The position numbers were made by a program, and so were the translations under genes. Of a stretch of 64,000 bases of DNA, positions 1 through 64,000 are shown piece after piece. The stretch comes from a bacterium (GTDB lineage: Bacteria; JAJVIF01). The stretch covers positions 1,178,001-1,242,000 of the forward strand of contig JAJVIF010000001.1 of assembly GCA_022072165.1 (NCBI GenBank). Direction: 5' to 3'. The stretch's first letter is position 1. Every line of letters begins with the position of its first letter. The notes under the pieces were generated by a model. It had not been told where the DNA came from, searched no databases, and saw only the letters and a list, made by a program, of their open reading frames with translations.

Positions 1-827
1 GTCTGCCGGTCTTCCCGGGTTTCCTCCCGGATCGCCTGGCCACCACTTTCCACCAGTGCCGCAATCGCACCCGCGTTGCCACCGATGGCAACCACAGTGT
101 CGACCGGATGCTGTTGCACAACCCGCTCAAGACGGTTCCGCATGAAGGCCAGGTGCGCCTGTATCAGGGCGGGATAGTCCCGTTCATCGGCCCGCTGATC
201 GGCCAGGAACTGCAACATCCTGACTGTCCCGACCGAAAAGCCCTCTATAGCCACAATGCGTCCATGGTCGACCAGTGAAACCTCAATCGAGCCCCCCCCG
301 ACATCAACAATCAGCAGCCGGTCGCCGGGTTGCTCCAGACTCCGGGTGACTGCCCGCACCACCAGCTCGGCTTCTTCGAGGGGGGTGATGATCTCAAGCT
401 GAATCCCGGTTTCTTCGTAGAGCCGGTCGATGATGGCGAGGCTGTTCTGAGCCTCCCGCATGGCGCTGGTCGCGACACCCCGAATCCGGGCGACCGGATA
501 TGCCTCGAGAATGCTCTGGAAGCGCCGGAAGGCCAGGACGGTCTCTTCGAAAGTCTGCGGCCCAATGAGCTTGTCGCGGAACGCATCTGCCCCGAGCCGG
601 ACCGCCTCGCGGTGGTCCACCACCGGGATGAGCCCGCCGGTGCTGGTGACCCGGGCGATCCGCAGGCGCATGGCGTTGGAACCGACATCGATGCTGGCTA
701 CCAGCTGATTCGCCAGCGGATGGATTTTCTCATCGCGGACAGGCCGTGGCACGCCCGGCAGGAGGGCTTGCTCGCCGTTCGCGGCGAGGCGGTCCTCCGG
801 GAGCGTGTCAGGTCGGGGCGGCGTCAT
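1..827 (-). CDS. Ppx/GppA-family phosphatase, partial (3' end outside window)
   Basis: Read from 827, the minus strand is open to the window edge (about 275 residues). It has the landmarks of the exopolyphosphatase / guanosine-pentaphosphatase family: IDVGSNAMRLRIARV near residues 44-58, then ATSAMREAQNS, IVDVGGGSIEVSLV, FSVGTVRML and VVAIGGNAGAIAAL. The family removes terminal phosphates from polyphosphate or pppGpp in the cytosol. The missing C-terminus prevents choosing a substrate. About 40 poorly conserved residues precede the fold. I chose ATG 827 because it lies 7 nt after a TACGAT box (835-840) and no Shine-Dalgarno is visible. A second in-frame ATG at 836 would overlap that box. Confidence 0.88.
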   Translation of the reverse strand, partial: MTPPRPDTLPEDRLAANGEQALLPGVPRPVRDEKIHPLANQLVASIDVGSNAMRLRIARVTSTGGLIPVVDHREAVRLGADAFRDKLIGPQTFEETVLAFRRFQSILEAYPVARIRGVATSAMREAQNSLAIIDRLYEETGIQLEIITPLEEAELVVRAVTRSLEQPGDRLLIVDVGGGSIEVSLVDHGRIVAIEGFSVGTVRMLQFLADQRADERDYPALIQAHLAFMRNRLERVVQQHPVDTVVAIGGNAGAIAALVESGGQAIREETREDRQ

Positions 828-834
828 AAGAAGC

Positions 835-840
835 ATCGTA
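835..840 (-). promoter_or_regulatory. -10 box TACGAT, leaderless start of the Ppx/GppA gene
   Basis: TACGAT on the minus strand is followed by exactly 7 nt and then ATG 827, with GG just before the box. It matches the TANNNT-N6-8-start pattern seen at nine other genes here. No -35 hexamer is clear. Confidence 0.55.
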
Positions 841-928
841 CCGCGCCCATTCTGGATGGGGCGGGGCTTCCGCAGATAACGGGGAGGTTACATATCAGCG
901 ATTCTGCCCGGAAGCAGGGACCCTGAAT

Positions 929-1450
929 CTAATGTTTCGGCAGGTAGTACTCCAGGTACTTTCGCCAGCGCTCATCCAGCGCTTCCTGCGTCAGATAGGG
1001 ATAGCTGTTTGGCAGGATGAAATGAGGCTGGGTGGGTCGCTTTTTCAGAGGCATACCAGCCTGCTCGGCTGTTCGTCCCCCCTTGCGATTGTTGCAACGC
1101 TTACAGGCGGCCACCAGGTTCTCCCAGGTGTTCTGTCCACCGCGAGTCCGGGGGACCACATGGTCCACTGTCAGTTGCCGGTCAGCCACTCCGCAGTACT
1201 GACAGCACCAGCCATCCCGGGCAAAGATGGCGCGTCGGGAAAGCCTGACCGCCGCCCGGGGCTTGGTGATGTAGTAGCCGAGTCGAATGACCTTCGGGGC
1301 CTTCAACCTGGTGGTTGGACTCCCGATGAGCCCTTCATCCGCCTCGAGGACTTCGGCCTTTCCCAGGATGACCAACCCGATGGCTCGGCGCAGATTGGTG
1401 ATGTTGAGGGGCTGGTAGTCCCCATTGAGGACCAGGACCTGCTGATTCAT
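929..1450 (-). CDS. HNH endonuclease family protein
   Basis: A 173-residue protein with a complete HNH (beta-beta-alpha metal) nuclease motif: a zinc knuckle Cys pair at C83/C86 and C116/C119, the catalytic DH pair at D96-H97 (VDHVVPRTRGG), and Asn residues in CKRCNNRKGG near 119-124. The N-terminus (VLVLNGDYQPLNITNLRRA) is typical of the standalone HNH proteins found as single housekeeping-like genes in many bacteria, whose targets are unknown. The start ATG 1450 has a good GGGAGG ribosome site 8 nt upstream. It lies behind the Ppx/GppA gene on the same strand and diverges from the HDOD gene. There is no sign of a partner methylase or toxin, so I would not call it a restriction enzyme. Confidence 0.9.
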   Translation of the reverse strand: MNQQVLVLNGDYQPLNITNLRRAIGLVILGKAEVLEADEGLIGSPTTRLKAPKVIRLGYYITKPRAAVRLSRRAIFARDGWCCQYCGVADRQLTVDHVVPRTRGGQNTWENLVAACKRCNNRKGGRTAEQAGMPLKKRPTQPHFILPNSYPYLTQEALDERWRKYLEYYLPKH

Positions 1451-1635
1451 GCGACACCTCCCTGCGCGAGTCGAAAAGGGGCTTCCGAGCAGCGGGCTGG
1501 CATCGTGCCAGCGACAAACCTGTCGGTATGGTTTATCACTGAAAAAATGCGGCTCCGCCGGGTACGAAGCCGGGAGGGCCTCCAGATACTAGAAATGTTC
1601 GCAGTTACTTCCAGCAGATCGCCGAGGTCTCTACC

Positions 1636-2487
1636 GTGCTCTCGCCCATCGCCCAGCACATCATGGAAATTCAGGAGTTGCCCACGCTTCCGCTGATTGT
1701 TACGAAAATCATTCAGACCACCAACGACCCCCGCTCCAGCGCCAGCGACCTCAACCAGCTCATCACAAACGACCAGGCGATTGCGGCGAAGGTGCTGAAG
1801 CTCGCCAACTCGGCATTCTACGGGTTGCCCGGGAAGGTTACCAGCCTGGGTCGGGCAGTCACGCTGCTGGGCTTTAACACCGTCCGGAGTCTGGCCCTCT
1901 CGGTCTCGGTGATCGAGGCCTTTGGTGGCGCGGGCCGCAACGGCGCGTTCGACCGTCACAAGTTCTGGGAGCACTCGCTGGCGGTGGCGTCCTGCGCGAA
2001 GATTCTGGCCACCCGTTGCAACTTTGAGAACAAAGACGAAGCCCACATGGCGGGGCTGTTCCACGACATCGGCAAAATCATCCTCGACCAGTACTTCTTT
2101 GAGTACTTCGCCTCGGCTCAGCAGCTGGCCCGGGAAACCCCGATGCCCACGACCGAGGCGGAAGCCGCCATCATGGGCGTCACCCATGCCGAGGTCGGCG
2201 CCATGATCGCGGAACGCTGGCAGTTCCCGACACACCTTGTGGAGGTCATTCGGCATCATCACGCGCCACAACCGCCAGTGGAGAATCCGACCCTCGAGCT
2301 GGTGTTCGTCTCCAATGTCCTCTGCCAGGAATGGCAGTTTGGTGACAGCGGTGAGCCCTCCCCGCCGCCGATGGCTGACTCGCTGCGCGCCAAATACCTG
2401 CCCAGCAAAACTGAGCAGGAGATCATCGAAGCGAAGCTCGAAGCTGAAGTCGAGAAGTCGGCGGAACTCTTGTCCCTCTTCCGCTAG
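1636..2487 (+). CDS. HDOD domain protein
   Basis: A 283-residue cytosolic protein that is almost entirely an HDOD domain. LPTLPLIVTKIIQ, a DLNQLITNDQAIAAKVLKLANSAFYG segment in the first 65 residues, and LLGFNTVRSLALSVSV are family signatures. Unlike many HDOD proteins it keeps HD-like residues (WEHSLAVAS at H113; MAGLFHDIGK with H143-D144; later EVIRHHHAP), so weak phosphohydrolase activity is not excluded. Family members usually act in signalling or cell-cycle regulation. The start is GTG 1636 with GAGG 8 nt upstream. The frame stays open back to 1543 without another usual start codon. A strong terminator follows. Confidence 0.85.
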   Translation: MLSPIAQHIMEIQELPTLPLIVTKIIQTTNDPRSSASDLNQLITNDQAIAAKVLKLANSAFYGLPGKVTSLGRAVTLLGFNTVRSLALSVSVIEAFGGAGRNGAFDRHKFWEHSLAVASCAKILATRCNFENKDEAHMAGLFHDIGKIILDQYFFEYFASAQQLARETPMPTTEAEAAIMGVTHAEVGAMIAERWQFPTHLVEVIRHHHAPQPPVENPTLELVFVSNVLCQEWQFGDSGEPSPPPMADSLRAKYLPSKTEQEIIEAKLEAEVEKSAELLSLFR

Positions 2488-2579
2488 TCCGTGCACGACG
2501 GACCCGGTGATGGATACAGCCCGGTCTCGCATCCCCTGGGAAGTCGAACACTATTATCCGCGACACCGACGCCTTATGT

Positions 2580-2605
2580 AAACCCTCCCCCGGGAGGGTT
2601 TTTCC
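2580..2605 (+). terminator. Rho-independent terminator after the HDOD gene
   Basis: AAACCCTCCC (2580-2589) pairs perfectly with GGGAGGGTTT (2592-2601) around a 2-nt loop, followed by TTTCC. It lies 93 nt after the stop codon. Confidence 0.85.
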
Positions 2606-2653
2606 GTTGCCGCCCCTGGACCACCTTCCTTTTCCTTTCTCGCTGGGGACTGT

Positions 2654-2682
2654 CTGGCAATCTCTCCGACTCTGCGTACAAT
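2654..2682 (+). promoter_or_regulatory. Promoter of the membrane protein / BON lipoprotein unit
   Basis: CTGGCA (2654-2659), a 17-nt spacer and TACAAT (2677-2682) form a plausible sigma-70 type promoter 70 nt before the GTG start at 2752. Confidence 0.5.
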
Positions 2683-2751
2683 GGGCCATCCCACGACCGG
2701 GGACGCCTGTGCGCCCGGCCGCCTGATTCGTCCCCGGGAGGATCCCACTCC

Positions 2752-3606
2752 GTGACAGCACTGTTCTGGTCCACGGTGGCTCAGACTGGCGCGACCGGCG
2801 CCCTGGACTCCATGATCAGCGGACTTAACATCTCCGCTCCCCAGCTGGCCATCTTTACGCTGGTCTTCGCCGTTGTCGTGATCCTGCTGGTCCTGGGGGT
2901 GGAGTTCTGGTTCAACCTCTACGGTCTGCTGACAGCCCCCTCGGTCGCATCGAGCCGGATCATGGGGGAACAGCAAATCTTGCCGGCTCTCTTTGTGGTC
3001 CTCATGAGTGGGCTGATCACCGCGATCTTCTCCCTCATGATTATGACCACCCCGCAGTACATCGAGTCGCAGTCTGATCAGATCGGGCAGGCGCTGTCTG
3101 GCATCACTGAGATGTACGCCAGCATGGGTGTGCCGTATGTCTCGACGGCCTTCAACTTCAAGATTGATGACCCCGACCTTACGGTAATGAAGGCGCTCGG
3201 TTTCTTCCTCATGGTGCCGCTGACCTTCACGCTCTTTTGGTACGCCTGGGGTGTCGGTGTCCTGATCGCGGGCAAGCTCATCGGAATGCGTAATGCCGCC
3301 GGCGTGAACAATGCCGTCTGCGGACTCGCCTACCCGATTCTCCTCTCCCCCTTTATGTACTGGTCCTCCGCACAGGCGCAGATTTTCGGACACAGCGCTG
3401 CCTGGGGTCTCTATGGGGTCCTGGCCCTGATCCAGCTTCTCTGGCTCCTGAACATCATGCGGGAGTTTTTCCGCGTGGGTTGGGTCCCGACCATCATCGG
3501 CCTGCTGCTGTCGCTGGTCGCTGGTGGTGTTGTTTTCGCCATCGCGTTCACCCTGCTGGCGATGTTCTATGGCATCCTGAAAGAGCAACTGCCGCAGTAC
3601 GTCTAG
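2752..3606 (+). CDS. Polytopic membrane protein, possibly Yip1-like
   Basis: A 284-residue protein with at least five hydrophobic segments: AIFTLVFAVVVILLVLGVEF, ALFVVLMSGLITAIFSLMIM, ALGFFLMVPLTFTLFWYAWGVGVLIAG, a segment around CGLAYPILLSPFMYW, and a C-terminal pair ending in IAFTLLAMFYGIL. The central FWYAWGVGVLIAGKLIGMRNAAGVNNAVCGLAYPILL layout resembles Yip1-type (PF04893) membrane proteins. That is a topology-level resemblance and the role is unknown. The frame opens upstream at 2491, but GTG 2752 has GGGAGG 11 nt before it and follows the promoter, so I take it as the start. The BON lipoprotein follows 23 nt later and is probably cotranscribed. Confidence 0.65.
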   Translation: MTALFWSTVAQTGATGALDSMISGLNISAPQLAIFTLVFAVVVILLVLGVEFWFNLYGLLTAPSVASSRIMGEQQILPALFVVLMSGLITAIFSLMIMTTPQYIESQSDQIGQALSGITEMYASMGVPYVSTAFNFKIDDPDLTVMKALGFFLMVPLTFTLFWYAWGVGVLIAGKLIGMRNAAGVNNAVCGLAYPILLSPFMYWSSAQAQIFGHSAAWGLYGVLALIQLLWLLNIMREFFRVGWVPTIIGLLLSLVAGGVVFAIAFTLLAMFYGILKEQLPQYV

Positions 3607-3629
3607 GACTTCTCCAACGGAGGCCCCGC

Positions 3630-4028
3630 ATGTCGCATCTGCACCTGACTCTGCTGGTTGTCCTGAGCCTGAGCTTTCTGAATGCCTGCGTCGCAGGACA
3701 ACAGGCGGCTCAGCAGGCCAATCAGAAGATCATCGAGAACACGGACATGGGCCTGGACAACATGACCAAGGCTCGCGATATGTCCGTGGAGAGTCAGATC
3801 AGCTCCGGCATCGCTTCTGATCCGGGGCTCGCCAATGTGAAGGACAAGGTCCAGGTGACAGTCAGCCATAACGTGGTGGTGGTCTCCGGACGTGTCAAGA
3901 GCGAGAAGCAGAAGCAGCGAATTGAGGAGATCGTGAAGAATGCGGTCTCCACAGCGAGTGTGAAAGAGTACGAGCTCGCGCTGGAAATCGACAGCAGCAT
4001 CGAGGACCTCCCCTTCGAGTGGGACTAG
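3630..4028 (+). CDS. BON-domain lipoprotein
   Basis: A 132-residue exported protein. The N-terminus MSHLHLTLLVVLSLSFLNAC is a lipoprotein signal with lipobox LNAC. Residues from about 50 (SVESQISSGIASDPGLANVKDKVQVTVSHNVVVVSGRV) to about 115 form a BON domain: a charged helix, then a VxVxxxxVVVVSGRVKSEKQKQRIEEI strand-turn-helix. BON proteins such as OsmY, and the BON parts of secretin-associated lipoproteins, sit in the periplasm and bind phospholipid membranes. The start has GGAGG 7 nt upstream. It follows the Yip1-like gene, so the two may serve the same envelope function. Confidence 0.8.
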   Translation: MSHLHLTLLVVLSLSFLNACVAGQQAAQQANQKIIENTDMGLDNMTKARDMSVESQISSGIASDPGLANVKDKVQVTVSHNVVVVSGRVKSEKQKQRIEEIVKNAVSTASVKEYELALEIDSSIEDLPFEWD

Positions 4029-4099
4029 CGCTTCCCCTGCCACGCAGTTTTCCCGTCGTGATTCATCGCAGGCCTCAGGCAGCCGGGAGTTTTCTCCGG

Positions 4100-4105
4100 T
4101 AGGCT
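4100..4105 (+). promoter_or_regulatory. -10 box TAGGCT, leaderless start of pgeF
   Basis: TAGGCT preceded by CCGG and followed by 7 nt and then GTG 4113. No Shine-Dalgarno is present. It fits the recurring leaderless pattern. Confidence 0.5.
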
Positions 4106-4112
4106 AGGGGTC

Positions 4113-4952
4113 GTGTATTTTCCGGACCTCCACTCACTGAGCCTGCCGACAGCGCGACTCTGGACCCCTCCCTGGCCAGCATTGCCTGGGTTGCTGGCGG
4201 GCTTCACGTCCCGGCAATGGCGACCGGGTCCCGATGCTCCATGGCAGGACGACTGGAGCTTTCGCCGGCCCGATGACGACACTCCCCCACCGGGCCTGGC
4301 CCATCTGCGAGATGTTTTACAGATCCAGGAGCTCCCCGTGGTCGGGGAACAGCAGGTCCATGGGGTCGATATCCAGATGCAGTCAACTGCGTCACTCTCC
4401 CCAGGCTCTTTCACGCTGATTCCCGGCAATGACGGGATCCTTCTCACTGATCCGGGAGCGCTGGCGCTCGCGCAGTCGGCAGACTGCTGCATTGGACTCT
4501 TCATTGATCCGACACGACACCTCGCCGGGGTGTTTCACGCCGGCTGGCGCGGGGCAGTCCAGGGCCTCCCTTTGCGGATGGTCGAGACCTGCGCTGCAGA
4601 GTTCAGGGTGGATCCGCAAGACGTGTGGATTGCCCTGGGCCCCACGATCCAGCAGCCGAGTTTTCAGGTCGGCCCGGAGGTCCGGGATGCCTGTCTGAAA
4701 TGGAACTCTCAACTCCCCTCCTTCGACCACGAGCGGCTCCTACAGCCAGATCCGGCGGCACCGGAACGCTGGCGGCTCGACCTGCCGGGATTCGTGGTCG
4801 CTCAGCTCCTGGCAGCTGGGGTCCTGCCAGAGCACCTGGCGGTGAGCCGGGTGGACACATTCAACTCACCAACGGAGTGTTTTTCCTATCGTCGGGAAGG
4901 CCCTGGGATGGGGCTACAGGTCGGATTTTGCGGCTGGCAGCGGGTGCGTTGA
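4113..4952 (+). CDS. pgeF: PgeF/YfiH multicopper-fold purine nucleoside phosphorylase
   Basis: A 279-residue protein of the COG1496 (YfiH, laccase-domain) family. Visible signatures are VGEQQVHGVDIQ (the conserved QVHG), DGILLTDPG, LAQSADCCIGLF (ADC), GVFHAGWRGAVQGL (HAGWRG), ALGPTIQQPSFQVG, and a C-terminal VDTFNSPTECFSYRREG. The His/Cys residues of these motifs form the zinc site. Members cleave adenosine and inosine with phosphate, and have been linked to peptidoglycan editing. GTG 4113 is 7 nt after TAGGCT, which suggests a leaderless message. The tolC promoter overlaps the stop codon. Confidence 0.92.
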   Translation: MYFPDLHSLSLPTARLWTPPWPALPGLLAGFTSRQWRPGPDAPWQDDWSFRRPDDDTPPPGLAHLRDVLQIQELPVVGEQQVHGVDIQMQSTASLSPGSFTLIPGNDGILLTDPGALALAQSADCCIGLFIDPTRHLAGVFHAGWRGAVQGLPLRMVETCAAEFRVDPQDVWIALGPTIQQPSFQVGPEVRDACLKWNSQLPSFDHERLLQPDPAAPERWRLDLPGFVVAQLLAAGVLPEHLAVSRVDTFNSPTECFSYRREGPGMGLQVGFCGWQRVR

Positions 4953-4977
4953 CAATTCATTTGCATACAAATAGACT
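4949..4977 (+). promoter_or_regulatory. Promoter of the tolC-macA export operon
   Basis: A perfect -35 TTGACA (4949-4954), a 17-nt spacer and TAGACT (4972-4977). The -35 overlaps the pgeF stop codon, so the export operon probably has its own transcription start about 65 nt before tolC. Confidence 0.75.
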
Positions 4978-5047
4978 CGCTTCGGCTGCAACGTTTCACC
5001 GGGTGGCACCGTCTGCAGAGCAGCCCAGAAGGGGAGGCACGCATTCC

Positions 5048-6559
5048 ATGCGTCGTGGCATTGTGATCAGCATTCTGAGCGGTATGGCCCTGCTTGCCTG
5101 TACGTCCGCTGCATTGGCCGGGGAAAACGTCACCCTTGAGACCTCCGAGATGGGACCCACCTGGTCCCTGACCGAGGCCATCGCATTCGCACAGCAGCAC
5201 AACTACGGGCTGGCGGCCTCGAAGCTCGGACTCACCAGGGATGAGTGGAATGTCTACATCGCCCGGGGGATTTTCGACCGGACGCTCACCATGGGGCTAA
5301 CCCACAGCGAACGCCAAAGCGAGGGCTCGTTCGGGAGCACCACCACAGGCGGCAGCGAAACATCCACCACCACCCTGCAGGCCAGCGCGGTGGTCCCGAC
5401 CGATTCTGGCGGAAGCTGGTCGCTGACGTACAACACCCAGCGTGCGGAAGTCCGCTCCAGTGGCAGCAGCAGCACCAGTTCGAACGAGGGCTACAACTCC
5501 AGCATGAATCTGCGCTTTCGGCAGCCCCTGCTGGAAGGAGCAGGACGCACCCGGACCCGATCCCCCATTCGCCAGGCCGAGTTCGGCTATCAGATCACGG
5601 CTGAAAATCTACGCCAGGATTTCCTCTCGATAGAGCAGACAGTCACGAACCAGTACCTGGCCGCCCTCCGGGCGCAGCGACAGGTCGAGACCGCGAAACT
5701 CTCCCTGGAGGTCGCCAATGCGCTGTATCGCCAGGTGACCGCCCAGTTCGAAGCTGGGGTGTCGGCCCGCTTCGAGAAGACCAATGCGGAAGGTGGACTG
5801 GCAGCCCGCGAGGAAGCTCTGATTGTCGCGGAGCAGGGGGTTGCCAACGCCCTGGACGCCCTGCGTCAGACGCTGGGTCTCCCGCTCGATGCCCCCATCG
5901 CCCTCGACCCGCTGCCGGGACTCGCGCTGGACCTCCCGGACACCGTTGACGGCGCCTGGTCGATCGCCGCCTCCATGCGACCGGAAATGAGCATCCTGCG
6001 GATCCGGGAAGATCTCACCCGGCTGCAGCGGGATGACGCGAAGGATCGCCTCAGGAACAGCCTCGACTTCACCGCCACCGCCGGACTGGATGGCGCGGGC
6101 GATGACCTGGGGGAGTCCATCGAGGGGCTCGACAATTTTTCATGGACTGTCGGGCTGGAGTACACCATTCCGCTGGGGCGGGATCGCCGGGCGAAGGGAC
6201 AGTACCAGCAGTCCAGCCTGAGTCTGGAACAGCTGAGCCTCCAGCGTCAGGAAACCGAATCACAGATTCAGACGGCGCTGTCGCAACTTTTGCGCGATGT
6301 GCAGGTCGCTGGTGAGCGACTCCGCATTACCGGTACGGGTGTCCGGGTGGCCGAGGAGCGTTTGCAGAACGAACGGGCACGCCTCGACCTGGGGCTGAGC
6401 ACTACTACGCTGGTCCTTGATGTCGAAGAGGATCTCGCGCAGGCGCGTCGTGCCGCCATCGATGCCGAGCTGGATCTCCTTGCGAGCCAGGCCCGGCTCT
6501 TCAACACCCTGGGGCTGTCGCTGCTGGAATCGGCAATCGCCGGGTCGTCGGCTGAGTAA
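5048..6559 (+). CDS. TolC-family outer-membrane efflux protein
   Basis: A 503-residue TolC/OEP-family channel subunit. After a signal peptide (MRRGIVISILSGMALLACTSAALAG) come two long alternating strand / coiled-coil repeats: WSLTEAIAFAQQHNYGLAASKLGL opens repeat one and VDGAWSIAASMRPEMSILRIREDL opens repeat two. Both end in long Gln/Glu/Ala-rich helices (AEGGLAAREEALIVAEQGVANALDALRQTLGL; VAEERLQNERARLDLGLSTTTLVLDVEEDLAQAR). LLAC could also act as a lipobox, so the protein may be lipidated. It should form the outer-membrane duct for the following adaptor and permeases. The start ATG has a GGGGAGG site. The frame runs further upstream but lacks support there. Confidence 0.9.
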   Translation: MRRGIVISILSGMALLACTSAALAGENVTLETSEMGPTWSLTEAIAFAQQHNYGLAASKLGLTRDEWNVYIARGIFDRTLTMGLTHSERQSEGSFGSTTTGGSETSTTTLQASAVVPTDSGGSWSLTYNTQRAEVRSSGSSSTSSNEGYNSSMNLRFRQPLLEGAGRTRTRSPIRQAEFGYQITAENLRQDFLSIEQTVTNQYLAALRAQRQVETAKLSLEVANALYRQVTAQFEAGVSARFEKTNAEGGLAAREEALIVAEQGVANALDALRQTLGLPLDAPIALDPLPGLALDLPDTVDGAWSIAASMRPEMSILRIREDLTRLQRDDAKDRLRNSLDFTATAGLDGAGDDLGESIEGLDNFSWTVGLEYTIPLGRDRRAKGQYQQSSLSLEQLSLQRQETESQIQTALSQLLRDVQVAGERLRITGTGVRVAEERLQNERARLDLGLSTTTLVLDVEEDLAQARRAAIDAELDLLASQARLFNTLGLSLLESAIAGSSAE

Positions 6560-6577
6560 CAAAGGAATCTCTGCATC

Positions 6578-7837
6578 ATGGATGCTCGACGGGCACTTCT
6601 GCCATTGATCCCCCTCGCGCTGCTGCTCCTGCTGGGAGCGCAGTGCGGCAAACCCAAAACCACCTATAAAGCGGAAGACTACGCTCCGGCCGACCGGGGT
6701 GATCTGGCGCTCATCGTGAAATCGACCGGCACCATTGAGCCGAAAGACATCACGCGCCTGAAGTCGGAGGCTTCGGGGAAAATCCTCTCCCTCAACGCCG
6801 AGCCGGGGCAGCGGGTGACCGCTGGCGAGGTGATCGCGGTGCTCGATCAGTGGCGCTCCGAGCTCCAGCGGGACCGCACACAGGTACAGGTGGCCCAGGC
6901 CTCCCACAACCTCGCCGAACTGAAGCGCGGGGCCTCGGTGCAGCAGATTCGCAACGCCGAAACCGCGGTGGAGCAGGCACTCCTGCAACTCGACCAGGCA
7001 GAGCGGGAAGCCGAGCGACTGCAGCGTCTGTATGACCAGGGATTCGCGGCAGAGCGGGACCTGGAGCAGGCTGATCGGGCAGTGGAATCGGCGCACATCT
7101 CACTGAATAAAGCCCGGAAGGACCTGGAGCAGGTCCGGTTACAGGGGAATCCGGATGCCATCCGGAGTGCCGAACTGGCGCTCCAGCAGGCGCAGGTGCT
7201 GTTGCGTGAAGCGAATCGCGAGCTGGGCAACGCCGCACTGGCGAGTCCGATCACCGGCACCATCCTGGAAAAATTTGTCTCCGAAGGCGACACCGTCATC
7301 GGGACGAACAACAGTTTCGGCGAGGGCACGACCCTGGTCACCCTCGCGGATCTCGCGTCCGTCCAGGTCCGGACGAGTGTCGATGAGGTCGACATCGGGC
7401 GGGTCGCGATTGGTCAGCAAGCCGAGGTCACCGTCGATTCGTACCCCGGTGAAACCTTTGCCGGTACCGTGACCAACATCTATCCGCAGGGTGTCCCCTC
7501 GGCCGGCGTCACCAGCTTTATCGTCATCGTCGATGTGCCTAACGATGCCGGCAAGCTCCTTGCCAACATGACCGCAACTGTCAATATCACCGCCCAGACC
7601 GTCACCAACGTGGTGCTGGTCCCCTTCGAGAGTATCCGCTCTGATAAACAGGGGAATCCCGTGGTTTTTGTGCCGGGTGAGGAGTTCGCACCGAAGGAAC
7701 GTAGCGTCCAGTTAGGCGCGACCGACTTCGCGAAGGTCGAGATCATCCGGGGCCTGGAAGCCGGTGAGCAGGTGATGGTGACCAACCTGCCGCAGGAAGC
7801 CAAAGTCGCGCTGAACGCCGGAGCGGAGTTCGACTAG
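6578..7837 (+). CDS. MacA/HlyD-type periplasmic adaptor
   Basis: A 419-residue membrane-fusion protein. A hydrophobic N-terminus (residues 6-20) is followed by a beta-barrel half (LIVKSTGTIEPKDITRLKSEASGKILSLNAEPGQRVTAGEVIAVLD, with the lipoyl half-motif). A long coiled-coil hairpin (about 90-210, rich in Q/A/E/R) and the second lipoyl half (LASPITGTILEKFVSEGDTVIG) come next. Barrel and membrane-proximal domains with TNLPQEAKV close the protein. This order is that of MacA. It should bridge the TolC-like channel to the inner-membrane permeases. It lies 18 nt after tolC and before three MacB-like permeases. Confidence 0.9.
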   Translation: MDARRALLPLIPLALLLLLGAQCGKPKTTYKAEDYAPADRGDLALIVKSTGTIEPKDITRLKSEASGKILSLNAEPGQRVTAGEVIAVLDQWRSELQRDRTQVQVAQASHNLAELKRGASVQQIRNAETAVEQALLQLDQAEREAERLQRLYDQGFAAERDLEQADRAVESAHISLNKARKDLEQVRLQGNPDAIRSAELALQQAQVLLREANRELGNAALASPITGTILEKFVSEGDTVIGTNNSFGEGTTLVTLADLASVQVRTSVDEVDIGRVAIGQQAEVTVDSYPGETFAGTVTNIYPQGVPSAGVTSFIVIVDVPNDAGKLLANMTATVNITAQTVTNVVLVPFESIRSDKQGNPVVFVPGEEFAPKERSVQLGATDFAKVEIIRGLEAGEQVMVTNLPQEAKVALNAGAEFD

Positions 7838-7855
7838 CTCCGGGGGAGCCACGCC

Positions 7856-9103
7856 GTGATCACCCTCTATCTCAACGCCGCGCGGATCGCCTTTCGCAAC
7901 CTGTTTGTGAACAAGGTGCGATCGGCCCTCACATTGCTGGGGATGTTCATCGGCGTGATGGCTGTGATCTCCATCGTCTCGCTGGGCGAAGGAATCAAGG
8001 CGTATTTCGCGAAGGAGATCGGCGAGCTCGGGGCAGACCGGATGTTCGTGGTCCCGCAGCCGCCACAACGCGAGGGGGTCAACCGGGCGCTGATTCAGTC
8101 CCGGCCATTCAAGGTGGAGCAGATTAAAGCTCTGGAGCGGTCAGCCACCACTATCGCCGAAATCGAAGCCAGCCCCAACTTCGTCCAGGTTACCTTCAAG
8201 TACGGCACCAACTCTTTTCCGGGACAAGTGGCGGGCGGTTCCGAACGGTATCTCCCGCTGAACAACTATGTCATAGCGAAAGGGCGCAACATGACCCGGG
8301 GCGAAGCCCTGGCGAGCGAGCGCGTGATCATCCTGGGGAATGAGGTGGCGAAAGAGATCTTCCCCGCTTATGAGGACCCCATTGGCAAGACCATCCGCGT
8401 TAATGAGCAGCCCTTTGTGGTCATCGGCGTGCTCAACCGCAAAGGGGCGACCGGCGGTGCGCCACAAATCGACAAGCAGGGAGTGGCCCCTACCGGCGCG
8501 GTCCTGAGCCGCATTACCGGCAACGATGAGCTCTTCTGGATCGACATGCGGATCAAGCCCGGGGTCGAGATGAAAGACGCGGAAGCAGAAGTGACCGCCC
8601 TGCTCCGGAAAATTCGCCGCATTCCCGATCCCACCAAAGATGACTTCCAGATGATCTTCCCGACCACCTTCCTGGAGTTCGGGAACACCTTCATCAATGT
8701 GCTGGTGACGGTCTTCGGGGTCATCAGCGCGATCTCGTTGCTGGTAGGCGGTATCGGCATCAGCAACATCATGCTGGTTGCTGTGACCGAACGGACCCGG
8801 GAGATTGGGCTGCGCAAAGCGCTGGGGGCACCGCCGAGCGCGATCCTGAGCCAGTTCCTCATCGAGGCAGTCGTCCTCACCCTGACCGGCGGACTCCTCG
8901 GCATGGCGGGGGGCTACCTGGCGTCTTTCGGGCTGGTCCCAATCCTCCGGCAGTTCCTGGCGGACCAGTTCAATCCTTCTATTCCGGTGGCGGTCTCGAT
9001 CGCGACGCTGGCCATCACGGCACTCATTGGCATTGCGTTCGGCATGGTCCCCGCCATTCGGGCCTCGAAGCTCGACCCCATCGAAGCGTTGCGGTACGAG
9101 TGA
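7856..9103 (+). CDS. MacB/FtsX-type ABC permease, copy A
   Basis: A 415-residue ABC permease with the MacB periplasmic core between one N-terminal membrane helix (ALTLLGMFIGVMAVISIVSLGEG) and three C-terminal helices. The FtsX signature is near residues 280-330: LVGGIGISNIMLVAVTERTREIGLRKALGAPP. Unlike E. coli MacB it has no fused ATPase, which is supplied by the gene at 11682. The start GTG 7856 has GGGGGAG upstream. Its stop overlaps the next start by 4 nt. Copies A, B and C share length, topology and the RTREIGLRKA loop and look like tandem paralogues. Confidence 0.9.
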   Translation: MITLYLNAARIAFRNLFVNKVRSALTLLGMFIGVMAVISIVSLGEGIKAYFAKEIGELGADRMFVVPQPPQREGVNRALIQSRPFKVEQIKALERSATTIAEIEASPNFVQVTFKYGTNSFPGQVAGGSERYLPLNNYVIAKGRNMTRGEALASERVIILGNEVAKEIFPAYEDPIGKTIRVNEQPFVVIGVLNRKGATGGAPQIDKQGVAPTGAVLSRITGNDELFWIDMRIKPGVEMKDAEAEVTALLRKIRRIPDPTKDDFQMIFPTTFLEFGNTFINVLVTVFGVISAISLLVGGIGISNIMLVAVTERTREIGLRKALGAPPSAILSQFLIEAVVLTLTGGLLGMAGGYLASFGLVPILRQFLADQFNPSIPVAVSIATLAITALIGIAFGMVPAIRASKLDPIEALRYE

Positions 9104-10347
9104 TGATGCTAACCACCCTTCCCATCGCGGTCCGGCTCGCCGTTCAGAATCTCTGGCTGAACCGGGCGCGTAGCATCCTCACGACCATGGGGGTGTTCAT
9201 CGGCGTAGCCGCGGTGGTCTGCATCATCAGTCTGGGGGAAGGGGTGAAGTCGTATTTCACCCGGGAGCTGGCGAAGTACGGCAGCGACACCATCTATCTG
9301 GTCCCCTTCGCGCCGAAGGTGGAAGGCAAAATCCGCAGCCGGCGTCCGGTCCCCTTTGACAACGACACCACCGCCGCCCTGCAGCGCTACGCCACCACGG
9401 TCTATGAGATCCAGCCCGGCCTCCAGAAGAGTGGGGTCGCCAAGCGGAATGAAAACAACTACGCCTGTTCGCTCTACGGCGGCACGCAGGACCTGTTGCG
9501 GGCCAACAACCTGACCCTTCGGAGTGGCCGGAATCTGACCCCCCTGGACATCAACGGTCGGGAACGGGTTGCGATCCTGGGGCACAAGGTCCGCAAGGCC
9601 CTCTTCGCGGAGTTCGAGGACCCGGTCGGGCAGACGGTTCGGTTTAACGGCCTGCCGTTTCTGGTCATCGGGACCCTGGAAGAAAAGGGGCAACTGGGGC
9701 AGTCTGAGGATGTCGATGGCGCGATCTACGCGCCGTACACCACGGTCCAGACCTACGTCAACGGCGACGACAAGGTGCTGTACTACTACATGAAGATGAA
9801 GCCGGGTGTTACCCGGGAGATGGTGCAGCTCGACCTGCAGCCAATCCTGCGGGCCCAGCGCAAAATCACCGACCCCACCAAAGACAACTACCAATTTCTG
9901 GTCCTGGATGACTTTCTGGAGTTCAGCAACAATTTCCTGAACGTCCTGGTGGCAGTATTCGGCGCAGTCGCGGCGATCGCCCTGCTGGTGGGGGGAGTTG
10001 GGCTGATGAACATCATGCTGGTGGCGGTCGCGGAGCGGACCCGGGAGATCGGCCTGCGCAAAGCGCTGGGTGCTCCGGACCAGGCGATTCTGATCCAGTT
10101 CCTGACTGAGGCGGTCATCCTCACTGGGAGCGGCGGAGTCGGTGGCCTGCTCGCCGGATATGGCCTCGGGGCCGCACTCACACCCTTTCTCGAGCAGGCC
10201 TTTGGCAAAGGAGTCCGTCCGGAAGTCCCCTGGCTCTACGCCATCATCATTGTGCTGATTACCTGTGCCATCGGCATCATCTTCGGGGTCTACCCGGCGG
10301 CGAAGGCCAGCAAGATGGACCCCATTCGCGCCCTTCGCTTCGATTAG
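9100..10347 (+). CDS. MacB/FtsX-type ABC permease, copy B
   Basis: A 415-residue paralogue of the preceding permease with the same plan: an N-terminal helix (ILTTMGVFIGVAAVVCIISLGEG), a periplasmic core ending PTKDNYQFLVLDDFLEF, then the membrane bundle with LVGGVGLMNIMLVAVAERTREIGLRKALGAPD. The start GTG 9100 overlaps the previous stop (ATGs at 9103 and 9106 are alternatives), so translation is probably coupled. Copy B is closer to copy A than to copy C in the FtsX region. It would need the separate ATPase encoded downstream. Confidence 0.9.
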   Translation: MMMLTTLPIAVRLAVQNLWLNRARSILTTMGVFIGVAAVVCIISLGEGVKSYFTRELAKYGSDTIYLVPFAPKVEGKIRSRRPVPFDNDTTAALQRYATTVYEIQPGLQKSGVAKRNENNYACSLYGGTQDLLRANNLTLRSGRNLTPLDINGRERVAILGHKVRKALFAEFEDPVGQTVRFNGLPFLVIGTLEEKGQLGQSEDVDGAIYAPYTTVQTYVNGDDKVLYYYMKMKPGVTREMVQLDLQPILRAQRKITDPTKDNYQFLVLDDFLEFSNNFLNVLVAVFGAVAAIALLVGGVGLMNIMLVAVAERTREIGLRKALGAPDQAILIQFLTEAVILTGSGGVGGLLAGYGLGAALTPFLEQAFGKGVRPEVPWLYAIIIVLITCAIGIIFGVYPAAKASKMDPIRALRFD

Positions 10348-10373
10348 CTTGATCGCAACCGGGAGGTGTCACG

Positions 10374-11618
10374 GTGCGAATCGACCTGCTCTTCCGGACC
10401 GCCTTCCTCGAAGCCCATCACCACCTGACGCATCAGCGTGCCCGGAGTTGGCTCACGATTCTCGGCATCGCCGTCGGGGTTGGTGCGGTCATTGCGATTG
10501 TCGGACTGGGGGCCGGGACCGAACGCCTGTTCCGGCAGGAGATGCTCTCATTTGGAACCAACCTCGGATTTGTGCTGCCGTATGCCCCGCAGATTCCCGG
10601 TCGGCCCCGGAGTACCGAGGTAGTCCCCTTCACCTACCGGGAGCTGGAAGCGCTCCGACAGCACGCCACCACCCTGGCCTCAGTGGAGCCGCACAGCCGG
10701 ATGCGTGGACTGGCGAAAGTCGGCGGACGTCAGTATCCCTGCCAGCTCATTGGCACCTCGGCCTCGGCTTTTCGTATGTATCGCTACACGACCGTGCGGG
10801 GTCGGTTTTTCGGGGAAGCGGATGTCGCCGCCGGCAGCAGTGTCGCGGTGCTGGGTCCGAAGGTCTATCAGCAATTGTTCGAGCCCTGGGAAGATCCGGT
10901 CGGCCAGCGCCTTCGTTTCAATGAGGTTTCGCTGACCATCATCGGAGTCGCGGGAGATGGCAGCTTCTCAACAGCGCTCGATGAAGATATGGCGGTCTTT
11001 ATCCCCCACACCACCTACCGGTCCCGCTTTACCCACAAAGACGCCATCACCTATCTGCAACTGGAACTGCGCCCGGGCGTCACACTGGAAGCAGCGCGAC
11101 AGGATGTCAGCCGTGTTCTGCGACCGTTACGCAAAATCACCGATCCCTCCCGGGACAACTTTCAGGTGCTGGACATGGCTTTCATGCTCAGCTTCGTGGA
11201 AGACATCCTGCGAGCGATTACCCTGGTCTTCGCGGTGGTCGCCGGGATCGCGCTGGTGGTGGGAGGGGTCGGGCTCATGAATGTGCTGCTGGTCTCGGTG
11301 GCACAACGGACCCGGGAAATCGGACTCCGCAAAGCCGCCGGTGCAACCGACTTCTCGATCCTGCTCCAGTTCATGACCGAGGCCCTGATCCTCACCACGA
11401 CCGGCGGCATCCTGGGGATCCTCCTGGGCTGGAGCGCCAGCCTCCTCATCATCCCGCTGACGGAGCCGACCCTGAATGTGCCTCTGGTGCCGGTGTTGTC
11501 GTGGCAGGCTATCGGCATCGCCTGGTTGGTCATGACTGGGGTCGGGTTGGCTTTCGGAATCTATCCGGCCTGGAGTGCCGCGAAGCTCGACCCCATCACT
11601 GCCATACAGTCCGGCTAG
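10374..11618 (+). CDS. MacB/FtsX-type ABC permease, copy C
   Basis: A 414-residue third permease. It keeps the N-terminal helix (WLTILGIAVGVGAVIAIVGLGAG), a MacB-like periplasmic core, and the FtsX segment VVGGVGLMNVLLVSVAQRTREIGLRKAAGATD. It is the most divergent of the three, for example in the core end PSRDNFQVLDMAFMLSF. The start GTG 10374 has GGGAGG 7 nt upstream. Three full-length permease genes behind one adaptor and one ATPase is unusual. They may assemble as alternatives or as mixed dimers. Confidence 0.88.
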   Translation: MRIDLLFRTAFLEAHHHLTHQRARSWLTILGIAVGVGAVIAIVGLGAGTERLFRQEMLSFGTNLGFVLPYAPQIPGRPRSTEVVPFTYRELEALRQHATTLASVEPHSRMRGLAKVGGRQYPCQLIGTSASAFRMYRYTTVRGRFFGEADVAAGSSVAVLGPKVYQQLFEPWEDPVGQRLRFNEVSLTIIGVAGDGSFSTALDEDMAVFIPHTTYRSRFTHKDAITYLQLELRPGVTLEAARQDVSRVLRPLRKITDPSRDNFQVLDMAFMLSFVEDILRAITLVFAVVAGIALVVGGVGLMNVLLVSVAQRTREIGLRKAAGATDFSILLQFMTEALILTTTGGILGILLGWSASLLIIPLTEPTLNVPLVPVLSWQAIGIAWLVMTGVGLAFGIYPAWSAAKLDPITAIQSG

Positions 11619-11681
11619 AAACCTGTGCATAATGGCTCTGAAGAGGCCCGGCGACTGACCTGAAGGAGTGACAGCAGCCCC

Positions 11682-12473
11682 ATGGCAACCCGTGAACATC
11701 CCCTGATCGAAGTCCGGGACCTCCACAAGGTCTTCAAAATGGGTGAGCATGAGGTCCGTGCCCTGAACGGTGTGAGCTTCCAGATTTTCGAAGGCGAGAT
11801 GGTTGCCATCATGGGCCCCTCAGGATCGGGGAAGTCGACCCTCATGAACATCCTGGGCTGCCTGGATCGCCCCACCAACGGGGCCTATTTTCTGAATGAG
11901 CGGGAAGTGTCGAGCCTCGGTGCCAATGCCCTGGCCCGGGTCCGGAACAAGGAAATTGGGTTCGTCTTCCAGTCCTTCAATCTGCTGGCCCGCACCAGCG
12001 CCCTGGAGAATGTCGAACTCCCACTGATCTACGCCGGGACTCCACATCGACGGAAACGGGCCATGGGAGCCCTGGAACGTGTGGGGCTCGGGGACCGGGT
12101 GCATCACAAACCGAACGAGCTTTCCGGTGGGCAGCAGCAGCGGGTCGCTATCGCCCGGGCGATTGTCAATGAGCCGACCATGATCCTCGCCGACGAGCCG
12201 ACCGGCAACCTCGACACCCGGAACTCCTACGAAATCATGATGCTTTTCCAGGAGCTCAACGAACAGGGACGCACCATCGTCATCGTGACTCACGAACCGG
12301 ACATCGCGAAAATGTGCAAGCGGGTCCTGCACTTCCGTGATGGTCTGCTGGATCAGGACTACCAGGTCACGAGCCGGGTCCGGGCCTCCGACGCCCTGGA
12401 AGAGTGGAAAGCGCAGCGGGCCGCGGCCGATGCTGCCCAGGCGGAGCGGCAAGCCCTTGGCTCGACGGCCTGA
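11682..12473 (+). CDS. MacB/LolD-type ABC transporter ATPase
   Basis: A 263-residue nucleotide-binding subunit of the MacB/LolD/FtsE group. Walker A is GPSGSGKST at residues 45-53, the Q-loop is [10 protein letters not shown], the signature is [15 protein letters not shown], and Walker B with D-loop is [12 protein letters not shown]. The switch His is in VIVTHEPD. It is the only ATPase in the operon and most likely energises the three permeases encoded just upstream. The C-terminal tail beyond about residue 235 is Ala/Glu-rich and not conserved. The start ATG 11682 follows AAGGAG at a 15-nt distance, longer than usual. The next gene overlaps its 3' end. Confidence 0.92.
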
Positions 12474-13416
12474 GTCAGACTCCTCACTTCCCGTACCTGA
12501 GGATCTCGGTCCCGCCACTGATCCTGCCCTGCATCCAGAGCGGGAAGAGGAAGACCAGTTGCTGCGCCCGGAGGCCGGCCCGGACCTTGCCTTCCAATGG
12601 GATGTCCCGGGTCGCCTGCGAAAAATCGGATTGCTGGTTACTCATCCCCGACAACTGGCAGCCGAACTCGTCGGTGCGCCGGACATCTTTACGCCGCTGA
12701 TGCTGCTGACGATAGTCGGGGTGGGCTATATGCTCGCCTTCGGTGCGCAGCTGCATCCGATCATCAAGGCTGACATCACCCAGGTCTATGACCAGATCCC
12801 CGCAGCGCAGCTTTCGGATATGCAGCGGGAAGGCCTGCCGGAAGCCACCGCCACGATGGTGCTCTGGTCGGTCGCGGCGATTGGCATCAACCACATCCTG
12901 CTGTGCGGGGTCTACGCCCTGGGGGTCTACTGGGTCGCGCGTTTTCTCAGACTCGGTCCGCTGGGATATCCCCACTGGCTGAGCCTCATGGCCTTCGCGT
13001 GGCTCCCTCGTCCTCTCTACACACTTGGCGTTGATCTCACGCTGCTGCTGAGCCGTCACTACGACAGCTGGAATGCCCTCAAGGCGGATGCGTCGCATTG
13101 GTATCCCGGACTCCATCTCCTCCTGCCCGCCGAACTCCCCTTCGACCAGTATTGGGGACTGGCGACCTACTACCTGCTGGGACCGATTGATCTCTTCCTG
13201 CTCCTGGCACTGGGCTTCACCTGGGTCGCCCTTCCTGTCGGGCTCATCGCCCGTCAGCATCACATCCGCTTTGTCATCGCGATTGGCCTGCTGTTTGTTC
13301 TGGCCAGCGCTACGATCCAGCGGGCGAAGATGCCGCCGGAAGCGCTGCAGGCCCTCACTCTGGAAACACGCCAGATCCTGCAGGAGGGGGGCCAGCCCCC
13401 CTCCCCCGGCCGCTAG
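12457..13416 (+). CDS. Yip1-like integral membrane protein
   Basis: About 319 residues. An acidic cytosolic N-terminus ([15 protein letters not shown]) leads to a Yip1-type membrane domain: [33 protein letters not shown], then four or more helices including a C-terminal one ([17 protein letters not shown]). Yip1-family proteins often sit beside MacB-type operons, but their function in bacteria is not established. The start is uncertain. TTG 12457 has GGAG 10 nt before it. ATG 12430 is in frame but has no ribosome site. Either overlaps the ATPase gene, implying coupling. The stop codon shares CTAG with the convergent small gene. Confidence 0.65.
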
Positions 13417-13649
13417 AGATCGAGCGACATCAGCTTGTTGAAGAGATCATCGCCCTTGCGGTACTTCGCCAGCTTCGGCATGAGTGACTTTGTGCCCCAC
13501 GCCGCGAAGCCAGCAGGGTCCGCATCGGGAAAAGCATTCGCCTCGACGAGTTCAGCATAGAGCTGCTGATACAACTCGGCGATCGCGTCTTCCCGTCCCC
13601 GGTCATACGCCTTCATCTCGCCCTGTGTTTCGAAGCTGAAGCCCTTCAT
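13413..13649 (-). CDS. Small conserved-looking cytosolic protein, unknown function
   Basis: A 78-residue soluble protein beginning MKGFSFETQGEMKAYDRGREDA. It is mostly helical by composition, with an acidic middle (LVEANAFPDADPAGFAAWG) and a basic patch (KSLMPKLAKYRKGDDL). I do not recognise the family. ATG 13649 has GGGAGG 8 nt upstream, which makes it a convincing gene. Upstream in-frame codons would extend into unsupported sequence. Its stop overlaps the convergent Yip1-like gene by 3 nt (shared CTAG). Confidence 0.6.
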   Translation of the reverse strand: MKGFSFETQGEMKAYDRGREDAIAELYQQLYAELVEANAFPDADPAGFAAWGTKSLMPKLAKYRKGDDLFNKLMSLDL

Positions 13650-13692
13650 GGGACGCCCTCCCCCGGACCGGAGTGACAGACTGCTGCACCGC

Positions 13693-14940
13693 CTATTGTA
13701 CGGCGGCACTCTCGCTTCGGAGGCGAGCTTCCAGTCGTGGCAGCTGCACGATCAGCACCAGTGCCACGAGTCCGAGGCAGACCGCGGCGAGATGAAATGG
13801 CAGTGCTGGGGTTCCGTGGTCATAGAGCCAGGGTCCCAAGTGCGCGGCGGGGACGGTCATCAGGCTGGTGGAACCCCACACTGCGCCAAAAGCGATCCCC
13901 AGTCGTTCTTTGGGAATGCTCCGGGAAATCAGCGACCGGGCCGCTGGCTCGAAGAGCCCTCCGATGAGCCCCCAGAGTGCGAAAGCCAGGATGAGCCCGG
14001 CGAGATGTCCGGTCAGGGGAAAGAGAAGAAACCCCAATGCCCCGGCGATCAGCGCAAGGAGCATCGTCCTCAGTTCGCCGATACGATCGCCGAGCCAGCC
14101 TCCCAAGAGCATAGCTGGCATGCCTACCAGTCCCGAGACAGTGAACAGGAGGCCACGCATTCCGGCGTCCAGACCCCGGACTTCCTGCAGGAAGAGGGCA
14201 CGCAGGTTGAAGGTGAGGTTGATCTGGAAATCGAGGCCGATGTCGATCAACAGCACAATCCCGAAGATGCCACCGATCAAAACGGAAGCATACAGGGCCG
14301 ACATGTCGCGCAGGAAAATGCGCCAGCGTGGACGGGTCAGCGGCAGCGATTCGAAGCTCGCCAAACGAGTCCGCAGCCAGGTCGCACCGACAAAAAGCAC
14401 CACGTTGATCCCCATCGCCGCCTTCCAGCCGAACTGGTAAATGATCCAGCCTCCCAGCGATGGCCCCAGGACCGCGACGATCTGAAACACACTGCTGGTG
14501 AGGCCGAAGGTCCGCCCGCGGATCGCCTCGGGGGTCAGTCGGGTGATGGCGGCATTGGCTGATGGCCCCACGAAACCGCTGCCCAGATTCACCAGCAGAT
14601 ACGCCACCAGTGCAGAGAGCCAGTTCCAGGAGAGAAAGAGCCCCGTAGCCCCACAAAGTCCGATGATGGAACCGACTCCCAGCCCCCGAAAGTGACCGAT
14701 GGCATCGCTGATCCAGCCTCCCAGGATGCGGACCACGGATCCAAACAGTGCCGAGACAAAGAAGAAGATGCTGAGTTGCGGCAGGGTCGCCTTCATCTCT
14801 TCGGTAAGAAAAACTGCCAGCTGGTCATAGAACATCGAGCCCCCCAGGTTCGCCAGAATGAACGCGAGCGTGATCTGCCGGACCGGGGCCGGGATCGTGC
14901 TCCAGGTAACCCGTTCGGATCCGGCAGGGGAGGGCTCCAT
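13693..14940 (-). CDS. Major facilitator superfamily transporter
   Basis: A 415-residue, 12-helix MFS transporter. Visible landmarks are ITLAFILANLGGSMFYDQLAVF in helix 1, the loop 2-3 motif GGWISDAIGHFRGLG, VNLGSGFVGPSANAAITRL in helix 4, LGGWLGDRIGELRTM as the second-half copy of the loop motif, and EPAARSLISRSIPKERLGIAFGAVWG near the end. The substrate cannot be told from sequence. A TACACT box (14952-14957) lies 11 nt before the ATG, so the leader is very short. It diverges from the GT-C gene. Confidence 0.88.
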   Translation of the reverse strand: MEPSPAGSERVTWSTIPAPVRQITLAFILANLGGSMFYDQLAVFLTEEMKATLPQLSIFFFVSALFGSVVRILGGWISDAIGHFRGLGVGSIIGLCGATGLFLSWNWLSALVAYLLVNLGSGFVGPSANAAITRLTPEAIRGRTFGLTSSVFQIVAVLGPSLGGWIIYQFGWKAAMGINVVLFVGATWLRTRLASFESLPLTRPRWRIFLRDMSALYASVLIGGIFGIVLLIDIGLDFQINLTFNLRALFLQEVRGLDAGMRGLLFTVSGLVGMPAMLLGGWLGDRIGELRTMLLALIAGALGFLLFPLTGHLAGLILAFALWGLIGGLFEPAARSLISRSIPKERLGIAFGAVWGSTSLMTVPAAHLGPWLYDHGTPALPFHLAAVCLGLVALVLIVQLPRLEARLRSESAAVQ

Positions 14941-14951
14941 GAGGACCGGTG

Positions 14952-14957
14952 AGTGTA
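14952..14957 (-). promoter_or_regulatory. -10 box TACACT of the MFS gene
   Basis: GCGG-TACACT on the minus strand, 11 nt before ATG 14940. The divergent TACTAT box for the plus-strand gene is only 16 nt away, so the two promoters overlap. Confidence 0.4.
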
Positions 14958-14973
14958 CCGCTCCGGAGGGGGG

Positions 14974-14979
14974 TACTAT
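14974..14979 (+). promoter_or_regulatory. -10 box TACTAT of the GT-C gene
   Basis: GGGG-TACTAT, 11 nt before ATG 14991. No ribosome site is present at normal spacing, so a very short or absent leader is likely. Confidence 0.4.
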
Positions 14980-14990
14980 CGGGCCACAGC

Positions 14991-16700
14991 ATGTGGCGCG
15001 CTCCTCTCCTTTGGGTCGGTCTGGTGATCGCCCTCCTGAGTATTGCCCTGGGTCCCTGGGTGCTCAATCGGGGACGCTTCCAGGTGACTCCCGACTCCTG
15101 GAGCTACCTCAACGCGGCCTGGCATGTCACGCAAGGACGTGGCCTGGTCCTCTCTCAGGTCGATGCCCGTCGCACCGCCAGCCCCGATGCCGTCCTGCTG
15201 CGCCCCCTGACGCAGTGGCCGCCGGTTTACCCCCTCTTCGCGACACTCCCCATCGCTGCTGGACTCCCCCTGGATGTCGCGGGAGTCATCACCAACTACA
15301 TCATGACCATCCTGGCGTTGGGCCTCGCCCTCTGGCTGATCCTGCGTCACGCCCCACCGCATTACGCCGCTGTCAGCGGGCTGCTGTTGGGAACCGCCCC
15401 AGCAATGGTGCCGATCGCGACCATGGCCTGGTCGGAAGGGAGTGCCCTCTGTTGCCTCATGGCGGCACATCTGCTGCTGGATGAAGCCCTCCGACGCAAG
15501 GAACTCGATGCGGAGGCGTGGCCCCCGGTCGACTGGCTGGCGCTGGTGGTCGTGCTGGGCTTCCTGAGCCGCTATGCCTTCGTACTGGTCCTGCCAGGCA
15601 TCCTCCTGGGACTCTGGTGGGCGCTACCTGCGGCTGCAGCAGCGCGTCGTGCGGCGATCCTGCGATTCACTGGCGTGGTCGCGCTCGGAGTGGTCCCCTG
15701 GCTCCTGCGGAACTGGTGGCTGGCGGGGACCCTGGAGGGGAAAGAGCCGCGTCCGGGGATACGCGCCCTTCGGGATCACGCTGAAGAAATCCTCTGGCAG
15801 CTCTTTGGTCGGGATTTGCCGGGGAAGGGCTGGCTGGCGGCCCTCCTGCTCCTCTTCATGCTGGGACTCATCTTCAACGCGGCCTGGCCCCGCCTGATCG
15901 CCAGTGGACGGAGCCGGCGCGTCCTGCTGTTGCCCATCGCAGCACTGCTGGCAAGCGGCGCGCTGGCGTTCGCGGAGACCCATCGGCATTTCGACCCGGT
16001 CTCCTTCCGCTTCCTGGCACCGGTGACCTTGCTGCTTCTCGTGACGGGACTGATCCTCGCGGCAGAGTTTCTGGAGCGTGGGAACCTGCCCCTCGCTTAT
16101 CGCCAGTGGGGCTGGCTCCTGCCGCTACCCCTGCTGGCGCTCTCCTTTCGCGCCATTCCTGCGCAGCACCAACTCGTGGGTATTTGGGTGTTGCTCTGCG
16201 CCAGCGAGGCCCTCTGCCGGGTCGGGCCGGTGGTCAGGGAACGGGCCATCGGATGGCTGGTGCTCGTGGCGATGCTCGGCTTTCATGTGAAGAGCGGGCA
16301 GGTCCCTTTCGTCATTCCCCAGCAGGCCCGCCACGGACACATCGCTGCCTGGATGCGTCAGCATGTGCCGCCGGGGACGGTCTACGCCGGTACCCGGGCC
16401 GCGCGAGACCTGCTGCTGGAGGCCCCGGAGTATGTCCAGCTCATCGGGGTCAGTTCTACGGTGAATCGTCCGGAACTCTGGCTCGATGCGGACTCTCTGC
16501 AGAATCTCCAGCGCAGATACGGCCTGCAACTGCTGATTTTTCCGGGTCCCCCATCACCCTCAAGCGCAGCTGCCTACGGCCCTTATCTGTCACAGCTGAT
16601 GACCAAAAGCGATCTGCCATCCCACATGGGCGAAGCGATCGCCTTTGGGAACTACCGCGTGGTCTGGCTCCCGCCCTTGCCAGACCAGATCAGGGACTAA
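14991..16700 (+). CDS. GT-C type membrane glycosyltransferase (ArnT/PMT-like)
   Basis: A 569-residue multi-spanning protein. The first periplasmic loop has the GT-C pattern: NRGRFQVTPDSWSYLNAAWHVTQGRGL, with the Asp of TPDS as candidate catalytic residue, followed by RPLTQWPPVYPLF. Ten or more hydrophobic helices follow, then a soluble C-terminal segment (WMRQHVPPGTVYAGTRAARDLLLEAPEY). The family moves sugars from polyprenyl-phosphate carriers to lipid or protein on the outer face of the inner membrane. Acceptor and donor are unknown. The in-frame GTG 14949 is possible but has a poorly spaced ribosome site. The cdsA gene follows by 30 nt. Confidence 0.75.
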   Translation: MWRAPLLWVGLVIALLSIALGPWVLNRGRFQVTPDSWSYLNAAWHVTQGRGLVLSQVDARRTASPDAVLLRPLTQWPPVYPLFATLPIAAGLPLDVAGVITNYIMTILALGLALWLILRHAPPHYAAVSGLLLGTAPAMVPIATMAWSEGSALCCLMAAHLLLDEALRRKELDAEAWPPVDWLALVVVLGFLSRYAFVLVLPGILLGLWWALPAAAAARRAAILRFTGVVALGVVPWLLRNWWLAGTLEGKEPRPGIRALRDHAEEILWQLFGRDLPGKGWLAALLLLFMLGLIFNAAWPRLIASGRSRRVLLLPIAALLASGALAFAETHRHFDPVSFRFLAPVTLLLLVTGLILAAEFLERGNLPLAYRQWGWLLPLPLLALSFRAIPAQHQLVGIWVLLCASEALCRVGPVVRERAIGWLVLVAMLGFHVKSGQVPFVIPQQARHGHIAAWMRQHVPPGTVYAGTRAARDLLLEAPEYVQLIGVSSTVNRPELWLDADSLQNLQRRYGLQLLIFPGPPSPSSAAAYGPYLSQLMTKSDLPSHMGEAIAFGNYRVVWLPPLPDQIRD

Positions 16701-16716
16701 TCCAGCAGAGGAGCGG

Positions 16717-16722
16717 TACACT
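16717..16722 (+). promoter_or_regulatory. -10 box TACACT, leaderless start of cdsA
   Basis: GCGG-TACACT followed by 8 nt and ATG 16731. GAGGAG lies too far upstream to be the ribosome site. Confidence 0.5.
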
Positions 16723-16730
16723 CCGTTCCC

Positions 16731-17633
16731 ATGCTTCGCCTGGCGACCGGCATACCGTTGGGCCTCCTGATGGTGCTCTTGTTTGGCTTTCCCCGGACCG
16801 GGACTCCACACCTGTTACTCATCTGCCTGCTACCTCTGAGCTGCCTGATGCTGGCGGAAGTGTTTCGCCTGCAGGGTCTGGTGACGAGCAACGGACGCCT
16901 GACTCGCGACGCGCTGGTCGGCTGCACTTTCGGGGGGCTCCTGTTGATCCTGGCGCATACCGGCCACTGGCTGCTGTTCCCGGCGTGGAGCGGACTGTTT
17001 CTGGTCGCGCTCATGCTGCCAGGACTCCGTCACTTCCCGCTCGACTCTCCTGTGTTGCGCGCCCCATCGATCATCTTCTTCTCCACGCTGTGGGTCGCGG
17101 GTGGACTGGCGGCGTGTTTCGGCCTGCGGGACCTGGGAGAAGCCTGGATGGACCTGGCCTGGCTCCCGGCCATCGCGTTCAACCCCGTCTCGCTTCTGCC
17201 GGTCTTCGGTGCCTGGTGCTACGACTCCTGCGCCCTGGGAACTGGGGCGGCGACAGGCACCCTGCCGATGGCTCCGCATATCTCGCCGAAGAAGAGCTGG
17301 GAGGGATTCGCTGGAGGACTCATGGGGGGAGCGGTCGGGATGATGGGCCTTATCTGGATCACGGAACGATTCGCCGGCAACGCCTGGGTCGTGCCGGTCG
17401 GAGCCTGGCTTGTGGCAGCCATACTGGGGGCATTCTTCGGGGCCTGCTCGCAGTGCGGCGACCTGCTGGTCTCCTGCCTGAAGCGGGAAGCCCATGTCAA
17501 AGACTCCGCGCAGCTGATCCCCAGTCAGGGGGGGCTGATGGATAAAGGCGATGGTTTCCTGCTCGTGAGCTCCTTCGCCCTCGGACTCCTCTATTGCTTC
17601 ACGCTGCTGGCGCATCCCCGGTCCCCGTTATGA
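16731..17633 (+). CDS. cdsA: Phosphatidate cytidylyltransferase, divergent signature
   Basis: A 300-residue integral membrane protein of the CdsA family, which makes CDP-diacylglycerol from phosphatidic acid and CTP. About eight helices are visible. The family core is present as APHISPKKSWEGFAGGLMGG followed by LLVSCLKREAHVKDSAQLIPSQGGLMDKGDG. In the usual signature the end reads PGHGGxxDRxD; here it is PSQGGLMDKGD, so the His and Arg are replaced while both acidic residues remain. The earlier D-T-A-Y motif is also altered (CYDSCALG). It overlaps rpe by 4 nt. I expect an active enzyme but cannot exclude a relative with a different lipid substrate. Confidence 0.85.
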   Translation: MLRLATGIPLGLLMVLLFGFPRTGTPHLLLICLLPLSCLMLAEVFRLQGLVTSNGRLTRDALVGCTFGGLLLILAHTGHWLLFPAWSGLFLVALMLPGLRHFPLDSPVLRAPSIIFFSTLWVAGGLAACFGLRDLGEAWMDLAWLPAIAFNPVSLLPVFGAWCYDSCALGTGAATGTLPMAPHISPKKSWEGFAGGLMGGAVGMMGLIWITERFAGNAWVVPVGAWLVAAILGAFFGACSQCGDLLVSCLKREAHVKDSAQLIPSQGGLMDKGDGFLLVSSFALGLLYCFTLLAHPRSPL

Positions 17634-18337
17634 TGCCGGGTATGTCCATGCTCCGACTGGCTCCGAGCTTGCTGGCTGCCGACCAGACCAATCTGCAGGC
17701 GGCAGTGGACGCCTGCGCAGCAGCAGGGATCCAGGTGCTCCATCTGGATGTCATGGATGGGCACTATGTGCCGAATCTCACCTTCGGTCCGAAAGTCGCG
17801 GTGGACCTCGCCCGGTACATCACCGCCCGCGAGTATGAAATGCACCTCGATGTGCACCTGATGGTGACTGATCCCGATCGCTTTGTCCCCGCCTTTGCGG
17901 AAGCACGTCCGGCCTGGATCACGATTCACGCGGAAGCGCCGATACATCCGTTGCGGACGCTGCAGCTCATCCGGGATCACGGGTGCGGTGCCGGGATTTC
18001 GCTGAATCCTGGGACACCGCTGTCCGCGCTTGAAGAACTCCTCGACCTCACCGATCTCATCCTGCTGATGAGTGTGAACCCTGGATTCGCTGGCCAACGC
18101 TTCATCGAGTCGAGCCTGGACAAAATCGCCCGCTGTCGCACGTTGCTGGAGCACCGTCAGTCATTGGCCATCCTCGAAGTCGATGGCGGCATCGGAGTCG
18201 CGAATCTGTCGCAGGTCGTGGCAGCAGGTGCCCGGATGCTGGTGGTCGGAAACGCCGCGTTCGATGAGCGGGAAGGTCGGACCATGGCCGGGAATCTGGC
18301 GGCGTTGCAGGCCAGCCTGAGGCAGTGTCAGATTTGA
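17630..18337 (+). CDS. rpe: Ribulose-phosphate 3-epimerase
   Basis: A 235-residue TIM-barrel enzyme of the pentose-phosphate pathway (Ru5P to Xu5P). Signatures: RLAPSLLAADQTNL, LHLDVMDGHYVPNLTFGP with the metal and catalytic His/Asp, MHLDVHLMVTDPDRF, ISLNPGTPLSALEELL, MSVNPGFAGQRFI, LEVDGGIGVANL, and the phosphate-binding MLVVGNAAF. I chose ATG 17630, which overlaps the cdsA stop (ATGA). The frame opens earlier at 17594, inside cdsA. ATGs at 17633 and 17642 are alternatives. Coupling with cdsA is likely. Confidence 0.95.
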   Translation: MMPGMSMLRLAPSLLAADQTNLQAAVDACAAAGIQVLHLDVMDGHYVPNLTFGPKVAVDLARYITAREYEMHLDVHLMVTDPDRFVPAFAEARPAWITIHAEAPIHPLRTLQLIRDHGCGAGISLNPGTPLSALEELLDLTDLILLMSVNPGFAGQRFIESSLDKIARCRTLLEHRQSLAILEVDGGIGVANLSQVVAAGARMLVVGNAAFDEREGRTMAGNLAALQASLRQCQI

Positions 18338-18421
18338 TTTTCTGGCTGAGCTGGGAATAGTTCCCGGGCTGCTTCGGTTGTACCTGACACTCTCACACCT
18401 TTGGTCTCAGGAGAGACTGTC

Positions 18422-20071
18422 ATGTACCGCTCCGCACTCTGGCTGCCAGCTCTGGCTGGCGCGCTCCTGCTGGCGAGTTGCAATCGCGACACCATCCCGT
18501 CCAGTCCATCCGCCGACTCCGCCGCATCGGCCCAGCTCGGCACCATCGCAGCTCCGGCGAACCTGGGCCTCTATCGCCTGACCGGAGACCTCGACACTCT
18601 GAGTTTTGAGTTCAGCCGAATCGACCGGTCAGTCCGGGCCCTCGGCGACAGCTTCGCTGTCGATATCACGACCCTCTCCGAGAGCACGCTGAAGTTCACG
18701 GGCATTGATCTCCCATCCCCCACAGTGCTGCGACTCTCCATGAGCTGGGAGCATCCACTTCCGTCGACCGCCACTCGGCGCGACCTGTCGGTGTTTGATT
18801 TGCGGGCGCATGTCCTGACCAGCAATGCACAAAGCACCAGCTTCGCTGGAGCGGGTGGCATCGCCGCTCCGACCGGCGCGGCTGGCGTGAACGAAGCGCT
18901 GGTACTCGCGGACATCGATTTGCAGAACGCCGATGGCTGGTCGACCTGGGGCGATGAAGTGGTGGAGCCAGTCCTCGGGGCGCTGGCGCCTTCCTGCTAT
19001 CCATTCGTGCTGATTCATCAGGATGATGCCCGGGGGCCGGTCGATCCGGTCACTCCGGCGGGCTGGAATGTGGTGCCCCAGGCACCCGGAGCGTACCCGT
19101 TTGACCTTGACCTGGGGATCCAGACCGGCACGTCGCTGGACATCATGGTGGCCCTGGATGCCAGCTATGGTGCTTCGGCCATGAAGAGCATCCCCAATCC
19201 GAATCCAGGGAGTCGCCTGAATCCGCGCTATCTCAATCCGGAGTTCAATCAGAAAGAAGCCTGGCGCGTGAGCGCTGCTGTCAGCGGTCCGGTGGAGGGG
19301 GGCAACAGTGGTGACAGCACCACCCTGACCCTCGCCGTCCTGGATCACCAGATCGGCCTTTCAGGTTCCGGGGCATTCAATGCCCTCACCGACCCCATCA
19401 CCTCCATCCGGTACGACTCGGACCTCTCCAGCGCGACCGTCGCGATTCCTGGCGCACTGACGACCGCACTGACCGTGAATCGGGGGAGCTTCACCGGTGC
19501 CGGGACCCCCAGCGACCCGCTGACTGCAGCGGTCGTGCTGACTGGCGATCAGATCACCGGAGCGCCGGACTCCTACCTGGGGGTCGTGGCGTTTGTCGAC
19601 GAAATGCGGGCGATCGCGGGAGCCACCTCTCCGCTTCCGACCCTTGGTTATGACCGGGCCAGCCAGATTCAAACCCGCTACGACTTCGCGAGCTACGCCC
19701 TCTTCGAGCTGGAAGTGGAACCCTTCGTGCCGCCCGTGGGGACCTGGACTGCGGTTCACGACATCATCATGAATGGCGACAGCGCCACTGGCGCTTCCGC
19801 TTGCATGATGTGTCACGCCAGCGGCTCAGGTGGGTTGTTCATGGACAGTAACTCTCTGGCCACTTACAACAACCTGGTCAATGTCATGTCCAGCTGCGGC
19901 AACGACTACATCGAGCCGGGCAACCCGGCCCTCTCGTTCCTCTATGAGAAAGTCTCGCAGACCACCCCCTCCTGTGGACTACGGATGCCCCAGAATGGAC
20001 CGCCTTACCTCAGTGCCGGTAAAATAGCGCTCATCCAGTCCTGGATTCTCTCCGGGGCTCCGAACAACTGA
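18422..20071 (+). CDS. Large lipoprotein with C-terminal c-type haem site
   Basis: A 549-residue lipoprotein (lipobox LLASC at residues 14-18). Residues about 30-450 are a beta-rich region without a family I recognise. It opens with LYRLTGDLDTLSFEFSRIDRSVRALGDSFAVDI and contains LRLSMSWEHPLPSTATRRDL. Similar patterns open the lipoprotein at 59250-62303. The C-terminal 100 residues hold one haem attachment motif, CMMCHASG, in a cytochrome-c-like context with MPQNGPPYLSAGKIALIQSWILSGAPNN. A Met in RMPQ is a possible axial ligand. It probably carries electrons in the envelope. The start has AGGAGAG upstream. It converges on the hexahaem cytochrome gene. Confidence 0.75.
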   Translation: MYRSALWLPALAGALLLASCNRDTIPSSPSADSAASAQLGTIAAPANLGLYRLTGDLDTLSFEFSRIDRSVRALGDSFAVDITTLSESTLKFTGIDLPSPTVLRLSMSWEHPLPSTATRRDLSVFDLRAHVLTSNAQSTSFAGAGGIAAPTGAAGVNEALVLADIDLQNADGWSTWGDEVVEPVLGALAPSCYPFVLIHQDDARGPVDPVTPAGWNVVPQAPGAYPFDLDLGIQTGTSLDIMVALDASYGASAMKSIPNPNPGSRLNPRYLNPEFNQKEAWRVSAAVSGPVEGGNSGDSTTLTLAVLDHQIGLSGSGAFNALTDPITSIRYDSDLSSATVAIPGALTTALTVNRGSFTGAGTPSDPLTAAVVLTGDQITGAPDSYLGVVAFVDEMRAIAGATSPLPTLGYDRASQIQTRYDFASYALFELEVEPFVPPVGTWTAVHDIIMNGDSATGASACMMCHASGSGGLFMDSNSLATYNNLVNVMSSCGNDYIEPGNPALSFLYEKVSQTTPSCGLRMPQNGPPYLSAGKIALIQSWILSGAPNN

Positions 20072-20108
20072 GGCGCACTACCTGCCGCACCTCTCGCAGC
20101 CACTCCCC

Positions 20109-20139
20109 CGCCCCCAGGCAGCTTCGGCTACTGGGGGCG
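20109..20139. terminator. Convergent terminator hairpin between two cytochrome genes
   Basis: CGCCCCCAG (20109-20117) pairs with CTGGGGGCG (20131-20139). Inside, AGC-TTCG-GCT makes a UUCG-type tetraloop hairpin. T-rich sequence follows on the plus strand. The right half overlaps the stop codon of the minus-strand gene, so it probably serves both directions. Confidence 0.7.
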
Positions 20140-20955
20140 TGTTGTTGTTGGAGGAAAGCGATGATGCGGATCATGGCAGGTCGCACAATTGAGCTGACCC
20201 GCGACATCAGCGGGAAAGTACTGATGCAGTGCAGTTGATGCCACACCGGGATGACAACTGGCGCAGAACTGCTCGAGTGTCGATGACGCTCCCACCAGGT
20301 CCGCATACGGAATCTGCAGCAACGTGGACTCCGGTCCGGCAAAGGGCGGCTCTGGAATGACGAGCACGGTTTCCAGCTCATCGCCCCGCATGAGGTCGCC
20401 CCGGGTCGCACCACGGAACGGCCGTAGGAGCCCGGGCACCGCGTGGTGCGGCTGATGACAGGTGACACAGGACAACCCAGCACCGGCATGGGGGCTGGTG
20501 TCCCAGACCCCGCTGGAGTCCCCGCCCTCCCACTGATGGCATTCCAGACAAATCGCATCTGCCACTTCAGCCGTTGTACGCAATGGATGCAGGATGCCGT
20601 TCTGATTGCCCCCACCGACCGTATGGGCGCTCCCGGGGCCGTGGCACACCTCGCAGGCATGGTGCTGGACTGCCGCAAGCTCGCCGAAAGTCAGCAGCGA
20701 CGCGTGGCTCGCCTGTCCCGGAGCGATTGGCAGCGCATGACACAACAGGCAGGCATCGGTCCCCAGGTAGTCCGGAGGTGGCCCCCCTTCCTGCCGGACC
20801 TGAGCGGTGAGGGCTGTCGCCGCAGGGACGCCATAAGGCGACGGATCACTGATGCCCGGGGCGGACAGGGCGATGTCCGCCAGGCCGGTACTCCCCAGCA
20901 GGACCAGCAGCAGGAATCCCTGTGTGTCAGTCAGTCGGCAACGTTGGAGGCGCAT
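20128..20955 (-). CDS. Hexahaem c-type cytochrome, NrfB/doubled-CxxCH type
   Basis: A 275-residue exported protein with six CxxCH haem motifs in order: CLLCH, CEVCH, CLECH, CVTCH, CASCH and CATCH. Spacing and His-rich surroundings (CHGPGSAH, CHQPHHAVPG, CHDPHHRFPP) fit bis-His multihaem electron carriers of the doubled-CxxCH type. The N-terminus (FLLLVLLGSTGLADIALSAPG) is a signal peptide. A periplasmic electron-transfer role is implied, perhaps with the convergent haem lipoprotein. ATG 20955 lies 7 nt after TACGCT with no ribosome site, a leaderless start. It needs a cytochrome c maturation system, which is not encoded here. Confidence 0.88.
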   Translation of the reverse strand: MRLQRCRLTDTQGFLLLVLLGSTGLADIALSAPGISDPSPYGVPAATALTAQVRQEGGPPPDYLGTDACLLCHALPIAPGQASHASLLTFGELAAVQHHACEVCHGPGSAHTVGGGNQNGILHPLRTTAEVADAICLECHQWEGGDSSGVWDTSPHAGAGLSCVTCHQPHHAVPGLLRPFRGATRGDLMRGDELETVLVIPEPPFAGPESTLLQIPYADLVGASSTLEQFCASCHPGVASTALHQYFPADVAGQLNCATCHDPHHRFPPTTTRPQ

Positions 20956-20962
20956 AGCACTC

Positions 20963-20968
20963 AGCGTA
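20963..20968 (-). promoter_or_regulatory. -10 box TACGCT, leaderless start of the hexahaem cytochrome
   Basis: TACGCT on the minus strand, then 7 nt, then ATG 20955. No Shine-Dalgarno. Confidence 0.5.
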
Positions 20969-21019
20969 CTGACTCTGAAGAATCGCTGCCAGTCGGTGAC
21001 CTAAAGGAGCGCTCGCTCG

Positions 21020-22765
21020 TCAGGTCAGACGCAGACTTTCATCAGGTTCGATGGGAGGCGCTTGTGGATCTACCCAGTCTTCACCAGCCGACCCACGACG
21101 GGGACTCAACGGTGCGACCGGCACCTCGCCCCGCAGCGCAATCGCCGCCGCCCGCAGGGTCTCCAGCGACACCTCAGCGTTGGGACTGACCACATCGCTC
21201 ATCAGCGCGGTCGGAGGCGCGACCCCCCAGCGCCACAGCTGCTCCCAGTCATCCGCCAGGAGTGGATAGGCGGGGGCATCTACTATCGCGCCGGTCGCCG
21301 GATCGATGGAGCGGGGGTCCTCGCCATACCACACCATTCTCGCGAGTCGGGGGAGCGCTTTGCGCAACCGCTCATCGCTCTGAAAGCGGCCAGATGCGGC
21401 GCGCTGCAGCCACGGATGGGCCGGATTGAGCTGATGGACCAGGTACCGCACGGACTCCCGGGGGGAGTAGTACAGGTCCCCCAATTTGCGCTCCCAGCCC
21501 TGGACCTCCGTGTCATCGTAGGCCGACAGACTCTTCGAGCGGGCGAGGAGCAGGACCAGTCGGATGCTCAGATCCCGCAGGACCGGGTCCATCTCCACCC
21601 AGTCGTCGCTGGTGATGTCCTTCACGATGTCATCGGCCCCGCTCCCCAGGACTCCATCCGTAGCCAGCGATTCCAACAGCAGCTCGAGGACCTTCTTGCG
21701 CAAAACCGGCTCACCAGTGCCCCAGGCAGTGGCAAAAAACCCGGTGTCGCCGCCTTGCGGCATCCGCTGGATCGCATCCAGGATGCTGGTCCGCAGGTCG
21801 GGATGGGAGTCCCACAAAAATTGCAGGACCAGGTCTGCGATCCCTTGCGGGACCGGCAGGTCGACACCGATGCTCCAGGCGAATTCACCTAACGCGGTGT
21901 GGCGAAAAGCCTCCCAGGCTTCTTCCTCTTGCGGCGGACCGGCTCCACGCAGCAGCGGCGTATAGATGGTCGCCCGGTAGAGATCATGGTCGTACATGAC
22001 ATCGATACCCCGGATCTGCGCCACCATCCGTCGCACAAACGGATCGTCATCAGTCTCCAGCTTCGCCAATACCGCATCGCGCTTTTCCCGGTCGAGATCT
22101 GGTCCCAGGCGGACAGTCCAGAAGGCCAGCGCTTTTGCTGCCCGCAACCGGACATACTCATTGGGGTCATCAGCGAAGCGACGAATCATCGGCCACTCGA
22201 CTCCGGTTCCCCAGCGTCCGAACGCTTCCGCCACAATAGCCCGGACTGTCCGCTCTTTGTCGGCGATGTACGGCACCAGGTCGGCCAGTTGTTCCGGACT
22301 CCCCAGACTCAGGATCGCAAACGCCGCCACTTCCCGTCGCTCCATCACCGGGTCGTCGACACGCTGGGCAGTCCACGCCAGCGCTTCTTTGCGCACTTCT
22401 GGCTCGAGGCCGGTCCAGAAAGGGGAGCCCTTCATATTCGTGATCAGCCATTGCGCGGTCGCAAGCGAAGTGTCATCAGACTTGAGCTGCGTGAGGAGCC
22501 CCTGCCCGAGACGATCCCCCAACACCGGATGCGCCATGAGCGTGTTGTAGGGGAGAGCGAGGAGGAGGGTCGCGGCTTCCTGTTGGAGGACCGTATCCGA
22601 AGCGGTCAGTCCAGCCAGCAACAGGCGACCCGCCTCAGTCTCTACACGGGCAGAACTCGCGGCAGCCTGCGAGGCGGGGGTCGGACGTCCCGGACAGCCC
22701 ACCAGTCCTGGCAACAGGCCCAGGAGGAGTCCGAACAACAGCAGCCGGGACATGCCATTCCGCAT
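21020..22765 (-). CDS. HEAT-repeat lipoprotein
   Basis: A 581-residue lipoprotein: signal MRNGMSRLLLFGLLLGLLPGLVGC with lipobox LVGC. From residue 45 it is made of helical HEAT-like repeats (EAATLLLALPYNTL, REVAAFAILSLGSPEQLADLVPYI, RTVRAIVAEAFGRWGTGVEWPMI, EYVRLRAAKALAFWTV, PFVRRMVAQIRGIDV). The second half has longer helices and a proline-rich tail. Such repeats are protein-binding scaffolds. The partner is unknown. Its ATG directly abuts the nadD stop codon, so it is the last gene of the rplU-rpmA-obg-nadD unit. An envelope lipoprotein is unexpected there. Confidence 0.75.
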   Translation of the reverse strand: MRNGMSRLLLFGLLLGLLPGLVGCPGRPTPASQAAASSARVETEAGRLLLAGLTASDTVLQQEAATLLLALPYNTLMAHPVLGDRLGQGLLTQLKSDDTSLATAQWLITNMKGSPFWTGLEPEVRKEALAWTAQRVDDPVMERREVAAFAILSLGSPEQLADLVPYIADKERTVRAIVAEAFGRWGTGVEWPMIRRFADDPNEYVRLRAAKALAFWTVRLGPDLDREKRDAVLAKLETDDDPFVRRMVAQIRGIDVMYDHDLYRATIYTPLLRGAGPPQEEEAWEAFRHTALGEFAWSIGVDLPVPQGIADLVLQFLWDSHPDLRTSILDAIQRMPQGGDTGFFATAWGTGEPVLRKKVLELLLESLATDGVLGSGADDIVKDITSDDWVEMDPVLRDLSIRLVLLLARSKSLSAYDDTEVQGWERKLGDLYYSPRESVRYLVHQLNPAHPWLQRAASGRFQSDERLRKALPRLARMVWYGEDPRSIDPATGAIVDAPAYPLLADDWEQLWRWGVAPPTALMSDVVSPNAEVSLETLRAAAIALRGEVPVAPLSPRRGSAGEDWVDPQAPPIEPDESLRLT

Positions 22766-23395
22766 CTAGTTCTCCTCCGATTCGGTCACAGTCTGGAGCG
22801 CTGCCTTCCGGATCCCGTACAGGCCATGCTGTTCAATGTACTCCACCACCTGCGGCGTCACCTGAGCGCGCCAGCGATCGGAGCCTCCGGCGATCTGTTC
22901 CCGTATCTGCCGTGAACTGATGGGCATATCGAACGCCGGGAAGCGGATGACGCCCGGGAGATGGGGGAACGGATGGGTCGGACCGGGCTCTGTCTCCTCG
23001 CGGCCAAAAACCATGAATTGCACCCACTGCGGGAACTCCTCAATGGCTTTCCATGTCCCCAGCGTGAGCCAGGTATCTTCTCCCATCATCAGAAACCATT
23101 CATGGGTCGGCCAGCGCTCACGCAACACCTGCAGGGAATCACAGGTGTAGCTCACGCCCCCCCGCTCCAGTTCCAGGGGCTCCAGTCGCATCTGCGATTC
23201 CCCTGCTATCGCCAGGGCTACCAGCGCGCGACGTTCGTCGCTGCCAGCGGTCACCTGCCCCTGTTTGTGCGGCGGAATCGCGGCAGGCATCCACCAGACT
23301 GCATCGAGGCCCCACCCCAGTGCGGTGCGGGCCATAGCAAGGTGAGCGAGATGCGGCGGGTCGAAGGAGCTGCCGAAAACTCCGATGCGACTCAT
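22766..23395 (-). CDS. nadD: Nicotinate-nucleotide adenylyltransferase
   Basis: A 209-residue NadD, which makes nicotinate adenine dinucleotide in NAD synthesis. Signatures: GVFGSSFDPPHLAHLAMA (nucleotidyltransferase GxFDPxHxGH loop, here HLAH), WWMPAAIPPHKQ (PPHK), YTCDSLQVLRERWP (TxxTL variant), FLMMGEDTWLTLGTWKAIEEF (GxDxxxxxxxW variant), and DMPISSRQIREQI (ISSTxIR variant). Several motifs deviate by one residue from the usual form but the overall line-up is clear. The start overlaps the obg stop by 4 nt. The obg-nadD order is a common bacterial arrangement. Confidence 0.92.
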   Translation of the reverse strand: MSRIGVFGSSFDPPHLAHLAMARTALGWGLDAVWWMPAAIPPHKQGQVTAGSDERRALVALAIAGESQMRLEPLELERGGVSYTCDSLQVLRERWPTHEWFLMMGEDTWLTLGTWKAIEEFPQWVQFMVFGREETEPGPTHPFPHLPGVIRFPAFDMPISSRQIREQIAGGSDRWRAQVTPQVVEYIEQHGLYGIRKAALQTVTESEEN

Positions 23396-24678
23396 GACGA
23401 CTGGCGCGGGCGACGGGGTCCCTGGACGGGGATCACCTCGCCCCCCTCAATGGTGATGTAGCCCTCAGGGTCGTCATCATCTGCATCTTCGGACCCATCT
23501 CCGGCTGCCAGATCTTCTGGCAGCTGTCCGGGAATCTGTTCCCACCAGCGCTCGGACCGGGTCGTGTGGCGAATGTTCAGATGCGCTTCTGGCAGGGTAT
23601 AGCGAATCTCCAGGTCAGCATGGGGATCGGGCTCCTGATCTTCCTGCTGCACGAGCCGCAACAGGTCCAGCACCAGTTCTTCGAGCTGGTTCCCCTCCTG
23701 CGTGGAGGTGACATAGACCGTGGTGGGACAGCCGGTCGCGGCGATGAAGGCTTCACGGAGCGCTGCCGCCTCGTCGGGCGACTGCAGGACATCTGCTTTG
23801 TTGAGGACCGTCACACGAGGCCGATCAACAAGACCTTCGCCATAGGCCTGTAGCTCGGCCAGGATGATGTCGTACTCCTCCCGCATCCGGTCCAGCGCGG
23901 CGGAATCCGCTGGCGCGCCGGCGGGGATTTCAACCAGGTGACACAGAATTTTGGTCCGGGCGATGTGCCGGAGAAACTGGAGCCCCAGGCCCTTCCCCGC
24001 ATGGGCCTCTTCGATGATTCCGGGGATGTCGGCCATGGTGAAACTGTGAAAATCGCCGACCCGCACGAGTCCGATGCTGGGACGCAAAGTCGTAAACGGG
24101 TAGTTCGCAATGCGGGGCTTGGCGTTGGAGACCCGGTTGAGGAAGGTGCTTTTTCCGGCGTTGGGGAAGCCGACCAGTCCGACATCGGCCAGGAGCCGGA
24201 GCTCCAAATGCAACATCCGGTCTTCCCCGGGCTTACCGGGAGTGGCGTGGGTCGGGACCCGATTGGTCGCCGTGGCAAAGTGCTGATTCCCCAGCCCCCC
24301 CTCGCCGCCGATCGCGATCCGGACCTTCATCCCCTTGCGGGAGAGGTCGGCCACCAGCTGGCCGGTTGCGACATCGGTCGCGATCGTCCCCGGCGGGACC
24401 AGGATCACCAGGTCCTTGCCAGCCTTGCCGGCACGGTTCTTTGACTGTCCATCGCCGCCCCGCTCCGCCTGATAAAACCGGGTCCGCTGGAAATCTTCAA
24501 GAGTCACCAGGCCGGTGGCGACTTTGAGATAGACATCGCCGCCCTTGCCGCCATCGCCACCGGCCGGGCCCCCCTTGGGGCGGTACTTTTCCCGCAGGAA
24601 GTTGACCATGCCATGCCCGCCGTCGCCGGCTTTGATCCGGATGGTGGCTTCATCGATGAAAGGGCGGGGCGATGCCAT
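23392..24678 (-). CDS. obg: Obg/CgtA ribosome-associated GTPase
   Basis: A 428-residue GTPase with a complete glycine-rich OBG domain (residues 1-160, for example GGPAGGDGGKGGDVYL and GGEGGLGNQHF). The G domain has G1 GFPNAGKS (170-177), G3 DIPG (217-220) and G4 NKAD. The 90-residue C-terminal part has an OCT-like region and a long acidic tail (DGSEDADDDDPEGY). Obg acts in 50S assembly and stress signalling. Upstream, a TACCGT box lies 9 nt before ATG 24678, so an internal start near the gene is possible besides read-through from rplU-rpmA. The stop overlaps nadD. Confidence 0.95.
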   Translation of the reverse strand: MASPRPFIDEATIRIKAGDGGHGMVNFLREKYRPKGGPAGGDGGKGGDVYLKVATGLVTLEDFQRTRFYQAERGGDGQSKNRAGKAGKDLVILVPPGTIATDVATGQLVADLSRKGMKVRIAIGGEGGLGNQHFATATNRVPTHATPGKPGEDRMLHLELRLLADVGLVGFPNAGKSTFLNRVSNAKPRIANYPFTTLRPSIGLVRVGDFHSFTMADIPGIIEEAHAGKGLGLQFLRHIARTKILCHLVEIPAGAPADSAALDRMREEYDIILAELQAYGEGLVDRPRVTVLNKADVLQSPDEAAALREAFIAATGCPTTVYVTSTQEGNQLEELVLDLLRLVQQEDQEPDPHADLEIRYTLPEAHLNIRHTTRSERWWEQIPGQLPEDLAAGDGSEDADDDDPEGYITIEGGEVIPVQGPRRPRQSS

Positions 24679-24731
24679 AGTCTCTTCACGGTATCACGGG
24701 GATCGGGGATGCGAGAGGCGGGAGAAACGAC

Positions 24732-24753
24732 GACTCCCGGCGGACCGGGAGTC
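24732..24753 (-). terminator. Hairpin between rpmA and obg
   Basis: GACTCCCGG (24732-24740) and CCGGGAGTC (24745-24753) form a perfect 9-bp stem with a 4-nt loop. On the minus strand GTCGTTTC follows, only a weak U-tract. It may attenuate ribosomal-protein transcripts before obg or act as a processing site. Confidence 0.55.
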
Positions 24754-24784
24754 AGAGCGTCAGTGTCAGCGATGCGCGGGGGCG

Positions 24785-25048
24785 TTAGGCCGCCTCGGTC
24801 ATCTCCACGGTGGCGAACTTGCCGTGCCGTCCCTTGTCAATGAAACGGACGATGCCCGGCTGGAGCGCAAAGAGGGTGTGGTCCCGTCCCAAGCCGACAT
24901 TCCGCCCCGGCTTGATGCGGGTGCCCCGTTGGCGCACGAGGATGTTGCCTGTCACGACTACAGTCCCATCGGAGGCTTTCACGCCCAGATACTTGGGCTT
25001 GGAGTCACGTCCGTTGGAACTGGAGCCTTGTCCTTTTTTATGAGCCAT
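24785..25048 (-). CDS. rpmA: 50S ribosomal protein bL27
   Basis: An 87-residue bL27, recognisable from [53 protein letters not shown] and GIVRFIDKG. The N-terminus starts directly with AHKKG, without the processed extension of Firmicutes bL27. It follows rplU by 21 nt with an AGGAGG ribosome site and is cotranscribed with it. Confidence 0.97.
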
Positions 25049-25069
25049 AGCGGCCGGACCTCCTGGAAA

Positions 25070-25381
25070 CTAGGACTTAATGGATTCCACGAGCAGCCAG
25101 GTATACGGCTGGCGATGCCCGGTGATTTTGTGGACCTGCTTGCGACGCTTGTACCGGATGCTCTTGACCTTGGAATGCTTCCCATGGTCCAGCACCTTCA
25201 GGGTGACAGTCGCACCGGGTACGGTGGGCTGGCCGATGGTGGTCGAATCGCCATCCAGCACAGCCAGGACTTCCGGGGCCTGGAAGGAACTCTTGAGTTC
25301 CTGCTCCTGCAGCTCCGCAAAGAAGGTCTGGCCCTCGGCGACCAGGAGTTGTTTTCCGCCGATGCGGATCACCGCCTGCAT
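25070..25381 (-). CDS. rplU: 50S ribosomal protein bL21
   Basis: A 103-residue bL21: MQAVIRIGGKQLLVAEGQTFFAEL at the N-terminus, then ATVTLKVLDHGKHSKVKSIRYKRRKQVHKITGHRQPYTWLLVESI, the conserved rRNA-binding C-terminal half. ATG 25381 has GGGAG 10 nt upstream. The frame runs on upstream but the family start is clear. First gene of the rplU-rpmA-obg-nadD unit. Confidence 0.97.
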   Translation of the reverse strand: MQAVIRIGGKQLLVAEGQTFFAELQEQELKSSFQAPEVLAVLDGDSTTIGQPTVPGATVTLKVLDHGKHSKVKSIRYKRRKQVHKITGHRQPYTWLLVESIKS

Positions 25382-25441
25382 GGCGTGGTTCTCCCTTGGC
25401 AAGCTCTCCGGCCGGGATGCGGCAGGAGTCGTTACAACAGA

Positions 25442-25481
25442 CTGCGGCCCGGACAGGCCGCAGGGACAGAGGGGAAGTCTA
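25442..25481 (-). promoter_or_regulatory. rplU promoter -10 and leader hairpin
   Basis: On the minus strand TAGACT (25476-25481) is a likely -10, identical to that of tolC. It is followed in the leader by a perfect 8-bp hairpin, CTGCGGCC/GGCCGCAG (25442-25449 with 25456-25463). The leader of about 85 nt could hold an autoregulatory bL21 site, but I see no match to a known L21 leader beyond the hairpin. Confidence 0.4.
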
Positions 25482-25556
25482 GCACCCCCCGGACCTTCGC
25501 GCAATGCCTCTTGCATCCCTTTGCCAGCCGTGGTACACAGTCACTTCGCTGCCTGG

Positions 25557-25642
25557 GCCCAGGTGGTGAAATGGTATACACGCCAGGTTCAGGTCCTGGT
25601 GCTCGCAAGAGCGTGGAAGTTCGAATCTTCTCCTGGGCACCA
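25557..25642 (+). tRNA. tRNA-Leu (anticodon CAG)
   Basis: A cloverleaf with acceptor stem GCCCAGG (25557-25563) and CCTGGGC (25632-25638). The anticodon stem CCAGG/CCTGG encloses loop TTCAGGT, giving anticodon CAG for CUG codons. A long type II variable arm (TGCTC-GCAA-GAGCG) and T-loop GTTCGAATC are typical of tRNA-Leu. Discriminator A and an encoded CCA end the gene (25639-25642). It stands opposite the rplU operon in its upstream region. Confidence 0.95.
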
Positions 25643-25651
25643 CTTACAGCA

Positions 25652-25681
25652 CCACCGCCCCCGGTCACCCGGGGGCGGTGG
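25652..25681. terminator. Strong hairpin after tRNA-Leu
   Basis: A perfect 13-bp stem, CCACCGCCCCCGG (25652-25664) with CCGGGGGCGGTGG (25669-25681), and loop TCAC, 9 nt after the tRNA CCA. No U-tract follows. It probably ends the tRNA transcript and perhaps that of the convergent YceI gene. Confidence 0.65.
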
Positions 25682-25708
25682 CATTACAGGTGCAGACTCT
25701 GGTTCCTG

Positions 25709-26311
25709 TTACACCCGGTCGAGTTCCAGGTCGATCTCGATGAAAACCTCGTCACCGATCGCCAGTTCCCCAATCCCCAGCATGCCGCCGTAGGTGAGGT
25801 TGAACTCCTTGCGGTTGATTTTGGTCTTGGCCGACGCCGACCGCTTGGTCACGCCCCCAAATTCCTCGATGGTGACCGGCTCGGTGATGTCGAAGACTTC
25901 CAGCACCACTTCCTTGGTGACGCCAGCGATGGTCAGGTCCCCGACTGCTTTCAGGCTGTCGCCATCAAAGTCCTTGATCTGCTTCGAAACGAAGGTCAGG
26001 GTCGGGAACTTCTCGACATCGAGAAAATCGGCGGAGCGCAGGTGCTTATCCCGGCCCGCATTGTTGGTGTTGATGCTCTCGGCCTGGATGGTGATATCGA
26101 TGACGGTCGCGTCGGGGTCAGCGGGATCAAACTTCACGGTCCCGGCCACTTTTTCAAATGAGCCACGGGTCCAACTCAGGCCGCCGTGACGTACCTTGAA
26201 TGACACATCGACATGGTTGCTGTCTACCTTGTATTCAGCAGCCTGCGCGAGCCCCATGAGGGCAGTGAGCAGCAGGGTCAGCAGACCCCCGCGAAGCAGT
26301 GAGCGATGCAT
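25709..26311 (-). CDS. YceI-family exported lipocalin-like protein
   Basis: A 200-residue periplasmic protein. The signal peptide is MHRSLLRGGLLTLLLTALMGLAQA. The mature part begins AEYKVDSNHVDVSFKVRHGGLSWTRGSF, followed by FDPADPDATVIDITIQAESINTNNAGRDKHLRSADFLDVEKFPTLTF and GDLTIAGVTKEVVLEV, the standard YceI motifs. The fold is an isoprenoid-binding beta-barrel. Members bind polyprenyl quinones or related lipids. ATG 26311 has AGGAGG 10 nt upstream, which decides the start over an upstream extension. Confidence 0.93.
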   Translation of the reverse strand: MHRSLLRGGLLTLLLTALMGLAQAAEYKVDSNHVDVSFKVRHGGLSWTRGSFEKVAGTVKFDPADPDATVIDITIQAESINTNNAGRDKHLRSADFLDVEKFPTLTFVSKQIKDFDGDSLKAVGDLTIAGVTKEVVLEVFDITEPVTIEEFGGVTKRSASAKTKINRKEFNLTYGGMLGIGELAIGDEVFIEIDLELDRV

Positions 26312-26434
26312 ACCGATTCTTCCTCCTGTGATCCTGTCGGTCGTCGTGAGTAGTTGCGGAATAGGAGCGCGGTTGGCGCTATCCGGTTGAACACCGCTTA
26401 GAGCGATATTCTTTCCATGGGCTTCAAAGTATCT

Positions 26435-26477
26435 AAAAGACCCCATGTGCCGCAAGGGGGGCTGCCCAGGCACATGG
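26435..26477 (-). terminator. Terminator of the yaaR-holB-ricT operon
   Basis: CCATGTGCC (26443-26451) and GGCACATGG (26469-26477) pair over an 17-nt loop. On the minus strand GGTCTTTTAG follows (T-run 26435-26438). It lies 30 nt after the ricT stop. Confidence 0.7.
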
Positions 26478-26506
26478 CACAACACCGCTTTCTAACGATG
26501 GTTTCC

Positions 26507-27439
26507 CTATTGATAGTGAGTTCCCTGGTACTCGCCAGCGTAGATGGCGGGCCGCTCGCGCGATGCATCCTGCTGCCCCTGGGTCCATTCCTCCGCACTC
26601 AGGGTCGCCCGACGCCCGTCATCAAAGCGGACCACCACCAGCCCGGACAGGGGGAGGTGCTGCGTTACTTCGCACGGCACCCCGCCAATCTCCTTCCGGC
26701 TCCCCAGGACCGGCAGTTGCTTCACCAGGTCGTCATAGACTTCGACTTCATAGCGCAGGCAGCACTTCAGCCGACCACAGACACCGCTGGTTTTGCCGGG
26801 GTCCAGCGGCAGATTTTGCAGCCGGGCCATCTTCACAGCGACCGTGGGAAAGAGGTCGAGGTGCTGGTGACAGCAGAGTTCCCGTCCACAGGTCCCCATG
26901 CCGCTGTAGATCGCGGCCTCGTCCCGCACCCCGATCTGATGCAGCTCGATACGGCACTTGAAGATGGTCGCCAGATCCCGGACCAGGATCCGGAAGTCCA
27001 CCCGGTGCTCCGCCGAGAAGTGAAACGTGATTTTCCCCCTGTCGAATCGCCAGTCCGCTCCCAGGATCTTCATCGGCAACTGGTGCTCCGCCACCCGTTG
27101 TCGACAGGTGGTCAGGGCGCTGCTCTCTTCGGATCGCAGGCTCCCGATCACCTCCCAGTCGGCATCGGTAACATTCCGTTCATACCGCCCAAAGACTTCG
27201 TCCCATTCCTCGCGCGTGAGGTCCCCCAGGGTAAGTCGCGCCGCGACTATCCCCCACTCCAGCCCCGCTTCTTCGTTCTTCCAGATGATGAGTTCCCGGA
27301 CCTGTACCGGGTCCGCACCGCCGAGGATCATCCATTTCTCGCGCAACATCCCGGTCTGGACCACCAGAATCGGGGTGGTCGGGGGGCTCCCGGCCGGGAC
27401 CTGCGGTTGCCGCAGCTTGCGGAGTGATCCTTTGGGCAT
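26507..27439 (-). CDS. ricT: PSP1-domain protein RicT (YaaT)
   Basis: A 310-residue protein of the RicT/YaaT family. The PSP1 core carries six conserved cysteines: CGRELCC (C184, C189, C190) and CGRLKCC (C221, C226, C227), plus the KTSGVCGRLKCCLRYE signature. In Bacillus, RicT with RicA and RicF binds Fe-S clusters through such cysteines and supports RNase Y-dependent mRNA maturation. The gene order yaaR-holB-ricT is the Bacillus order. ATG 27439 lies 8 nt after TACAAT (27448-27453), so this gene may also have its own leaderless transcript. The 43-nt gap after holB argues for a combined unit. Confidence 0.93.
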   Translation of the reverse strand: MPKGSLRKLRQPQVPAGSPPTTPILVVQTGMLREKWMILGGADPVQVRELIIWKNEEAGLEWGIVAARLTLGDLTREEWDEVFGRYERNVTDADWEVIGSLRSEESSALTTCRQRVAEHQLPMKILGADWRFDRGKITFHFSAEHRVDFRILVRDLATIFKCRIELHQIGVRDEAAIYSGMGTCGRELCCHQHLDLFPTVAVKMARLQNLPLDPGKTSGVCGRLKCCLRYEVEVYDDLVKQLPVLGSRKEIGGVPCEVTQHLPLSGLVVVRFDDGRRATLSAEEWTQGQQDASRERPAIYAGEYQGTHYQ

Positions 27440-27447
27440 CAGAACGC

Positions 27448-27453
27448 ATTGTA
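27448..27453 (-). promoter_or_regulatory. -10 box TACAAT, leaderless start of ricT
   Basis: TACAAT on the minus strand, 8 nt, then ATG 27439, inside the holB-ricT gap. It suggests an internal promoter. Confidence 0.45.
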
Positions 27454-27482
27454 GACGCCGAACAGTCTGCCGGATGGGTGGC

Positions 27483-28610
27483 TTAACGTTGCGGAAGGAC
27501 CTCGCCGCATGCGAACCCGAAGCTCTCCATCACGAGCCCTTCCAGCACCAGCGACCAGTTGGCGTTGTATCCCATCCGGAGTGGAGCCCGGCGCAGCGCG
27601 GTAAGGACGGGGACCAGAGCCGGGGTCCGAAGGTCGGGCTCGGTGTGCCAGGCCGCCAGCGCCAGCCGGGCTACTGCCCGCAGGAACGCCTCCTGTCGGA
27701 CTCCCGCTGGGGGAGCATCGTCTGCCGGATGAAAATTGACATAGGCCGGGAGGTCCGATGCCTCACGCCGCCAGCGTTCCAGATCCCGCAAGTCACCACC
27801 GATGGGCATCAGCTCCACTTCGGCGAGGCTTTCCCATTGCTGAAACAGTGCTTCCAGGCCGGCCACCAGGGCGTAAAACGAGGATTCCCGGGCTACGCTC
27901 ATTTGTCGTAACCAGTGTAGCCAGGCCTCACGAAACGCACGATGCCCCGGCAGCAGGGCGAAGCGGACAACATCCCCGACTCGTCCACCGAGACTGGGGG
28001 CGAGCGCGGCGATCGCCGCCTGATCCTCCGCAGGAAGCCAGCGCGAGAGTGCTTCCAGAATTGCGGTCGGCGTACTTTCCCGGCAGGGGACCGGAAGGGT
28101 CCTTGAGCGAATGGTCGGCAGCAGAGATTCCGGTGAAGAGGTCAGCAGCAGGAACTGCCCCCAGGGAGGTGGTTCTTCCAGGGTCTTGAGCAGGAGGTTC
28201 GCGACGGTCGGATTGAACTGTTCGGCCTGATCGAGAATGACGATCTTGCGTGCCCCCCGCTGCGGCGAGGTTTGCATCCGCTCCAGCAGCTCCCGGGCTT
28301 CTTCGGCCAGCAGCTCCCGTGGACGTGAAAACACCATGACATCCGGATGAGTTCCAATGCGAATCAGATGCGCATCCGACGCCGCCGGATCATAGGTCAG
28401 CCCGTCCGACTCCTCGCCAAAGAGTCCCGGTCCGGCAGCTCCGGGGGCCAGCAGGGTCCGGGCGTAGACCAGCGCCAGCGCGAGCTTCCCAATCCCGGCA
28501 GGGCCATGCAGCAGCAGGGCGTGATGCCCGGAATCATTGGCCGCCGCACGCGCCAGGTACTCCCGGGGCAGTTCAAGTCCGACAATGGTGGGAAACGGGA
28601 GTGCTGTCAT
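27483..28610 (-). CDS. holB: DNA polymerase III delta' subunit
   Basis: A 375-residue clamp-loader AAA+ subunit. P-loop HGPAGIGKLALALVYARTLL is at residues 35-54. KIVILDQAEQFNPTVANLLLKTLEEPPPWGQFLLLTSSPESLLPTIRSR includes Walker B and sensor 1 regions, and SRT is the SRC-like arginine-finger motif with Cys changed to Thr. The Cys4 zinc module usual between Walker A and B is not evident. The C-terminal third (FREAWLHWLRQMSVARESSFYALV) is the less conserved collar part. It overlaps yaaR by 4 nt and precedes ricT, the Bacillus order. The role is in loading the sliding clamp. Confidence 0.88.
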   Translation of the reverse strand: MTALPFPTIVGLELPREYLARAAANDSGHHALLLHGPAGIGKLALALVYARTLLAPGAAGPGLFGEESDGLTYDPAASDAHLIRIGTHPDVMVFSRPRELLAEEARELLERMQTSPQRGARKIVILDQAEQFNPTVANLLLKTLEEPPPWGQFLLLTSSPESLLPTIRSRTLPVPCRESTPTAILEALSRWLPAEDQAAIAALAPSLGGRVGDVVRFALLPGHRAFREAWLHWLRQMSVARESSFYALVAGLEALFQQWESLAEVELMPIGGDLRDLERWRREASDLPAYVNFHPADDAPPAGVRQEAFLRAVARLALAAWHTEPDLRTPALVPVLTALRRAPLRMGYNANWSLVLEGLVMESFGFACGEVLPQR

Positions 28611-29065
28611 GCGACCAGGTCCAGGAGCATCCCGCGAATCTCATCGAGGAGGGAGAGCAACTGCAACTGCGACCCTTCCTGCCGGATGAACTGGCCAGAG
28701 AGGTCCTCCAGCCGGCTATCGATGGTCCGGACCAGCAGCACCAGGTCATGCTCCGCCTGGGGATCAAAGACCGCCAGGCGACGTCGCTTGTGGGACTTCT
28801 TCAGGAACTCTTCCAAAAACTCCCGGATTGCCTGCTTGTACCCAATGAGGGTCTCCGGGGTCCCCTGCTGACCGAAACGACGGGAGGCCTCTTCGATCCG
28901 CTCCAGATGCTCCCGCCAGACCGGTTCCGGAGCCTCCTGTGACTGCGTGGCCTTTTCGAAGGCGGACGCGAAGCCGGAATCGCCGACACGGGAAGCCTTC
29001 GCCGGCGATTGAGCTCCCGGCTGCAGACCACTCTGCTGGGCTTTGCGGAGGGCATCGAAGTCCAT
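28607..29065 (-). CDS. yaaR: DUF327 (YaaR-like) protein
   Basis: A 152-residue helical protein of the DUF327/YaaR family. The conserved half is ERIEEASRRFGQQGTPETLIGYKQAIREFLEEFLKKSHKRRRLAVFDPQAEHDLVLLVRTIDSRLEDLSGQFI. The N-terminal 55 residues are low-complexity and variable. The function is unknown, but in Bacillus it sits next to holB and yaaT as here. ATG 29065 lies 7 nt after TACAAT and there is no ribosome site, so the operon message seems leaderless. Its stop overlaps holB. Confidence 0.85.
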   Translation of the reverse strand: MDFDALRKAQQSGLQPGAQSPAKASRVGDSGFASAFEKATQSQEAPEPVWREHLERIEEASRRFGQQGTPETLIGYKQAIREFLEEFLKKSHKRRRLAVFDPQAEHDLVLLVRTIDSRLEDLSGQFIRQEGSQLQLLSLLDEIRGMLLDLVA

Positions 29066-29072
29066 CGCCCCG

Positions 29073-29078
29073 ATTGTA
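29073..29078 (-). promoter_or_regulatory. -10 box TACAAT, leaderless promoter of yaaR-holB-ricT
   Basis: CCGG-TACAAT on the minus strand followed by 7 nt and ATG 29065. No -35 match. Confidence 0.6.
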
Positions 29079-29123
29079 CCGGCCTGCAGCGCTCCAGCGT
29101 CCGGGGCTACATCTCGGAGCAGC

Positions 29124-29150
29124 AAAAGCGCCACCGTACCCGGTGGCGCT
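29124..29150 (-). terminator. Terminator of the CsgG-like gene
   Basis: AGCGCCACCG (29127-29136) and CGGTGGCGCT (29141-29150) pair perfectly with a 4-nt loop. On the minus strand TTTTGCTGC follows. Confidence 0.88.
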
Positions 29151-29182
29151 GTGTGAAATCTCGTGATCGAGTCGGCGCGGGA

Positions 29183-30511
29183 CTAGATGTCCTTCGCCTC
29201 GAACACTTTCTTGCTCCGCATGTCACTGGCCATGTCGCCAAAGATGTTGGAGAAGAGGTCCCGGATCGACGCGCTCGAGTTACTGGCGAAGGTCGACTTG
29301 GCCACAAAGCGCTGTTGCTCGCCGGTGTTCTTCCAGTTGAACTTCCCGCCAGTGGTGTCGATAAGCGCTGCCTCGACCTTGCCGATGAGCTTGGTCTGGG
29401 TGTCCAGCCGGGTGTCGCCGCCGGTTTCAAGCGTGGTGACCGTGCCGGTCACGATGGCATCGCAGCCGTACTTCTGGCCGATCTTCTTGGCGAACGCGAG
29501 GAGATAGGTGCCCGACTGATCTTCCGGGGCGAGTTCCAGGATTTTGACTTCGATGTCTTTGACCTTCGAGAGCGCATTCAGCATGCTCTCGGTCGCCATG
29601 CCCGCATAGAGTTCCGGACTGGCGTTGCTGCGTGGATTGTTATCCGCCCCGAGCTTCCCTTCGTACTGGAAGGGAATGATCCCCACCACTTTGATCGCAG
29701 GACGGCTGTACGTCTTGGGAGTCGGGAGGGAGTCCTTCGGGACTTCGGTGGGACGTCCGATCGGATTCCCGGCGGCATCGACATAGATGCCGGCACCATT
29801 GATGTAGACCCCCGGCGGCAGCTGCGGACCATACTGCCCCCCCGGTCCGGCGGGAGAAGTTCCTTGCGGATTCACCCAGACTTCACCCGGTGCCGTGAGC
29901 TTGCCGTTGATGGCGTACTCACCGAACGACATCTGGCTCTCCAGCTTCGAGCTTTCGCCAAAGCTGAGACGGTAGCCATTGAACAGATGCAGGCTGTTGG
30001 CCCGGGGGTCCTGCCATTTGTTGGTGGCCAGGGTGATGGTCCGGACCCCGTAGCGATCTTCCTCGATCGTGCAGACCGGGAAGACCCCTTCAGATTCGAC
30101 CAGTGCCCGCCCTTCAACAAAGGTGCCGGGGCTTTCAGTTCCCAGGGTGTTGTTCAGCGAGAGGGTCGGGAACGCGGCTTCGCGCTCGAGTTTGCCATCG
30201 GCGTTGAAGAGGTACTCCGTGCCGTTCTCCAGCACGATTTCGCTCAGATTCACCTGGGCGGAAGGAGCCACCATGATGCTGACCGTCTCCCCCGCCACCC
30301 GGAGAATGATGGGCGCGATCAGCCGCGGCCCGGCTTCAGTGAAGATTTTGCTGCGGTAGTAGACGATCTGATCACCCTTCCGGTAGACATACGCCGCCGG
30401 GGAATCAGCATCGAGGGGGTCGGCCTGCGCTGCGGGCAGGGTCCCGGTCGGGAGGAGCAGGAGCCCCAGGGCCAGCAGCCAGCCAGCGGGTCGTATCGAC
30501 GAGTGTTGCAC
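29183..30511 (-). CDS. Exported protein with C-terminal CsgG-like domain
   Basis: A 442-residue protein with a signal peptide (WLLALGLLLLPTGTLPAAQA). The N-terminal about 270 residues are beta-rich (AYVYRKGDQIVYYRSKIFTEAGPRLIAPIILRVAGE, then YGPQLPPGVYINGAGIYVDAAGNPIG) and unknown to me. From about residue 285 a CsgG-type domain follows: IKVVGIIPFQYEGKLG, TESMLNALSKVKDIEVKILEL, YLLAFAKKIGQKYGCDAIVTGTVTTLETGG, TKLIGKVEAALIDTTGGKFNWK. CsgG-like domains occur in envelope lipoproteins and secretion pores. No lipobox is present here. The start is GTG 30511 with AAGGAGG upstream, and it ends at a clear terminator, so it is monocistronic. Confidence 0.75.
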   Translation of the reverse strand: MQHSSIRPAGWLLALGLLLLPTGTLPAAQADPLDADSPAAYVYRKGDQIVYYRSKIFTEAGPRLIAPIILRVAGETVSIMVAPSAQVNLSEIVLENGTEYLFNADGKLEREAAFPTLSLNNTLGTESPGTFVEGRALVESEGVFPVCTIEEDRYGVRTITLATNKWQDPRANSLHLFNGYRLSFGESSKLESQMSFGEYAINGKLTAPGEVWVNPQGTSPAGPGGQYGPQLPPGVYINGAGIYVDAAGNPIGRPTEVPKDSLPTPKTYSRPAIKVVGIIPFQYEGKLGADNNPRSNASPELYAGMATESMLNALSKVKDIEVKILELAPEDQSGTYLLAFAKKIGQKYGCDAIVTGTVTTLETGGDTRLDTQTKLIGKVEAALIDTTGGKFNWKNTGEQQRFVAKSTFASNSSASIRDLFSNIFGDMASDMRSKKVFEAKDI

Positions 30512-30583
30512 GGAATCCTCCTTGAGCCATCACGGCAGGCGGCGAGTGGTTCGCCTGTCTTGGGTCCGGATGCTCAATCTGTG

Positions 30584-30589
30584 AGTATA
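30584..30589 (-). promoter_or_regulatory. -10 box TATACT of the CsgG-like gene
   Basis: TATACT on the minus strand about 70 nt before GTG 30511, just past the xerC stop codon. Confidence 0.45.
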
Positions 30590-30596
30590 GCGCGTG

Positions 30597-31670
30597 TTAT
30601 GTCGCCTTCAGATGGCCCGGACCCGCTTCTTCAGACTCCCCGCCCCCATCATTGGTTGATTCATCCCTCGACCTCTGCGTACTCAACGGATGCGCGCCGG
30701 TGTAGCCCGAGACCAGCCCGCTCGTGGAGAGATGCGTGTACAGCTGGGTCGTGGAGAGCTGGCTATGCCCCAGGAGTTCCTGGATCACCCGCAGATCAGC
30801 GCCGTGATTCAGCAAGTGGGTGGCGAACGTATGCCGCAACGTGTGAGGGGTCGGTTGTTGCACCAGTCCCGCTTCGGCCGCGCGACGTTCCAGCATCCGC
30901 TGGATGCTGCGGGCGGTGAGTCGTCGCCCACTCCGGGCGTTCAGGAAGAGCGCAGTCGTGGCGCTGGCATCGATCCGGTCGCCCAGCCAGGTCTGCCGTA
31001 AATCGATCCATGACCGCAAACGCTCCCGGGCATAGGCCCCCACCAGCACTAATCGTTCCTTGCGTCCTTTGCCGACCACCCGCAGTGTGGACTGCCCCCG
31101 ACTCACCTGCTCCACGTCCAGGGCCACAAGCTCACTGACACGCAAGCCTGTGGAGTAGAGCAACTCGAGGATCGCCCGGTCCCGGATGTCCCGGGGGGCA
31201 TCGCCACCGCAGGCAAGAAGCGCCAGCGTCTCCTGCTCGGAGAGGACCGCCGGGAGCTTCCGGTCACGGCGCACCCCTTTGCGTCCGGCGAGGGGATCGA
31301 CCGGCAGATCTTCAGGATGCTCCTGTTGCAGAAAGCGGGTAAAGGCTTTGAGGGCACTGAACTTGAGGCTCAGGGTGGCGCGTTCCCGCCGCCAGGCTTT
31401 GGCGGTGGGGACCCGGGGCTTGACGGGAGCCGCCTGTTGCGCCAGATAGCGCTCGACACTCGGAATCCACTCCACCTGCCGCACTTCTGTACCCCACAGT
31501 GGGGCATCGCGCTCGGCTTCCGGGATCCCTCTGGCTTCACGGTCGGAGCGGAGCCATTCCCGGACCACCTGGCCGTAGTTGCGCAGGGTGCGGGGCGAGT
31601 AGTTCCGGACCACCCGAAGGTAGTCGAGAAACTCGTCGAGTCGGGAAAGTCGGGCATCGGGCTCAGCCAT
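30597..31670 (-). CDS. xerC: Tyrosine recombinase XerC
   Basis: A 357-residue integrase-fold recombinase with all catalytic residues visible: R177 (YSTGLRVSEL), a lysine in GKGRKER (201-207), H276-x-x-R279 (PHTLRHTFATHLL), H302 (GHSQLSTTQLYTH) and nucleophile Y311. The N-terminal SAM-like core domain starts LDEFLDYLRVVRNYSPRTLRNYGQ. An insertion at about residues 45-90 and a 40-residue charged tail make it longer than the usual 300. Its start overlaps trmFO by 8 nt. The trmFO-xerC order is known from Bacillus (trmFO-codV), which supports a chromosome-dimer resolution role rather than a phage integrase. Confidence 0.88.
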   Translation of the reverse strand: MAEPDARLSRLDEFLDYLRVVRNYSPRTLRNYGQVVREWLRSDREARGIPEAERDAPLWGTEVRQVEWIPSVERYLAQQAAPVKPRVPTAKAWRRERATLSLKFSALKAFTRFLQQEHPEDLPVDPLAGRKGVRRDRKLPAVLSEQETLALLACGGDAPRDIRDRAILELLYSTGLRVSELVALDVEQVSRGQSTLRVVGKGRKERLVLVGAYARERLRSWIDLRQTWLGDRIDASATTALFLNARSGRRLTARSIQRMLERRAAEAGLVQQPTPHTLRHTFATHLLNHGADLRVIQELLGHSQLSTTQLYTHLSTSGLVSGYTGAHPLSTQRSRDESTNDGGGESEEAGPGHLKAT

Positions 31671-33054
31671 TCACAGCCCGGCCAGCAGCCGCTATGCCAG
31701 TGCAAGGAAGCGGCACCGCAGCTTCCAGACTCCGCCGTGCCCGGTCTGCCTGGAGCTGACGCTTCTCCCGCTTCGGCCACTTCTTCTTCCCCGGAGCCGC
31801 CGGCGGCTCCGGCAACATGCCGTAGTGGACGTTGAACGGCTGGAAGTTGGTAATAGAGGTGTCGCACATCGCTGCCAGGAGCGCTCCGGTCATGGTGTCT
31901 TCCGGCAACACCAGCGGTGACTCGCCCCTTAGCGCTCGTCCCAGATTAATACCCGCCATCAGTCCGGTGCAGACCGCTTCCAGGTACCCCTCACTCCCCG
32001 TAATCTGCCCGGCCATATAGAACTGCGGCCACTGACACAGATGCAGCGCCGGTGTCAGATGCCGCGGGGCATCGATGTAGAAATTGCGATGCATCGACCC
32101 CAGGCGCGAGAACTGCGCGTTGGCGAAACCGGGGAGCATCCCAAACACCCGCTTTTGTTCCGGCCAGGTGAGGCGGGTCTGGAATCCCACCAGATTCAGG
32201 GTCTCCAGATTCCGTTCTTCCCGGCGCAGCTGCACTACGGCATAAGGCCAGCGTCCGGTCCGTGGATCAGTCAGCCCCAGAGGCTTCATGGGACCGTAGC
32301 GGAGTGACTGGATCCCCGACTGCGCGATTAGCTCCACCGGCTGGCAGCCCTGGAAGATCTTGTCGGGCTCGAAGTCCCGGATGCTCGCCCGTTCGGCGGT
32401 GGTCAGGGCTTCCCAAAAGATCTCGTACGCCGCCTTGTCCAGCGGGACATTCAGATAGTCAGCGGCGGCGAAGTCATCCCCGCCGGTGTCGCCGCGACTC
32501 GCCCAGAAGAGCCCGCCCCCTTCGATGTCGAGGGAGTCCAGCACCACACTGGGGGAGATGGCATCGAAGAAGTACAGCCCCTGATCCCCCAGCAGCGCTG
32601 CCAGTTGATCCATCAGGGGAGGTGTCGTGAGGGGGCCGGTGGCGAGGATCACCGGACGATCCAGCGGGATGCTCGTGACTTCCTGGCGATGCAGCCGGAT
32701 GCCGGGGGTCGACTCGACCCGGGCAGTCACAGCCGCACTAAAAGCGGCCCGGTCCACGGCGAGGGCCATCCCGGCGGGGACCCGGTGCTCCTGGGCGATC
32801 CGCAGCAGCACCGACCCCAGCCGGAGCCCCTCTTCCATGAGAAGCCCATTGGCGCTGAAGGCATCTTCGGAGCCGAAGGAATTAGAGCAGACCACTTCCG
32901 CGAGCTGGTCGCTCTGATGGGCCTCGGTGGCCCTGACCGGACGCATTTCCACCAGGTCGACCTGCCAGCCCTGCCCCGCCAGTTGCAACGCGGCCTCCGA
33001 GCCGGCCAGGCCGCCCCCAATGACCAGTACATCGCCCTGCCAGCCGGTCGTCAC
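31663..33054 (-). CDS. trmFO: Folate-dependent tRNA m5U54 methyltransferase TrmFO
   Basis: A 463-residue flavoprotein. The N-terminal FAD motif is VLVIGGGLAGSEAALQLA. It is followed by RPVRATEAHQSDQLAEVVCSNSFGSE, with the family's C-S-N-S segment, and later FDAISPSVVLDSLD, FQGCQPVELIAQSG, YGPMKPLGL and GQITGSEGYLEAVCTGLMAGINLGR, all TrmFO hallmarks. The enzyme methylates U54 of tRNA with methylene-THF. The frame extends upstream to 33231, but GTG 33054 lies 7 nt after TACACT and matches the family N-terminus, so I take a leaderless start. xerC overlaps its 3' end. Confidence 0.95.
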   Translation of the reverse strand: MTTGWQGDVLVIGGGLAGSEAALQLAGQGWQVDLVEMRPVRATEAHQSDQLAEVVCSNSFGSEDAFSANGLLMEEGLRLGSVLLRIAQEHRVPAGMALAVDRAAFSAAVTARVESTPGIRLHRQEVTSIPLDRPVILATGPLTTPPLMDQLAALLGDQGLYFFDAISPSVVLDSLDIEGGGLFWASRGDTGGDDFAAADYLNVPLDKAAYEIFWEALTTAERASIRDFEPDKIFQGCQPVELIAQSGIQSLRYGPMKPLGLTDPRTGRWPYAVVQLRREERNLETLNLVGFQTRLTWPEQKRVFGMLPGFANAQFSRLGSMHRNFYIDAPRHLTPALHLCQWPQFYMAGQITGSEGYLEAVCTGLMAGINLGRALRGESPLVLPEDTMTGALLAAMCDTSITNFQPFNVHYGMLPEPPAAPGKKKWPKREKRQLQADRARRSLEAAVPLPCTGIAAAGRAVNG

Positions 33055-33061
33055 GATCGGG

Positions 33062-33067
33062 AGTGTA
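33062..33067 (-). promoter_or_regulatory. -10 box TACACT, leaderless start of trmFO
   Basis: CAGG-TACACT on the minus strand, 7 nt, then GTG 33054. A second box (TACAAT, 33083-33088) faces the other way toward the DUF2064 gene. Confidence 0.6.
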
Positions 33068-33082
33068 CCTGTCCTTCCGGCG

Positions 33083-33088
33083 TACAAT
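33083..33088 (+). promoter_or_regulatory. -10 box TACAAT upstream of the DUF2064 gene
   Basis: TACAAT on the plus strand about 140 nt before ATG 33230. The 33055-33229 region holds no other gene I can support. Confidence 0.35.
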
Positions 33089-33229
33089 GCCCTCGCCTGC
33101 CCTGGGCCATCAGAGTCAGCGAAGGATCGCGACTGGCAGCGGGTGGCAGGTTCTCTCTGCTCCGGCACAGGGCGGTGCCGCGACGCAACATCCCGCTCTT
33201 CATGCAGGCGCACACAGCGCGGGAGCACC

Positions 33230-33907
33230 ATGACACAGGAACAGGCGCTGGTAGTCCTGGTTCGTCCGCAGGCCGGCTGGTCGCGGACCGCGTCGGCGAT
33301 GGCGAGTCCGGACCCACAGGCTGCGGCACGTGCCGCCGCACTGACGGCCCATGCCTGGAGTCTGGCGCTGCAGGTCCAGGCCCGGCAGATCGCCCATGCC
33401 TGGGCGGCGGTGGATCCGCCGGAAGCCTTTCGCGCGCAGGAGCCCTGGCTGCAGGGGGGGACCGGTGTCCTGCCCTGCGATGCCCCGCAGCCCGGCGATC
33501 GCCTGCTCCAGCTTTTCCGGGCCCTCTTTCGCGAGGGCTACAGCCGGGTCATCTGCATCAGCACCCAGTGCCTTGGGGTTTCGACTGCCGTCATCGCCGG
33601 CGGATTCCAGGGACTCCTCGCCTCCCAACTGGTGGTGGGACCAACCGCCGATAGTGGCCTCTGGCTCCTGGGGATGCGCCAATTGCAACGACGTGTGCTT
33701 GAAGGGGTCCGTTGGGATCAGCCACAGATTTTTGAACATCTGGTACAGCAGAGCGCGATGGCGACACTCTCTTCTCTCATTCTGCCGACTCAAATTGCCC
33801 TGGAGTCCCCGGAGGATGCCCGGGCGATTCTGGGCATGAGCTACGCCGATCGTCTGCCGCCGGGTATCCAGACCCTGCTGCGTGAAACTGGCGAACTGGT
33901 CTCTTAG
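33230..33907 (+). CDS. DUF2064 (TIGR04282) glycosyltransferase-like protein
   Basis: A 225-residue protein of the GT-A-like DUF2064 group, often called rSAM/selenodomain-associated transferase 1. Features include ALVVLVRPQAGWSR at the N-terminus, ALTAHAWSLALQVQ, GDRLLQLFRALFREGYSRVICISTQCLG (variant of GDLGxRL...VIGTDxP), VVGPTADSGLWLLGMR (variant of GPxxDGGYYLIG) and LPTQIALESPEDA. Several acidic residues of the metal-binding motif are replaced (Asp to Gln in ISTQCLG), so activity may be altered. ATG 33230 has GGGAG 5 nt upstream; the frame is open upstream. Its stop directly abuts the stop of the convergent gene. Confidence 0.7.
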   Translation: MTQEQALVVLVRPQAGWSRTASAMASPDPQAAARAAALTAHAWSLALQVQARQIAHAWAAVDPPEAFRAQEPWLQGGTGVLPCDAPQPGDRLLQLFRALFREGYSRVICISTQCLGVSTAVIAGGFQGLLASQLVVGPTADSGLWLLGMRQLQRRVLEGVRWDQPQIFEHLVQQSAMATLSSLILPTQIALESPEDARAILGMSYADRLPPGIQTLLRETGELVS

Positions 33908-34702
33908 CTAAGTGGCGGCGATCCGCACCGACGCATCCAGGGCGAGTTGCAGTTGGGTTGCCGCATTTCCCTGGACCTGGGCAAGTTCAATGTAGCCCAC
34001 GGAGTTCACCACACAGACCAGCGCGCCGACTTCGTTCCCGTAGCTGGGCTGGATGCCCTGCACGCACTGCTCGCCGACCGTCACCTGCACCTGACTCGGG
34101 ATCAGCCCGGCACCGGTGAGATCGGCAAAACGGATGTTGGTCCAGCAGTTGCCGAAGCGATCGACATAGAGCAATTGCCCCACGACCGTGCCAGGGGCGA
34201 CCTCCGGACGAGGCCAGGGGAGTCGTCGCAAGATGCCCGGGTCCATCGGTGGACCGGCCAGCGCCGGATCATGCCCCAGCGCGAGATGGGCGGCGACAGG
34301 CGCGATGATGTCGCGTCCGTGAAAAGTCGGATGCGGATGGGGGGCGGTCCAGACTCCGGGGAGCACACGCCAGGCCTGCGATGGCGGGCCATACATTTCG
34401 AGCATGGGGGTCAGCAGTCCGTTATCAGGTACCAGAAACCACTGCTCGCGCAGCGAGACGAGCACCAGATCCCGCTCGGTCCCGACTCCTGGATCGATGA
34501 CACCAGCATGGACAGTCCCCGGTCCACAAAGATCAAAGAGTGCGAGCCAGTTCAGCCCGGCAAGCCGGACATCGTAGGGGGGGATGTCGTGGGTGATGTC
34601 GATAATGCCGACCCCGGGGGCGAGTCGCCAAATCACGGCTTTCATGGCGGCGACAAAGGCATCCTGGGTCCCGAAGTCGGTTTGCAACGTGATCAGGCTC
34701 AT
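33908..34702 (-). CDS. S-adenosyl-L-methionine hydrolase (DUF62 family)
   Basis: A 264-residue DUF62/COG1912 enzyme. LITLQTDFGTQDAFVAAMKAVI opens the protein. DITHDIPPYDV, VIDPGVGTERDLVLV, LVPDNGLLTPML and TFHGRDIIAPVAAHLALG follow, then YVDRFGNCWTNI in the C-terminal barrel. The family triad Asp-Arg-His is present as D70, R77 and H128, which marks SAM hydroxide adenosyltransferases (SAM to adenosine and methionine) rather than halogenases. The start overlaps the DUF2723 gene stop by 4 nt, so it is translated as the last gene of that membrane-protein operon. Confidence 0.9.
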   Translation of the reverse strand: MSLITLQTDFGTQDAFVAAMKAVIWRLAPGVGIIDITHDIPPYDVRLAGLNWLALFDLCGPGTVHAGVIDPGVGTERDLVLVSLREQWFLVPDNGLLTPMLEMYGPPSQAWRVLPGVWTAPHPHPTFHGRDIIAPVAAHLALGHDPALAGPPMDPGILRRLPWPRPEVAPGTVVGQLLYVDRFGNCWTNIRFADLTGAGLIPSQVQVTVGEQCVQGIQPSYGNEVGALVCVVNSVGYIELAQVQGNAATQLQLALDASVRIAAT

Positions 34703-37668
34703 GGTGTCTCCTCCCCTTCCGCTGGTGGCACCTTATCTGGTTCAACGGGCGGCTCCGTTGCCGGACTCCCACCGGGAATCGTAAATTGACTACCACCGGG
34801 GACACCCGCCGGAGGCGCGCTTTTCTCGGCCTGCCAGGACTGCTGCAGCTGGGTCGCGAGACTGTTGCCGGGATCGATGATCAGTGCTTCGGTCACGAGT
34901 CGCTGAGCTTCGGCACGATTCCGTTGCGCATTCCGGACCACCGCCAGATTTGCCCGGGCCCGGGCGGCCTCCATCGGGAAGTCCTGCGGAGGCAGCTTAT
35001 GGACAAGGTAGTTGTAGGCTGCTGCCGCATTGTCCAGCTGGCCCAGATTGAGCTTCACATCCCCCAGCAGCCCCCATGACGTCGAGGCCAGTTCGGGGTT
35101 GTGGATGAACGGGAGTTTGACTGCGTGGGTCAGCCAGCCATCAGCCTGCAACAGCGCTTCCAGATGCTGATCCCGTAGCGCCTCAAACTCAGGGGACGAG
35201 CGGGCTTCATCGCCGGTCTGGGCCATCGCCTGAATGGCATCGTCCAGATCTGTCGACTGCCGGTAATACTGCAGGGCATGCTGAACAAAGAGGTCCTGGA
35301 ACCGGGCCAGAATCTCCTCTTCCTGGGCATCGAAAGCGACACCTGCCGGATCGATGGCGACACCGGTTTCCTGCTTCCGGACCGTTAGCACCCCTCGCCA
35401 GTCATAAAAGCTCCACCAGTCCCGATCAGCCAGGATGATGTCGAGTACCGGGGGCTGTGGGACCTGATAGACCACTCGCCCTTCCGCATCGGCCATCGCG
35501 ATGAGGTCCGGATCATCCATCCCCAGTGGCGAAGGCGCAGGTCCTCGCAGGGTGCCATCCGGCTGCCGTGACAGGGGGCCGATGTCTTCGATGGGAGCCA
35601 GCGTTGCCGCGCCATCGCTGTCAGCAGGTTGTCCTGCTGCAAGATTCATGCTCGCGGCAAATCGGGGGGACTGTTCGTACAGCAGGACCGTCAGGTACTC
35701 ACTGAGCAACTGCAGCGCGGAAGGATCCAGCCGATCCCATTCCGCTTCCTGTCCCTGTGTCTGCAGGACATTCTGGATCGCGATGGGCTCATATTCCGGA
35801 ATCGGCTCCCACTTGTAGACCAGCCCATCCAGCGTCACCTGCCAGTGGCGGAAGAAGGGGACCTGGAGGAATTCCGGGCGAAAGAATGTGGTAGCCAGGT
35901 GCACCTGATGCGCCTTGTTGCTGGCGGCTCCCAGACGTCGGGCGGCGCGCTCCACGAGCTGCTGCTTCATGAAGTAGCCGATGATGTCGCGCTGCAACTC
36001 GGCTTCGGTTTTTCCCGCGAGTTCTTCGTAACTGGGAATCTGGTGAATCCAGTTGGAAAACTGCAGGTTCTCTTTGCGTTCTTCAGGATGCAGGTCCCAG
36101 TGCACCTGATCCAGATACCAAAAGAGAAACGTCTCATCACCTGTGTTGAGCACGAAAGTGTCGGGCTCCAGACTGGCGATCACATTTTGCAGGTAGACCC
36201 AGGAGATGTAGGACCCGCTCCGGTTGCCCACCGGCCAGTTGTTGTAGCCGTTCACCAGCACCAGACCACCCAGGGCGATGGTGAGCATCTGGCGAGAGAG
36301 CGCGAGCTTGTTCGCGGGGGGCATGGGGTCCTGCTCGCGCATCCGCCAGACATAGGCCGGCAGGTGATGCCAGATGGCCAGGGCTCCGACAAAAATCGAA
36401 AGGAGGAGGTAGTAGTGCCCCGGAATCAGCAACGGAGGCATTACCACCCGCAGATTGGTCTGCGGCGCGTTGAGGATGTCCCCGGACGGGACCGAGAGCA
36501 CGACAATCACAAAGAGCGCAAGACACCCCAAAAAGAGCCGGGCGAGCTGTTGGAGTAGTGGCAGATCGATCGCGCTCCGGAGCTCTGCTGGCAGATCCTC
36601 CGGGACCCTTGGACGCCAGAGAAAGGCTGCCCATAACGCCAGCAGGATTCCGAGCGCCAGGGTCCCCTGATCGCCGGACTCGAAGGCATCATGCGCCCGG
36701 GTGGGGTCCCCCACGAGGTACTTCAGGTAATGCTCCGCAACCTGCTGCCGCGTGGTGGGATTCTGAAACTGCGCTTTGTGCTTGTAGACATCCCGCAGGA
36801 TGATCTCCCGCACGACATAGTTGAACTCCTCCGCCGGAGTGTTCCACATCTGACGGTCCGCCGTGACCGGCGTCTTGCAGTCCACGAGCGGCAGATAGAG
36901 ATACAGGGTGATAACCGGCAGGATCAGCAGGATCCCGGCTTGCACCCACTCCGCGGTCGGCGAGAGCCGGGGTGTCGGGGCATCCGCCGTTGAGGGCTCG
37001 GGCGATGGGAACAGCGTGCGACGTTCCCACCAGATCCAGCCGAATATGAACGGGAAGAACATCAGGATCGACTGATGATGCGCCAGCGACAGACTCATGG
37101 CGAGCAGCAGCCAGTGCCACCAGCGTCGGGCGCCCGTGTCGATGTAGCGTGACGCCAGCCACCACTGCAGCGCCATGAAGAAGGTGTTGAGGGTGTAGAC
37201 CTCCGTGATGGTCGACTGCCACCAGAAGGCCCGACTGACTGCGATTCCGAGGGCGGCGATCAGCGCCAGGATCCGGACCTGCCCGACCCGTGCCAGCAGC
37301 AGATAGACAAACCCACAGGTGAGCGCTCCAAAAAAGCTGCTCATCAGGTTCATCCGCCAGGCGACTTCTGTTTCGCCTCCTGGCATCGGGAGCCGGGCGA
37401 ACAGCGCTCCCAGCAATGTGTAGAGAGGGTACCCCGGCGGATGCGCGATGCCGAAGGTCCAGCTGGCGACGGCAAAGTCGCCGGCATCACCGACATAGAG
37501 AGTTCGGCAGCAGGTGACGACAAACAGCAGGAGCGGGAGTCCGAAGGCCAGCCAGAGACCAGCCTGAGGGCTGATCCAGTCTGCAGCAGCCGGCGGTCGC
37601 GAAGGCACGACCACGGGTGGGTCTAGGGGCGATGAGTCCGTTGGTTCGGGGGGAATGGGGCTGTTCAC
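34699..37668 (-). CDS. DUF2723 GT-C membrane protein with C-terminal TPR region
   Basis: A 989-residue integral membrane protein. The N-terminal DUF2723 signature is CRTLYVGDAGDFAVASWTFGIAHPPGYPLYTLLGALFARLP, with the D-x-G-[DE] motif after helix 1. About 12 further helices follow to residue 490. A long soluble part ends in TPR-like helices (STSWGLLGDVKLNLGQLDNAAAAYNYLVHKLP; ARANLAVVRNAQRNRAEAQRLVTEALIIDPGN) and a Pro-rich tail. DUF2723 proteins are predicted GT-C transferases, some linked to protein O-mannosylation in Bacteroidetes. The start is GTG 37668, 9 nt after the preceding DUF2723 gene. Probably acts with its two neighbours on one periplasmic glycan. Confidence 0.8.
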   Translation of the reverse strand: MNSPIPPEPTDSSPLDPPVVVPSRPPAAADWISPQAGLWLAFGLPLLLFVVTCCRTLYVGDAGDFAVASWTFGIAHPPGYPLYTLLGALFARLPMPGGETEVAWRMNLMSSFFGALTCGFVYLLLARVGQVRILALIAALGIAVSRAFWWQSTITEVYTLNTFFMALQWWLASRYIDTGARRWWHWLLLAMSLSLAHHQSILMFFPFIFGWIWWERRTLFPSPEPSTADAPTPRLSPTAEWVQAGILLILPVITLYLYLPLVDCKTPVTADRQMWNTPAEEFNYVVREIILRDVYKHKAQFQNPTTRQQVAEHYLKYLVGDPTRAHDAFESGDQGTLALGILLALWAAFLWRPRVPEDLPAELRSAIDLPLLQQLARLFLGCLALFVIVVLSVPSGDILNAPQTNLRVVMPPLLIPGHYYLLLSIFVGALAIWHHLPAYVWRMREQDPMPPANKLALSRQMLTIALGGLVLVNGYNNWPVGNRSGSYISWVYLQNVIASLEPDTFVLNTGDETFLFWYLDQVHWDLHPEERKENLQFSNWIHQIPSYEELAGKTEAELQRDIIGYFMKQQLVERAARRLGAASNKAHQVHLATTFFRPEFLQVPFFRHWQVTLDGLVYKWEPIPEYEPIAIQNVLQTQGQEAEWDRLDPSALQLLSEYLTVLLYEQSPRFAASMNLAAGQPADSDGAATLAPIEDIGPLSRQPDGTLRGPAPSPLGMDDPDLIAMADAEGRVVYQVPQPPVLDIILADRDWWSFYDWRGVLTVRKQETGVAIDPAGVAFDAQEEEILARFQDLFVQHALQYYRQSTDLDDAIQAMAQTGDEARSSPEFEALRDQHLEALLQADGWLTHAVKLPFIHNPELASTSWGLLGDVKLNLGQLDNAAAAYNYLVHKLPPQDFPMEAARARANLAVVRNAQRNRAEAQRLVTEALIIDPGNSLATQLQQSWQAEKSAPPAGVPGGSQFTIPGGSPATEPPVEPDKVPPAEGEETP

Positions 37669-37677
37669 GGGCGACTC

Positions 37678-39870
37678 TTAGGGTACTCCACCTGTCCGGG
37701 CATGGAGGTCCTGCTGCAGGAGTCGCGCGGCGGCAGCATCAGGAGCGGTCCGCAGGATCTCGCTCAGCAGTTGTTGCGCGGCGGGCACATCCCCTGAGGC
37801 TGCCAGCAGACGCGCCAGCGTGGTGGCTTCCTGCACCCAAATCGACAGCAACGTGCTCTCCGCGAAGCCCCCCATGCTTTCCGCTTCCAGGAGCTGTACA
37901 AACCGACTCTGCCAACGGACCGCCCGCGACAGCTCGCCCAGTTGCTCCGCGATCAGCACGGCGGGAGGGTAATGCTCGAACATCATCGGACCGAGTGCGA
38001 TAGCCCGCTCATACAGGTCCAGCGCGAGTTCCAGTTCATCGAGCTGATTCATAATCCGGGCGGTGGACACGATGCCCGTGAGATACCGGGCCAGGAGGTA
38101 TGCCTGTTCATAGTCCTGGCCGTACCGCTGCTGCCAGCGCTCGTATTCGGCCATCCCCGATTCGCCCCGGAGGTAGAACTTGCCGACACTCCGGAGGGTG
38201 GTCACGGACAATTCCGCCTGCTGATCGACCGCCCGCCATGCCAGGGGCTGCGGCAACCAGCCGACCCCCAGCGCTCTGAAATCGAAGGGGGGATAGAGCG
38301 GCTCCAGATACCCAGGGTCATAGAACGTGCTGAGTATCGGACGCTCCGGCAGATGGGTCGCGATATAGGCTTTCAGCCGCTCCGGCAGAGCCGCGCCAGA
38401 GTCGGGAGGGACCGCCAGGTCCGGGTACCGGGTCGCGAGGTCACGGAAGATCCAGCCCGCCCAGTACTCGTCACGGGGGGTCGTGGGGAAATAGGCCAGG
38501 ACCGGAATGACATCCGGGCGGAGTCCCTCAACACGCTGCAGATACCAAAGGACAAAGAGGTCGTCCATGTCGCAGAGCAGGAGGGTGTTTTGCGGCGCGG
38601 CGGTGAGCAGCGTGGTGTAGCTGTCCCGCACCAGCGTGTCCCCCGCCCGATTGTTCGCGACCGCACTCTGGCCTCCCGTGATGAGAATGCCGAGGACCAG
38701 CACCAGCTCCAGCACCGGCTTGAGCAATGGCCCGAGATGCTTTCGATGTGGGCTCGCGGACTGCGATTCCAGCAACGCCTGATACCCCGTCGGCACCAGC
38801 AACCACAGAGAAAGCCAGACCGGGAGATAGTAGGGATCGAGTTTCGCAAGGCTACTGATTCCCGGATGGGTGAAGAGCAATAAGACGCCGGGATAAAGCA
38901 GACTCGCCCAGCCCCAGATCCGCTGCGACACGTCGCCCGATTGCCCTGACAGCACAACCCAGAGTCCCGTGAGCGCCAGGACCACCGGGAGCCCCATTTC
39001 CGATGGATGCCCCGTGATGCCCAAAATCTGATGCCACACCTCCCCAAAGAGGAGCTCCAGCAGATAGTTCACATGCAGGAGCGGACTCCCGGCGGAGACC
39101 TGCTGACTGACCGGGAGCAGCGTGAACTGCAACCATGCACTCAACGTGTTGGGATGTCCCCACGCCAGGACATCCGGACGTTGCGCCGACAGGAACGTCT
39201 GGAAATAGAGGAGGCACGGGAGTCCGGCAGCCAGAAGCGCCTGCCGAACGCGCAGCCGACGTGTCGCCCTCGGCCAGGTCGAAGCGGTGAGGATCAGCGC
39301 CGGAGCCAGGGCCAGGATGCTGGTCTGATGGGTTGTCAGCGCCAGTCCACCGATAGCCCAGGTGAGCGGACGCAATTTGGATTCGCGCAGGTCCGTGTCG
39401 AGCCAGTACCAAAAGCAGGCTAAGACCAGCAGATTGAGCCCATAGACCTCCGCCTCGACACTCTGTGCCCAGTAAGTCGGACCCGCCCCCAACCCCAGCG
39501 CGACAAAGCCCGCGAAAATTGGGTGAATCGCCCGCCGGACCAACAGGCCGTAGACCACCATGCAGGCACCGACACCGCAGAACATGGAGAGCGCATTCAT
39601 CCGAAAAGCCGGGTCCGGCCCGGCCGGCAGATGGGTCACCAGGTAGCCGACGAGGGTGTACAGGGGATACCCAGGGGCGTGGGGGACGCCCAGTTCCCAG
39701 GCGGCGGTGATCAGTTCACCGGCATCGCCAGCCGTGATGGTCGGGGCGAGCGTGAAGCCATATGCGCAAAGAAGGATGAGCGCAGTGAGCCACCCCATCC
39801 CCAGCACCAGATGGCGTCGTTCGGTCGCTGCCGGAGCCGGCGGCGGGGCGGAAGCAGCGTCCTCACTCAT
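37678..39870 (-). CDS. DUF2723 GT-C membrane protein
   Basis: A 730-residue paralogue of the next gene. The signature reads TLAPTITAGDAGELITAAWELGVPHAPGYPLYTLVGYLVTHLP, followed by RMNALSMFCGVGACMVVYGLLVRR and about ten helices. A soluble C-terminal third contains LLCDMDDLFVLWYLQRVEGLRPDVIPVLAYFPTTPRDEYW and helical repeats at the end. The Asp-rich GDAGE motif is the presumed catalytic site for a polyprenyl-phosphate sugar. It overlaps the upstream GT-C gene by 8 nt and precedes the larger DUF2723 gene by 9 nt. Confidence 0.8.
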   Translation of the reverse strand: MSEDAASAPPPAPAATERRHLVLGMGWLTALILLCAYGFTLAPTITAGDAGELITAAWELGVPHAPGYPLYTLVGYLVTHLPAGPDPAFRMNALSMFCGVGACMVVYGLLVRRAIHPIFAGFVALGLGAGPTYWAQSVEAEVYGLNLLVLACFWYWLDTDLRESKLRPLTWAIGGLALTTHQTSILALAPALILTASTWPRATRRLRVRQALLAAGLPCLLYFQTFLSAQRPDVLAWGHPNTLSAWLQFTLLPVSQQVSAGSPLLHVNYLLELLFGEVWHQILGITGHPSEMGLPVVLALTGLWVVLSGQSGDVSQRIWGWASLLYPGVLLLFTHPGISSLAKLDPYYLPVWLSLWLLVPTGYQALLESQSASPHRKHLGPLLKPVLELVLVLGILITGGQSAVANNRAGDTLVRDSYTTLLTAAPQNTLLLCDMDDLFVLWYLQRVEGLRPDVIPVLAYFPTTPRDEYWAGWIFRDLATRYPDLAVPPDSGAALPERLKAYIATHLPERPILSTFYDPGYLEPLYPPFDFRALGVGWLPQPLAWRAVDQQAELSVTTLRSVGKFYLRGESGMAEYERWQQRYGQDYEQAYLLARYLTGIVSTARIMNQLDELELALDLYERAIALGPMMFEHYPPAVLIAEQLGELSRAVRWQSRFVQLLEAESMGGFAESTLLSIWVQEATTLARLLAASGDVPAAQQLLSEILRTAPDAAAARLLQQDLHARTGGVP

Positions 39871-41476
39871 TACGGGGCGATTGTAGGGGGTCTGACGTTG
39901 CCGGCCCGGACCGGGGCACCATCACGATCCATTCCCGACGGAACGGCACCCCCACCACAGGTCGATAGTGGGACTGGAGAGCCTGCTGCATCGCGGGGGT
40001 CCATCGATCCCACCCAGCGCCCCGTCCGCGATCCACCGCCCGGGCGGGGTCCGGGAGCTCCAGCACGATCACGACCGGAATCTTCCGGGCGTTGAGCTGT
40101 TCGACCAGCGGCGTGTCATCCCAGACGCCCTCGCGTTCCAGCTCCGCCATGATGAACGGGTTGTAGCCCACTTCTTTGCCCGCGAGCGCGACAATGCCTT
40201 CTTCTTCCGACAGGATCACGCCCTGGACCTGCTGCAACTGGAGCAACAGTTCGGTGCCGTTCGCCAGGTCATAGCGTGTGGGACGGTAGCTGCCGGCCCG
40301 CGGATTCTGGACCACCGCCGATTGCAACAGCACCATCAGACTGCCCGCCATCACCCACGCCGGCCACTGTCCTTCCCCCGTCCTCCAGTACCGGAACGCG
40401 AGTCCGGTCACCAGGATGCCACCGAGAATCGGTTCCAGGAAGTAGTTCATGTCACTGCCGACTTTGCCCGAGAGCAGCCCTGTGGCAAGTGCCAGAGGCG
40501 CGTAGATCACCGGCAGGGTCCAGCCTTCCTCCCGACGGAGGGTCCACCAGGCGAGGCCTGCCAGCACCAGCCAGAGGCTGCTGTGCCGCATGAAAAAGCC
40601 CCAGGTTCCCAGCAGACGATCCGGTAGCCAGCGCGTCTTGGTGTAGGCCGTGATGTGCAGCCAAAAGTCGGGGCCGTAGGTGATTTGGAGCGCCAGGGCC
40701 ATGATGAGACCGGTTGCTGCGGCGACTCCCAGGAACATGGTGAAGCGACGATCCTTCGCCAGCCAGAGCGTCAGTGCAATCGCGACCACCGGGACAATTG
40801 CCGATTGCCGAAAAAGAAACGCCAGCACTCCCACGACAGCAGAGGCACCAAGCCAGCGGCGATCTGTCGGCTCAGACAGGCCTCGCTGAGCCAGCCAGAG
40901 CGCAGCGATGCCACACAGGAGGGCGGGCCAGTCCGCCCGGGTCAGGGGACACATGAAAAAGACGGCTGGCTGAGCGATCCAAAGGGTCAGACCCAGGGCG
41001 ACTTCACTCCAGGTCGCTCCCCGACCTCGCCAGAGTGCTGTCATGAGCCCCCCGATCCCCAGCGCCATCAGCAGGACCAGGCCTCTGGCGCGCGGCAGGT
41101 GATGCGCGAAGGTCGCCGCTTTTACCCCAACACTCCGCTCATCGTCATCAGCTGCACCAGGGACCGGCAGCAGGGCAGGCTGGCGATACTCGCGTCCCAG
41201 CGCTCCCTCCAGGCCGTTGAGGAGGACCGGAAAGGCGGGAGGATAGTTGTCCACGACATGGGGCCACTCATCGATCGGACCATAGAGGCGTCCGCCGATG
41301 CTCAGGCGATGGACCTGGCCGAGGACATACCCCTCGGTTTCATCGAGGCTGAAGGGGTACTGGACATAGAGGGCGGTATGCGCGACAAACGGAATCCAGG
41401 CCACGAGACTCACCGCCATCAGCAGCCACAACAACGGCCATCTGGCCGGCGGGGATGGGGTCGGGAGGGCCGCCAT
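39863..41476 (-). CDS. GT-C type membrane glycosyltransferase
   Basis: A 537-residue multi-spanning protein, first of the three-gene GT-C unit. After helix 1 the loop reads QYPFSLDETEGYVLGQVHRLSIGGRLYGPIDEWPHVVDNYPPAFPVLL, with the DE pair and the YPPAFP element typical of ArnT/PMT-like GT-C enzymes. Ten or more helices follow, ending in a soluble domain with VQGVILSEEEGIVALAGKEVGYNPF. TACACT lies 16 nt before ATG 41476 on the minus strand. Together with the DUF2723 pair it suggests glycan transfer at the periplasmic face of the inner membrane. Confidence 0.75.
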   Translation of the reverse strand: MAALPTPSPPARWPLLWLLMAVSLVAWIPFVAHTALYVQYPFSLDETEGYVLGQVHRLSIGGRLYGPIDEWPHVVDNYPPAFPVLLNGLEGALGREYRQPALLPVPGAADDDERSVGVKAATFAHHLPRARGLVLLMALGIGGLMTALWRGRGATWSEVALGLTLWIAQPAVFFMCPLTRADWPALLCGIAALWLAQRGLSEPTDRRWLGASAVVGVLAFLFRQSAIVPVVAIALTLWLAKDRRFTMFLGVAAATGLIMALALQITYGPDFWLHITAYTKTRWLPDRLLGTWGFFMRHSSLWLVLAGLAWWTLRREEGWTLPVIYAPLALATGLLSGKVGSDMNYFLEPILGGILVTGLAFRYWRTGEGQWPAWVMAGSLMVLLQSAVVQNPRAGSYRPTRYDLANGTELLLQLQQVQGVILSEEEGIVALAGKEVGYNPFIMAELEREGVWDDTPLVEQLNARKIPVVIVLELPDPARAVDRGRGAGWDRWTPAMQQALQSHYRPVVGVPFRREWIVMVPRSGPATSDPLQSPRNE

Positions 41477-41492
41477 AGATGCTATGAAGGCG

Positions 41493-41498
41493 AGTGTA
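41493..41498 (-). promoter_or_regulatory. -10 box TACACT upstream of the GT-C operon
   Basis: TACACT on the minus strand, 16 nt before ATG 41476. An in-frame ATA sits exactly 7 nt after the box, where other genes here have their start codon. Confidence 0.35.
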
Positions 41499-41560
41499 GC
41501 ATCCAGTTTGAATCACTCTGAATCTTCTTACGACGCACTGTCGGATGCCTCGTCTGCCGG

Positions 41561-41566
41561 TATACT
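41561..41566 (+). promoter_or_regulatory. -10 box TATACT of pilB
   Basis: CCGG-TATACTCTG, about 95 nt before GTG 41661. The pilT promoter has the same TATACTCTG string (45308-45316). Confidence 0.5.
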
Positions 41567-41660
41567 CTGCCGCTACAGTGCTGACCAGACGGTGTCGCAC
41601 TTACACCCCACCTGGGGTGCGCCAGGGCGTGACATCCAGAATCGTTCGAGGTACTACAGC

Positions 41661-43589
41661 GTGGCCGCATTAGCCAGCGGACCGGCAGCAGGCCGGCAAA
41701 AAGACAAACTCGGGATGCTGCTGATTCGGGCAGGGGTCATCACCCAGTCCCAGCTCACCGAGGCGCTGGAATACCAGAAGGGCTCCAACGAGAAGCTCGG
41801 CAAGATTCTGGTGAAGCTCGGCTTCTGCTCCAAGAACGATATCGCCAAAGCCCTCGAGGCCCAGACTGGCATCAAGTTCATCTCCCTGCTGGATTACCAG
41901 ATGCCCAAAGCGCTGGAAGCCATCATCCCGCCGGATGTGATGAACAAGAACATGGTCCTCCCCATCAAGCACGAGGGGTCGGTCCTCCATGTGGCGATGG
42001 CGGATCCCCTCGACTTCGTGGTGAAGGAAAATCTGCGACTGGCCACGGGCCTGCGGATCGAGCCGATGCTCGCCCATGAAGATGAAATCCGCGAAGTGCT
42101 GTTCCAGAAGGTCGGGAAGAAGTACGCCACCGATGAGCTGATCGGCGAATACCTGAAAACGATGGACGACGATGAGGAAGTCGTCGACCTCAACAAGGCC
42201 CTCGCGGTCGAGGGGATGGAAGCCATCGATGCCGGACCGGTGGTCCGGCTGGTGAATACGATCCTGTCGGAAGCGGTGGAGTCCCGCGCCTCCGACATCC
42301 ACATCGAGCCGATGGAAGACGAGACCATCGTGCGGTACCGCATCGATGGCGTGCTGCACAAGATTCTGTCGATTCCGCCCAAGATCCAGAACCCGACAGT
42401 CTCCCGCCTCAAGATCCTTTCCCAGCTCGACATCGCCGAGCGCCGCAAGCCGCAGGACGGCCGTATGCAGTCGAAGATCGGCGGCAAGGAACTCGACTTC
42501 CGCGTCTCCTGCCTCCCCACAGTAAACGGCGAAAAAATCGTCATGCGCATTCTCGACAAGGGCAACGCCATGGTGGGCCTGGAGCGGCTGGGCCTGGAGA
42601 AATTCGAGGAAGAGTTTCTCCTGGAAATGGCGCATCGCCCCTGGGGGATCTTCCTCGTCACCGGCCCAACCGGTTCGGGCAAATCCACCACCCTGTATTC
42701 CCTGCTGCATCACCTGAACTCGTCGGAGCGGAACATCTGCACCATCGAGGACCCGGTGGAATACACCCTCAAGGGGATCAACCAGGTCGAGGTGAACCGC
42801 AAGGCGCATCTTGACTTCGCCGCCGCGATCCGCTCCTTCCTCCGGCAGGACCCCGACATCATCCTGGTGGGGGAAATCCGCGACTACGAAACGCTGGAAA
42901 GCGCGGTCGAGTGCTCCCTGACCGGTCACATGGTCTTCAGCACGCTGCACACCAACGACGCCCCCTCGACCGTCGTCCGCATGGTCCAGATGGGCGCGCC
43001 GAACTACCTCGTGGCCGCCTCCACCATCGGCATTCACTCCCAGCGTCTGGTCCGCACTATCTGCCAGACCTGTATCGAGCCGATTCCCTACGACGAGAAC
43101 ATGCGGATGCTGGTCCGCGACATGTTCCCGCACATGGGCGACGATTTTAATCCGCGCCTGTTCAAGGGTCGGGGCTGCACGATTTGCCGCGGCACCGGCT
43201 TCAAGGGACGCACCGGCATCTTCGAGATGATGGGCATCTCCCCCATCATCCGGCAGTACATCCTCCAGGATCAGCCCACGGATGAAGTCCGACGGCAGGC
43301 GATCAAGGAAGGGATGCGGACGCTGGAGAAGTCGGCCCTCGCCAAGGTGCTTAACGGCATCACTACCATCGAAGAGGCCTCCCGCATCACCACCCTGCGC
43401 AAGGAAGAGGCGGGTCAGCAGGCAGAGCACGAGGTCGGGGTCCCCGAGCCGGCGTTCTACAGCACCGCCCTCGACGAGCCTGCGGTGGCCGGCGGCTTCC
43501 TGGAGGAGACCCGGCAGTCGGAGCTCGAAGAGTTCCCGGATCACTTCCTGGACGACATCCCGATGGAGCGGGTCGAAGGGCTGCTGTAG
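41661..43589 (+). CDS. pilB: Type IV pilus assembly ATPase PilB
   Basis: A 642-residue extension ATPase. The N-terminal MshEN/GspE-N domain begins KDKLGMLLIRAGVITQSQLTEALEYQKG. The ATPase core has Walker A GPTGSGKST (about 335-343), the Asp box TIEDPVEY, Walker B ILVGEIRD (about 402), and His box TGHMVFSTLHTNDAPSTVVRM. The PilB/GspE zinc module has CQTC and CTIC pairs (about 466-508). A non-conserved acidic tail of 60 residues follows. GTG 41661 has CGAGG 9 nt upstream; the longer open frame from 41484 covers the promoter. It drives pilus extension with PilC. A terminator follows, so it is separate from pilT. Confidence 0.95.
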   Translation: MAALASGPAAGRQKDKLGMLLIRAGVITQSQLTEALEYQKGSNEKLGKILVKLGFCSKNDIAKALEAQTGIKFISLLDYQMPKALEAIIPPDVMNKNMVLPIKHEGSVLHVAMADPLDFVVKENLRLATGLRIEPMLAHEDEIREVLFQKVGKKYATDELIGEYLKTMDDDEEVVDLNKALAVEGMEAIDAGPVVRLVNTILSEAVESRASDIHIEPMEDETIVRYRIDGVLHKILSIPPKIQNPTVSRLKILSQLDIAERRKPQDGRMQSKIGGKELDFRVSCLPTVNGEKIVMRILDKGNAMVGLERLGLEKFEEEFLLEMAHRPWGIFLVTGPTGSGKSTTLYSLLHHLNSSERNICTIEDPVEYTLKGINQVEVNRKAHLDFAAAIRSFLRQDPDIILVGEIRDYETLESAVECSLTGHMVFSTLHTNDAPSTVVRMVQMGAPNYLVAASTIGIHSQRLVRTICQTCIEPIPYDENMRMLVRDMFPHMGDDFNPRLFKGRGCTICRGTGFKGRTGIFEMMGISPIIRQYILQDQPTDEVRRQAIKEGMRTLEKSALAKVLNGITTIEEASRITTLRKEEAGQQAEHEVGVPEPAFYSTALDEPAVAGGFLEETRQSELEEFPDHFLDDIPMERVEGLL

Positions 43590-43657
43590 TCACCTTGTTC
43601 CGGCACTCCCGGCTGGGCAGATGTGCCTGTCGTGGACCGCGGTTGAACAAAGTTACA

Positions 43658-43684
43658 CCCCGGACCTCCCAGGTCCGGGGGTTT
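43658..43684 (+). terminator. Terminator after pilB
   Basis: CCCCGGACCT (43658-43667) pairs with AGGTCCGGGG (43671-43680), loop CCC, followed by GTTTCG. Confidence 0.85.
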
Positions 43685-43717
43685 CGTTGAGTTGCTCTCA
43701 CGGATCAGTGTCGCTGC

Positions 43718-44650
43718 TTACCGCATTGCCTTAAGTGATGGGCGAAGCGCTGTCGCGAAACGGGCAAAGCAATCGAGGAGGGCATCATGGATCTCAGGCC
43801 ATTGCTCTTCCGGGGTACTCAATCCCCCCAGCCTTGGAGATACCTTGATTTCACACGCGCGGGAAGCGTCCTTGCGATCCCAAATCAATGGCCCGCCGAA
43901 GAGCGCTTCGATCTGCTCACGCTGAGCCTCAAACCGCTCATATCGGGACAGCGCCATTTCATGTGAGTCCCCATCGATGTACAAGAAGACCAGTGCATCG
44001 TCGAGATTGCATCGGAATCCCCAGGAGATACCCGGTACCCCCGCAGAAGTTGAGATGTACCCGGCGTTTGCAGAGCGGCCGGCAAGCCAGTCCAACCGCC
44101 CGCGGGTCCGATCCTTCAGCGCTTCCCAAAAGCGACGCCGCAATTCATGTCGTTCGTTGTCCAGCGTCTCCTTGGCCTGGCCTACAGCCTTCGCCTGCGC
44201 CGACGGGCCAACGATTAGTGTCAGCAAGGGAGCGGGAGCAGAGTCACCGATCCGGACGGTTTCCAGTTTGAGCAGATAGAAGTCACCCAGCCCTGATTCG
44301 TTCAGCCAGTGCATGGCTTTCACATGCTCCGGCCGGGCCTGAGGAGTGATCCAGATTGCAATCCGGGCATCGAACGCCGCGAGGTAGGTCAGAACCTGCC
44401 CCAGATGCGTGTGATTACTCGGTGCGGTTTGATTTTCAATGACCACGGTCTGACCATCTTCATCAGAGGCGATGATATCCACCCAGAAATACTCAGCTCG
44501 CCGTTCAGTTTGAAGCACGGTCAGTCGTAACCCGCAAGCATCTTCAATGACATCAATGTGCTCGGCAAGCCAGGGGGTAAACACTTTTGCTTCGTCAGGA
44601 AAGACCTCAGTTACTGGTATGCGTGAGATCCGGCTGATTTGGTCGATCAT
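43718..44650 (-). CDS. DUF4268 protein with PD-(D/E)XK-like N-terminal half
   Basis: A 310-residue cytosolic protein. The N-terminal half carries a nuclease-like pattern: EYFWVDIIASDEDGQTVVIENQTAPSNHTHLGQVLTYLAAFDARIAIWIT, with D in WVDII and E-x-Q in VIENQ standing where PD-(D/E)XK enzymes have their metal ligands. The C-terminal half (RFWEALKDRTRGRLDWLAG, WGFRCNLDDALVFLYIDGD, RYERFEAQREQIEALFGGPLIWDRK) matches DUF4268. Such genes are scattered accessory genes, often near defence or mobile DNA. ATG 44650 has AGGAG 9 nt upstream and a TAGAAT box (44686-44691), so it has its own promoter. It interrupts the pilB-pilT neighbourhood in the opposite direction. Confidence 0.75.
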   Translation of the reverse strand: MIDQISRISRIPVTEVFPDEAKVFTPWLAEHIDVIEDACGLRLTVLQTERRAEYFWVDIIASDEDGQTVVIENQTAPSNHTHLGQVLTYLAAFDARIAIWITPQARPEHVKAMHWLNESGLGDFYLLKLETVRIGDSAPAPLLTLIVGPSAQAKAVGQAKETLDNERHELRRRFWEALKDRTRGRLDWLAGRSANAGYISTSAGVPGISWGFRCNLDDALVFLYIDGDSHEMALSRYERFEAQREQIEALFGGPLIWDRKDASRACEIKVSPRLGGLSTPEEQWPEIHDALLDCFARFATALRPSLKAMR

Positions 44651-44685
44651 GTTCCACTCCTACGTAGCTCTTACTGAGGTTTCGG

Positions 44686-44691
44686 ATTCTA
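44686..44691 (-). promoter_or_regulatory. -10 box TAGAAT of the DUF4268 gene
   Basis: TAGAAT on the minus strand 35 nt before ATG 44650. No convincing -35. Confidence 0.4.
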
Positions 44692-44768
44692 GCGCACAAG
44701 ACGGCTCAAGCAGCACCAGCTAAGTACTGCCTACTGAGGGGCCAATGTCTAGTCCCCGGAAATTGGCA

Positions 44769-44962
44769 GCGCCCCGGAGGCCTTCCGGGGCGCAGAGGTT
44801 CGACTGGGTCGGCCCGCGGTGGGCCTGCTCCGGTCGCTCGCAGCGCGATCCGCGAGGACACATCCTTGGCGCCCTGTATGGATCCGATATCGCTTTGGTG
44901 ACGAGCCCCGAGGCGTCACAAGTCCGGGACGCGCCCCTTGCGGAGGGCACGTCCCGGCTTGT
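44769..44962. other. Cluster of strong hairpins, no protein gene; candidate structured RNA
   Basis: Four or five consecutive inverted repeats: GCGCCCCGGA/TCCGGGGCGC (44769-44778 with 44784-44793); GACTGG/CCGGTC enclosing GGCCC/GGGCC (44803-44835); CTCGC/GCGAG (44837-44856); GTGACG/CGTCAC (44898-44919); and a 17-bp hairpin with one bulge and one mismatch (44918-44962). Plus-strand TTTC follows the last. The last two hairpins overlap and exclude each other. Small open frames here have no ribosome sites or coding character. I tested tmRNA, RNase P, SRP and 6S RNA by their conserved strings and found no match. Confidence 0.45.
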
Positions 44963-44964
44963 TT

Positions 44965-45081
44965 CTACGACGACTCGCTGACTTGAAGCTGGGGGAGGTT
45001 CCGGGCACCAGGCACAACAAAACCGCCGTCCCGATGGGACTCGGCGGTGATGCCACAGATGTGACTGCTCCCTGCGAGCAT
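44965..45081 (-). CDS. Possible 38-residue leader peptide after the riboswitch
   Basis: ATG 45081 sits 6 nt after a strong GGGAGG at the 3' end of the c-di-AMP aptamer. It opens a 38-codon frame (MLAGSSHICGITAESHRDGG..., ending in SESS) that runs through the terminator hairpin to TAG at 44965-44967. The protein resembles nothing I know. The ribosome site is better than that of many genes here, so translation is plausible, perhaps as a regulatory leader peptide. It could equally be what remains of a lost target gene. Confidence 0.3.
   Translation of the reverse strand: MLAGSSHICGITAESHRDGGFVVPGARNLPQLQVSESS
45018..45048 (-). terminator. Terminator downstream of the c-di-AMP riboswitch
   Basis: On the minus strand ACCGCC-GA-GTCCC pairs with GGGAC-GGCGGT (45022-45048), leaving a 2-nt bulge and 3-nt loop, and is followed by TTTTGTTG. 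It lies about 40 nt after the aptamer, the usual place of a riboswitch expression platform. Confidence 0.8.
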
Positions 45082-45090
45082 GATGACCTC

Positions 45091-45215
45091 CCTGGTGCCT
45101 GCGAGGTTAGCTGACGGGCTGGAGGAGGAAGGTCCTCTGGCATCCGATGCGGACGCCTGCGCCCCGAAAGTTGGGTCCCCCGCTGCCTGCCGTGGGCGGC
45201 AAGCATTCGGCTATG
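45091..45215 (-). promoter_or_regulatory. c-di-AMP riboswitch (ydaO/yuaA type)
   Basis: The minus-strand RNA carries the conserved strings of this class in order: GCCGAAU (45205-45211), GGGGACCC (45173-45180) followed by a CGGGG element, and CCCGUCAGCUAACCUCG (45102-45118) followed by GCAGGC that closes helix P1. These match my recollection of ydaO aptamers from Bacillus and Thermoanaerobacter. It is preceded by a TATAGT promoter box and followed by a terminator, so it looks functional. Known targets (cell-wall hydrolases, potassium or osmolyte transporters) are absent. The next annotated minus-strand gene is DUF4268, 440 nt away, with its own promoter. Confidence 0.85.
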
Positions 45216-45222
45216 TGCGCTG

Positions 45223-45228
45223 ACTATA
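45223..45228 (-). promoter_or_regulatory. -10 box TATAGT of the riboswitch transcript
   Basis: TATAGT on the minus strand would start transcription near 45216, just at the 5' edge of the aptamer. Confidence 0.6.
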
Positions 45229-45307
45229 CCACAAGACGTTGACTGTCCTTGGGTGGTTCAGACTGACCCGAACCCGCCGGTAACTTTTCGCTGACACTCC
45301 CCGACCT

Positions 45308-45313
45308 TATACT
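45308..45313 (+). promoter_or_regulatory. -10 box TATACT of pilT
   Basis: TATACTCTG string shared with the pilB promoter, about 110 nt before ATG 45422. Confidence 0.5.
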
Positions 45314-45421
45314 CTGGACTGGCAGGCTCTGCGCCCGCCCCCCACACAACGGATGTCTCCCCTCCCGGGTGACCGTCAGCTGGCGGCACCCCACGAGCGT
45401 ATCTGGAAGGAGCTGCCAGCG

Positions 45422-46549
45422 ATGTCGACCATGTCCGCCCGGGGTGAGGACCTCAACGCCGGGAAAAAAAAAGTCTTCATCGATGACCTGCTGCTCTATA
45501 CGGTCAAGGCCAAAGCCTCCGACCTCCACGTCACCGTTGGCATCCCCCCCTGTGTCCGGGTCCATGGCGAACTGAAGCCAATCCCGGGACTCCCCAGCCT
45601 CGCCAAAGAAGACACCCACGTCATGATGACCTCCCTCATGACGGAGAAGCAGATCAATCAGTTTGAGCGGGAACGGGAAATCGACTTCGCCTTCGAGATC
45701 AAGGGCCAGGGGCGCTTCCGCTGCAACGGGTATTACCAGAAGGGGAACATGGGGGGTGTCATCCGGGTCGTCCCGAACACCATCCCCACCACCGAGCAGT
45801 TGCAGCTGCCCAAAATCTGCGAGGAAGTCGCCCGCTACAAGCGGGGCCTGGTCCTCTTCACCGGCCCCACCGGGTCCGGGAAAAGCTCCTCCCTGGCCGC
45901 CCTGATCAACATCGTCAACTCTGAGCGACGCTGCCACATCATGACGATCGAGGACCCGATCGAGTTTGTCCATTCGCACAAGCAGGCGGTCGTCAATCAG
46001 CGCGAACTCGGCGATGACACCTACTCCTACGCGAAAGCGCTGAAGCATGTTCTGCGTCAGGACCCCGATGTCATCCTCGTGGGCGAGATGCGCGACCTGG
46101 AGACCATCCAGCTGGCCATCACGGCAGCGGAAACGGGCCACCTTGTGTTCAGCACCCTGCACACCATCGATGCGCCGCAGTCCATCGACCGCATGATCGA
46201 CGTCTTTCCGCCGTATCAGCAGGAACAGATCCGCCTGATGCTCTCCAACGCGCTGAAAGCGATTTTCTCCCAGCACCTGTTGCGTCGCGCCGATGGTGCC
46301 GGGCGGGTGCCCGGTGTCGAAGTGATGCTCAACAACTCCGCAGTCTCCAACATCATCCGCGAGGGGAAGGTCCATCAGCTCTACTCGGTGATGCAGACCT
46401 CCGCGAAGTTCGGGATGCAGACGATGGACACGTCGATCAAGGAGTGGCTCCAGAAGGGTGTCATCAGCCGGGAAGAAGCCCTGGCGAACTGCCACAATCT
46501 GATGGAGTTCCAGCAGCTTCTCGCTGGCAAGAACCCCTACGAGGGGTAA
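45422..46549 (+). CDS. pilT: Type IV pilus retraction ATPase PilT
   Basis: A 375-residue PilT. The PAS-like N-terminal domain (IDDLLLYTVKAKASDLHVTVGIPPCVRVHGEL) precedes Walker A GPTGSGKSSS (about 148-157), Asp box TIEDPIEFVH, Walker B ILVGEMRDLET and His box GHLVFSTLHTIDAP. The PilT-specific C-terminal motif is present as NNSAVSNIIREGKVHQL (family AIRNLIREGK). No zinc module is present, as expected for PilT. ATG 45422 has AAGGAG 9 nt upstream; the frame opens earlier at 45353. PilT depolymerises the pilus for twitching. It is followed by the metal-uptake insertion, with pilC 6 kb later. Confidence 0.95.
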   Translation: MSTMSARGEDLNAGKKKVFIDDLLLYTVKAKASDLHVTVGIPPCVRVHGELKPIPGLPSLAKEDTHVMMTSLMTEKQINQFEREREIDFAFEIKGQGRFRCNGYYQKGNMGGVIRVVPNTIPTTEQLQLPKICEEVARYKRGLVLFTGPTGSGKSSSLAALINIVNSERRCHIMTIEDPIEFVHSHKQAVVNQRELGDDTYSYAKALKHVLRQDPDVILVGEMRDLETIQLAITAAETGHLVFSTLHTIDAPQSIDRMIDVFPPYQQEQIRLMLSNALKAIFSQHLLRRADGAGRVPGVEVMLNNSAVSNIIREGKVHQLYSVMQTSAKFGMQTMDTSIKEWLQKGVISREEALANCHNLMEFQQLLAGKNPYEG

Positions 46550-46628
46550 GCCGGCCCCTTCCGAATCTGCCCTCTGGTTGATGCACTCGACCGGTTCCGC
46601 TGCTCGCACACGCCTGCTGCATGTCAAT

Positions 46629-46662
46629 TCCGCTTGGACCTTTTGCCCTCGCGGATTTTTTT
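46629..46662 (+). terminator. Weak terminator after pilT
   Basis: TCCGC (46629-46633) pairs with GCGGA (46651-46655), directly followed by seven T (46656-46662). The stem is short and the loop long, but the U-tract is the longest in the window. Confidence 0.5.
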
Positions 46663-46672
46663 GCCCCGTCAC

Positions 46673-46701
46673 TTGCAATCGCGTCTCAATTGCACTACTC
46701 T
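46673..46701 (+). promoter_or_regulatory. Promoter with internal palindrome, candidate metalloregulator operator
   Basis: TTGCAA (46673-46678), a 17-nt spacer and TACTCT (46696-46701) form a promoter. The spacer region carries the inverted repeat TGCAAT-N9-ATTGCA (46674-46694). A repressor bound there would cover both promoter elements. Position before a divalent-metal importer operon suggests a Zur-, MntR- or Fur-type regulator; the sequence alone does not tell which. Confidence 0.6.
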
Positions 46702-46776
46702 CCTGCTGCAGTCCCCCACGCACGCCCGGTGGGACGCCAACAGTGCAGTTGACGCCTCATTCCTTCTCTCTCTCCT

Positions 46777-46819
46777 GGACGGGTCCGTGGGCAACCGCAG
46801 ACCCGTCCTTGTCTTTCTG
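46777..46819 (+). terminator. Terminator-like hairpin in the leader of the metal operon
   Basis: GGACGGGTC (46777-46785) and GACCCGTCC (46800-46808) form a perfect 9-bp stem with a 14-nt loop, followed by TTGTCTTTCTG. It lies 75 nt after the promoter and 120 nt before the first gene, so it may attenuate the operon. The 46550-46930 stretch holds no other gene. Confidence 0.5.
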
Positions 46820-46930
46820 CGGTGGCGCTTCCAACTGATGAGTCCCAGAAGCATCGGGAAAATTTCTTTCAATGGTTTCTATACGACCCTCTGGAACGGA
46901 CAGGCACTTGTGTGATTTGCTTCCCCCATC

Positions 46931-47305
46931 GTGCTCTCCCGGCTCCAGCCAGTCCGATGGTGGCAGCAGCCCCGACTTGCGGGACGCCGTCGCGGTGTCG
47001 CCGCGGGACTCGCTTTCCTCTGCACCTGGCTGCTGACCCTGGCGCTGGTCCATGTGGGACAGCATCATTGCTCCCACGATCCTGACCACGGGCACGACAC
47101 CGCCTCCCTCGAACTGACGCACGACTGCTTCCTCTGTCTCGCCCAACAGACTCTCGCCGGATCACACCTGCCACCGCCGCCAGCTGACTGGCAGCTTCCG
47201 GCCATTGATCCGAACTGCGGCTGTTCCGGCCAGACCCTGGTGCAATTTTCCCCGCCGGATCATTCCCCCGACGCCCTCCGCGGACCACCAGCCCTCCTGC
47301 AGTAG
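46931..47305 (+). CDS. His/Cys-rich membrane-anchored protein
   Basis: A 124-residue protein with one N-terminal membrane helix (VAAGLAFLCTWLLTLALVHVG) directly followed by a metal-ligand-rich stretch, HVGQHHCSHDPDHGHDTASLELTHDCFLCLAQQ, with ten His/Cys within about 35 residues. The rest is Pro-rich. The HDCxLC pattern recalls DUF2946-type proteins of metal loci, but I would not assign the family. First gene after the palindromic promoter, which suggests a part in metal capture or sensing at the membrane. The start GTG 46931 has no good ribosome site and is uncertain. Confidence 0.6.
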   Translation: MLSRLQPVRWWQQPRLAGRRRGVAAGLAFLCTWLLTLALVHVGQHHCSHDPDHGHDTASLELTHDCFLCLAQQTLAGSHLPPPPADWQLPAIDPNCGCSGQTLVQFSPPDHSPDALRGPPALLQ

Positions 47306-47373
47306 CACCCCCCGGTCCTGACTTCAGCCTCACTGGCTGAAGCGTATGCCTGCTATCTGTAAAGGAGCCTGTT

Positions 47374-48528
47374 ATGTCTCTGTCACGCCCATCGGCGCGA
47401 TGGCTGGCGCTTGGTGTCGCCTGCCTGCTGCCGACGATGCCGGTCTTCGCCGAAGCATCCACCGATCCTGATGTCCCAGATGCCCTGGAAGCACGCATCG
47501 ACGCCCTTGAGGCGGAACTGCAGCAATTGCGCGCCGAACTGGAAGCGCTCCGGCAGCCCGCCCCGGCAGTGACACCTACCTCGTCAGCGTCGCGACAAAA
47601 TGCGTTCAACCCCGACATTGGCGTCAACGCCCTGAGCACGCTCATCTTCGACTCCGGCGAGTTGAGCGATGCCCGCTTCGACTTCAACGAGCTGGAGTTG
47701 AGTGTGAGCGGTGTCGTGGATCCCTTTGCCTCCTACTACGCCAGCCTGGTCTTTCTGGGTGAGGAAGTGGAAGTGGAGGAAGCGTATGCCACGCTGACGA
47801 ACTTCCCCGCTGACCTCACGACCACGGTCGGGCGACGGCTGATCCCGGTGGGCCTCTGGAATCCCACGCACCGCCATGCCTGGCCCCTGAACAACGCGCC
47901 ACTGGTGATCGAGAACTTCCTCGGCTCGCCCCATCTGCTGGGGACGGGTGTCACCACCGAATACACCTGGGGTGGCTCGACCGCCTGGACTGCATCAGCG
48001 GGTGCCTATACCGAGCTGGAAGGCTCGCAGTTTGTCGAGCAGGGACTCGAACATCCCCTCCTCACCGCTCGAGTCCAGGCCTTCGTAGAGCAGCCGGAGG
48101 GTGGGCTCCAGTTCGGGATCAATGCCCTGCATGGTCCGGTGAATGATGAAGGCACCCTGGGGTCCACGCTCATCGGACTCGATGCCAAATGGCGCACCGG
48201 CAACTAGGCGGACCTCAACCGCTGGCTGGTCCAGGGCGAGTGGTGGCTGAACGATCGCGATGGCCTGCTCTCGGACTTCTCTGCTACCGGGGCGTACCTC
48301 CTCGCCGAGCGCGATGTCGCGCGGGACTGGACTCTGGGGGGACGCCTGGAGTTTGCCGAAGACACGTTCGGCGACCAGTCCCAGGATCGCTGGTCGCTCT
48401 ATGCCAACTGGCAGCGCTCCGAGTTTCAGCGCTGGCGTCTGCAGTTTGACCAGACCGATGGTCACGATGAGCAGGTGTCGCTGCAGGCATTGTTCACCCT
48501 GGGCCCCCATCCCGCCCACCCGTTTTAA
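47374..48528 (+). pseudogene. Porin-like outer-membrane protein interrupted by an in-frame amber codon
   Basis: ATG 47374 (AAGGAG upstream) opens a porin-like protein: signal peptide to VFAEA, a coiled coil (ALEARIDALEAELQQLRAELEALRQ), then alternating strands rich in aromatic residues (RFDFNELELSVSG, VGRRLIPVGLWNPTHRHAWPL). TAG at 48205-48207 ends it at 277 residues. The same frame continues without other stops through ADLNRWLVQGEWWLND and further strands to TAA 48526-48528, ending in a typical outer-membrane terminal strand region. One CAG-to-TAG change would explain it. Either a recent pseudogene, suppressed amber, or a sequence error. Likely role: outer-membrane entry of metal or metallophore. 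Confidence 0.75.
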
Positions 48529-48548
48529 GGAAGAAAGGAGAAACGCAG

Positions 48549-49490
48549 ATGCTACGAATACGACAGAACACAGCGGTCTGGCCTCTTCGGCTCCTGTTGA
48601 GCGCGGTGCTGGCATTGCTGACATCGCCGGCGTATGCGGCGCTACAGGTCGTAACTACCACGACTGATCTCGCATACTTCGCCGCCACCATCGGCGGTGA
48701 CCGGGTCACGACAGAAGCCCTGGCGCGTCCGCAGGAAGACCTCCACGCCGTGCAGGTCAAGCCGAGCTTTCTCGCCCGGATCAACAAAGCTGATCTGTTT
48801 GTCCAGGTCGGCCTCGATCTGGAAACCTGGGTGCCGCCGTTGCTTGCTAAGACGAGCCGGGCTTCGCTCCGTCCGGGGGGCGACGGCTACGTTCTGGCCA
48901 GCGCAAACACGACACTGCTTGAAGTTCCCTGCTGTGAAGTGGATCGTTCTATGGGCGACATTCATGCTCAGGGGAATCCCCACTGCTGGCTGGAGAGTGG
49001 AAACGCCAAGGTCATGGCGGCCGACATCCGCGATGGTCTGGTGCGGATCGATCCCACCGGCCGCGCCACCTACGACGCGAACTATCAGGCCCTCGCGCAA
49101 CGCATTGATCAGGCAAGCGCTGAAGCCAAACGCATCCTGCAGCCCTATGCCGGTGCACTGGTTGTCCAGCACCACTCCTCCTTTGTCTATCTGTTCCAGA
49201 TGCTGGGCGTCACGGCTGCTGCTTCATTGGAACCACGGCCTGGGATCGCCCCTGGAGCGGGGCATCTTGCAGCACTGAAAACACAGATGGCGAAGGAACA
49301 GATTCGGGTCATCACCACCGAGGCGAGCCTCAATCAGAAATCGTCCCGCAGCCTCGCGACCAGTACGGGAGCCTCGCTGGTCACGCTGGGTCAGCATGTC
49401 GGGAGTCTCCCGGACACACCGTCATGGGAAGCCCTGATTCTTGCCAATGCCCGTCGCCTCGCCGAGGGCCTGAAAGGAGATGCACGATGA
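48549..49490 (+). CDS. Metal ABC transporter substrate-binding protein (ZnuA/MntC class)
   Basis: A 313-residue periplasmic cluster A-I binding protein. Signal peptide (LRLLLSAVLALLTSPAYAA), then VVTTTTDLAYFAATIGGDRV. The three metal ligand sites are recognisable: H in EDLHAVQVKPS, H in GNPHCWLES, and the C-lobe H in VVQHHSSFVYLFQMLG with the acidic ligand in ITTEASLNQKSSRSLA. No His-rich loop is inserted between the first two sites, unlike typical zinc-specific ZnuA, so Zn or Mn cannot be chosen. Its stop overlaps the His-rich lipoprotein start (ATGA). Confidence 0.9.
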   Translation: MLRIRQNTAVWPLRLLLSAVLALLTSPAYAALQVVTTTTDLAYFAATIGGDRVTTEALARPQEDLHAVQVKPSFLARINKADLFVQVGLDLETWVPPLLAKTSRASLRPGGDGYVLASANTTLLEVPCCEVDRSMGDIHAQGNPHCWLESGNAKVMAADIRDGLVRIDPTGRATYDANYQALAQRIDQASAEAKRILQPYAGALVVQHHSSFVYLFQMLGVTAAASLEPRPGIAPGAGHLAALKTQMAKEQIRVITTEASLNQKSSRSLATSTGASLVTLGQHVGSLPDTPSWEALILANARRLAEGLKGDAR

Positions 49491-50173
49491 GCCGACTTGT
49501 CTGGCCACTGGCCGGTATGCTGCTACTCGCACTTGGTTCGCTGGGCTGTGTTGATGGCGGTGAAGTTTCCATGCCATCGGACGCGGAGATGACTCAGATC
49601 ACTGGTCGACTCCTGCTGGGTGGCGAGCACGACCACACCGCTGCCAGCGAGGATGACGACGATGATCACGATCACGACGACGACCATGACGAAGACGATG
49701 ATCACGATCATGAGAACGCAGAGGGCGAGCCGCTGGCCGACTTCCCGGTCACCCTCATTGTGGGGGCGGCTGGCCGCGCCGGAGTGGCGACTTCCAATGC
49801 CGCAGGTCGCTTCGGCTTCGAAGTCCCCGCAGGGACCTATCACCTCGGGTTCCGGCTCCCGGCCAATCTCGGAGAGGGTGGCAGCCCGGAGACGCACTGG
49901 CTCCTGCGGGTCGAAGCCTCCGATGAGCCGGTCGGCCTGGAGATCATCATCACGCCCGAAACGGACGAAGCACACTGGCACATCACCGGACTGATCTTCG
50001 ATGACGAAGACGGCGATGGGCTCCGGGGTGACGAGGAAGCCGTGCTGGAGACGCTCGATGCCGAAGTCCCCTTCGGCTCACGCCGGGACCTGGTCATAAA
50101 TCCTGCAGACGATGAGTCTGCGGATGATGATGACGACGGGCATGGGCATGGGCATGGGCATTCCCACGGCTAG
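49487..50173 (+). CDS. His/Asp-rich lipoprotein with a carboxypeptidase-regulatory-like domain
   Basis: A 228-residue lipoprotein (lipobox SLGC). An acidic His-rich block at residues 45-80 (SEDDDDDHDHDDDHDEDDDH) and a C-terminal tail GHGHGHGHSHG can bind many divalent ions. Between them is a beta-sandwich of the prealbumin-like type: FPVTLIVGAAGRAGVATSNAAGRFGFEVPAGTYHLGF. The block DEDGDGLRGDEEA resembles an EF-hand-like Ca loop. It starts in the SBP stop (ATGA). Coupled position suggests it collects metal for the binding protein. The tail is encoded by GGGCAT repeats that also cover possible starts of the next gene. Confidence 0.8.
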   Translation: MSRLVWPLAGMLLLALGSLGCVDGGEVSMPSDAEMTQITGRLLLGGEHDHTAASEDDDDDHDHDDDHDEDDDHDHENAEGEPLADFPVTLIVGAAGRAGVATSNAAGRFGFEVPAGTYHLGFRLPANLGEGGSPETHWLLRVEASDEPVGLEIIITPETDEAHWHITGLIFDDEDGDGLRGDEEAVLETLDAEVPFGSRRDLVINPADDESADDDDDGHGHGHGHSHG

Positions 50174-50183
50174 TCCAGGCGCA

Positions 50184-50828
50184 GTGAAAGCTGCATTGGT
50201 TGCAGAGAGTGTCCCTGTCGCCTTCCTGGTGGAGGCGGCAGGGACCGTCTGCGGCTACGGACGTCGTGTGGTCACTGCCCCTATGAACTTCACACTGGCT
50301 CTTGGTGGACGCCTTGTGATTGTCGGCCCCAACGGCGCCGGGAAGTCGACACTCCTGCGAGCGCTGCTGGGGCAGGCGGACATCCTCGCCGGGTCCCTCC
50401 TGCTGCGCCCCGGACTCAGAGTCGCCCTCGTGCCGCAGATGGAGCCTCCGAATCCTGCCCTCCCCACGACACTGGGTGAAGCCCTGCGGATTGCGGCGAC
50501 CAATCCGGTTTCACAGGCGATGCTGCCGCAGGTGACTCAACAACTCGGCCTCGATGCATGGCTGAGCGTGCAGCTGCGTCATGCTTCGGGGGGACAGCGG
50601 CAGCGACTCTGGCTCGCCCGGGCGCTCATGCAGCAACCAGACCTGCTCCTGCTGGATGAGCCAACCTCCGGCCTGGATGCCGCCGCCCGTGAGGAGCTCG
50701 TGCAGGCGCTCCTGGCGCTCCCCCGCACCGTCGGAGTCCTCCTGGTGACGCATGACCCGACCTTGCCGCAACTGCTCGGGGCAGAGACATTGACCCTTGT
50801 TCCCGCGCTTCCGGAGCACCAGGCATGA
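50184..50828 (+). CDS. Metal ABC transporter ATPase (ZnuC/MntB class)
   Basis: About 214 residues. Walker A GPNGAGKSTLL, Q-loop LVPQMEPP, signature ASGGQRQRLWLARAL, Walker B LLLLDEPTSGLD and switch LVTHDPT are all intact. Shorter than the usual 250. The start is uncertain: GTG 50184 just after the previous gene is my choice, while in-frame ATGs (50112-50151) lie inside the His-tail coding repeats. The stop overlaps the permease start by 4 nt. Confidence 0.88.
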   Translation: MKAALVAESVPVAFLVEAAGTVCGYGRRVVTAPMNFTLALGGRLVIVGPNGAGKSTLLRALLGQADILAGSLLLRPGLRVALVPQMEPPNPALPTTLGEALRIAATNPVSQAMLPQVTQQLGLDAWLSVQLRHASGGQRQRLWLARALMQQPDLLLLDEPTSGLDAAAREELVQALLALPRTVGVLLVTHDPTLPQLLGAETLTLVPALPEHQA

Positions 50829-51634
50829 CATCGCTGCAGCTGTTGCTGGATCCGGGCTACCGGCTCCCACTGCTACTGGGTGGGGTGGTCGTGGTGGCCT
50901 TGAGTCAACTGGCGATTCTGTTAGTAGGGTCCCGCCTTCTGCTGACGGGGATCGCCCTGGCGCAGGCTGGGAGTGTGGGAGCTGCCTGCGGTCTCTTTAT
51001 CCCTCTCCCTCCCACTTTCCTGGCGATGAGCAGTACGACCCTGGCTGCGGGATTCGTCGCCGTACTTCGACAGACCGAAACCGCTGCTGAAACCGGACTC
51101 CTGCTGCTCTATCTCGGCTGTGGTGTGGTGGCACAACTCCTGGCCGCGATGTCCGGGTCTGGAGACAGCCAGACACTCGAGCTGCTGAATGGGCAGCTCC
51201 TGCTGGCCACCGGAACCGATGTCCTCCTTGTACTTCTCGCGCTGCTCCTCTTAGGCGGGAGCCTCTGGCCAGTACGGCAGGGGCTCCTGCTCCTGCTGAC
51301 GCAGCCCGATTTTGCTCATGCCAGCGGCCTGCCGGTGCGGTCACTGGAGCTCCGGATGCTGCTGGCCATCGGATTGGTGACCGGCGCTGCGTTTTCGGTG
51401 CTGGGGGTGCTCTGCACCACCGCAGCTCTCACCTGTCCCGGCCTGATCGCCCTCCGGCTGGCCCCTTCACTTCGTCAGTCGCCAGGGATCGCTGCACTGG
51501 CGGGACTGGTGGCTTATCTGCTGGGCGTGATCCTGGCGTTTGGGCTGGACTGGCCCACCGGACCTGCCATCGGCGGTGCGCTGGTCCTGCTCACCCTCGG
51601 GGCCTTTGGCGGCAGCTTCATCCGACGTCCCTGA
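50825..51634 (+). CDS. Metal ABC transporter permease (ZnuB/MntC class)
   Basis: A 269-residue permease of the ABC-3 family (cluster 9) with about eight helices. LVGSRLLLTGIALAQAGSVGAACGLFI matches the conserved second-helix region (family GxALxHAxLPG), and LGVLCTTAALTCPGLIALRLAPS matches the C-terminal family motif (variant of LVSALLVIPAATA). Start ATG 50825 overlaps the ATPase stop. With the two preceding genes it completes a Zn/Mn importer. Confidence 0.9.
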   Translation: MTSLQLLLDPGYRLPLLLGGVVVVALSQLAILLVGSRLLLTGIALAQAGSVGAACGLFIPLPPTFLAMSSTTLAAGFVAVLRQTETAAETGLLLLYLGCGVVAQLLAAMSGSGDSQTLELLNGQLLLATGTDVLLVLLALLLLGGSLWPVRQGLLLLLTQPDFAHASGLPVRSLELRMLLAIGLVTGAAFSVLGVLCTTAALTCPGLIALRLAPSLRQSPGIAALAGLVAYLLGVILAFGLDWPTGPAIGGALVLLTLGAFGGSFIRRP

Positions 51635-51638
51635 CAGG

Positions 51639-51644
51639 TACACT
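51639..51644 (+). promoter_or_regulatory. -10 box TACACT, leaderless start of the DUF3299 gene
   Basis: CAGG-TACACT, 7 nt, then GTG 51652. Suggests that this last gene of the island has its own leaderless promoter. Confidence 0.55.
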
Positions 51645-51651
51645 GCTTCCT

Positions 51652-52278
51652 GTGATCGCACGCCCCACCAGTTCTGGTCCCTCACCCGCTGCTGTCGGCT
51701 GGCCCTTTCTGCGGCTGACCATTTTCGCCACGACCGTCGGACTCGCCCTCACCGCCATGCTGCAGGCTGGTGCTCCCTGTCAGTTTGGATTACACGATGC
51801 CACTACCTGCGATCATCCCCACCATCAGCACGCTAATCCGACAGAACCTGAACTCGTACTGCTTGATTTTGAAGACTTCAAAGCGCTTCCCTATGCAGAA
51901 GGCATGATCCCCCAGGAAATGGCCGCCCTCGCCGGGCAGACAATTGGGATTGTCGGTTACATGATGCCGATGGACAGCAACACCGAGGTCCGCCACCTGT
52001 GGCTCGTGGAGAACTCCTTCGGCTGCTGTTTCGGCGAGCCCCCGTTGCCCTGGCATTTGATCGAAGTCCGGCTGGACCCGTCCATTCCAGCCCTCCCCTT
52101 CGAGCTGGCCCCGCTGAAAATTGAAGGCCCCCTCACCGTGAAAGAGCACTATGAGGGGGACGTGCTGGTGAGTGTGTACCAAGTGGTCGCGACCCGGGCA
52201 GACCTCCTGATGGACGAGCTCACCGGTGGCGAATGCCTCGCCTGCCCTGACCGGCATCCCCGTCCAGCCGCTGAGTAA
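51652..52278 (+). CDS. DUF3299 exported protein
   Basis: A 208-residue exported protein with a hydrophobic N-terminus (LRLTIFATTVGLALTAML) and a His cluster after it (CDHPHHQHANPTEPE). The DUF3299 core reads LLDFEDFKALPYAEGMIPQEMAALAGQTIGIVGYMMPMDSNTEVRHLWLVENSFGCCFGEPPLPWHLIEVRL, with the family's conserved G-x-M-x-P and C-C/x-PPP elements. The function is not known. Its place at the end of a metal-uptake island and the His/Cys content suggest metal handling in the periplasm. CLACPDRHP near the C-terminus adds another Cys pair. Confidence 0.8.
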   Translation: MIARPTSSGPSPAAVGWPFLRLTIFATTVGLALTAMLQAGAPCQFGLHDATTCDHPHHQHANPTEPELVLLDFEDFKALPYAEGMIPQEMAALAGQTIGIVGYMMPMDSNTEVRHLWLVENSFGCCFGEPPLPWHLIEVRLDPSIPALPFELAPLKIEGPLTVKEHYEGDVLVSVYQVVATRADLLMDELTGGECLACPDRHPRPAAE

Positions 52279-52323
52279 GACGCTCACCCCTCCTAAGGCC
52301 GCCATTCAACCCCTCATGCCTCG

Positions 52324-52329
52324 TATAAT
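52324..52329 (+). promoter_or_regulatory. -10 box TATAAT of pilC
   Basis: Consensus TATAAT 102 nt before ATG 52432. The -35 region is poor. Confidence 0.5.
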
Positions 52330-52431
52330 GAGCCCCGGGACTTTGGCACTGGTGCTGCCATAGTCTGCACAGAAGTCACGCATTCATCCCGGACCCGGCC
52401 AGCCTGAGCGCTCCGGGGCAGGAGCGACCGT

Positions 52432-53694
52432 ATGCCCAAGTTCCAGTTCGTCGTCCGTGATGCCTCCGGCAAGACACTGACGGGCAATCTCGCGATGAAC
52501 AATCGCGAAGAGCTGGTTTCCCGGCTCAAGGAACAGGGCTACTACATCTCCAAGATCACGGAGGTAAAAGAGGGGTCGATTCTCACCAACATCGACACCG
52601 CCTTCGCCCGCCTGACCCCCATCAAGCTCAAGGACCTCTCGGTCCTCATGCGCCTCCTCTCGGTCATGATCAACGCTGGTTTGCCGATTTTGCGCTCACT
52701 CAAGATTGTCGAGAAGCAGACGGAAAACCTGCGACTGGTCGAAGTGGTTCAGTCAGTCCGCGACCATGTGGAAGAGGGGCATTCCCTCTCCTTCGCCATG
52801 GGCAAGCACCCGACAGTCTTCTCCACCCTGATCACCGCGATGGTGAAGGCTGGTGAGGAGTCGGGGTCGCTGGACATCGTCCTCGAACGTATCGCGAAGG
52901 ACCTGGAGCGCGAAATCGAAATCCGCGCCAACATCCAGGCCGGGGTCCGTTACCCGGTCATTGTTATGTGCGCCGCCGCCCTCATCGTGGCCCTGGTCCT
53001 CTACTTCGTGGTGCCGCAATTCCAGGAGATCTTTGAGGACATGGACGCCAAGATGCCAGTCCCCACCATGATGCTGGTGGCGGCCTCTGAGATAGTCCGG
53101 AATTCCGCAATCTGGGTGTTGGTCGGTATCGGCATCATCGTGGCAGCGGTCAAAATGGGCCGGAAGATTCCCGTGATCGAGCGCCTCATGGACGCCGCTA
53201 TTCTCAAGTTGCCGGTCATCGGGATGCTCCTGCGCAAAATCGCCCTCGCCCGTTTCAGCCGGACCCTGGCGATTCTCCTGAACTCCGGTGTCCCGATTCT
53301 GCGGGCCTTGTCGGTGGTGGAGCAGACGGTCGGGAACTCGGTCATCGCCGTTGCAGTAGCCGGTGCGAAGGAAGCGATTCGCGAGGGGGAGCGCATCGCG
53401 CCTCCCCTGGAAGAAACCGGGGAGTTCCCCCCCATGGTCGTGGACATGATCGCTGTGGGTGAAGAGACCGGCGCACTGGACACCATGCTCGCCAAGGTCT
53501 CCGACTTCTATGACCGTGAGGTCGACTACACCATCGATGCCTTCACCACCCTCATCGAGCCGATGCTCATCTGCTTCCTGGGGATCGTCATCGGGTTCAT
53601 CGTCGTGGCCCTCTACATGCCGATGTTCTCCATCATCCAGACCCTCGGTGACAGCGCGGCTGGCGGCTCCGGAAACGAAGGGGTCGGCGATTAA
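52432..53694 (+). CDS. pilC: Type IV pilus inner-membrane platform protein PilC
   Basis: A 420-residue PilC/GspF protein. The N-terminal FQFVVRDASGKTLTGNLAMNNREELVSRLKEQGYYI is followed by two homologous T2SSF halves, LSVLMRLLSVMINAGLPILRSLKIVEKQTEN and FSRTLAILLNSGVPILRALSVVEQTVGN. Each has the GE[E/T][S/T]G motif (VKAGEESGSLD, IAVGEETGALD). Three membrane helices lie near 170, 220 and 375. PilC transmits PilB/PilT motion to the pilin. The start has AGGAG upstream. It is separated from pilT by the metal island, yet has its own promoter and a hairpin after it. Confidence 0.95.
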   Translation: MPKFQFVVRDASGKTLTGNLAMNNREELVSRLKEQGYYISKITEVKEGSILTNIDTAFARLTPIKLKDLSVLMRLLSVMINAGLPILRSLKIVEKQTENLRLVEVVQSVRDHVEEGHSLSFAMGKHPTVFSTLITAMVKAGEESGSLDIVLERIAKDLEREIEIRANIQAGVRYPVIVMCAAALIVALVLYFVVPQFQEIFEDMDAKMPVPTMMLVAASEIVRNSAIWVLVGIGIIVAAVKMGRKIPVIERLMDAAILKLPVIGMLLRKIALARFSRTLAILLNSGVPILRALSVVEQTVGNSVIAVAVAGAKEAIREGERIAPPLEETGEFPPMVVDMIAVGEETGALDTMLAKVSDFYDREVDYTIDAFTTLIEPMLICFLGIVIGFIVVALYMPMFSIIQTLGDSAAGGSGNEGVGD

Positions 53695-53745
53695 CCCGCC
53701 CCTGGCCTTGCACGGGCGCAGCCAGGCCCGCCGACAATGCAGTCA

Positions 53746-53767
53746 GGACCCGTTGCAAGACGGGTCC
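53746..53767 (+). terminator. Hairpin after pilC
   Basis: GGACCCGT (53746-53753) pairs with ACGGGTCC (53760-53767), loop TGCAAG. No U-tract follows. It overlaps my start for the next gene. Confidence 0.5.
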
Positions 53768-54364
53768 TCTGCGTACCTGAACCCGGCCATCCACTGGCAT
53801 CTGACACGACCTGTCGCCGCGTTGATCCTCGGTGTCGGGCTCCTGTTGACCGGCTGTCGCGCCGCCCCCCCGCCAACCCTCTTCACGGAAGCCGATGCCG
53901 CCGCCCTGGCGAACCTCTGTGTCGCGCCCCCCTGTCCTGTCTCTTACTCCGGCGTGCTCTACCAGAGCGAGGGGCACCTGCGTCAGGTGCTGAGCCAGCG
54001 CCGATTCATCAGCGCCGCGGAGTACCTGCAGCTCCTGGCCGATCCGGCCCCCCAGCGTCTGAAGAACCGCGCTGCCCTGATCATCCTGGAGCACCGGGTC
54101 AGCCATGTCCCCAGCGGGATGCTGATCCTGTTGTTCGATCCCACCGCCTCACAGGACCTCCTCACCGTCGAGCGGATGTTTTCCAGCGAGCCGGGGCTCT
54201 CCTCACTCGATGCCGCCGCCACCTTCCCCATTCACTGGTATCGCGCCGATAACGAACCCGATTTCATTCAGGACTCGCTGCTGTACATGGATGTCGAGGT
54301 GCGGGCGCAGCTGGTCGACAGTCGGGGAGAGCCGCAGTATGTCTGGCGCTGGGGGCAACCGTGA
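53753..54364 (+). CDS. Lipoprotein of unknown function
   Basis: About 203 residues. Signal HLTRPVAALILGVGLLLTGC with lipobox LLTGC. The mature part has two Cys close together (NLCVAPPCPVSYSG) and a globular region (YQSEGHLRQVLSQRRFISAAEYLQLL, then ALIILEHRVSHVPSGMLILLFDPTASQDLL). I do not recognise the family. No ATG or GTG precedes the signal in frame; TTG 53753 is the best available start, although it lies in the hairpin. Its stop overlaps the next gene start by 4 nt. Confidence 0.55.
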   Translation: MQDGSSAYLNPAIHWHLTRPVAALILGVGLLLTGCRAAPPPTLFTEADAAALANLCVAPPCPVSYSGVLYQSEGHLRQVLSQRRFISAAEYLQLLADPAPQRLKNRAALIILEHRVSHVPSGMLILLFDPTASQDLLTVERMFSSEPGLSSLDAAATFPIHWYRADNEPDFIQDSLLYMDVEVRAQLVDSRGEPQYVWRWGQP

Positions 54365-54705
54365 GTGGAATCGAAGTGGTATATCGGGAGGGGGTCCCGG
54401 TCATTGAGTTGGCCTACGATGGCCTGCAGCGGATCCAGGATCGCGACGAGCGGACCGGCGACCTCCTCGCGGAGTACACCTACGTGCAAGGGCAATTGCA
54501 TAAATGGCGCACGCCTTCGACGGAGCACTGGGTGTTCACTGAGCCCCAGGGCGGCTGGCCGCGTCATTTGTTCGATGACACCGGCGCGATGACCGACTCG
54601 TTCGACTTCGACTGGACCGGCCAGGAGCTCCTGCACCAGGGCACCACCGATGCGCCGATCGGCTGGGGCGGCGGCTGGGGGGGCCGGCATTGTGATGAGG
54701 CGTAA
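54361..54705 (+). CDS. Small YD-repeat-like protein
   Basis: A 114-residue protein from GTG 54361, coupled to the preceding lipoprotein. The sequence VPVIELAYDGLQRIQDRDERTGDLLAEYTYVQGQLHKW has the shape of one YD (Rhs-type) repeat, though too short for an Rhs core. The rest (EHWVFTEPQGGWPRHLFDDTGAMTDSFDFDWTG) continues in the same style and the C-terminus is Gly-rich. No signal peptide. It may be a fragment of, or an accessory to, a larger YD protein. Function unknown. Confidence 0.5.
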   Translation: MSGIEVVYREGVPVIELAYDGLQRIQDRDERTGDLLAEYTYVQGQLHKWRTPSTEHWVFTEPQGGWPRHLFDDTGAMTDSFDFDWTGQELLHQGTTDAPIGWGGGWGGRHCDEA

Positions 54706-55564
54706 CTTGGAACTCAAGCAGCTCGCTCAATACTCTCGCCGACCGCCCTGTCTGCTTGAGGCACTCTTGTTGATCCTCGGACTCGGCTTCCTCTTCGTCC
54801 CACCAGCGCTCAGCGTCTACCATGGTCCAGCGCCGGACCGTAGTTCCCCATTTGTTCAGTGGCTCGCTCGCGATCTCGGCACGACTCCCAATAAGCTGAC
54901 TGGACGTCGACTGCGGCAGCTCACAGCGCTACACATCCCCAATCTCGGCGAAGCGCTCAACTCCCTGGACGGCCTGGAACTCTGTTCCAACCTGGAGACG
55001 CTGACGATTGCAAGTCAGTTTGTCTGAACGCAAAGTGGCGATTGCGGCCTGGGTTGGGGGCCGGCTCCTGACCTTGCCCCGATTGGCGCGCTCACCAGAC
55101 TGCGCCATCTCAGGCTCGAGGAAGTCGACCCAGCGCTCGCGGTCCATTTGGTTGACCTGAAGGCGTTGGAATCTCTCGCAGTTGCAACCTATGATTCGCT
55201 GGATTGGTCGACGATTCCAGCGCTGCCGCACTTGCGCAGCTTTACGTCATGTAGCCTTACCTTTCGTGCAACGCGTTGGGACGCACTCGATCGCTTTCCG
55301 GCACTCGAAGAATTGCGCTCCGAAGGTGCCGGGCTGATGATTGATGACATCCAGGCACTGGCTCAGGCGACGCCGCAGCTCAGGCGACTCGATCGTATGC
55401 ACTGGCCCAAGCTCGAGGTGGAGTCGCTCCTTTTGCTCCCTGACCTGGAGCGTCTGGAATGGCAGTTCATGGATACGGAGACCGTCGGCCAGCAGGCTGT
55501 CCTTGCTCAGCTTCGTGAGCGCGGCGTGACGATCATCGATCCCTATGCGGGGTCACTGCGCTAA
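54695..55564 (+). pseudogene. Leucine-rich-repeat membrane protein interrupted by in-frame UGA
   Basis: ATG 54695 opens a frame with one membrane helix (LLEALLLILGLGFLFVPPALSV) and a start of LRR-like sequence (RLRQLTALHIPNLGEALNSLDGLELCSNLETLTIASQFV). TGA at 55025-55027 stops it at 110 residues. The same frame then continues to 55564 with the matching repeats: DLAPIGALTRLRHLRLEEVD, LVDLKALESLAVATY, LPHLRSFTSCSLTF, FPALEELRSEG and ATPQLRRLDRMHWPKLEVESLLLLPDLERLEWQF. A Trp or Arg codon changed to TGA would explain it. Other genes here use TGA as stop, so recoding is unlikely. It overlaps the preceding gene by 11 nt. Confidence 0.65.
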
Positions 55565-55607
55565 CTCGTCATGCATGCGCTACGAACTGCTGATAGTGTG
55601 AGTGACT

Positions 55608-55846
55608 GACAGATCCTCTTCTCGATCATCTGGTTCAACCCGCCCTACTGCTTCGATGCCGGCGCTAGCTGGATCGAATGTCGCTACGATGCCGACAATC
55701 GGCTGGTCTGGGTGTGCCCCATCAGGGCTGATCAGACTCATGAGCAGCTTCACGATTCCCCCTCGGGCGAAGCATCGGCCCTTTCACCGCGCGGTGGACC
55801 GGACCACGCAATCACAAGCAAATCGCACCCACTGACAGTCCAGGGC
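55608..55846 (+). pseudogene. Possible remnant of a YD-like protein
   Basis: Between a stop near 55606 and the next stop, one plus-strand frame reads LFSIIWFNPPYCFDAGASWIECRYDADNRLVWVCPI. The RYDADNRLVWV part looks like another YD-type unit. No start codon or ribosome site is present, and the 3' part is antisense to the cupin gene. I read it as a decayed fragment related to the gene at 54361. Confidence 0.25.
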
Positions 55847-56109
55847 TGATGCCGGCTCCCCGCCGGATACGACACATAGTCCCCGGCGTAATAGGTGCCA
55901 TCCGGGTCCGCATAGTCCCCCGACAGAATCCAGGCTTCCTCCCCACCATAGTGCTGGTGCTCGGGAAAGACCGCCCCCGGCGCGCCCTGAATGCGACAAA
56001 TGCTCCCCCCGTCAGGCAGACGCTTCAGGACCGCCAGCCGGGTCCCTGGCGACAGGGGACGCCAGACCAGATCAGCAGCGGACAGATGGAGAAGCGGCGG
56101 GGTCGACAT
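55750..56109 (-). CDS. ChrR-like cupin protein
   Basis: A 119-residue single-domain cupin. PGTRLAVLKRLPDGGSICRIQGAPGAVFPEHQHYGGEEAWILSGDYADPDGTYYAGDYVSYPAGSRHQPWTVSGCDLLVI shows the metal ligands HxH (EHQH), E (GEEAWIL) and the later H (SRHQP), the pattern of the cupin domain of ChrR-type anti-sigma factors. No anti-sigma zinc domain or sigma gene is present, so it probably acts alone. ATG 56109 lies 6 nt after TATCCT (56116-56121), a leaderless start. Confidence 0.85.
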   Translation of the reverse strand: MSTPPLLHLSAADLVWRPLSPGTRLAVLKRLPDGGSICRIQGAPGAVFPEHQHYGGEEAWILSGDYADPDGTYYAGDYVSYPAGSRHQPWTVSGCDLLVIAWSGPPRGERADASPEGES

Positions 56110-56115
56110 GGCTGG

Positions 56116-56121
56116 AGGATA
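56116..56121 (-). promoter_or_regulatory. -10 box TATCCT, leaderless start of the cupin gene
   Basis: TATCCT on the minus strand, 6 nt, then ATG 56109. No Shine-Dalgarno. Confidence 0.45.
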
Positions 56122-56226
56122 CGCGCTCGCAGGCGCTGCAGGCTATCGCAATGTCATAGCATTGTTGCTAGGATGTTACAGCCGTGGCACCGGGCCACAG
56201 GCTGGCAGGCTCATGGAGGGATCCCC

Positions 56227-56919
56227 ATGTCTGAGCACGAGCACGAGCTGCATCCCCGGCTGATCCAGGCCCATGTCGATTTCCACTCCGCCCCGCCGTA
56301 CCGGGAGGCGATTCGGATGGTCGATGCCGGGCACTTTGCTTCGGCCATCCCCCCCTCGCATCGTTCAGGCGTCAAGAACTTCGTCGAACTGGCGCTGCTT
56401 CACTTCCATGATCTCGGCTTCCGGGAAGCGATGTCCGGGAGTGCTGGGGCTCCGGACGAAGCCTGGCAGCCTTTCGAAGAAGCGGAAGTCGGGGCAGTCC
56501 GGCAACGGCTGGAGGCGTTGCTGAATCGACTCACGGATGAGTTCCGCCGGATGCACCGCGAGATGGAGACGAAGTGGAAAGCCGCCGGTCCCCACGACCC
56601 CCGCAAGCAGCAGTACTTCCGCGACATGAACGAGCATCGGCGCAACCTCAGCAAAGTCCTCTCGCTCGACAAAACAACCTTCATTCTGAAAACACTCACG
56701 CTGGCGAAAGAGGGCTTTGAGCACGGCTGGGAGCGTGGCCTGGCGCTGCGGGCCGCCAACGACCGGAAGCAGCGGCTGGGCCTGCCAGTGGAGGAGATCA
56801 CAGTGCCGGTCCGGCTCTTTGTCGACCCCTCTGATGACGCCGAAGCGCCCCTCGTGCATCCGGGCGACCTGCTCGGGGCCCCCCCGCCTCCGCCGGGACG
56901 AGGTCGCGAGTACCACTAG
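56227..56919 (+). CDS. Uncharacterised soluble protein, His-rich N-terminus
   Basis: A 230-residue protein without signal or membrane helices. The first 80 residues hold many His (MSEHEHELHPRLIQAHVDFH and later LALLHFHDLGF), then a helical charged middle (RLEALLNRLTDEFRRMHREMETKWKAAG; YFRDMNEHRRNLSKVLSLDKTTF) and a proline-rich end (GAPPPPPGRG). I do not recognise the family. ATG 56227 has GGAGG 6 nt upstream, which decides the start. The His spacing might bind a metal, but no known motif is visible. Confidence 0.6.
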   Translation: MSEHEHELHPRLIQAHVDFHSAPPYREAIRMVDAGHFASAIPPSHRSGVKNFVELALLHFHDLGFREAMSGSAGAPDEAWQPFEEAEVGAVRQRLEALLNRLTDEFRRMHREMETKWKAAGPHDPRKQQYFRDMNEHRRNLSKVLSLDKTTFILKTLTLAKEGFEHGWERGLALRAANDRKQRLGLPVEEITVPVRLFVDPSDDAEAPLVHPGDLLGAPPPPPGRGREYH

Positions 56920-56943
56920 CTCGTTGCCCGGGCGTGCTCGGAC

Positions 56944-57204
56944 TCAGCCCCCGCTCAGCGCCGCCAGCAGATGGATTTCGTCATCGGAACCGACAGGGGC
57001 TTGCAGGTCCCGGACCCGACTTCCCCGTAGATAGATGTTGATGTGCGGGCGCACCTGCTGGCGCTCATCCACGATGCGAAAGCGGAGGCCGGGATACTGC
57101 CGGTCGAGGTCCGCCAGGACCGCGCCCAGCGTCTCGCCGGTCGCCTCCACTTCCGCCCGCTGCGCCGTGTAATCGCGCAGGTGCGACGACAGACACACCC
57201 GCAC
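56944..57204 (-). CDS. MoaD/ThiS-type ubiquitin-like protein
   Basis: An 86-residue beta-grasp protein ending in the activatable di-glycine (HLLAALSGG). CLSSHLRDYTAQRAEVEATGETLGAVLADLDRQYPGLRFRIVDERQQVRPHINIYLRG is the MoaD pattern. No MoaE, ThiG or E1-like gene is nearby. GTG 57204 lies 2 nt after the stop of the beta-propeller gene, so the two are coupled. The same MoaD-propeller pair occurs in many genomes, to my knowledge without a proven function. Confidence 0.88.
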   Translation of the reverse strand: MRVCLSSHLRDYTAQRAEVEATGETLGAVLADLDRQYPGLRFRIVDERQQVRPHINIYLRGSRVRDLQAPVGSDDEIHLLAALSGG

Positions 57205-57206
57205 TC

Positions 57207-58334
57207 TTACAGTACCTCGACGGCCAGCACCCGGGGAAGATGCTGGGCGATGCAGCGCCAGGTGAGACCCTCATCAGTACTCGCCCAGATTTCGCCACTG
57301 GTGGTGCCGAAGTAGACCCCGACCGACTCATGAGCGTCGGTTGCCAGGGCTTGGCGGAAAACAGTCAGCCAGCCGCGCTCCGGGAGCCCGGCATCGCAAC
57401 GCTCCCAGGAGTTGCCAGCATCGGCGCTGCGATAGACCGCTGGTCGGCCATCGACACTGGTTCGGGGCCAGACAGTCGTGCCGTCCATGGGCACCACCCA
57501 GCAGATGTCCGGCTGGCGGGGATGGACTGCGATGGGGAAGCCAATGTCGCCGATGTCCCTGGGCATGAAATCGCCGATCCGGACCCAGGTGGTGTCGGGA
57601 CGGTCGAGGCGGTAGATGCCGCAGTGATTCTGCTGATACAGGCGGTCGGGCTGGACCTGTGACTGAATCACGCAATGGGGGTCGTGACCATACTCCGGCG
57701 GCGGGGGTGGCGCGAAGTCCATGGCGACGCCCTTGTTCAGCGGTGCCCAGTCACCTCCGGCATCGGTGCTTTCGAACGTCCCGCCGACCGAGACCGAGAG
57801 ATACATGCGCTGGGGGTCCGTCGGGTCGATCAGGATGGAGTGCACCGTCTGACCGCCGGGCGACGCGCCGTTCTCCATCCAGCTGGCGTAGAGGGGGTGG
57901 TCGTTCCAGCCCGCGACCGCCTCCCAGGTGTCTCCGTTGTCGGTACTGCGGAACAGCCCGGCGGGGGATGTCCCGGCGTACCAGACTCCCGGCTGAGAAG
58001 CATGGCCAGGAGTCAGCCAGAACACCGTATCTACCGCCCGGGTTTCCCCTTCCCGCTCCGGAAAACTGGGCGGCCGGGTCGCTTCCTGCCAGGTGGCCCC
58101 GCCATCCAGCGAGCGATACACCGTCGGACCGAGGTGACCAGTCTTCGCCGCGGCCAGAATCACCTGCCGGGCAGGATCCCGGGGGTCAGCCACGACATGA
58201 TTAATGATGTGACCGAAATGCTGCGGATCAGCGAGGATCCACTGATTGCGTGCGGCATCGCTCGTGAGCGAGTAAGCCCCTTTTTGGGTCGCGACCAGTA
58301 AGCGCACCGGACCGGAGGTGGTGGCGGTAGGCAT
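57207..58334 (-). CDS. BNR/sortilin-like beta-propeller protein
   Basis: About 375 residues of BNR (Asp-box) repeats: TVYRSLDGGATWQEA, GLFRSTDNGDTWEAV, GTFESTDAGGDWAPL, AVYRSADAGNSWERC and EIWASTDEGLTWRCI. This is a propeller of the exo-sialidase/VPS10 type. The sialidase catalytic residues are not evident and there is no signal peptide, so I expect a cytosolic binding or scaffold role. I prefer ATG 58334 (AAGGAG upstream) to the TTG one codon earlier. Coupled to the MoaD-like gene. Confidence 0.85.
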   Translation of the reverse strand: MPTATTSGPVRLLVATQKGAYSLTSDAARNQWILADPQHFGHIINHVVADPRDPARQVILAAAKTGHLGPTVYRSLDGGATWQEATRPPSFPEREGETRAVDTVFWLTPGHASQPGVWYAGTSPAGLFRSTDNGDTWEAVAGWNDHPLYASWMENGASPGGQTVHSILIDPTDPQRMYLSVSVGGTFESTDAGGDWAPLNKGVAMDFAPPPPPEYGHDPHCVIQSQVQPDRLYQQNHCGIYRLDRPDTTWVRIGDFMPRDIGDIGFPIAVHPRQPDICWVVPMDGTTVWPRTSVDGRPAVYRSADAGNSWERCDAGLPERGWLTVFRQALATDAHESVGVYFGTTSGEIWASTDEGLTWRCIAQHLPRVLAVEVL

Positions 58335-58383
58335 CAATCGGGTGCTCCTTCAATAGCGTAAGTGAGACCGCTGTCGGGTGAGG

Positions 58384-59223
58384 TCACGGGGCTGGCGGGC
58401 GGACATCATACTCCCCGACAGGAGGCAGAACGAGCCGCGGGCTCGCTTCCCGCAGTTCGCGACGCAACCTGGCGTAGTCCGGCACCAGCGTCCGGACCAG
58501 TTCCCAGAAGGATCGCTGGTGATGCCGGTACACCAGATGGCAGGCTTCATGGGCCGCGACATAGTCCGCCCAGGCGACCTCCCCGAGGATAAGCCTCCAG
58601 TTCAGGGTGATGCGTCCGCGCGATGAACAGGCCCCCCACTGACGCTCCGGTGCAGTGATGCGGATGTCTGTCACCTGGCGTCCGAGGCGCGCGGCAAAGT
58701 GCCGGACCCGCTCGGGCAACTGTCGCCGGGCTTCACTGATCAGCCAGGACTCCACCAGGTCCCGACGATCAACTGGTGTCAGGGCTGCGCCATCGCGGAT
58801 CATCAGGCAGGACCCGGCACGCCAGATCGCGGGCTCCGGATGCTGAAAGAAGCCAAGCTCGAGTTGACCGGGTGCAGCTCCCCATTGAAGCTGTAGTTGC
58901 GTCCCCATGTACGGAATCGCCATCCCAGCCTGGTAGCTGGCGTCTTGCCGTTGGCTGGACCGGAAGCGCGCCAGGTGCCGGGCGATCCAGGAGGCTTTCC
59001 AGAGCACGACATCGTGGATTTCCTGCTGCGACGCTTTATGCGGAGCGGTGACGATGAGACCGGCCACGGGGTCGATGGTCAGCCCGACACTGCGTCGGCG
59101 ACTCCGCCGGATGGGGTACTCTACCCGCTCCCCACCGAGCAGCAGGACGCCCCGCTCCCCACGGTCCGTAGGACGCGGGCGGGCGGGGCGGGCTCCTGAC
59201 GACGATGATGAGGTCCGGGCCAT
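58384..59223 (-). CDS. YgjP-type (M48-related) zinc metallopeptidase
   Basis: A 279-residue DUF45/YgjP-family protein. The N-terminal part has YPIRRSRRRSVGLTIDPVAGLIVTAP. The zinc motif HEACH is in YVAAHEACHLVYRHHQRSFWELV, and the family string ERQWGACSSRGRITLNWRLIL precedes it. Substrates of this family are not established. ATG 59223 lies 6 nt after TACCAT (59230-59235), a leaderless start. The first 25 residues are Ser/Arg-rich and unconserved. Confidence 0.9.
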   Translation of the reverse strand: MARTSSSSSGARPARPRPTDRGERGVLLLGGERVEYPIRRSRRRSVGLTIDPVAGLIVTAPHKASQQEIHDVVLWKASWIARHLARFRSSQRQDASYQAGMAIPYMGTQLQLQWGAAPGQLELGFFQHPEPAIWRAGSCLMIRDGAALTPVDRRDLVESWLISEARRQLPERVRHFAARLGRQVTDIRITAPERQWGACSSRGRITLNWRLILGEVAWADYVAAHEACHLVYRHHQRSFWELVRTLVPDYARLRRELREASPRLVLPPVGEYDVRPPAP

Positions 59224-59229
59224 GCCCGG

Positions 59230-59235
59230 ATGGTA
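59230..59235 (-). promoter_or_regulatory. -10 box TACCAT, leaderless start of the YgjP gene
   Basis: TACCAT on the minus strand, 6 nt, then ATG 59223. Confidence 0.45.
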
Positions 59236-59249
59236 CTCCCAGTCTGCGG

Positions 59250-62200
59250 CTAGAAGTCCCAGTCGAGGTCGCCGGTGAAGCGGATCACATAGGCATCCGC
59301 GCCACCGTTCGACGTGCGATTGTCGGTGAAGGTGGTGGGGTCAAAGTCATGGGGGCCGCCGGAGTACCGCGCGGCGGTGAAGATCTCGCCACTGGGGCCA
59401 TAGGCCACCTGATTGGCTGTCAGGATTCCGAGGTTCATGAAGTTATGCGCGAGGTAGTCCCCGTTCTGGTCCACAACAACCGTCACCGGGTCATTGGCGC
59501 TGGTCAGCGTGATGGTGCCAGGTCCGGGGTCCACATCCAGGGAAGTCGTCATCGTGAGTGCGATGGCGGCGTTTCCGTTGATGTTGTTCGTGCTGATCCG
59601 GATGCCCGGCGTGCCGTCCCAGACACGGGCGTCGGTTTGTGCAAACACTGGCACCGGGTTGGTGGCATCGTATCGAACGAAGTAGCTGCCACCCTGCGAC
59701 GTATTGCTCATGGTGACCGTCATCGTTCCAGCGCCCGGATCGATGTCCACACCGCTCAGGCCTCGCGTCCAGCCCCCTACATAAAGCCGATTCGTCCCGG
59801 AACTGGACACCGAATGCACCGCATCCTCGTTGCCATTCCCCCAGGTGGTGACGTCCTGATACAGGCCGTCAATGTCCAGAGTCAGCAAGTAGGCATCGTC
59901 ATTCGAGCCCACCGCTGTCCGGTTCTGCAATCCCCCGCCGGGGTCGAAATCCGTGGTGTCGCGCCAGCTACCGCCGATGCGCAGATATCCCGCCCCATCA
60001 ACCGTGAGATCGCGAAGGGTGGTGACCGCCAGAAGATTGCCGTAGCTCCGTCCCCAGCTATAGGTCCCGGCGGACGACAGACGTACGACAAACGCGCTGA
60101 CCGCGGTGGCGATAACGGAGTCAGTCCCAAAGGTGGGGTCCAGATCGAACCCAAGAACGTTCTGGAAGGTGCCACCCACAATCAGGCTGTCGGCTGGTCC
60201 GAGGGTCCCGACGATGGTCGACTGCGCCGACGCTCCGGAACCATCCCAGGAATAGACATCGACAAAGGTGCCGCTACTGTTGAGCCGGGTGGCGTAGTAC
60301 CCACCAGCTGGGAGGAACGCATTCGTGGTCCCGGAACCGGGATCCGCATCGAAGCTCCCATTGGCGCGGCCCAGCGCCCACACATTGTTGGCGGAATCGA
60401 CCACCAGGTCCCAGATCGTCGCCGCGTTGGCTTCCCCCCAGTGCCGGACCCAGGCGAGGTCACCATTCGCGGTGTACTTGGCGAGAAACGCATTGCTGCC
60501 GCCGCCAACCGCTGTCAGGCTGACGGTGCCGGGACCGGGATCGAAATCGACGGTACTGGTAAACACGCCGCCGACCAGGACGTTCCCTGCGTTATCTCCC
60601 GCGACTGCGGTCGAGCCATCCGTGCTGCTGCCGCCGAAGGTGTTCGCCCAGCCATAGGGGAGCACGTCGTAGCTGAAGGGGAAGTTGGGGGACGTCCCAA
60701 AGGCGTTGGAGGCGGTGACCCCGCCAATATAGCTACCACGGGTACCGAGTTGGACGGCCGGAGTCGCTACGGTCGGCGTGTTCGGCGTAGCCCCACCACC
60801 GAAGTTCCAGGCCCAGCCCGTCGGAGAGTTGCTGGCGACTGCGCTGAACGGCACCACATCTCCGCCGCGTCCGAGCACACCACCGGGCGGGTTCACGGAG
60901 AGGATTTGCGGCGGCACGCCGCTCCCCTGCACGACAAAGTGGACCGTCTGATAGGTCCGCACCTGCAGCGCCCGGAGGGGATCTGCCGCCAGCGTGACGG
61001 GGTCGACCCCGAAGTGAATGTTCTGTGCGGCTGCGACATTGTCCTCTTTATCGATTGCCCGGATCAGGCCGATGACTTCGCCAGGCGGGGCGGTTCCCAG
61101 GCTGTTCGTGACATCGATGAGGTAGGGCAGCTCATCGCCGGGAAGTCCGGTCGCGCCCCCGGAGGGGAGAATCGTGATCGGCGCGCCGGCGAACGCCGGA
61201 ACGCTCATGTCCACGGTGGGATAGCCCGCGGTCCCTGGCAGGACCAACGCGACATTCGCCTCATCGGAGAGATCGGTGTCCGCGGCCGATGCGGCCTGGG
61301 TGTCCCAGTCGCGGATACGGAACTGGATCGTGGCCTGCGACCCGGCCGTGTTATTGATCAGCCCGATGTTCATGTCACTGATACGGGAGACATCAAGTGC
61401 AGAGTGCGGCAGGCGATAGGCGAAGCGCGTAACTTCTGGTGTCGCCGGCGGAATGCGCTTGCTGCCCGTGCCGATCCCCTTGGGGTCGGTGTACTTGATG
61501 AGGATCGCCAGTGGCACCGACACAGAGCCTGTGAGACGCGATGCCCGAATCTGAATGCTCACATCGGTGGCTTGCCCACCATGCAGGTAGTCATAGCCAG
61601 TCCAGCCGGTATTCGAAGTCCCCAGATTGCTCCGCTGCCAGCCACCAATGGCGGGGTTGTAATTCCCGGTCATGCTGCCCGCGTTGGACACACCGACCCG
61701 ATTATTCCGGGATTCATCCACCAGCAGCTTATAGGGGAAGGCATTGTTGATCAGCCCCGCCGTGGCGAGCAGGTTCCCGACTTCGGCAAAGCCATCCTGG
61801 CCGACTACAAAGTTCGGGTCGATCGTGATGCCACCAGAAAAGTAAGTCGAATGCAGGCCATCAGCCAGCACCAGGAGCTTGCCGGTATACCCCAGGTCCG
61901 CCCGGTTCAGTCCTACCGCGGCGGCAGTCGGCTGGACCGCCGGGAAGGGATGACTGTGGCGCAGATGCACGGAGAGATTGCCGTTGAGCTCCCGGGTCAC
62001 GCCCCTGACCACGAGATTGCTGGGCCGCAAAAAATTCGCGATGTCCAGGTCAAAGACGAATCCCTGCGCGGCTCCGGCCCGATCAGGCAGCGGCTGGAGC
62101 GACGCTTCCAGTGTGGTGGGATCCAGCGTGAGTTCATAGGGCAAGGCCAGCTGATCCGGCGTCAGCCCCGGACTGAGATGCACTGACGATGCACCGATGA

Positions 62201-62303
62201 GATCTGCTTCAGCAGTGACAGGTGCGGAGCCTTTTCCAGAACAGGCAAGGCTGGCCAGCGCTAACAAACCACAGGCGGCTCCGAGATGCTGGAGACGAAG
62301 CAT
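59250..62303 (-). CDS. Giant lipoprotein with N-terminal module, PKD-like domain and beta-propeller repeats
   Basis: A 1017-residue lipoprotein (lipobox SLAC at about residue 20). Residues 30-370 form a module opening LALPYELTLDPTTLEASLQPL, with FVFDLDIANFLRPSNLVVRGV and LSVHLRHSHPFPAV. It resembles the N-terminal region of the haem lipoprotein at 18422. Residues about 480-550 are PKD-like (PFSAVASNSPTGWAWNFGGGATPNTP). The rest is a propeller of repeats with DFDPGPGT and NVLVGGVF elements (VDFDPGPGTVSLTAVGGGSNAFLAKYTANGDLAWVRHWG), like SBBP/delta-60 repeats. ATG 62303 has GGAGG 8 nt upstream and a TATAAT box lies about 73 nt before. Probably a cell-surface protein. Confidence 0.75.
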   Translation of the reverse strand: MLRLQHLGAACGLLALASLACSGKGSAPVTAEADLIGASSVHLSPGLTPDQLALPYELTLDPTTLEASLQPLPDRAGAAQGFVFDLDIANFLRPSNLVVRGVTRELNGNLSVHLRHSHPFPAVQPTAAAVGLNRADLGYTGKLLVLADGLHSTYFSGGITIDPNFVVGQDGFAEVGNLLATAGLINNAFPYKLLVDESRNNRVGVSNAGSMTGNYNPAIGGWQRSNLGTSNTGWTGYDYLHGGQATDVSIQIRASRLTGSVSVPLAILIKYTDPKGIGTGSKRIPPATPEVTRFAYRLPHSALDVSRISDMNIGLINNTAGSQATIQFRIRDWDTQAASAADTDLSDEANVALVLPGTAGYPTVDMSVPAFAGAPITILPSGGATGLPGDELPYLIDVTNSLGTAPPGEVIGLIRAIDKEDNVAAAQNIHFGVDPVTLAADPLRALQVRTYQTVHFVVQGSGVPPQILSVNPPGGVLGRGGDVVPFSAVASNSPTGWAWNFGGGATPNTPTVATPAVQLGTRGSYIGGVTASNAFGTSPNFPFSYDVLPYGWANTFGGSSTDGSTAVAGDNAGNVLVGGVFTSTVDFDPGPGTVSLTAVGGGSNAFLAKYTANGDLAWVRHWGEANAATIWDLVVDSANNVWALGRANGSFDADPGSGTTNAFLPAGGYYATRLNSSGTFVDVYSWDGSGASAQSTIVGTLGPADSLIVGGTFQNVLGFDLDPTFGTDSVIATAVSAFVVRLSSAGTYSWGRSYGNLLAVTTLRDLTVDGAGYLRIGGSWRDTTDFDPGGGLQNRTAVGSNDDAYLLTLDIDGLYQDVTTWGNGNEDAVHSVSSSGTNRLYVGGWTRGLSGVDIDPGAGTMTVTMSNTSQGGSYFVRYDATNPVPVFAQTDARVWDGTPGIRISTNNINGNAAIALTMTTSLDVDPGPGTITLTSANDPVTVVVDQNGDYLAHNFMNLGILTANQVAYGPSGEIFTAARYSGGPHDFDPTTFTDNRTSNGGADAYVIRFTGDLDWDF

Positions 62304-62375
62304 GAGCAGGACCTCCGAATGAGGGTCAGCGCGTCGCAAGATGCAGACGCTCCGATGGCGAGAGGGATGCATTGG

Positions 62376-62381
62376 ATTATA
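62376..62381 (-). promoter_or_regulatory. -10 box TATAAT of the giant lipoprotein
   Basis: Consensus TATAAT on the minus strand about 73 nt before ATG 62303. Confidence 0.5.
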
Positions 62382-62441
62382 GGCTCTTTAAGTCACAGCC
62401 TCATTTCATCGACCCCTGTCCGCTCCCTCGCCGATTCCGAT

Positions 62442-62447
62442 TAGAAT
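62442..62447 (+). promoter_or_regulatory. -10 box TAGAAT of the lipoprotein at 62493
   Basis: TAGAAT on the plus strand 45 nt before GTG 62493. Confidence 0.4.
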
Positions 62448-62492
62448 GTGAGTACTCACGTATCCCCGGCTTGTTTCGGACGGAGGTGCTTC

Positions 62493-63365
62493 GTGTCCCG
62501 TTCCCTGCTCTGGCTACTCCCGCTGGCGCTGACAGCGCTCCTGGGCTGCAATGGTCCCAACGGTGAGAAGCTCGGTTCACTCCTCGGCGACTCCAGTGAG
62601 CGACTGAGTCGCGAACTCTCCCGGGAAGAACTTGCGGCTCTCCCGACTCTCAACAGTATCGATGTCACGCAGCCCCTCACCGCAGCAGACTATGAGCTCT
62701 TCGGCGACCACGCCCAGGCGTTCATCGTCAATGTGATGGGGAGTCACTGCCCGGAGACCGAGCCCGAAGCCCTCAATGCCGTCGTGAATCGGTATCGCCC
62801 CAATCTGGGGAACATCGTGCAGCGACTGCAAGATGGCGAGCAGACGCCGGAAGAATTTCTGCGCTATGTCTCGTCGCTCCGCCTGAGTGCCTGGCAGGAT
62901 GTCAGCACGTCGGCTTTCAGCGGTGACACCAAAGCCGACATGACCCGATTCTGGCAGCAGAATCAGGCGATGTGGCAGGACCTGGGGTACCCCCAGGGAC
63001 CGCCGGACCTCGCCGCTGATGCGGTCAAAGAAATCGGCATTACTGGACCGCAGGCCGCCGCCCTCCTCGAGATCGGCGTCAAGATGATGATCAAAAGCGG
63101 ACGAGTCGTGAATCCGGAAGGGCAGTCTTATGCTCCAGGTGCCATGCCCTTCGCCGGCCAGGAGCCGGATCAGGAAGCCTTCATCCGCATCGGCAACGAA
63201 GCGTGGAACGACATGATGAATGTCTTCACTGCGGAGCAGCGACGCAAAGCTTTCGGCTGGTACCGCAAGATCGATCGTCAGTTCACGACCTATGTGAAGC
63301 AGCATCCGGAACTGGCAGAAGCGCACGCCGAGCACGAAGCGCACTTCGCTCCCCGGACCCGCTAA
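62493..63365 (+). CDS. Lipoprotein of unknown function
   Basis: A 290-residue lipoprotein. Signal SRSLLWLLPLALTALLGC with lipobox ALLGC; the mature protein starts NGPNGEKLGSLLGD. It is helical and soluble by composition (SREELAALPTLNSIDVTQPLTAADYELFG, NIVQRLQDGEQTPEEFLRYVSSL, RIGNEAWNDMMNVFTAEQRRKAFGWY) with a His/Glu-rich end (ELAEAHAEHEAHF). I do not recognise the family. GTG 62493 has GGAGG 6 nt upstream, which decides against the longer frame. It ends at a terminator shared with the convergent peroxiredoxin. Confidence 0.65.
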   Translation: MSRSLLWLLPLALTALLGCNGPNGEKLGSLLGDSSERLSRELSREELAALPTLNSIDVTQPLTAADYELFGDHAQAFIVNVMGSHCPETEPEALNAVVNRYRPNLGNIVQRLQDGEQTPEEFLRYVSSLRLSAWQDVSTSAFSGDTKADMTRFWQQNQAMWQDLGYPQGPPDLAADAVKEIGITGPQAAALLEIGVKMMIKSGRVVNPEGQSYAPGAMPFAGQEPDQEAFIRIGNEAWNDMMNVFTAEQRRKAFGWYRKIDRQFTTYVKQHPELAEAHAEHEAHFAPRTR

Positions 63366-63396
63366 GTCGCGGATTGCTCCCTCAGCTGATACGCGA

Positions 63397-63433
63397 AAGC
63401 GGGACTCGCCTGGCGAGTCCCGCTTTTCGTTTA
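63397..63433. terminator. Bidirectional terminator
   Basis: AAGCGGGACTCG (63397-63408) pairs with CGAGTCCCGCTT (63414-63425) around CCTGG, followed by TTCGTTT on the plus strand and preceded by a short A-run for the minus strand. It separates two convergent genes. Confidence 0.85.
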
Positions 63434-63465
63434 GTGCTTCAGCTCAAAGGGCGGCACTGGCACTG

Positions 63466-64000
63466 CTACTTTGCGTTGTCCGCCTGCTTGATCGCTGCGA
63501 CCATGTCGGCCGTTGAGGGCACGCCCTTTGCGTAGAAAAGCACCGTGCCGTCCTTGCCGATGATGACAACTGTCCGGTCGACGAATGATTGCCCTTCCCG
63601 AGCCGCGCCATAGGAAGCCGCCACTTTCAGGCCGTGATCGACCAGCAGCGGGAACGGAAACTCCTGTTCTGCGACGAACTTCTCGTGGGACTCCATGGGG
63701 TCATCGTTAATGCCGAAACCCACAGCCCCCAGGTCCGAGAACTGACTGTAGTCATCCCGGAGCTGACAGAGCTGACGGGTACAGACGCTGGTGAAGTCCC
63801 GGGGATAGAAAATCAGCACGACATGCTTTTTGCCGGCGTAGTCGCCCAGCGAGACCTTCCGCTTCCCGGTCCCCTCCAGGGTCCATGCGGGGGCCTGATC
63901 CCCGACCTGCAGAGTGACGGCCTCGGTGTCGGTGGTATCAGCGGCCAGGCCAAGGACCGCGCCAGCCCCCAGGAGGAGCAGACTCCCCAGGCCCAGCAGA
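63466..64000 (-). CDS. Peroxiredoxin (BCP/PrxQ type), exported, partial at the 5' end
   Basis: The minus-strand frame runs from the window edge to TAG 63466. At the edge is a signal-like stretch (LLGLGSLLLLGAGAVLGLAADTTD), so only the first few residues are missing. VGDQAPAWTLEGTGKRKVSLGDYAGKKHVVLIFYPRDFTSVCTRQLCQLRDDY shows the PrxQ/BCP pattern with peroxidatic Cys in SVCTRQLC and a resolving Cys five residues later. VDHGLKVAASYGAAREGQSFVDRTVVIIGKDGTVLFYA completes the thioredoxin fold. It reduces peroxides, here in the periplasm. The T at the usual PxxxTxxC position is kept in DFTSVC. Confidence 0.9.
   Translation of the reverse strand, partial: LLGLGSLLLLGAGAVLGLAADTTDTEAVTLQVGDQAPAWTLEGTGKRKVSLGDYAGKKHVVLIFYPRDFTSVCTRQLCQLRDDYSQFSDLGAVGFGINDDPMESHEKFVAEQEFPFPLLVDHGLKVAASYGAAREGQSFVDRTVVIIGKDGTVLFYAKGVPSTADMVAAIKQADNAK

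What the first reader, a model, noticed from the sequence alone, without database searches (positions are those of the whole stretch)
45018..45228. c-di-AMP riboswitch with promoter and terminator but no recognisable target, between pilB and pilT
Seen: a minus-strand ydaO-type aptamer (GCCGAAU, GGGGACCC, CCCGUCAGCUAACCUCG) starting about 8 nt after a TATAGT box, followed by a U-tailed terminator. Known: this class usually controls wall hydrolases or potassium/osmolyte transport. Here the next minus-strand gene is DUF4268, 440 nt on, with its own promoter box. Either the target is a new short gene, the terminated RNA itself is the product, or the original target was lost by insertion. Links between c-di-AMP and pilus genes would be new.
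Basis: partly seen in the sequence, partly recalled or inferred. Interest (0 to 1): 0.8.

Follow-up and report, generated by a model that had tools for sequence, protein, structure and literature searches.

The report
Orphan c-di-AMP riboswitch without recognisable target
A genuine, structurally intact RNA sensor for the bacterial signal c-di-AMP sits beside a pilus gene with its own promoter-like box and terminator but without its usual kind of target gene, most likely because that gene was lost and an unrelated candidate anti-phage gene now lies next in line.

Summary
RF00379 (c-di-AMP, ydaO/yuaA) matches 45081-45222 (-) end to end with 67.8 bits (cut-off 38), the only copy in the genome. 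The aptamer is intact: 34 of 36 highly conserved columns match, and the other two are the two sides of one compensatory G-C to A-U change. The 8-bp pseudoknot is present. A TGG-TATAGT box lies upstream and an intrinsic terminator (45048-45022) 32 nt downstream. The genome has a diadenylate cyclase in a cdaA-cdaR-glmM-like operon.

No recognisable target follows. A 38-codon ORF overlaps the terminator and has no credible relatives. The next real gene, 430 nt on, is a DUF4268 protein matching candidate defence family PDC-S11, probably horizontally acquired, and not next to c-di-AMP riboswitches in other genomes checked. A same-class relative has the switch before a KimA-like permease; this genome's own KimA-like gene has none. 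pilT diverges from its own promoter-like box, so a pilus link is unsupported.

Best reading: a known-class OFF switch orphaned by loss or replacement of its target, probably yielding a terminated RNA of about 200 nt. Control of the defence candidate, a short peptide, or a stand-alone c-di-AMP-binding RNA are not excluded.

The parts
45223..45231 (-). TGG-TATAGT, extended -10 promoter-like box of the riboswitch
   Evidence: motif located; -35 weak; not confirmed by any expression data
45081..45222 (-). c-di-AMP (ydaO/yuaA) riboswitch aptamer, RF00379
   Evidence: 67.8 bits, cut-off 38, full model; 34 of 36 highly conserved columns kept, the other two a compensatory pair
45126..45133 (-). pseudoknot 5' strand, ACCUUCCU
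   Evidence: pairs with 45086-45093 over 8 bp; pairing of this loop with the tail is found in most of the other family members compared
45086..45093 (-). pseudoknot 3' strand AGGGAGGU, which contains a Shine-Dalgarno-like GGGAGG
44965..45081 (-). 38-codon ORF, ATG 5 nt behind GGGAGG; overlaps the terminator; probably not a gene
   Evidence: no Pfam match; only chance-level matches elsewhere
45015..45048 (-). intrinsic terminator: hairpin 45048-45022 and U-rich tail
   Evidence: -17.1 kcal/mol; distance from the core is within the range of other terminator-type members
44993..45012 (-). segment behind the terminator complementary to the aptamer tail (9 nt: 45012-45004 with 45099-45091; 7 nt: 44999-44993 with 45092-45086); function unknown
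   Evidence: 0.7% of shuffles reach 9 nt
43718..44650 (-). DUF4268 gene, PADLOC candidate defence family PDC-S11; next gene downstream, not shown to be controlled
   Evidence: Pfam PF14088, PDC-S11 E 3.5e-99, GC3 0.61
45308..45313 (+). TATACT, possible -10 box of the divergent pilT
   Evidence: consensus match only

Best explanation
This is an intact c-di-AMP (ydaO/yuaA-class) riboswitch of the usual OFF type, with its own promoter-like box and intrinsic terminator, that has been orphaned. Its former target, probably a potassium-type permease as in a same-class relative, was lost, replaced or separated from it, and the strand now leads to a probably acquired DUF4268/PDC-S11 gene. Shown by sequence: aptamer, pseudoknot, terminator, and no recognisable target for 430 nt. 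Inferred: that the promoter works, that the RNA binds c-di-AMP, that most transcripts end near 45015 as an RNA of about 200 nt, and that switching now has little protein-coding consequence. When c-di-AMP is high, P1 and the pseudoknot would close, GGGAGG would be hidden and termination favoured.
For: Family match and conserved core; compensatory A-U pair 45136-45123; pseudoknot; terminator at an ordinary distance; diadenylate cyclase in an operon of the cdaA-cdaR-glmM kind. Targets elsewhere are real genes, often permeases. Same-class G001 has the switch about 205 nt before a KimA-like permease. G000's own KimA-like permease, 50% identical over 491 aa to the protein behind the switch at L138, has no RF00379 match. 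No gene remnant by Pfam in the gap.
Against: No close relative is held, so the loss event was not observed; the ancestral order is inferred from one relative of another family. An intact aptamer implies either recent loss or a remaining function. G001 and G000 switch loci have different neighbours, so the former target at this very place is unknown.
Confidence: 0.48

Rival explanations
1. Stand-alone RNA: the promoter, aptamer and terminator make a c-di-AMP-binding RNA of about 200 nt that acts by itself, for example as a sink or buffer, like merRNA for c-di-GMP in Bdellovibrio.
For: Complete transcription unit with an intact aptamer and no recognisable ORF; precedent of a riboswitch RNA without a downstream ORF (PMC3627812).
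Against: No expression data. merRNA was proposed on massive expression, which cannot be seen here. No second example in the same class to show conservation without a target.
Confidence: 0.17
2. The switch controls the DUF4268/PDC-S11 candidate defence gene by termination versus read-through over a leader of about 560 nt.
For: Same strand, next gene, no other recognised gene between; weak evidence for a separate promoter before DUF4268. Gaps of 250-320 nt occur at other members.
Against: A gap of 430 nt is among the longest seen. In three other riboswitch-bearing genomes with a homologue, the homologue is on a different contig from the riboswitch. A TAGAAT box and its own Shine-Dalgarno lie just before the gene.
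Confidence: 0.13
3. The switch controls the 38-codon ORF, by hiding its Shine-Dalgarno in the pseudoknot; translation through the terminator hairpin could in turn suppress termination (a leader-peptide relay).
For: GGGAGG in the pseudoknot strand, ATG 5 nt behind it; the same layout opens genuine genes at L002, L008, L012 and L143; translational control reported for a c-di-AMP riboswitch (PMC9960051).
Against: No relatives of the peptide beyond chance; terminator lies inside the ORF; an ATG shortly behind the pseudoknot strand also appears in terminator-type members such as L003 and L010 whose gene starts further on, so it can be chance.
Confidence: 0.1
4. The switch regulates pilus genes (pilT or pilB), for instance by antisense transcription.
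For: Adjacency only; a long read-through would run antisense into pilB.
Against: pilT has its own -10-like box between it and the switch. pilB is closed on the + strand by a terminator-like hairpin at 43658-43680. The gene order was not seen in same-class relatives.
Confidence: 0.03

Closest known systems
ydaO/yuaA (kimA) c-di-AMP riboswitch of Bacillus subtilis and relatives, RF00379
   Same: Aptamer class, conserved core, pseudoknot, terminator behind the aptamer
   Different: There a potassium importer gene follows; here no recognisable target
Corynebacterium glutamicum nlpC c-di-AMP riboswitch (PMC9960051)
   Same: Same aptamer class; Shine-Dalgarno complementary to an aptamer element, translational control proposed
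   Different: There a real gene follows and no canonical terminator is present; here a terminator and only a 38-codon ORF
merRNA of Bdellovibrio bacteriovorus (PMC3627812)
   Same: A second-messenger aptamer in an RNA without a recognised downstream ORF
   Different: merRNA carries a c-di-GMP aptamer, is about 445 nt and massively expressed; expression here is unknown

Membership tests
c-di-AMP riboswitch RF00379 | Covariance score above the curated cut-off over the full model | tested here: met
   67.8 bits against 38, positions 1-134 of 134
c-di-AMP riboswitch RF00379 | Conserved core residues and pseudoknot | tested here: met
   34 of 36 highly conserved columns, the two others a compensatory pair; 8-bp pseudoknot
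c-di-AMP riboswitch RF00379 | Organism makes c-di-AMP | tested here: met
   DAC domain E 5.6e-41; met as gene presence only
c-di-AMP riboswitch RF00379 | Binds c-di-AMP | not testable with these tools
   needs in-line probing or ITC
Cis-regulatory riboswitch with a protein-coding target | A recognisable gene directly downstream | tested here: not met
   only a 38-codon ORF before DUF4268 at 430 nt
Transcription-terminating expression platform | Intrinsic terminator behind the aptamer | tested here: met
   45048-45022, -17.1 kcal/mol, U-rich tail
Transcription-terminating expression platform | Terminator formation depends on the ligand | tested here: inconclusive
   no antiterminator found, but genuine terminator-type members fail the same folding test
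merRNA-like stand-alone second-messenger RNA | Abundant RNA without a downstream ORF | not testable with these tools
   no transcriptome available

The most novel reading that the evidence does not exclude
A c-di-AMP riboswitch has come to gate a candidate anti-phage gene (DUF4268/PDC-S11), or acts as a stand-alone terminated RNA that binds c-di-AMP, an analogue of merRNA for this messenger.
Probability: 0.27. Interest if true: 0.7.

Novelty: new member of a known kind. Interest (0 to 1): 0.33.

Why it matters
An intact second-messenger riboswitch without a recognisable target is a natural case for asking what becomes of a riboswitch once its gene is gone, and whether it is reused for a newly arrived gene or as a free RNA. 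A c-di-AMP link to phage defence, or a free c-di-AMP-binding RNA, would be new as far as the few literature searches made here show, but neither is demonstrated.

Tried and rejected
Antiterminator and ligand-state folding: uninformative, because genuine terminator-type members also fold their terminator in the free state, and at several translational-type members the Shine-Dalgarno is also paired. Homologues of the 38-aa ORF: hits at E 0.01-0.06 only, matching other reading frames of unrelated size. Pfam on stop-to-stop pieces of the gap in all six frames: nothing above E 0.15. Second copy of the region in the genome: none. Close relatives with the same locus: a PilT search of genome contigs gave nothing above 54% identity, and whole-genome search holds only three same-class genomes. 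DUF4268 in viral contigs: no relative found. A weak IRES_Bip match on the + strand (20.3 bits, cut-off 40) is taken as chance.

Full report
Observation. cmscan of the window against Rfam 15 finds RF00379 at 45081-45222 (-) with 67.8 bits (cut-off 38), over the full model. Whole-genome searches find one copy above the cut-off. The promoter-like box TGG-TATAGT lies at 45231-45223 (-), with a poor -35, and the terminator hairpin at 45048-45022 (-), -17.1 kcal/mol with a U-rich tail.

Is the aptamer intact? I aligned it with aptamers from genomes across the domain. Of 36 columns at least 90% conserved in 50 other sequences it matches 34. The two departures are A45136 and U45123, which pair with each other in a stem that is G-C at this place in most others: a compensatory change. 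The loop-tail pseudoknot is ACCUUCCU (45133-45126) with AGGGAGGU (45093-45086), 8 bp. The fold has therefore been kept. The bit score is lower than in most relatives but not an outlier.

Does the organism make c-di-AMP? A DAC domain (E 5.6e-41) lies at G000:C1:137555. The next two ORFs resemble cdaR (YbbR) and glmM, as judged by eye from their sequences, not by a family search.

What follows the aptamer? On the same strand there is a 38-codon ORF (45081-44965) whose ATG sits 5 nt behind GGGAGG, then nothing recognisable until DUF4268 at 44650. Among the 54 riboswitch places compared, a start codon 4-9 nt behind the pseudoknot strand recurs and then opens a genuine gene, for example at L002, L008, L012 and L143. 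The pseudoknot can thus hide a Shine-Dalgarno, in line with the translational control reported for C. glutamicum nlpC (PMC9960051). Here, however, the ORF has no credible relatives in 144 genomes and contains the terminator. An ATG just behind the pseudoknot strand also occurs at L003 and L010, whose genes start further on, so it can be chance.

The terminator's distance from the core (64 nt) is ordinary for terminator-type members (28-79 nt). Folding did not show a ligand-switched terminator, but the controls fail the same test, so this says nothing either way.

The next gene. The DUF4268 protein matches PADLOC PDC-S11 over its full length (E 3.5e-99) and NucS weakly. PDC families are candidates; I take no function as shown. 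Its GC3 is 0.61 against 0.83-0.84 for pilB and pilT, but other genes nearby lie at 0.67-0.76, so acquisition is suggested rather than shown. Relatives occur on 310 plasmid records. Of 43 riboswitch-bearing genomes four hold a homologue at E <= 1e-10, and in the three other than G000 it lies on a different contig from the riboswitch. There is no recurrent association.

What was the target? In same-class G001 the switch precedes an APC/KimA-like permease by about 205 nt. G000 has a 628-aa KimA-like permease on another contig, 50% identical over 491 aa to the protein behind the switch at L138, and with no RF00379 match. This fits loss of the original target or separation from it. No close relative is held, so the event itself was not observed, and the former target at this very place is unknown.

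Pilus link. pilT is divergent, probably starts at 45422, and has its own TATACT at 45308-45313. pilB is followed by a terminator-like hairpin on the + strand at 43658-43680. In G002 pilT is followed directly by pilC, and the G000 order was not seen in the same-class relatives examined. Adjacency alone is not evidence for control.

A detail left open. CCUGGUGCC at 45012-45004 is a perfect 9-nt complement of the aptamer tail 45099-45091, and ACCUCCC at 44999-44993 complements GGGAGGU; 0.7% of 5000 shuffles reach 9 nt. It would matter only in read-through transcripts. It rests on one sequence and was noticed before it was tested, so it is a lead, not a result.

Verdict. A real, intact member of a known riboswitch class, orphaned from its usual kind of target. 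Loss, replacement or separation of the target is the most likely reading. A stand-alone RNA of the merRNA kind (PMC3627812), control of DUF4268, and a short peptide remain possible.

Noticed in passing
window 43718-44650 (-): The DUF4268 gene is a full-length match to the PADLOC candidate single-gene defence family PDC-S11, with a weak NucS-like stretch; related genes are frequent on plasmids.
   Followed up: partly
window 41484-43589 (+): The PilB-like ATPase carries an MshEN domain, a family known to bind c-di-GMP, so a cyclic dinucleotide link to this pilus may exist through another messenger.
   Followed up: no
window 47374-52278 (+): A set of metal-uptake-like genes (an ABC substrate-binding protein of the ZnuA/MntC kind, ATPase and permease) lies between pilT and a pilC-like gene, which in a same-class relative follows pilT directly.
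   Followed up: no
window 44925-44956 and 44769-44793 (-): Two near-perfect GC-rich hairpins (-26.8 and -22.0 kcal/mol) without U tails lie in the gap before DUF4268; no second copy in the genome.
   Followed up: partly
L149 (riboswitch of genome G356): Another RF00379 riboswitch whose first long ORF starts about 500 nt downstream; a possible second orphan.
   Followed up: no
L002, L008, L009, L012, L143, L177: At many members outside Firmicutes-type loci the start codon follows the pseudoknot strand by 4-9 nt, suggesting that Shine-Dalgarno hiding by the pseudoknot is a common layout of this class.
   Followed up: partly
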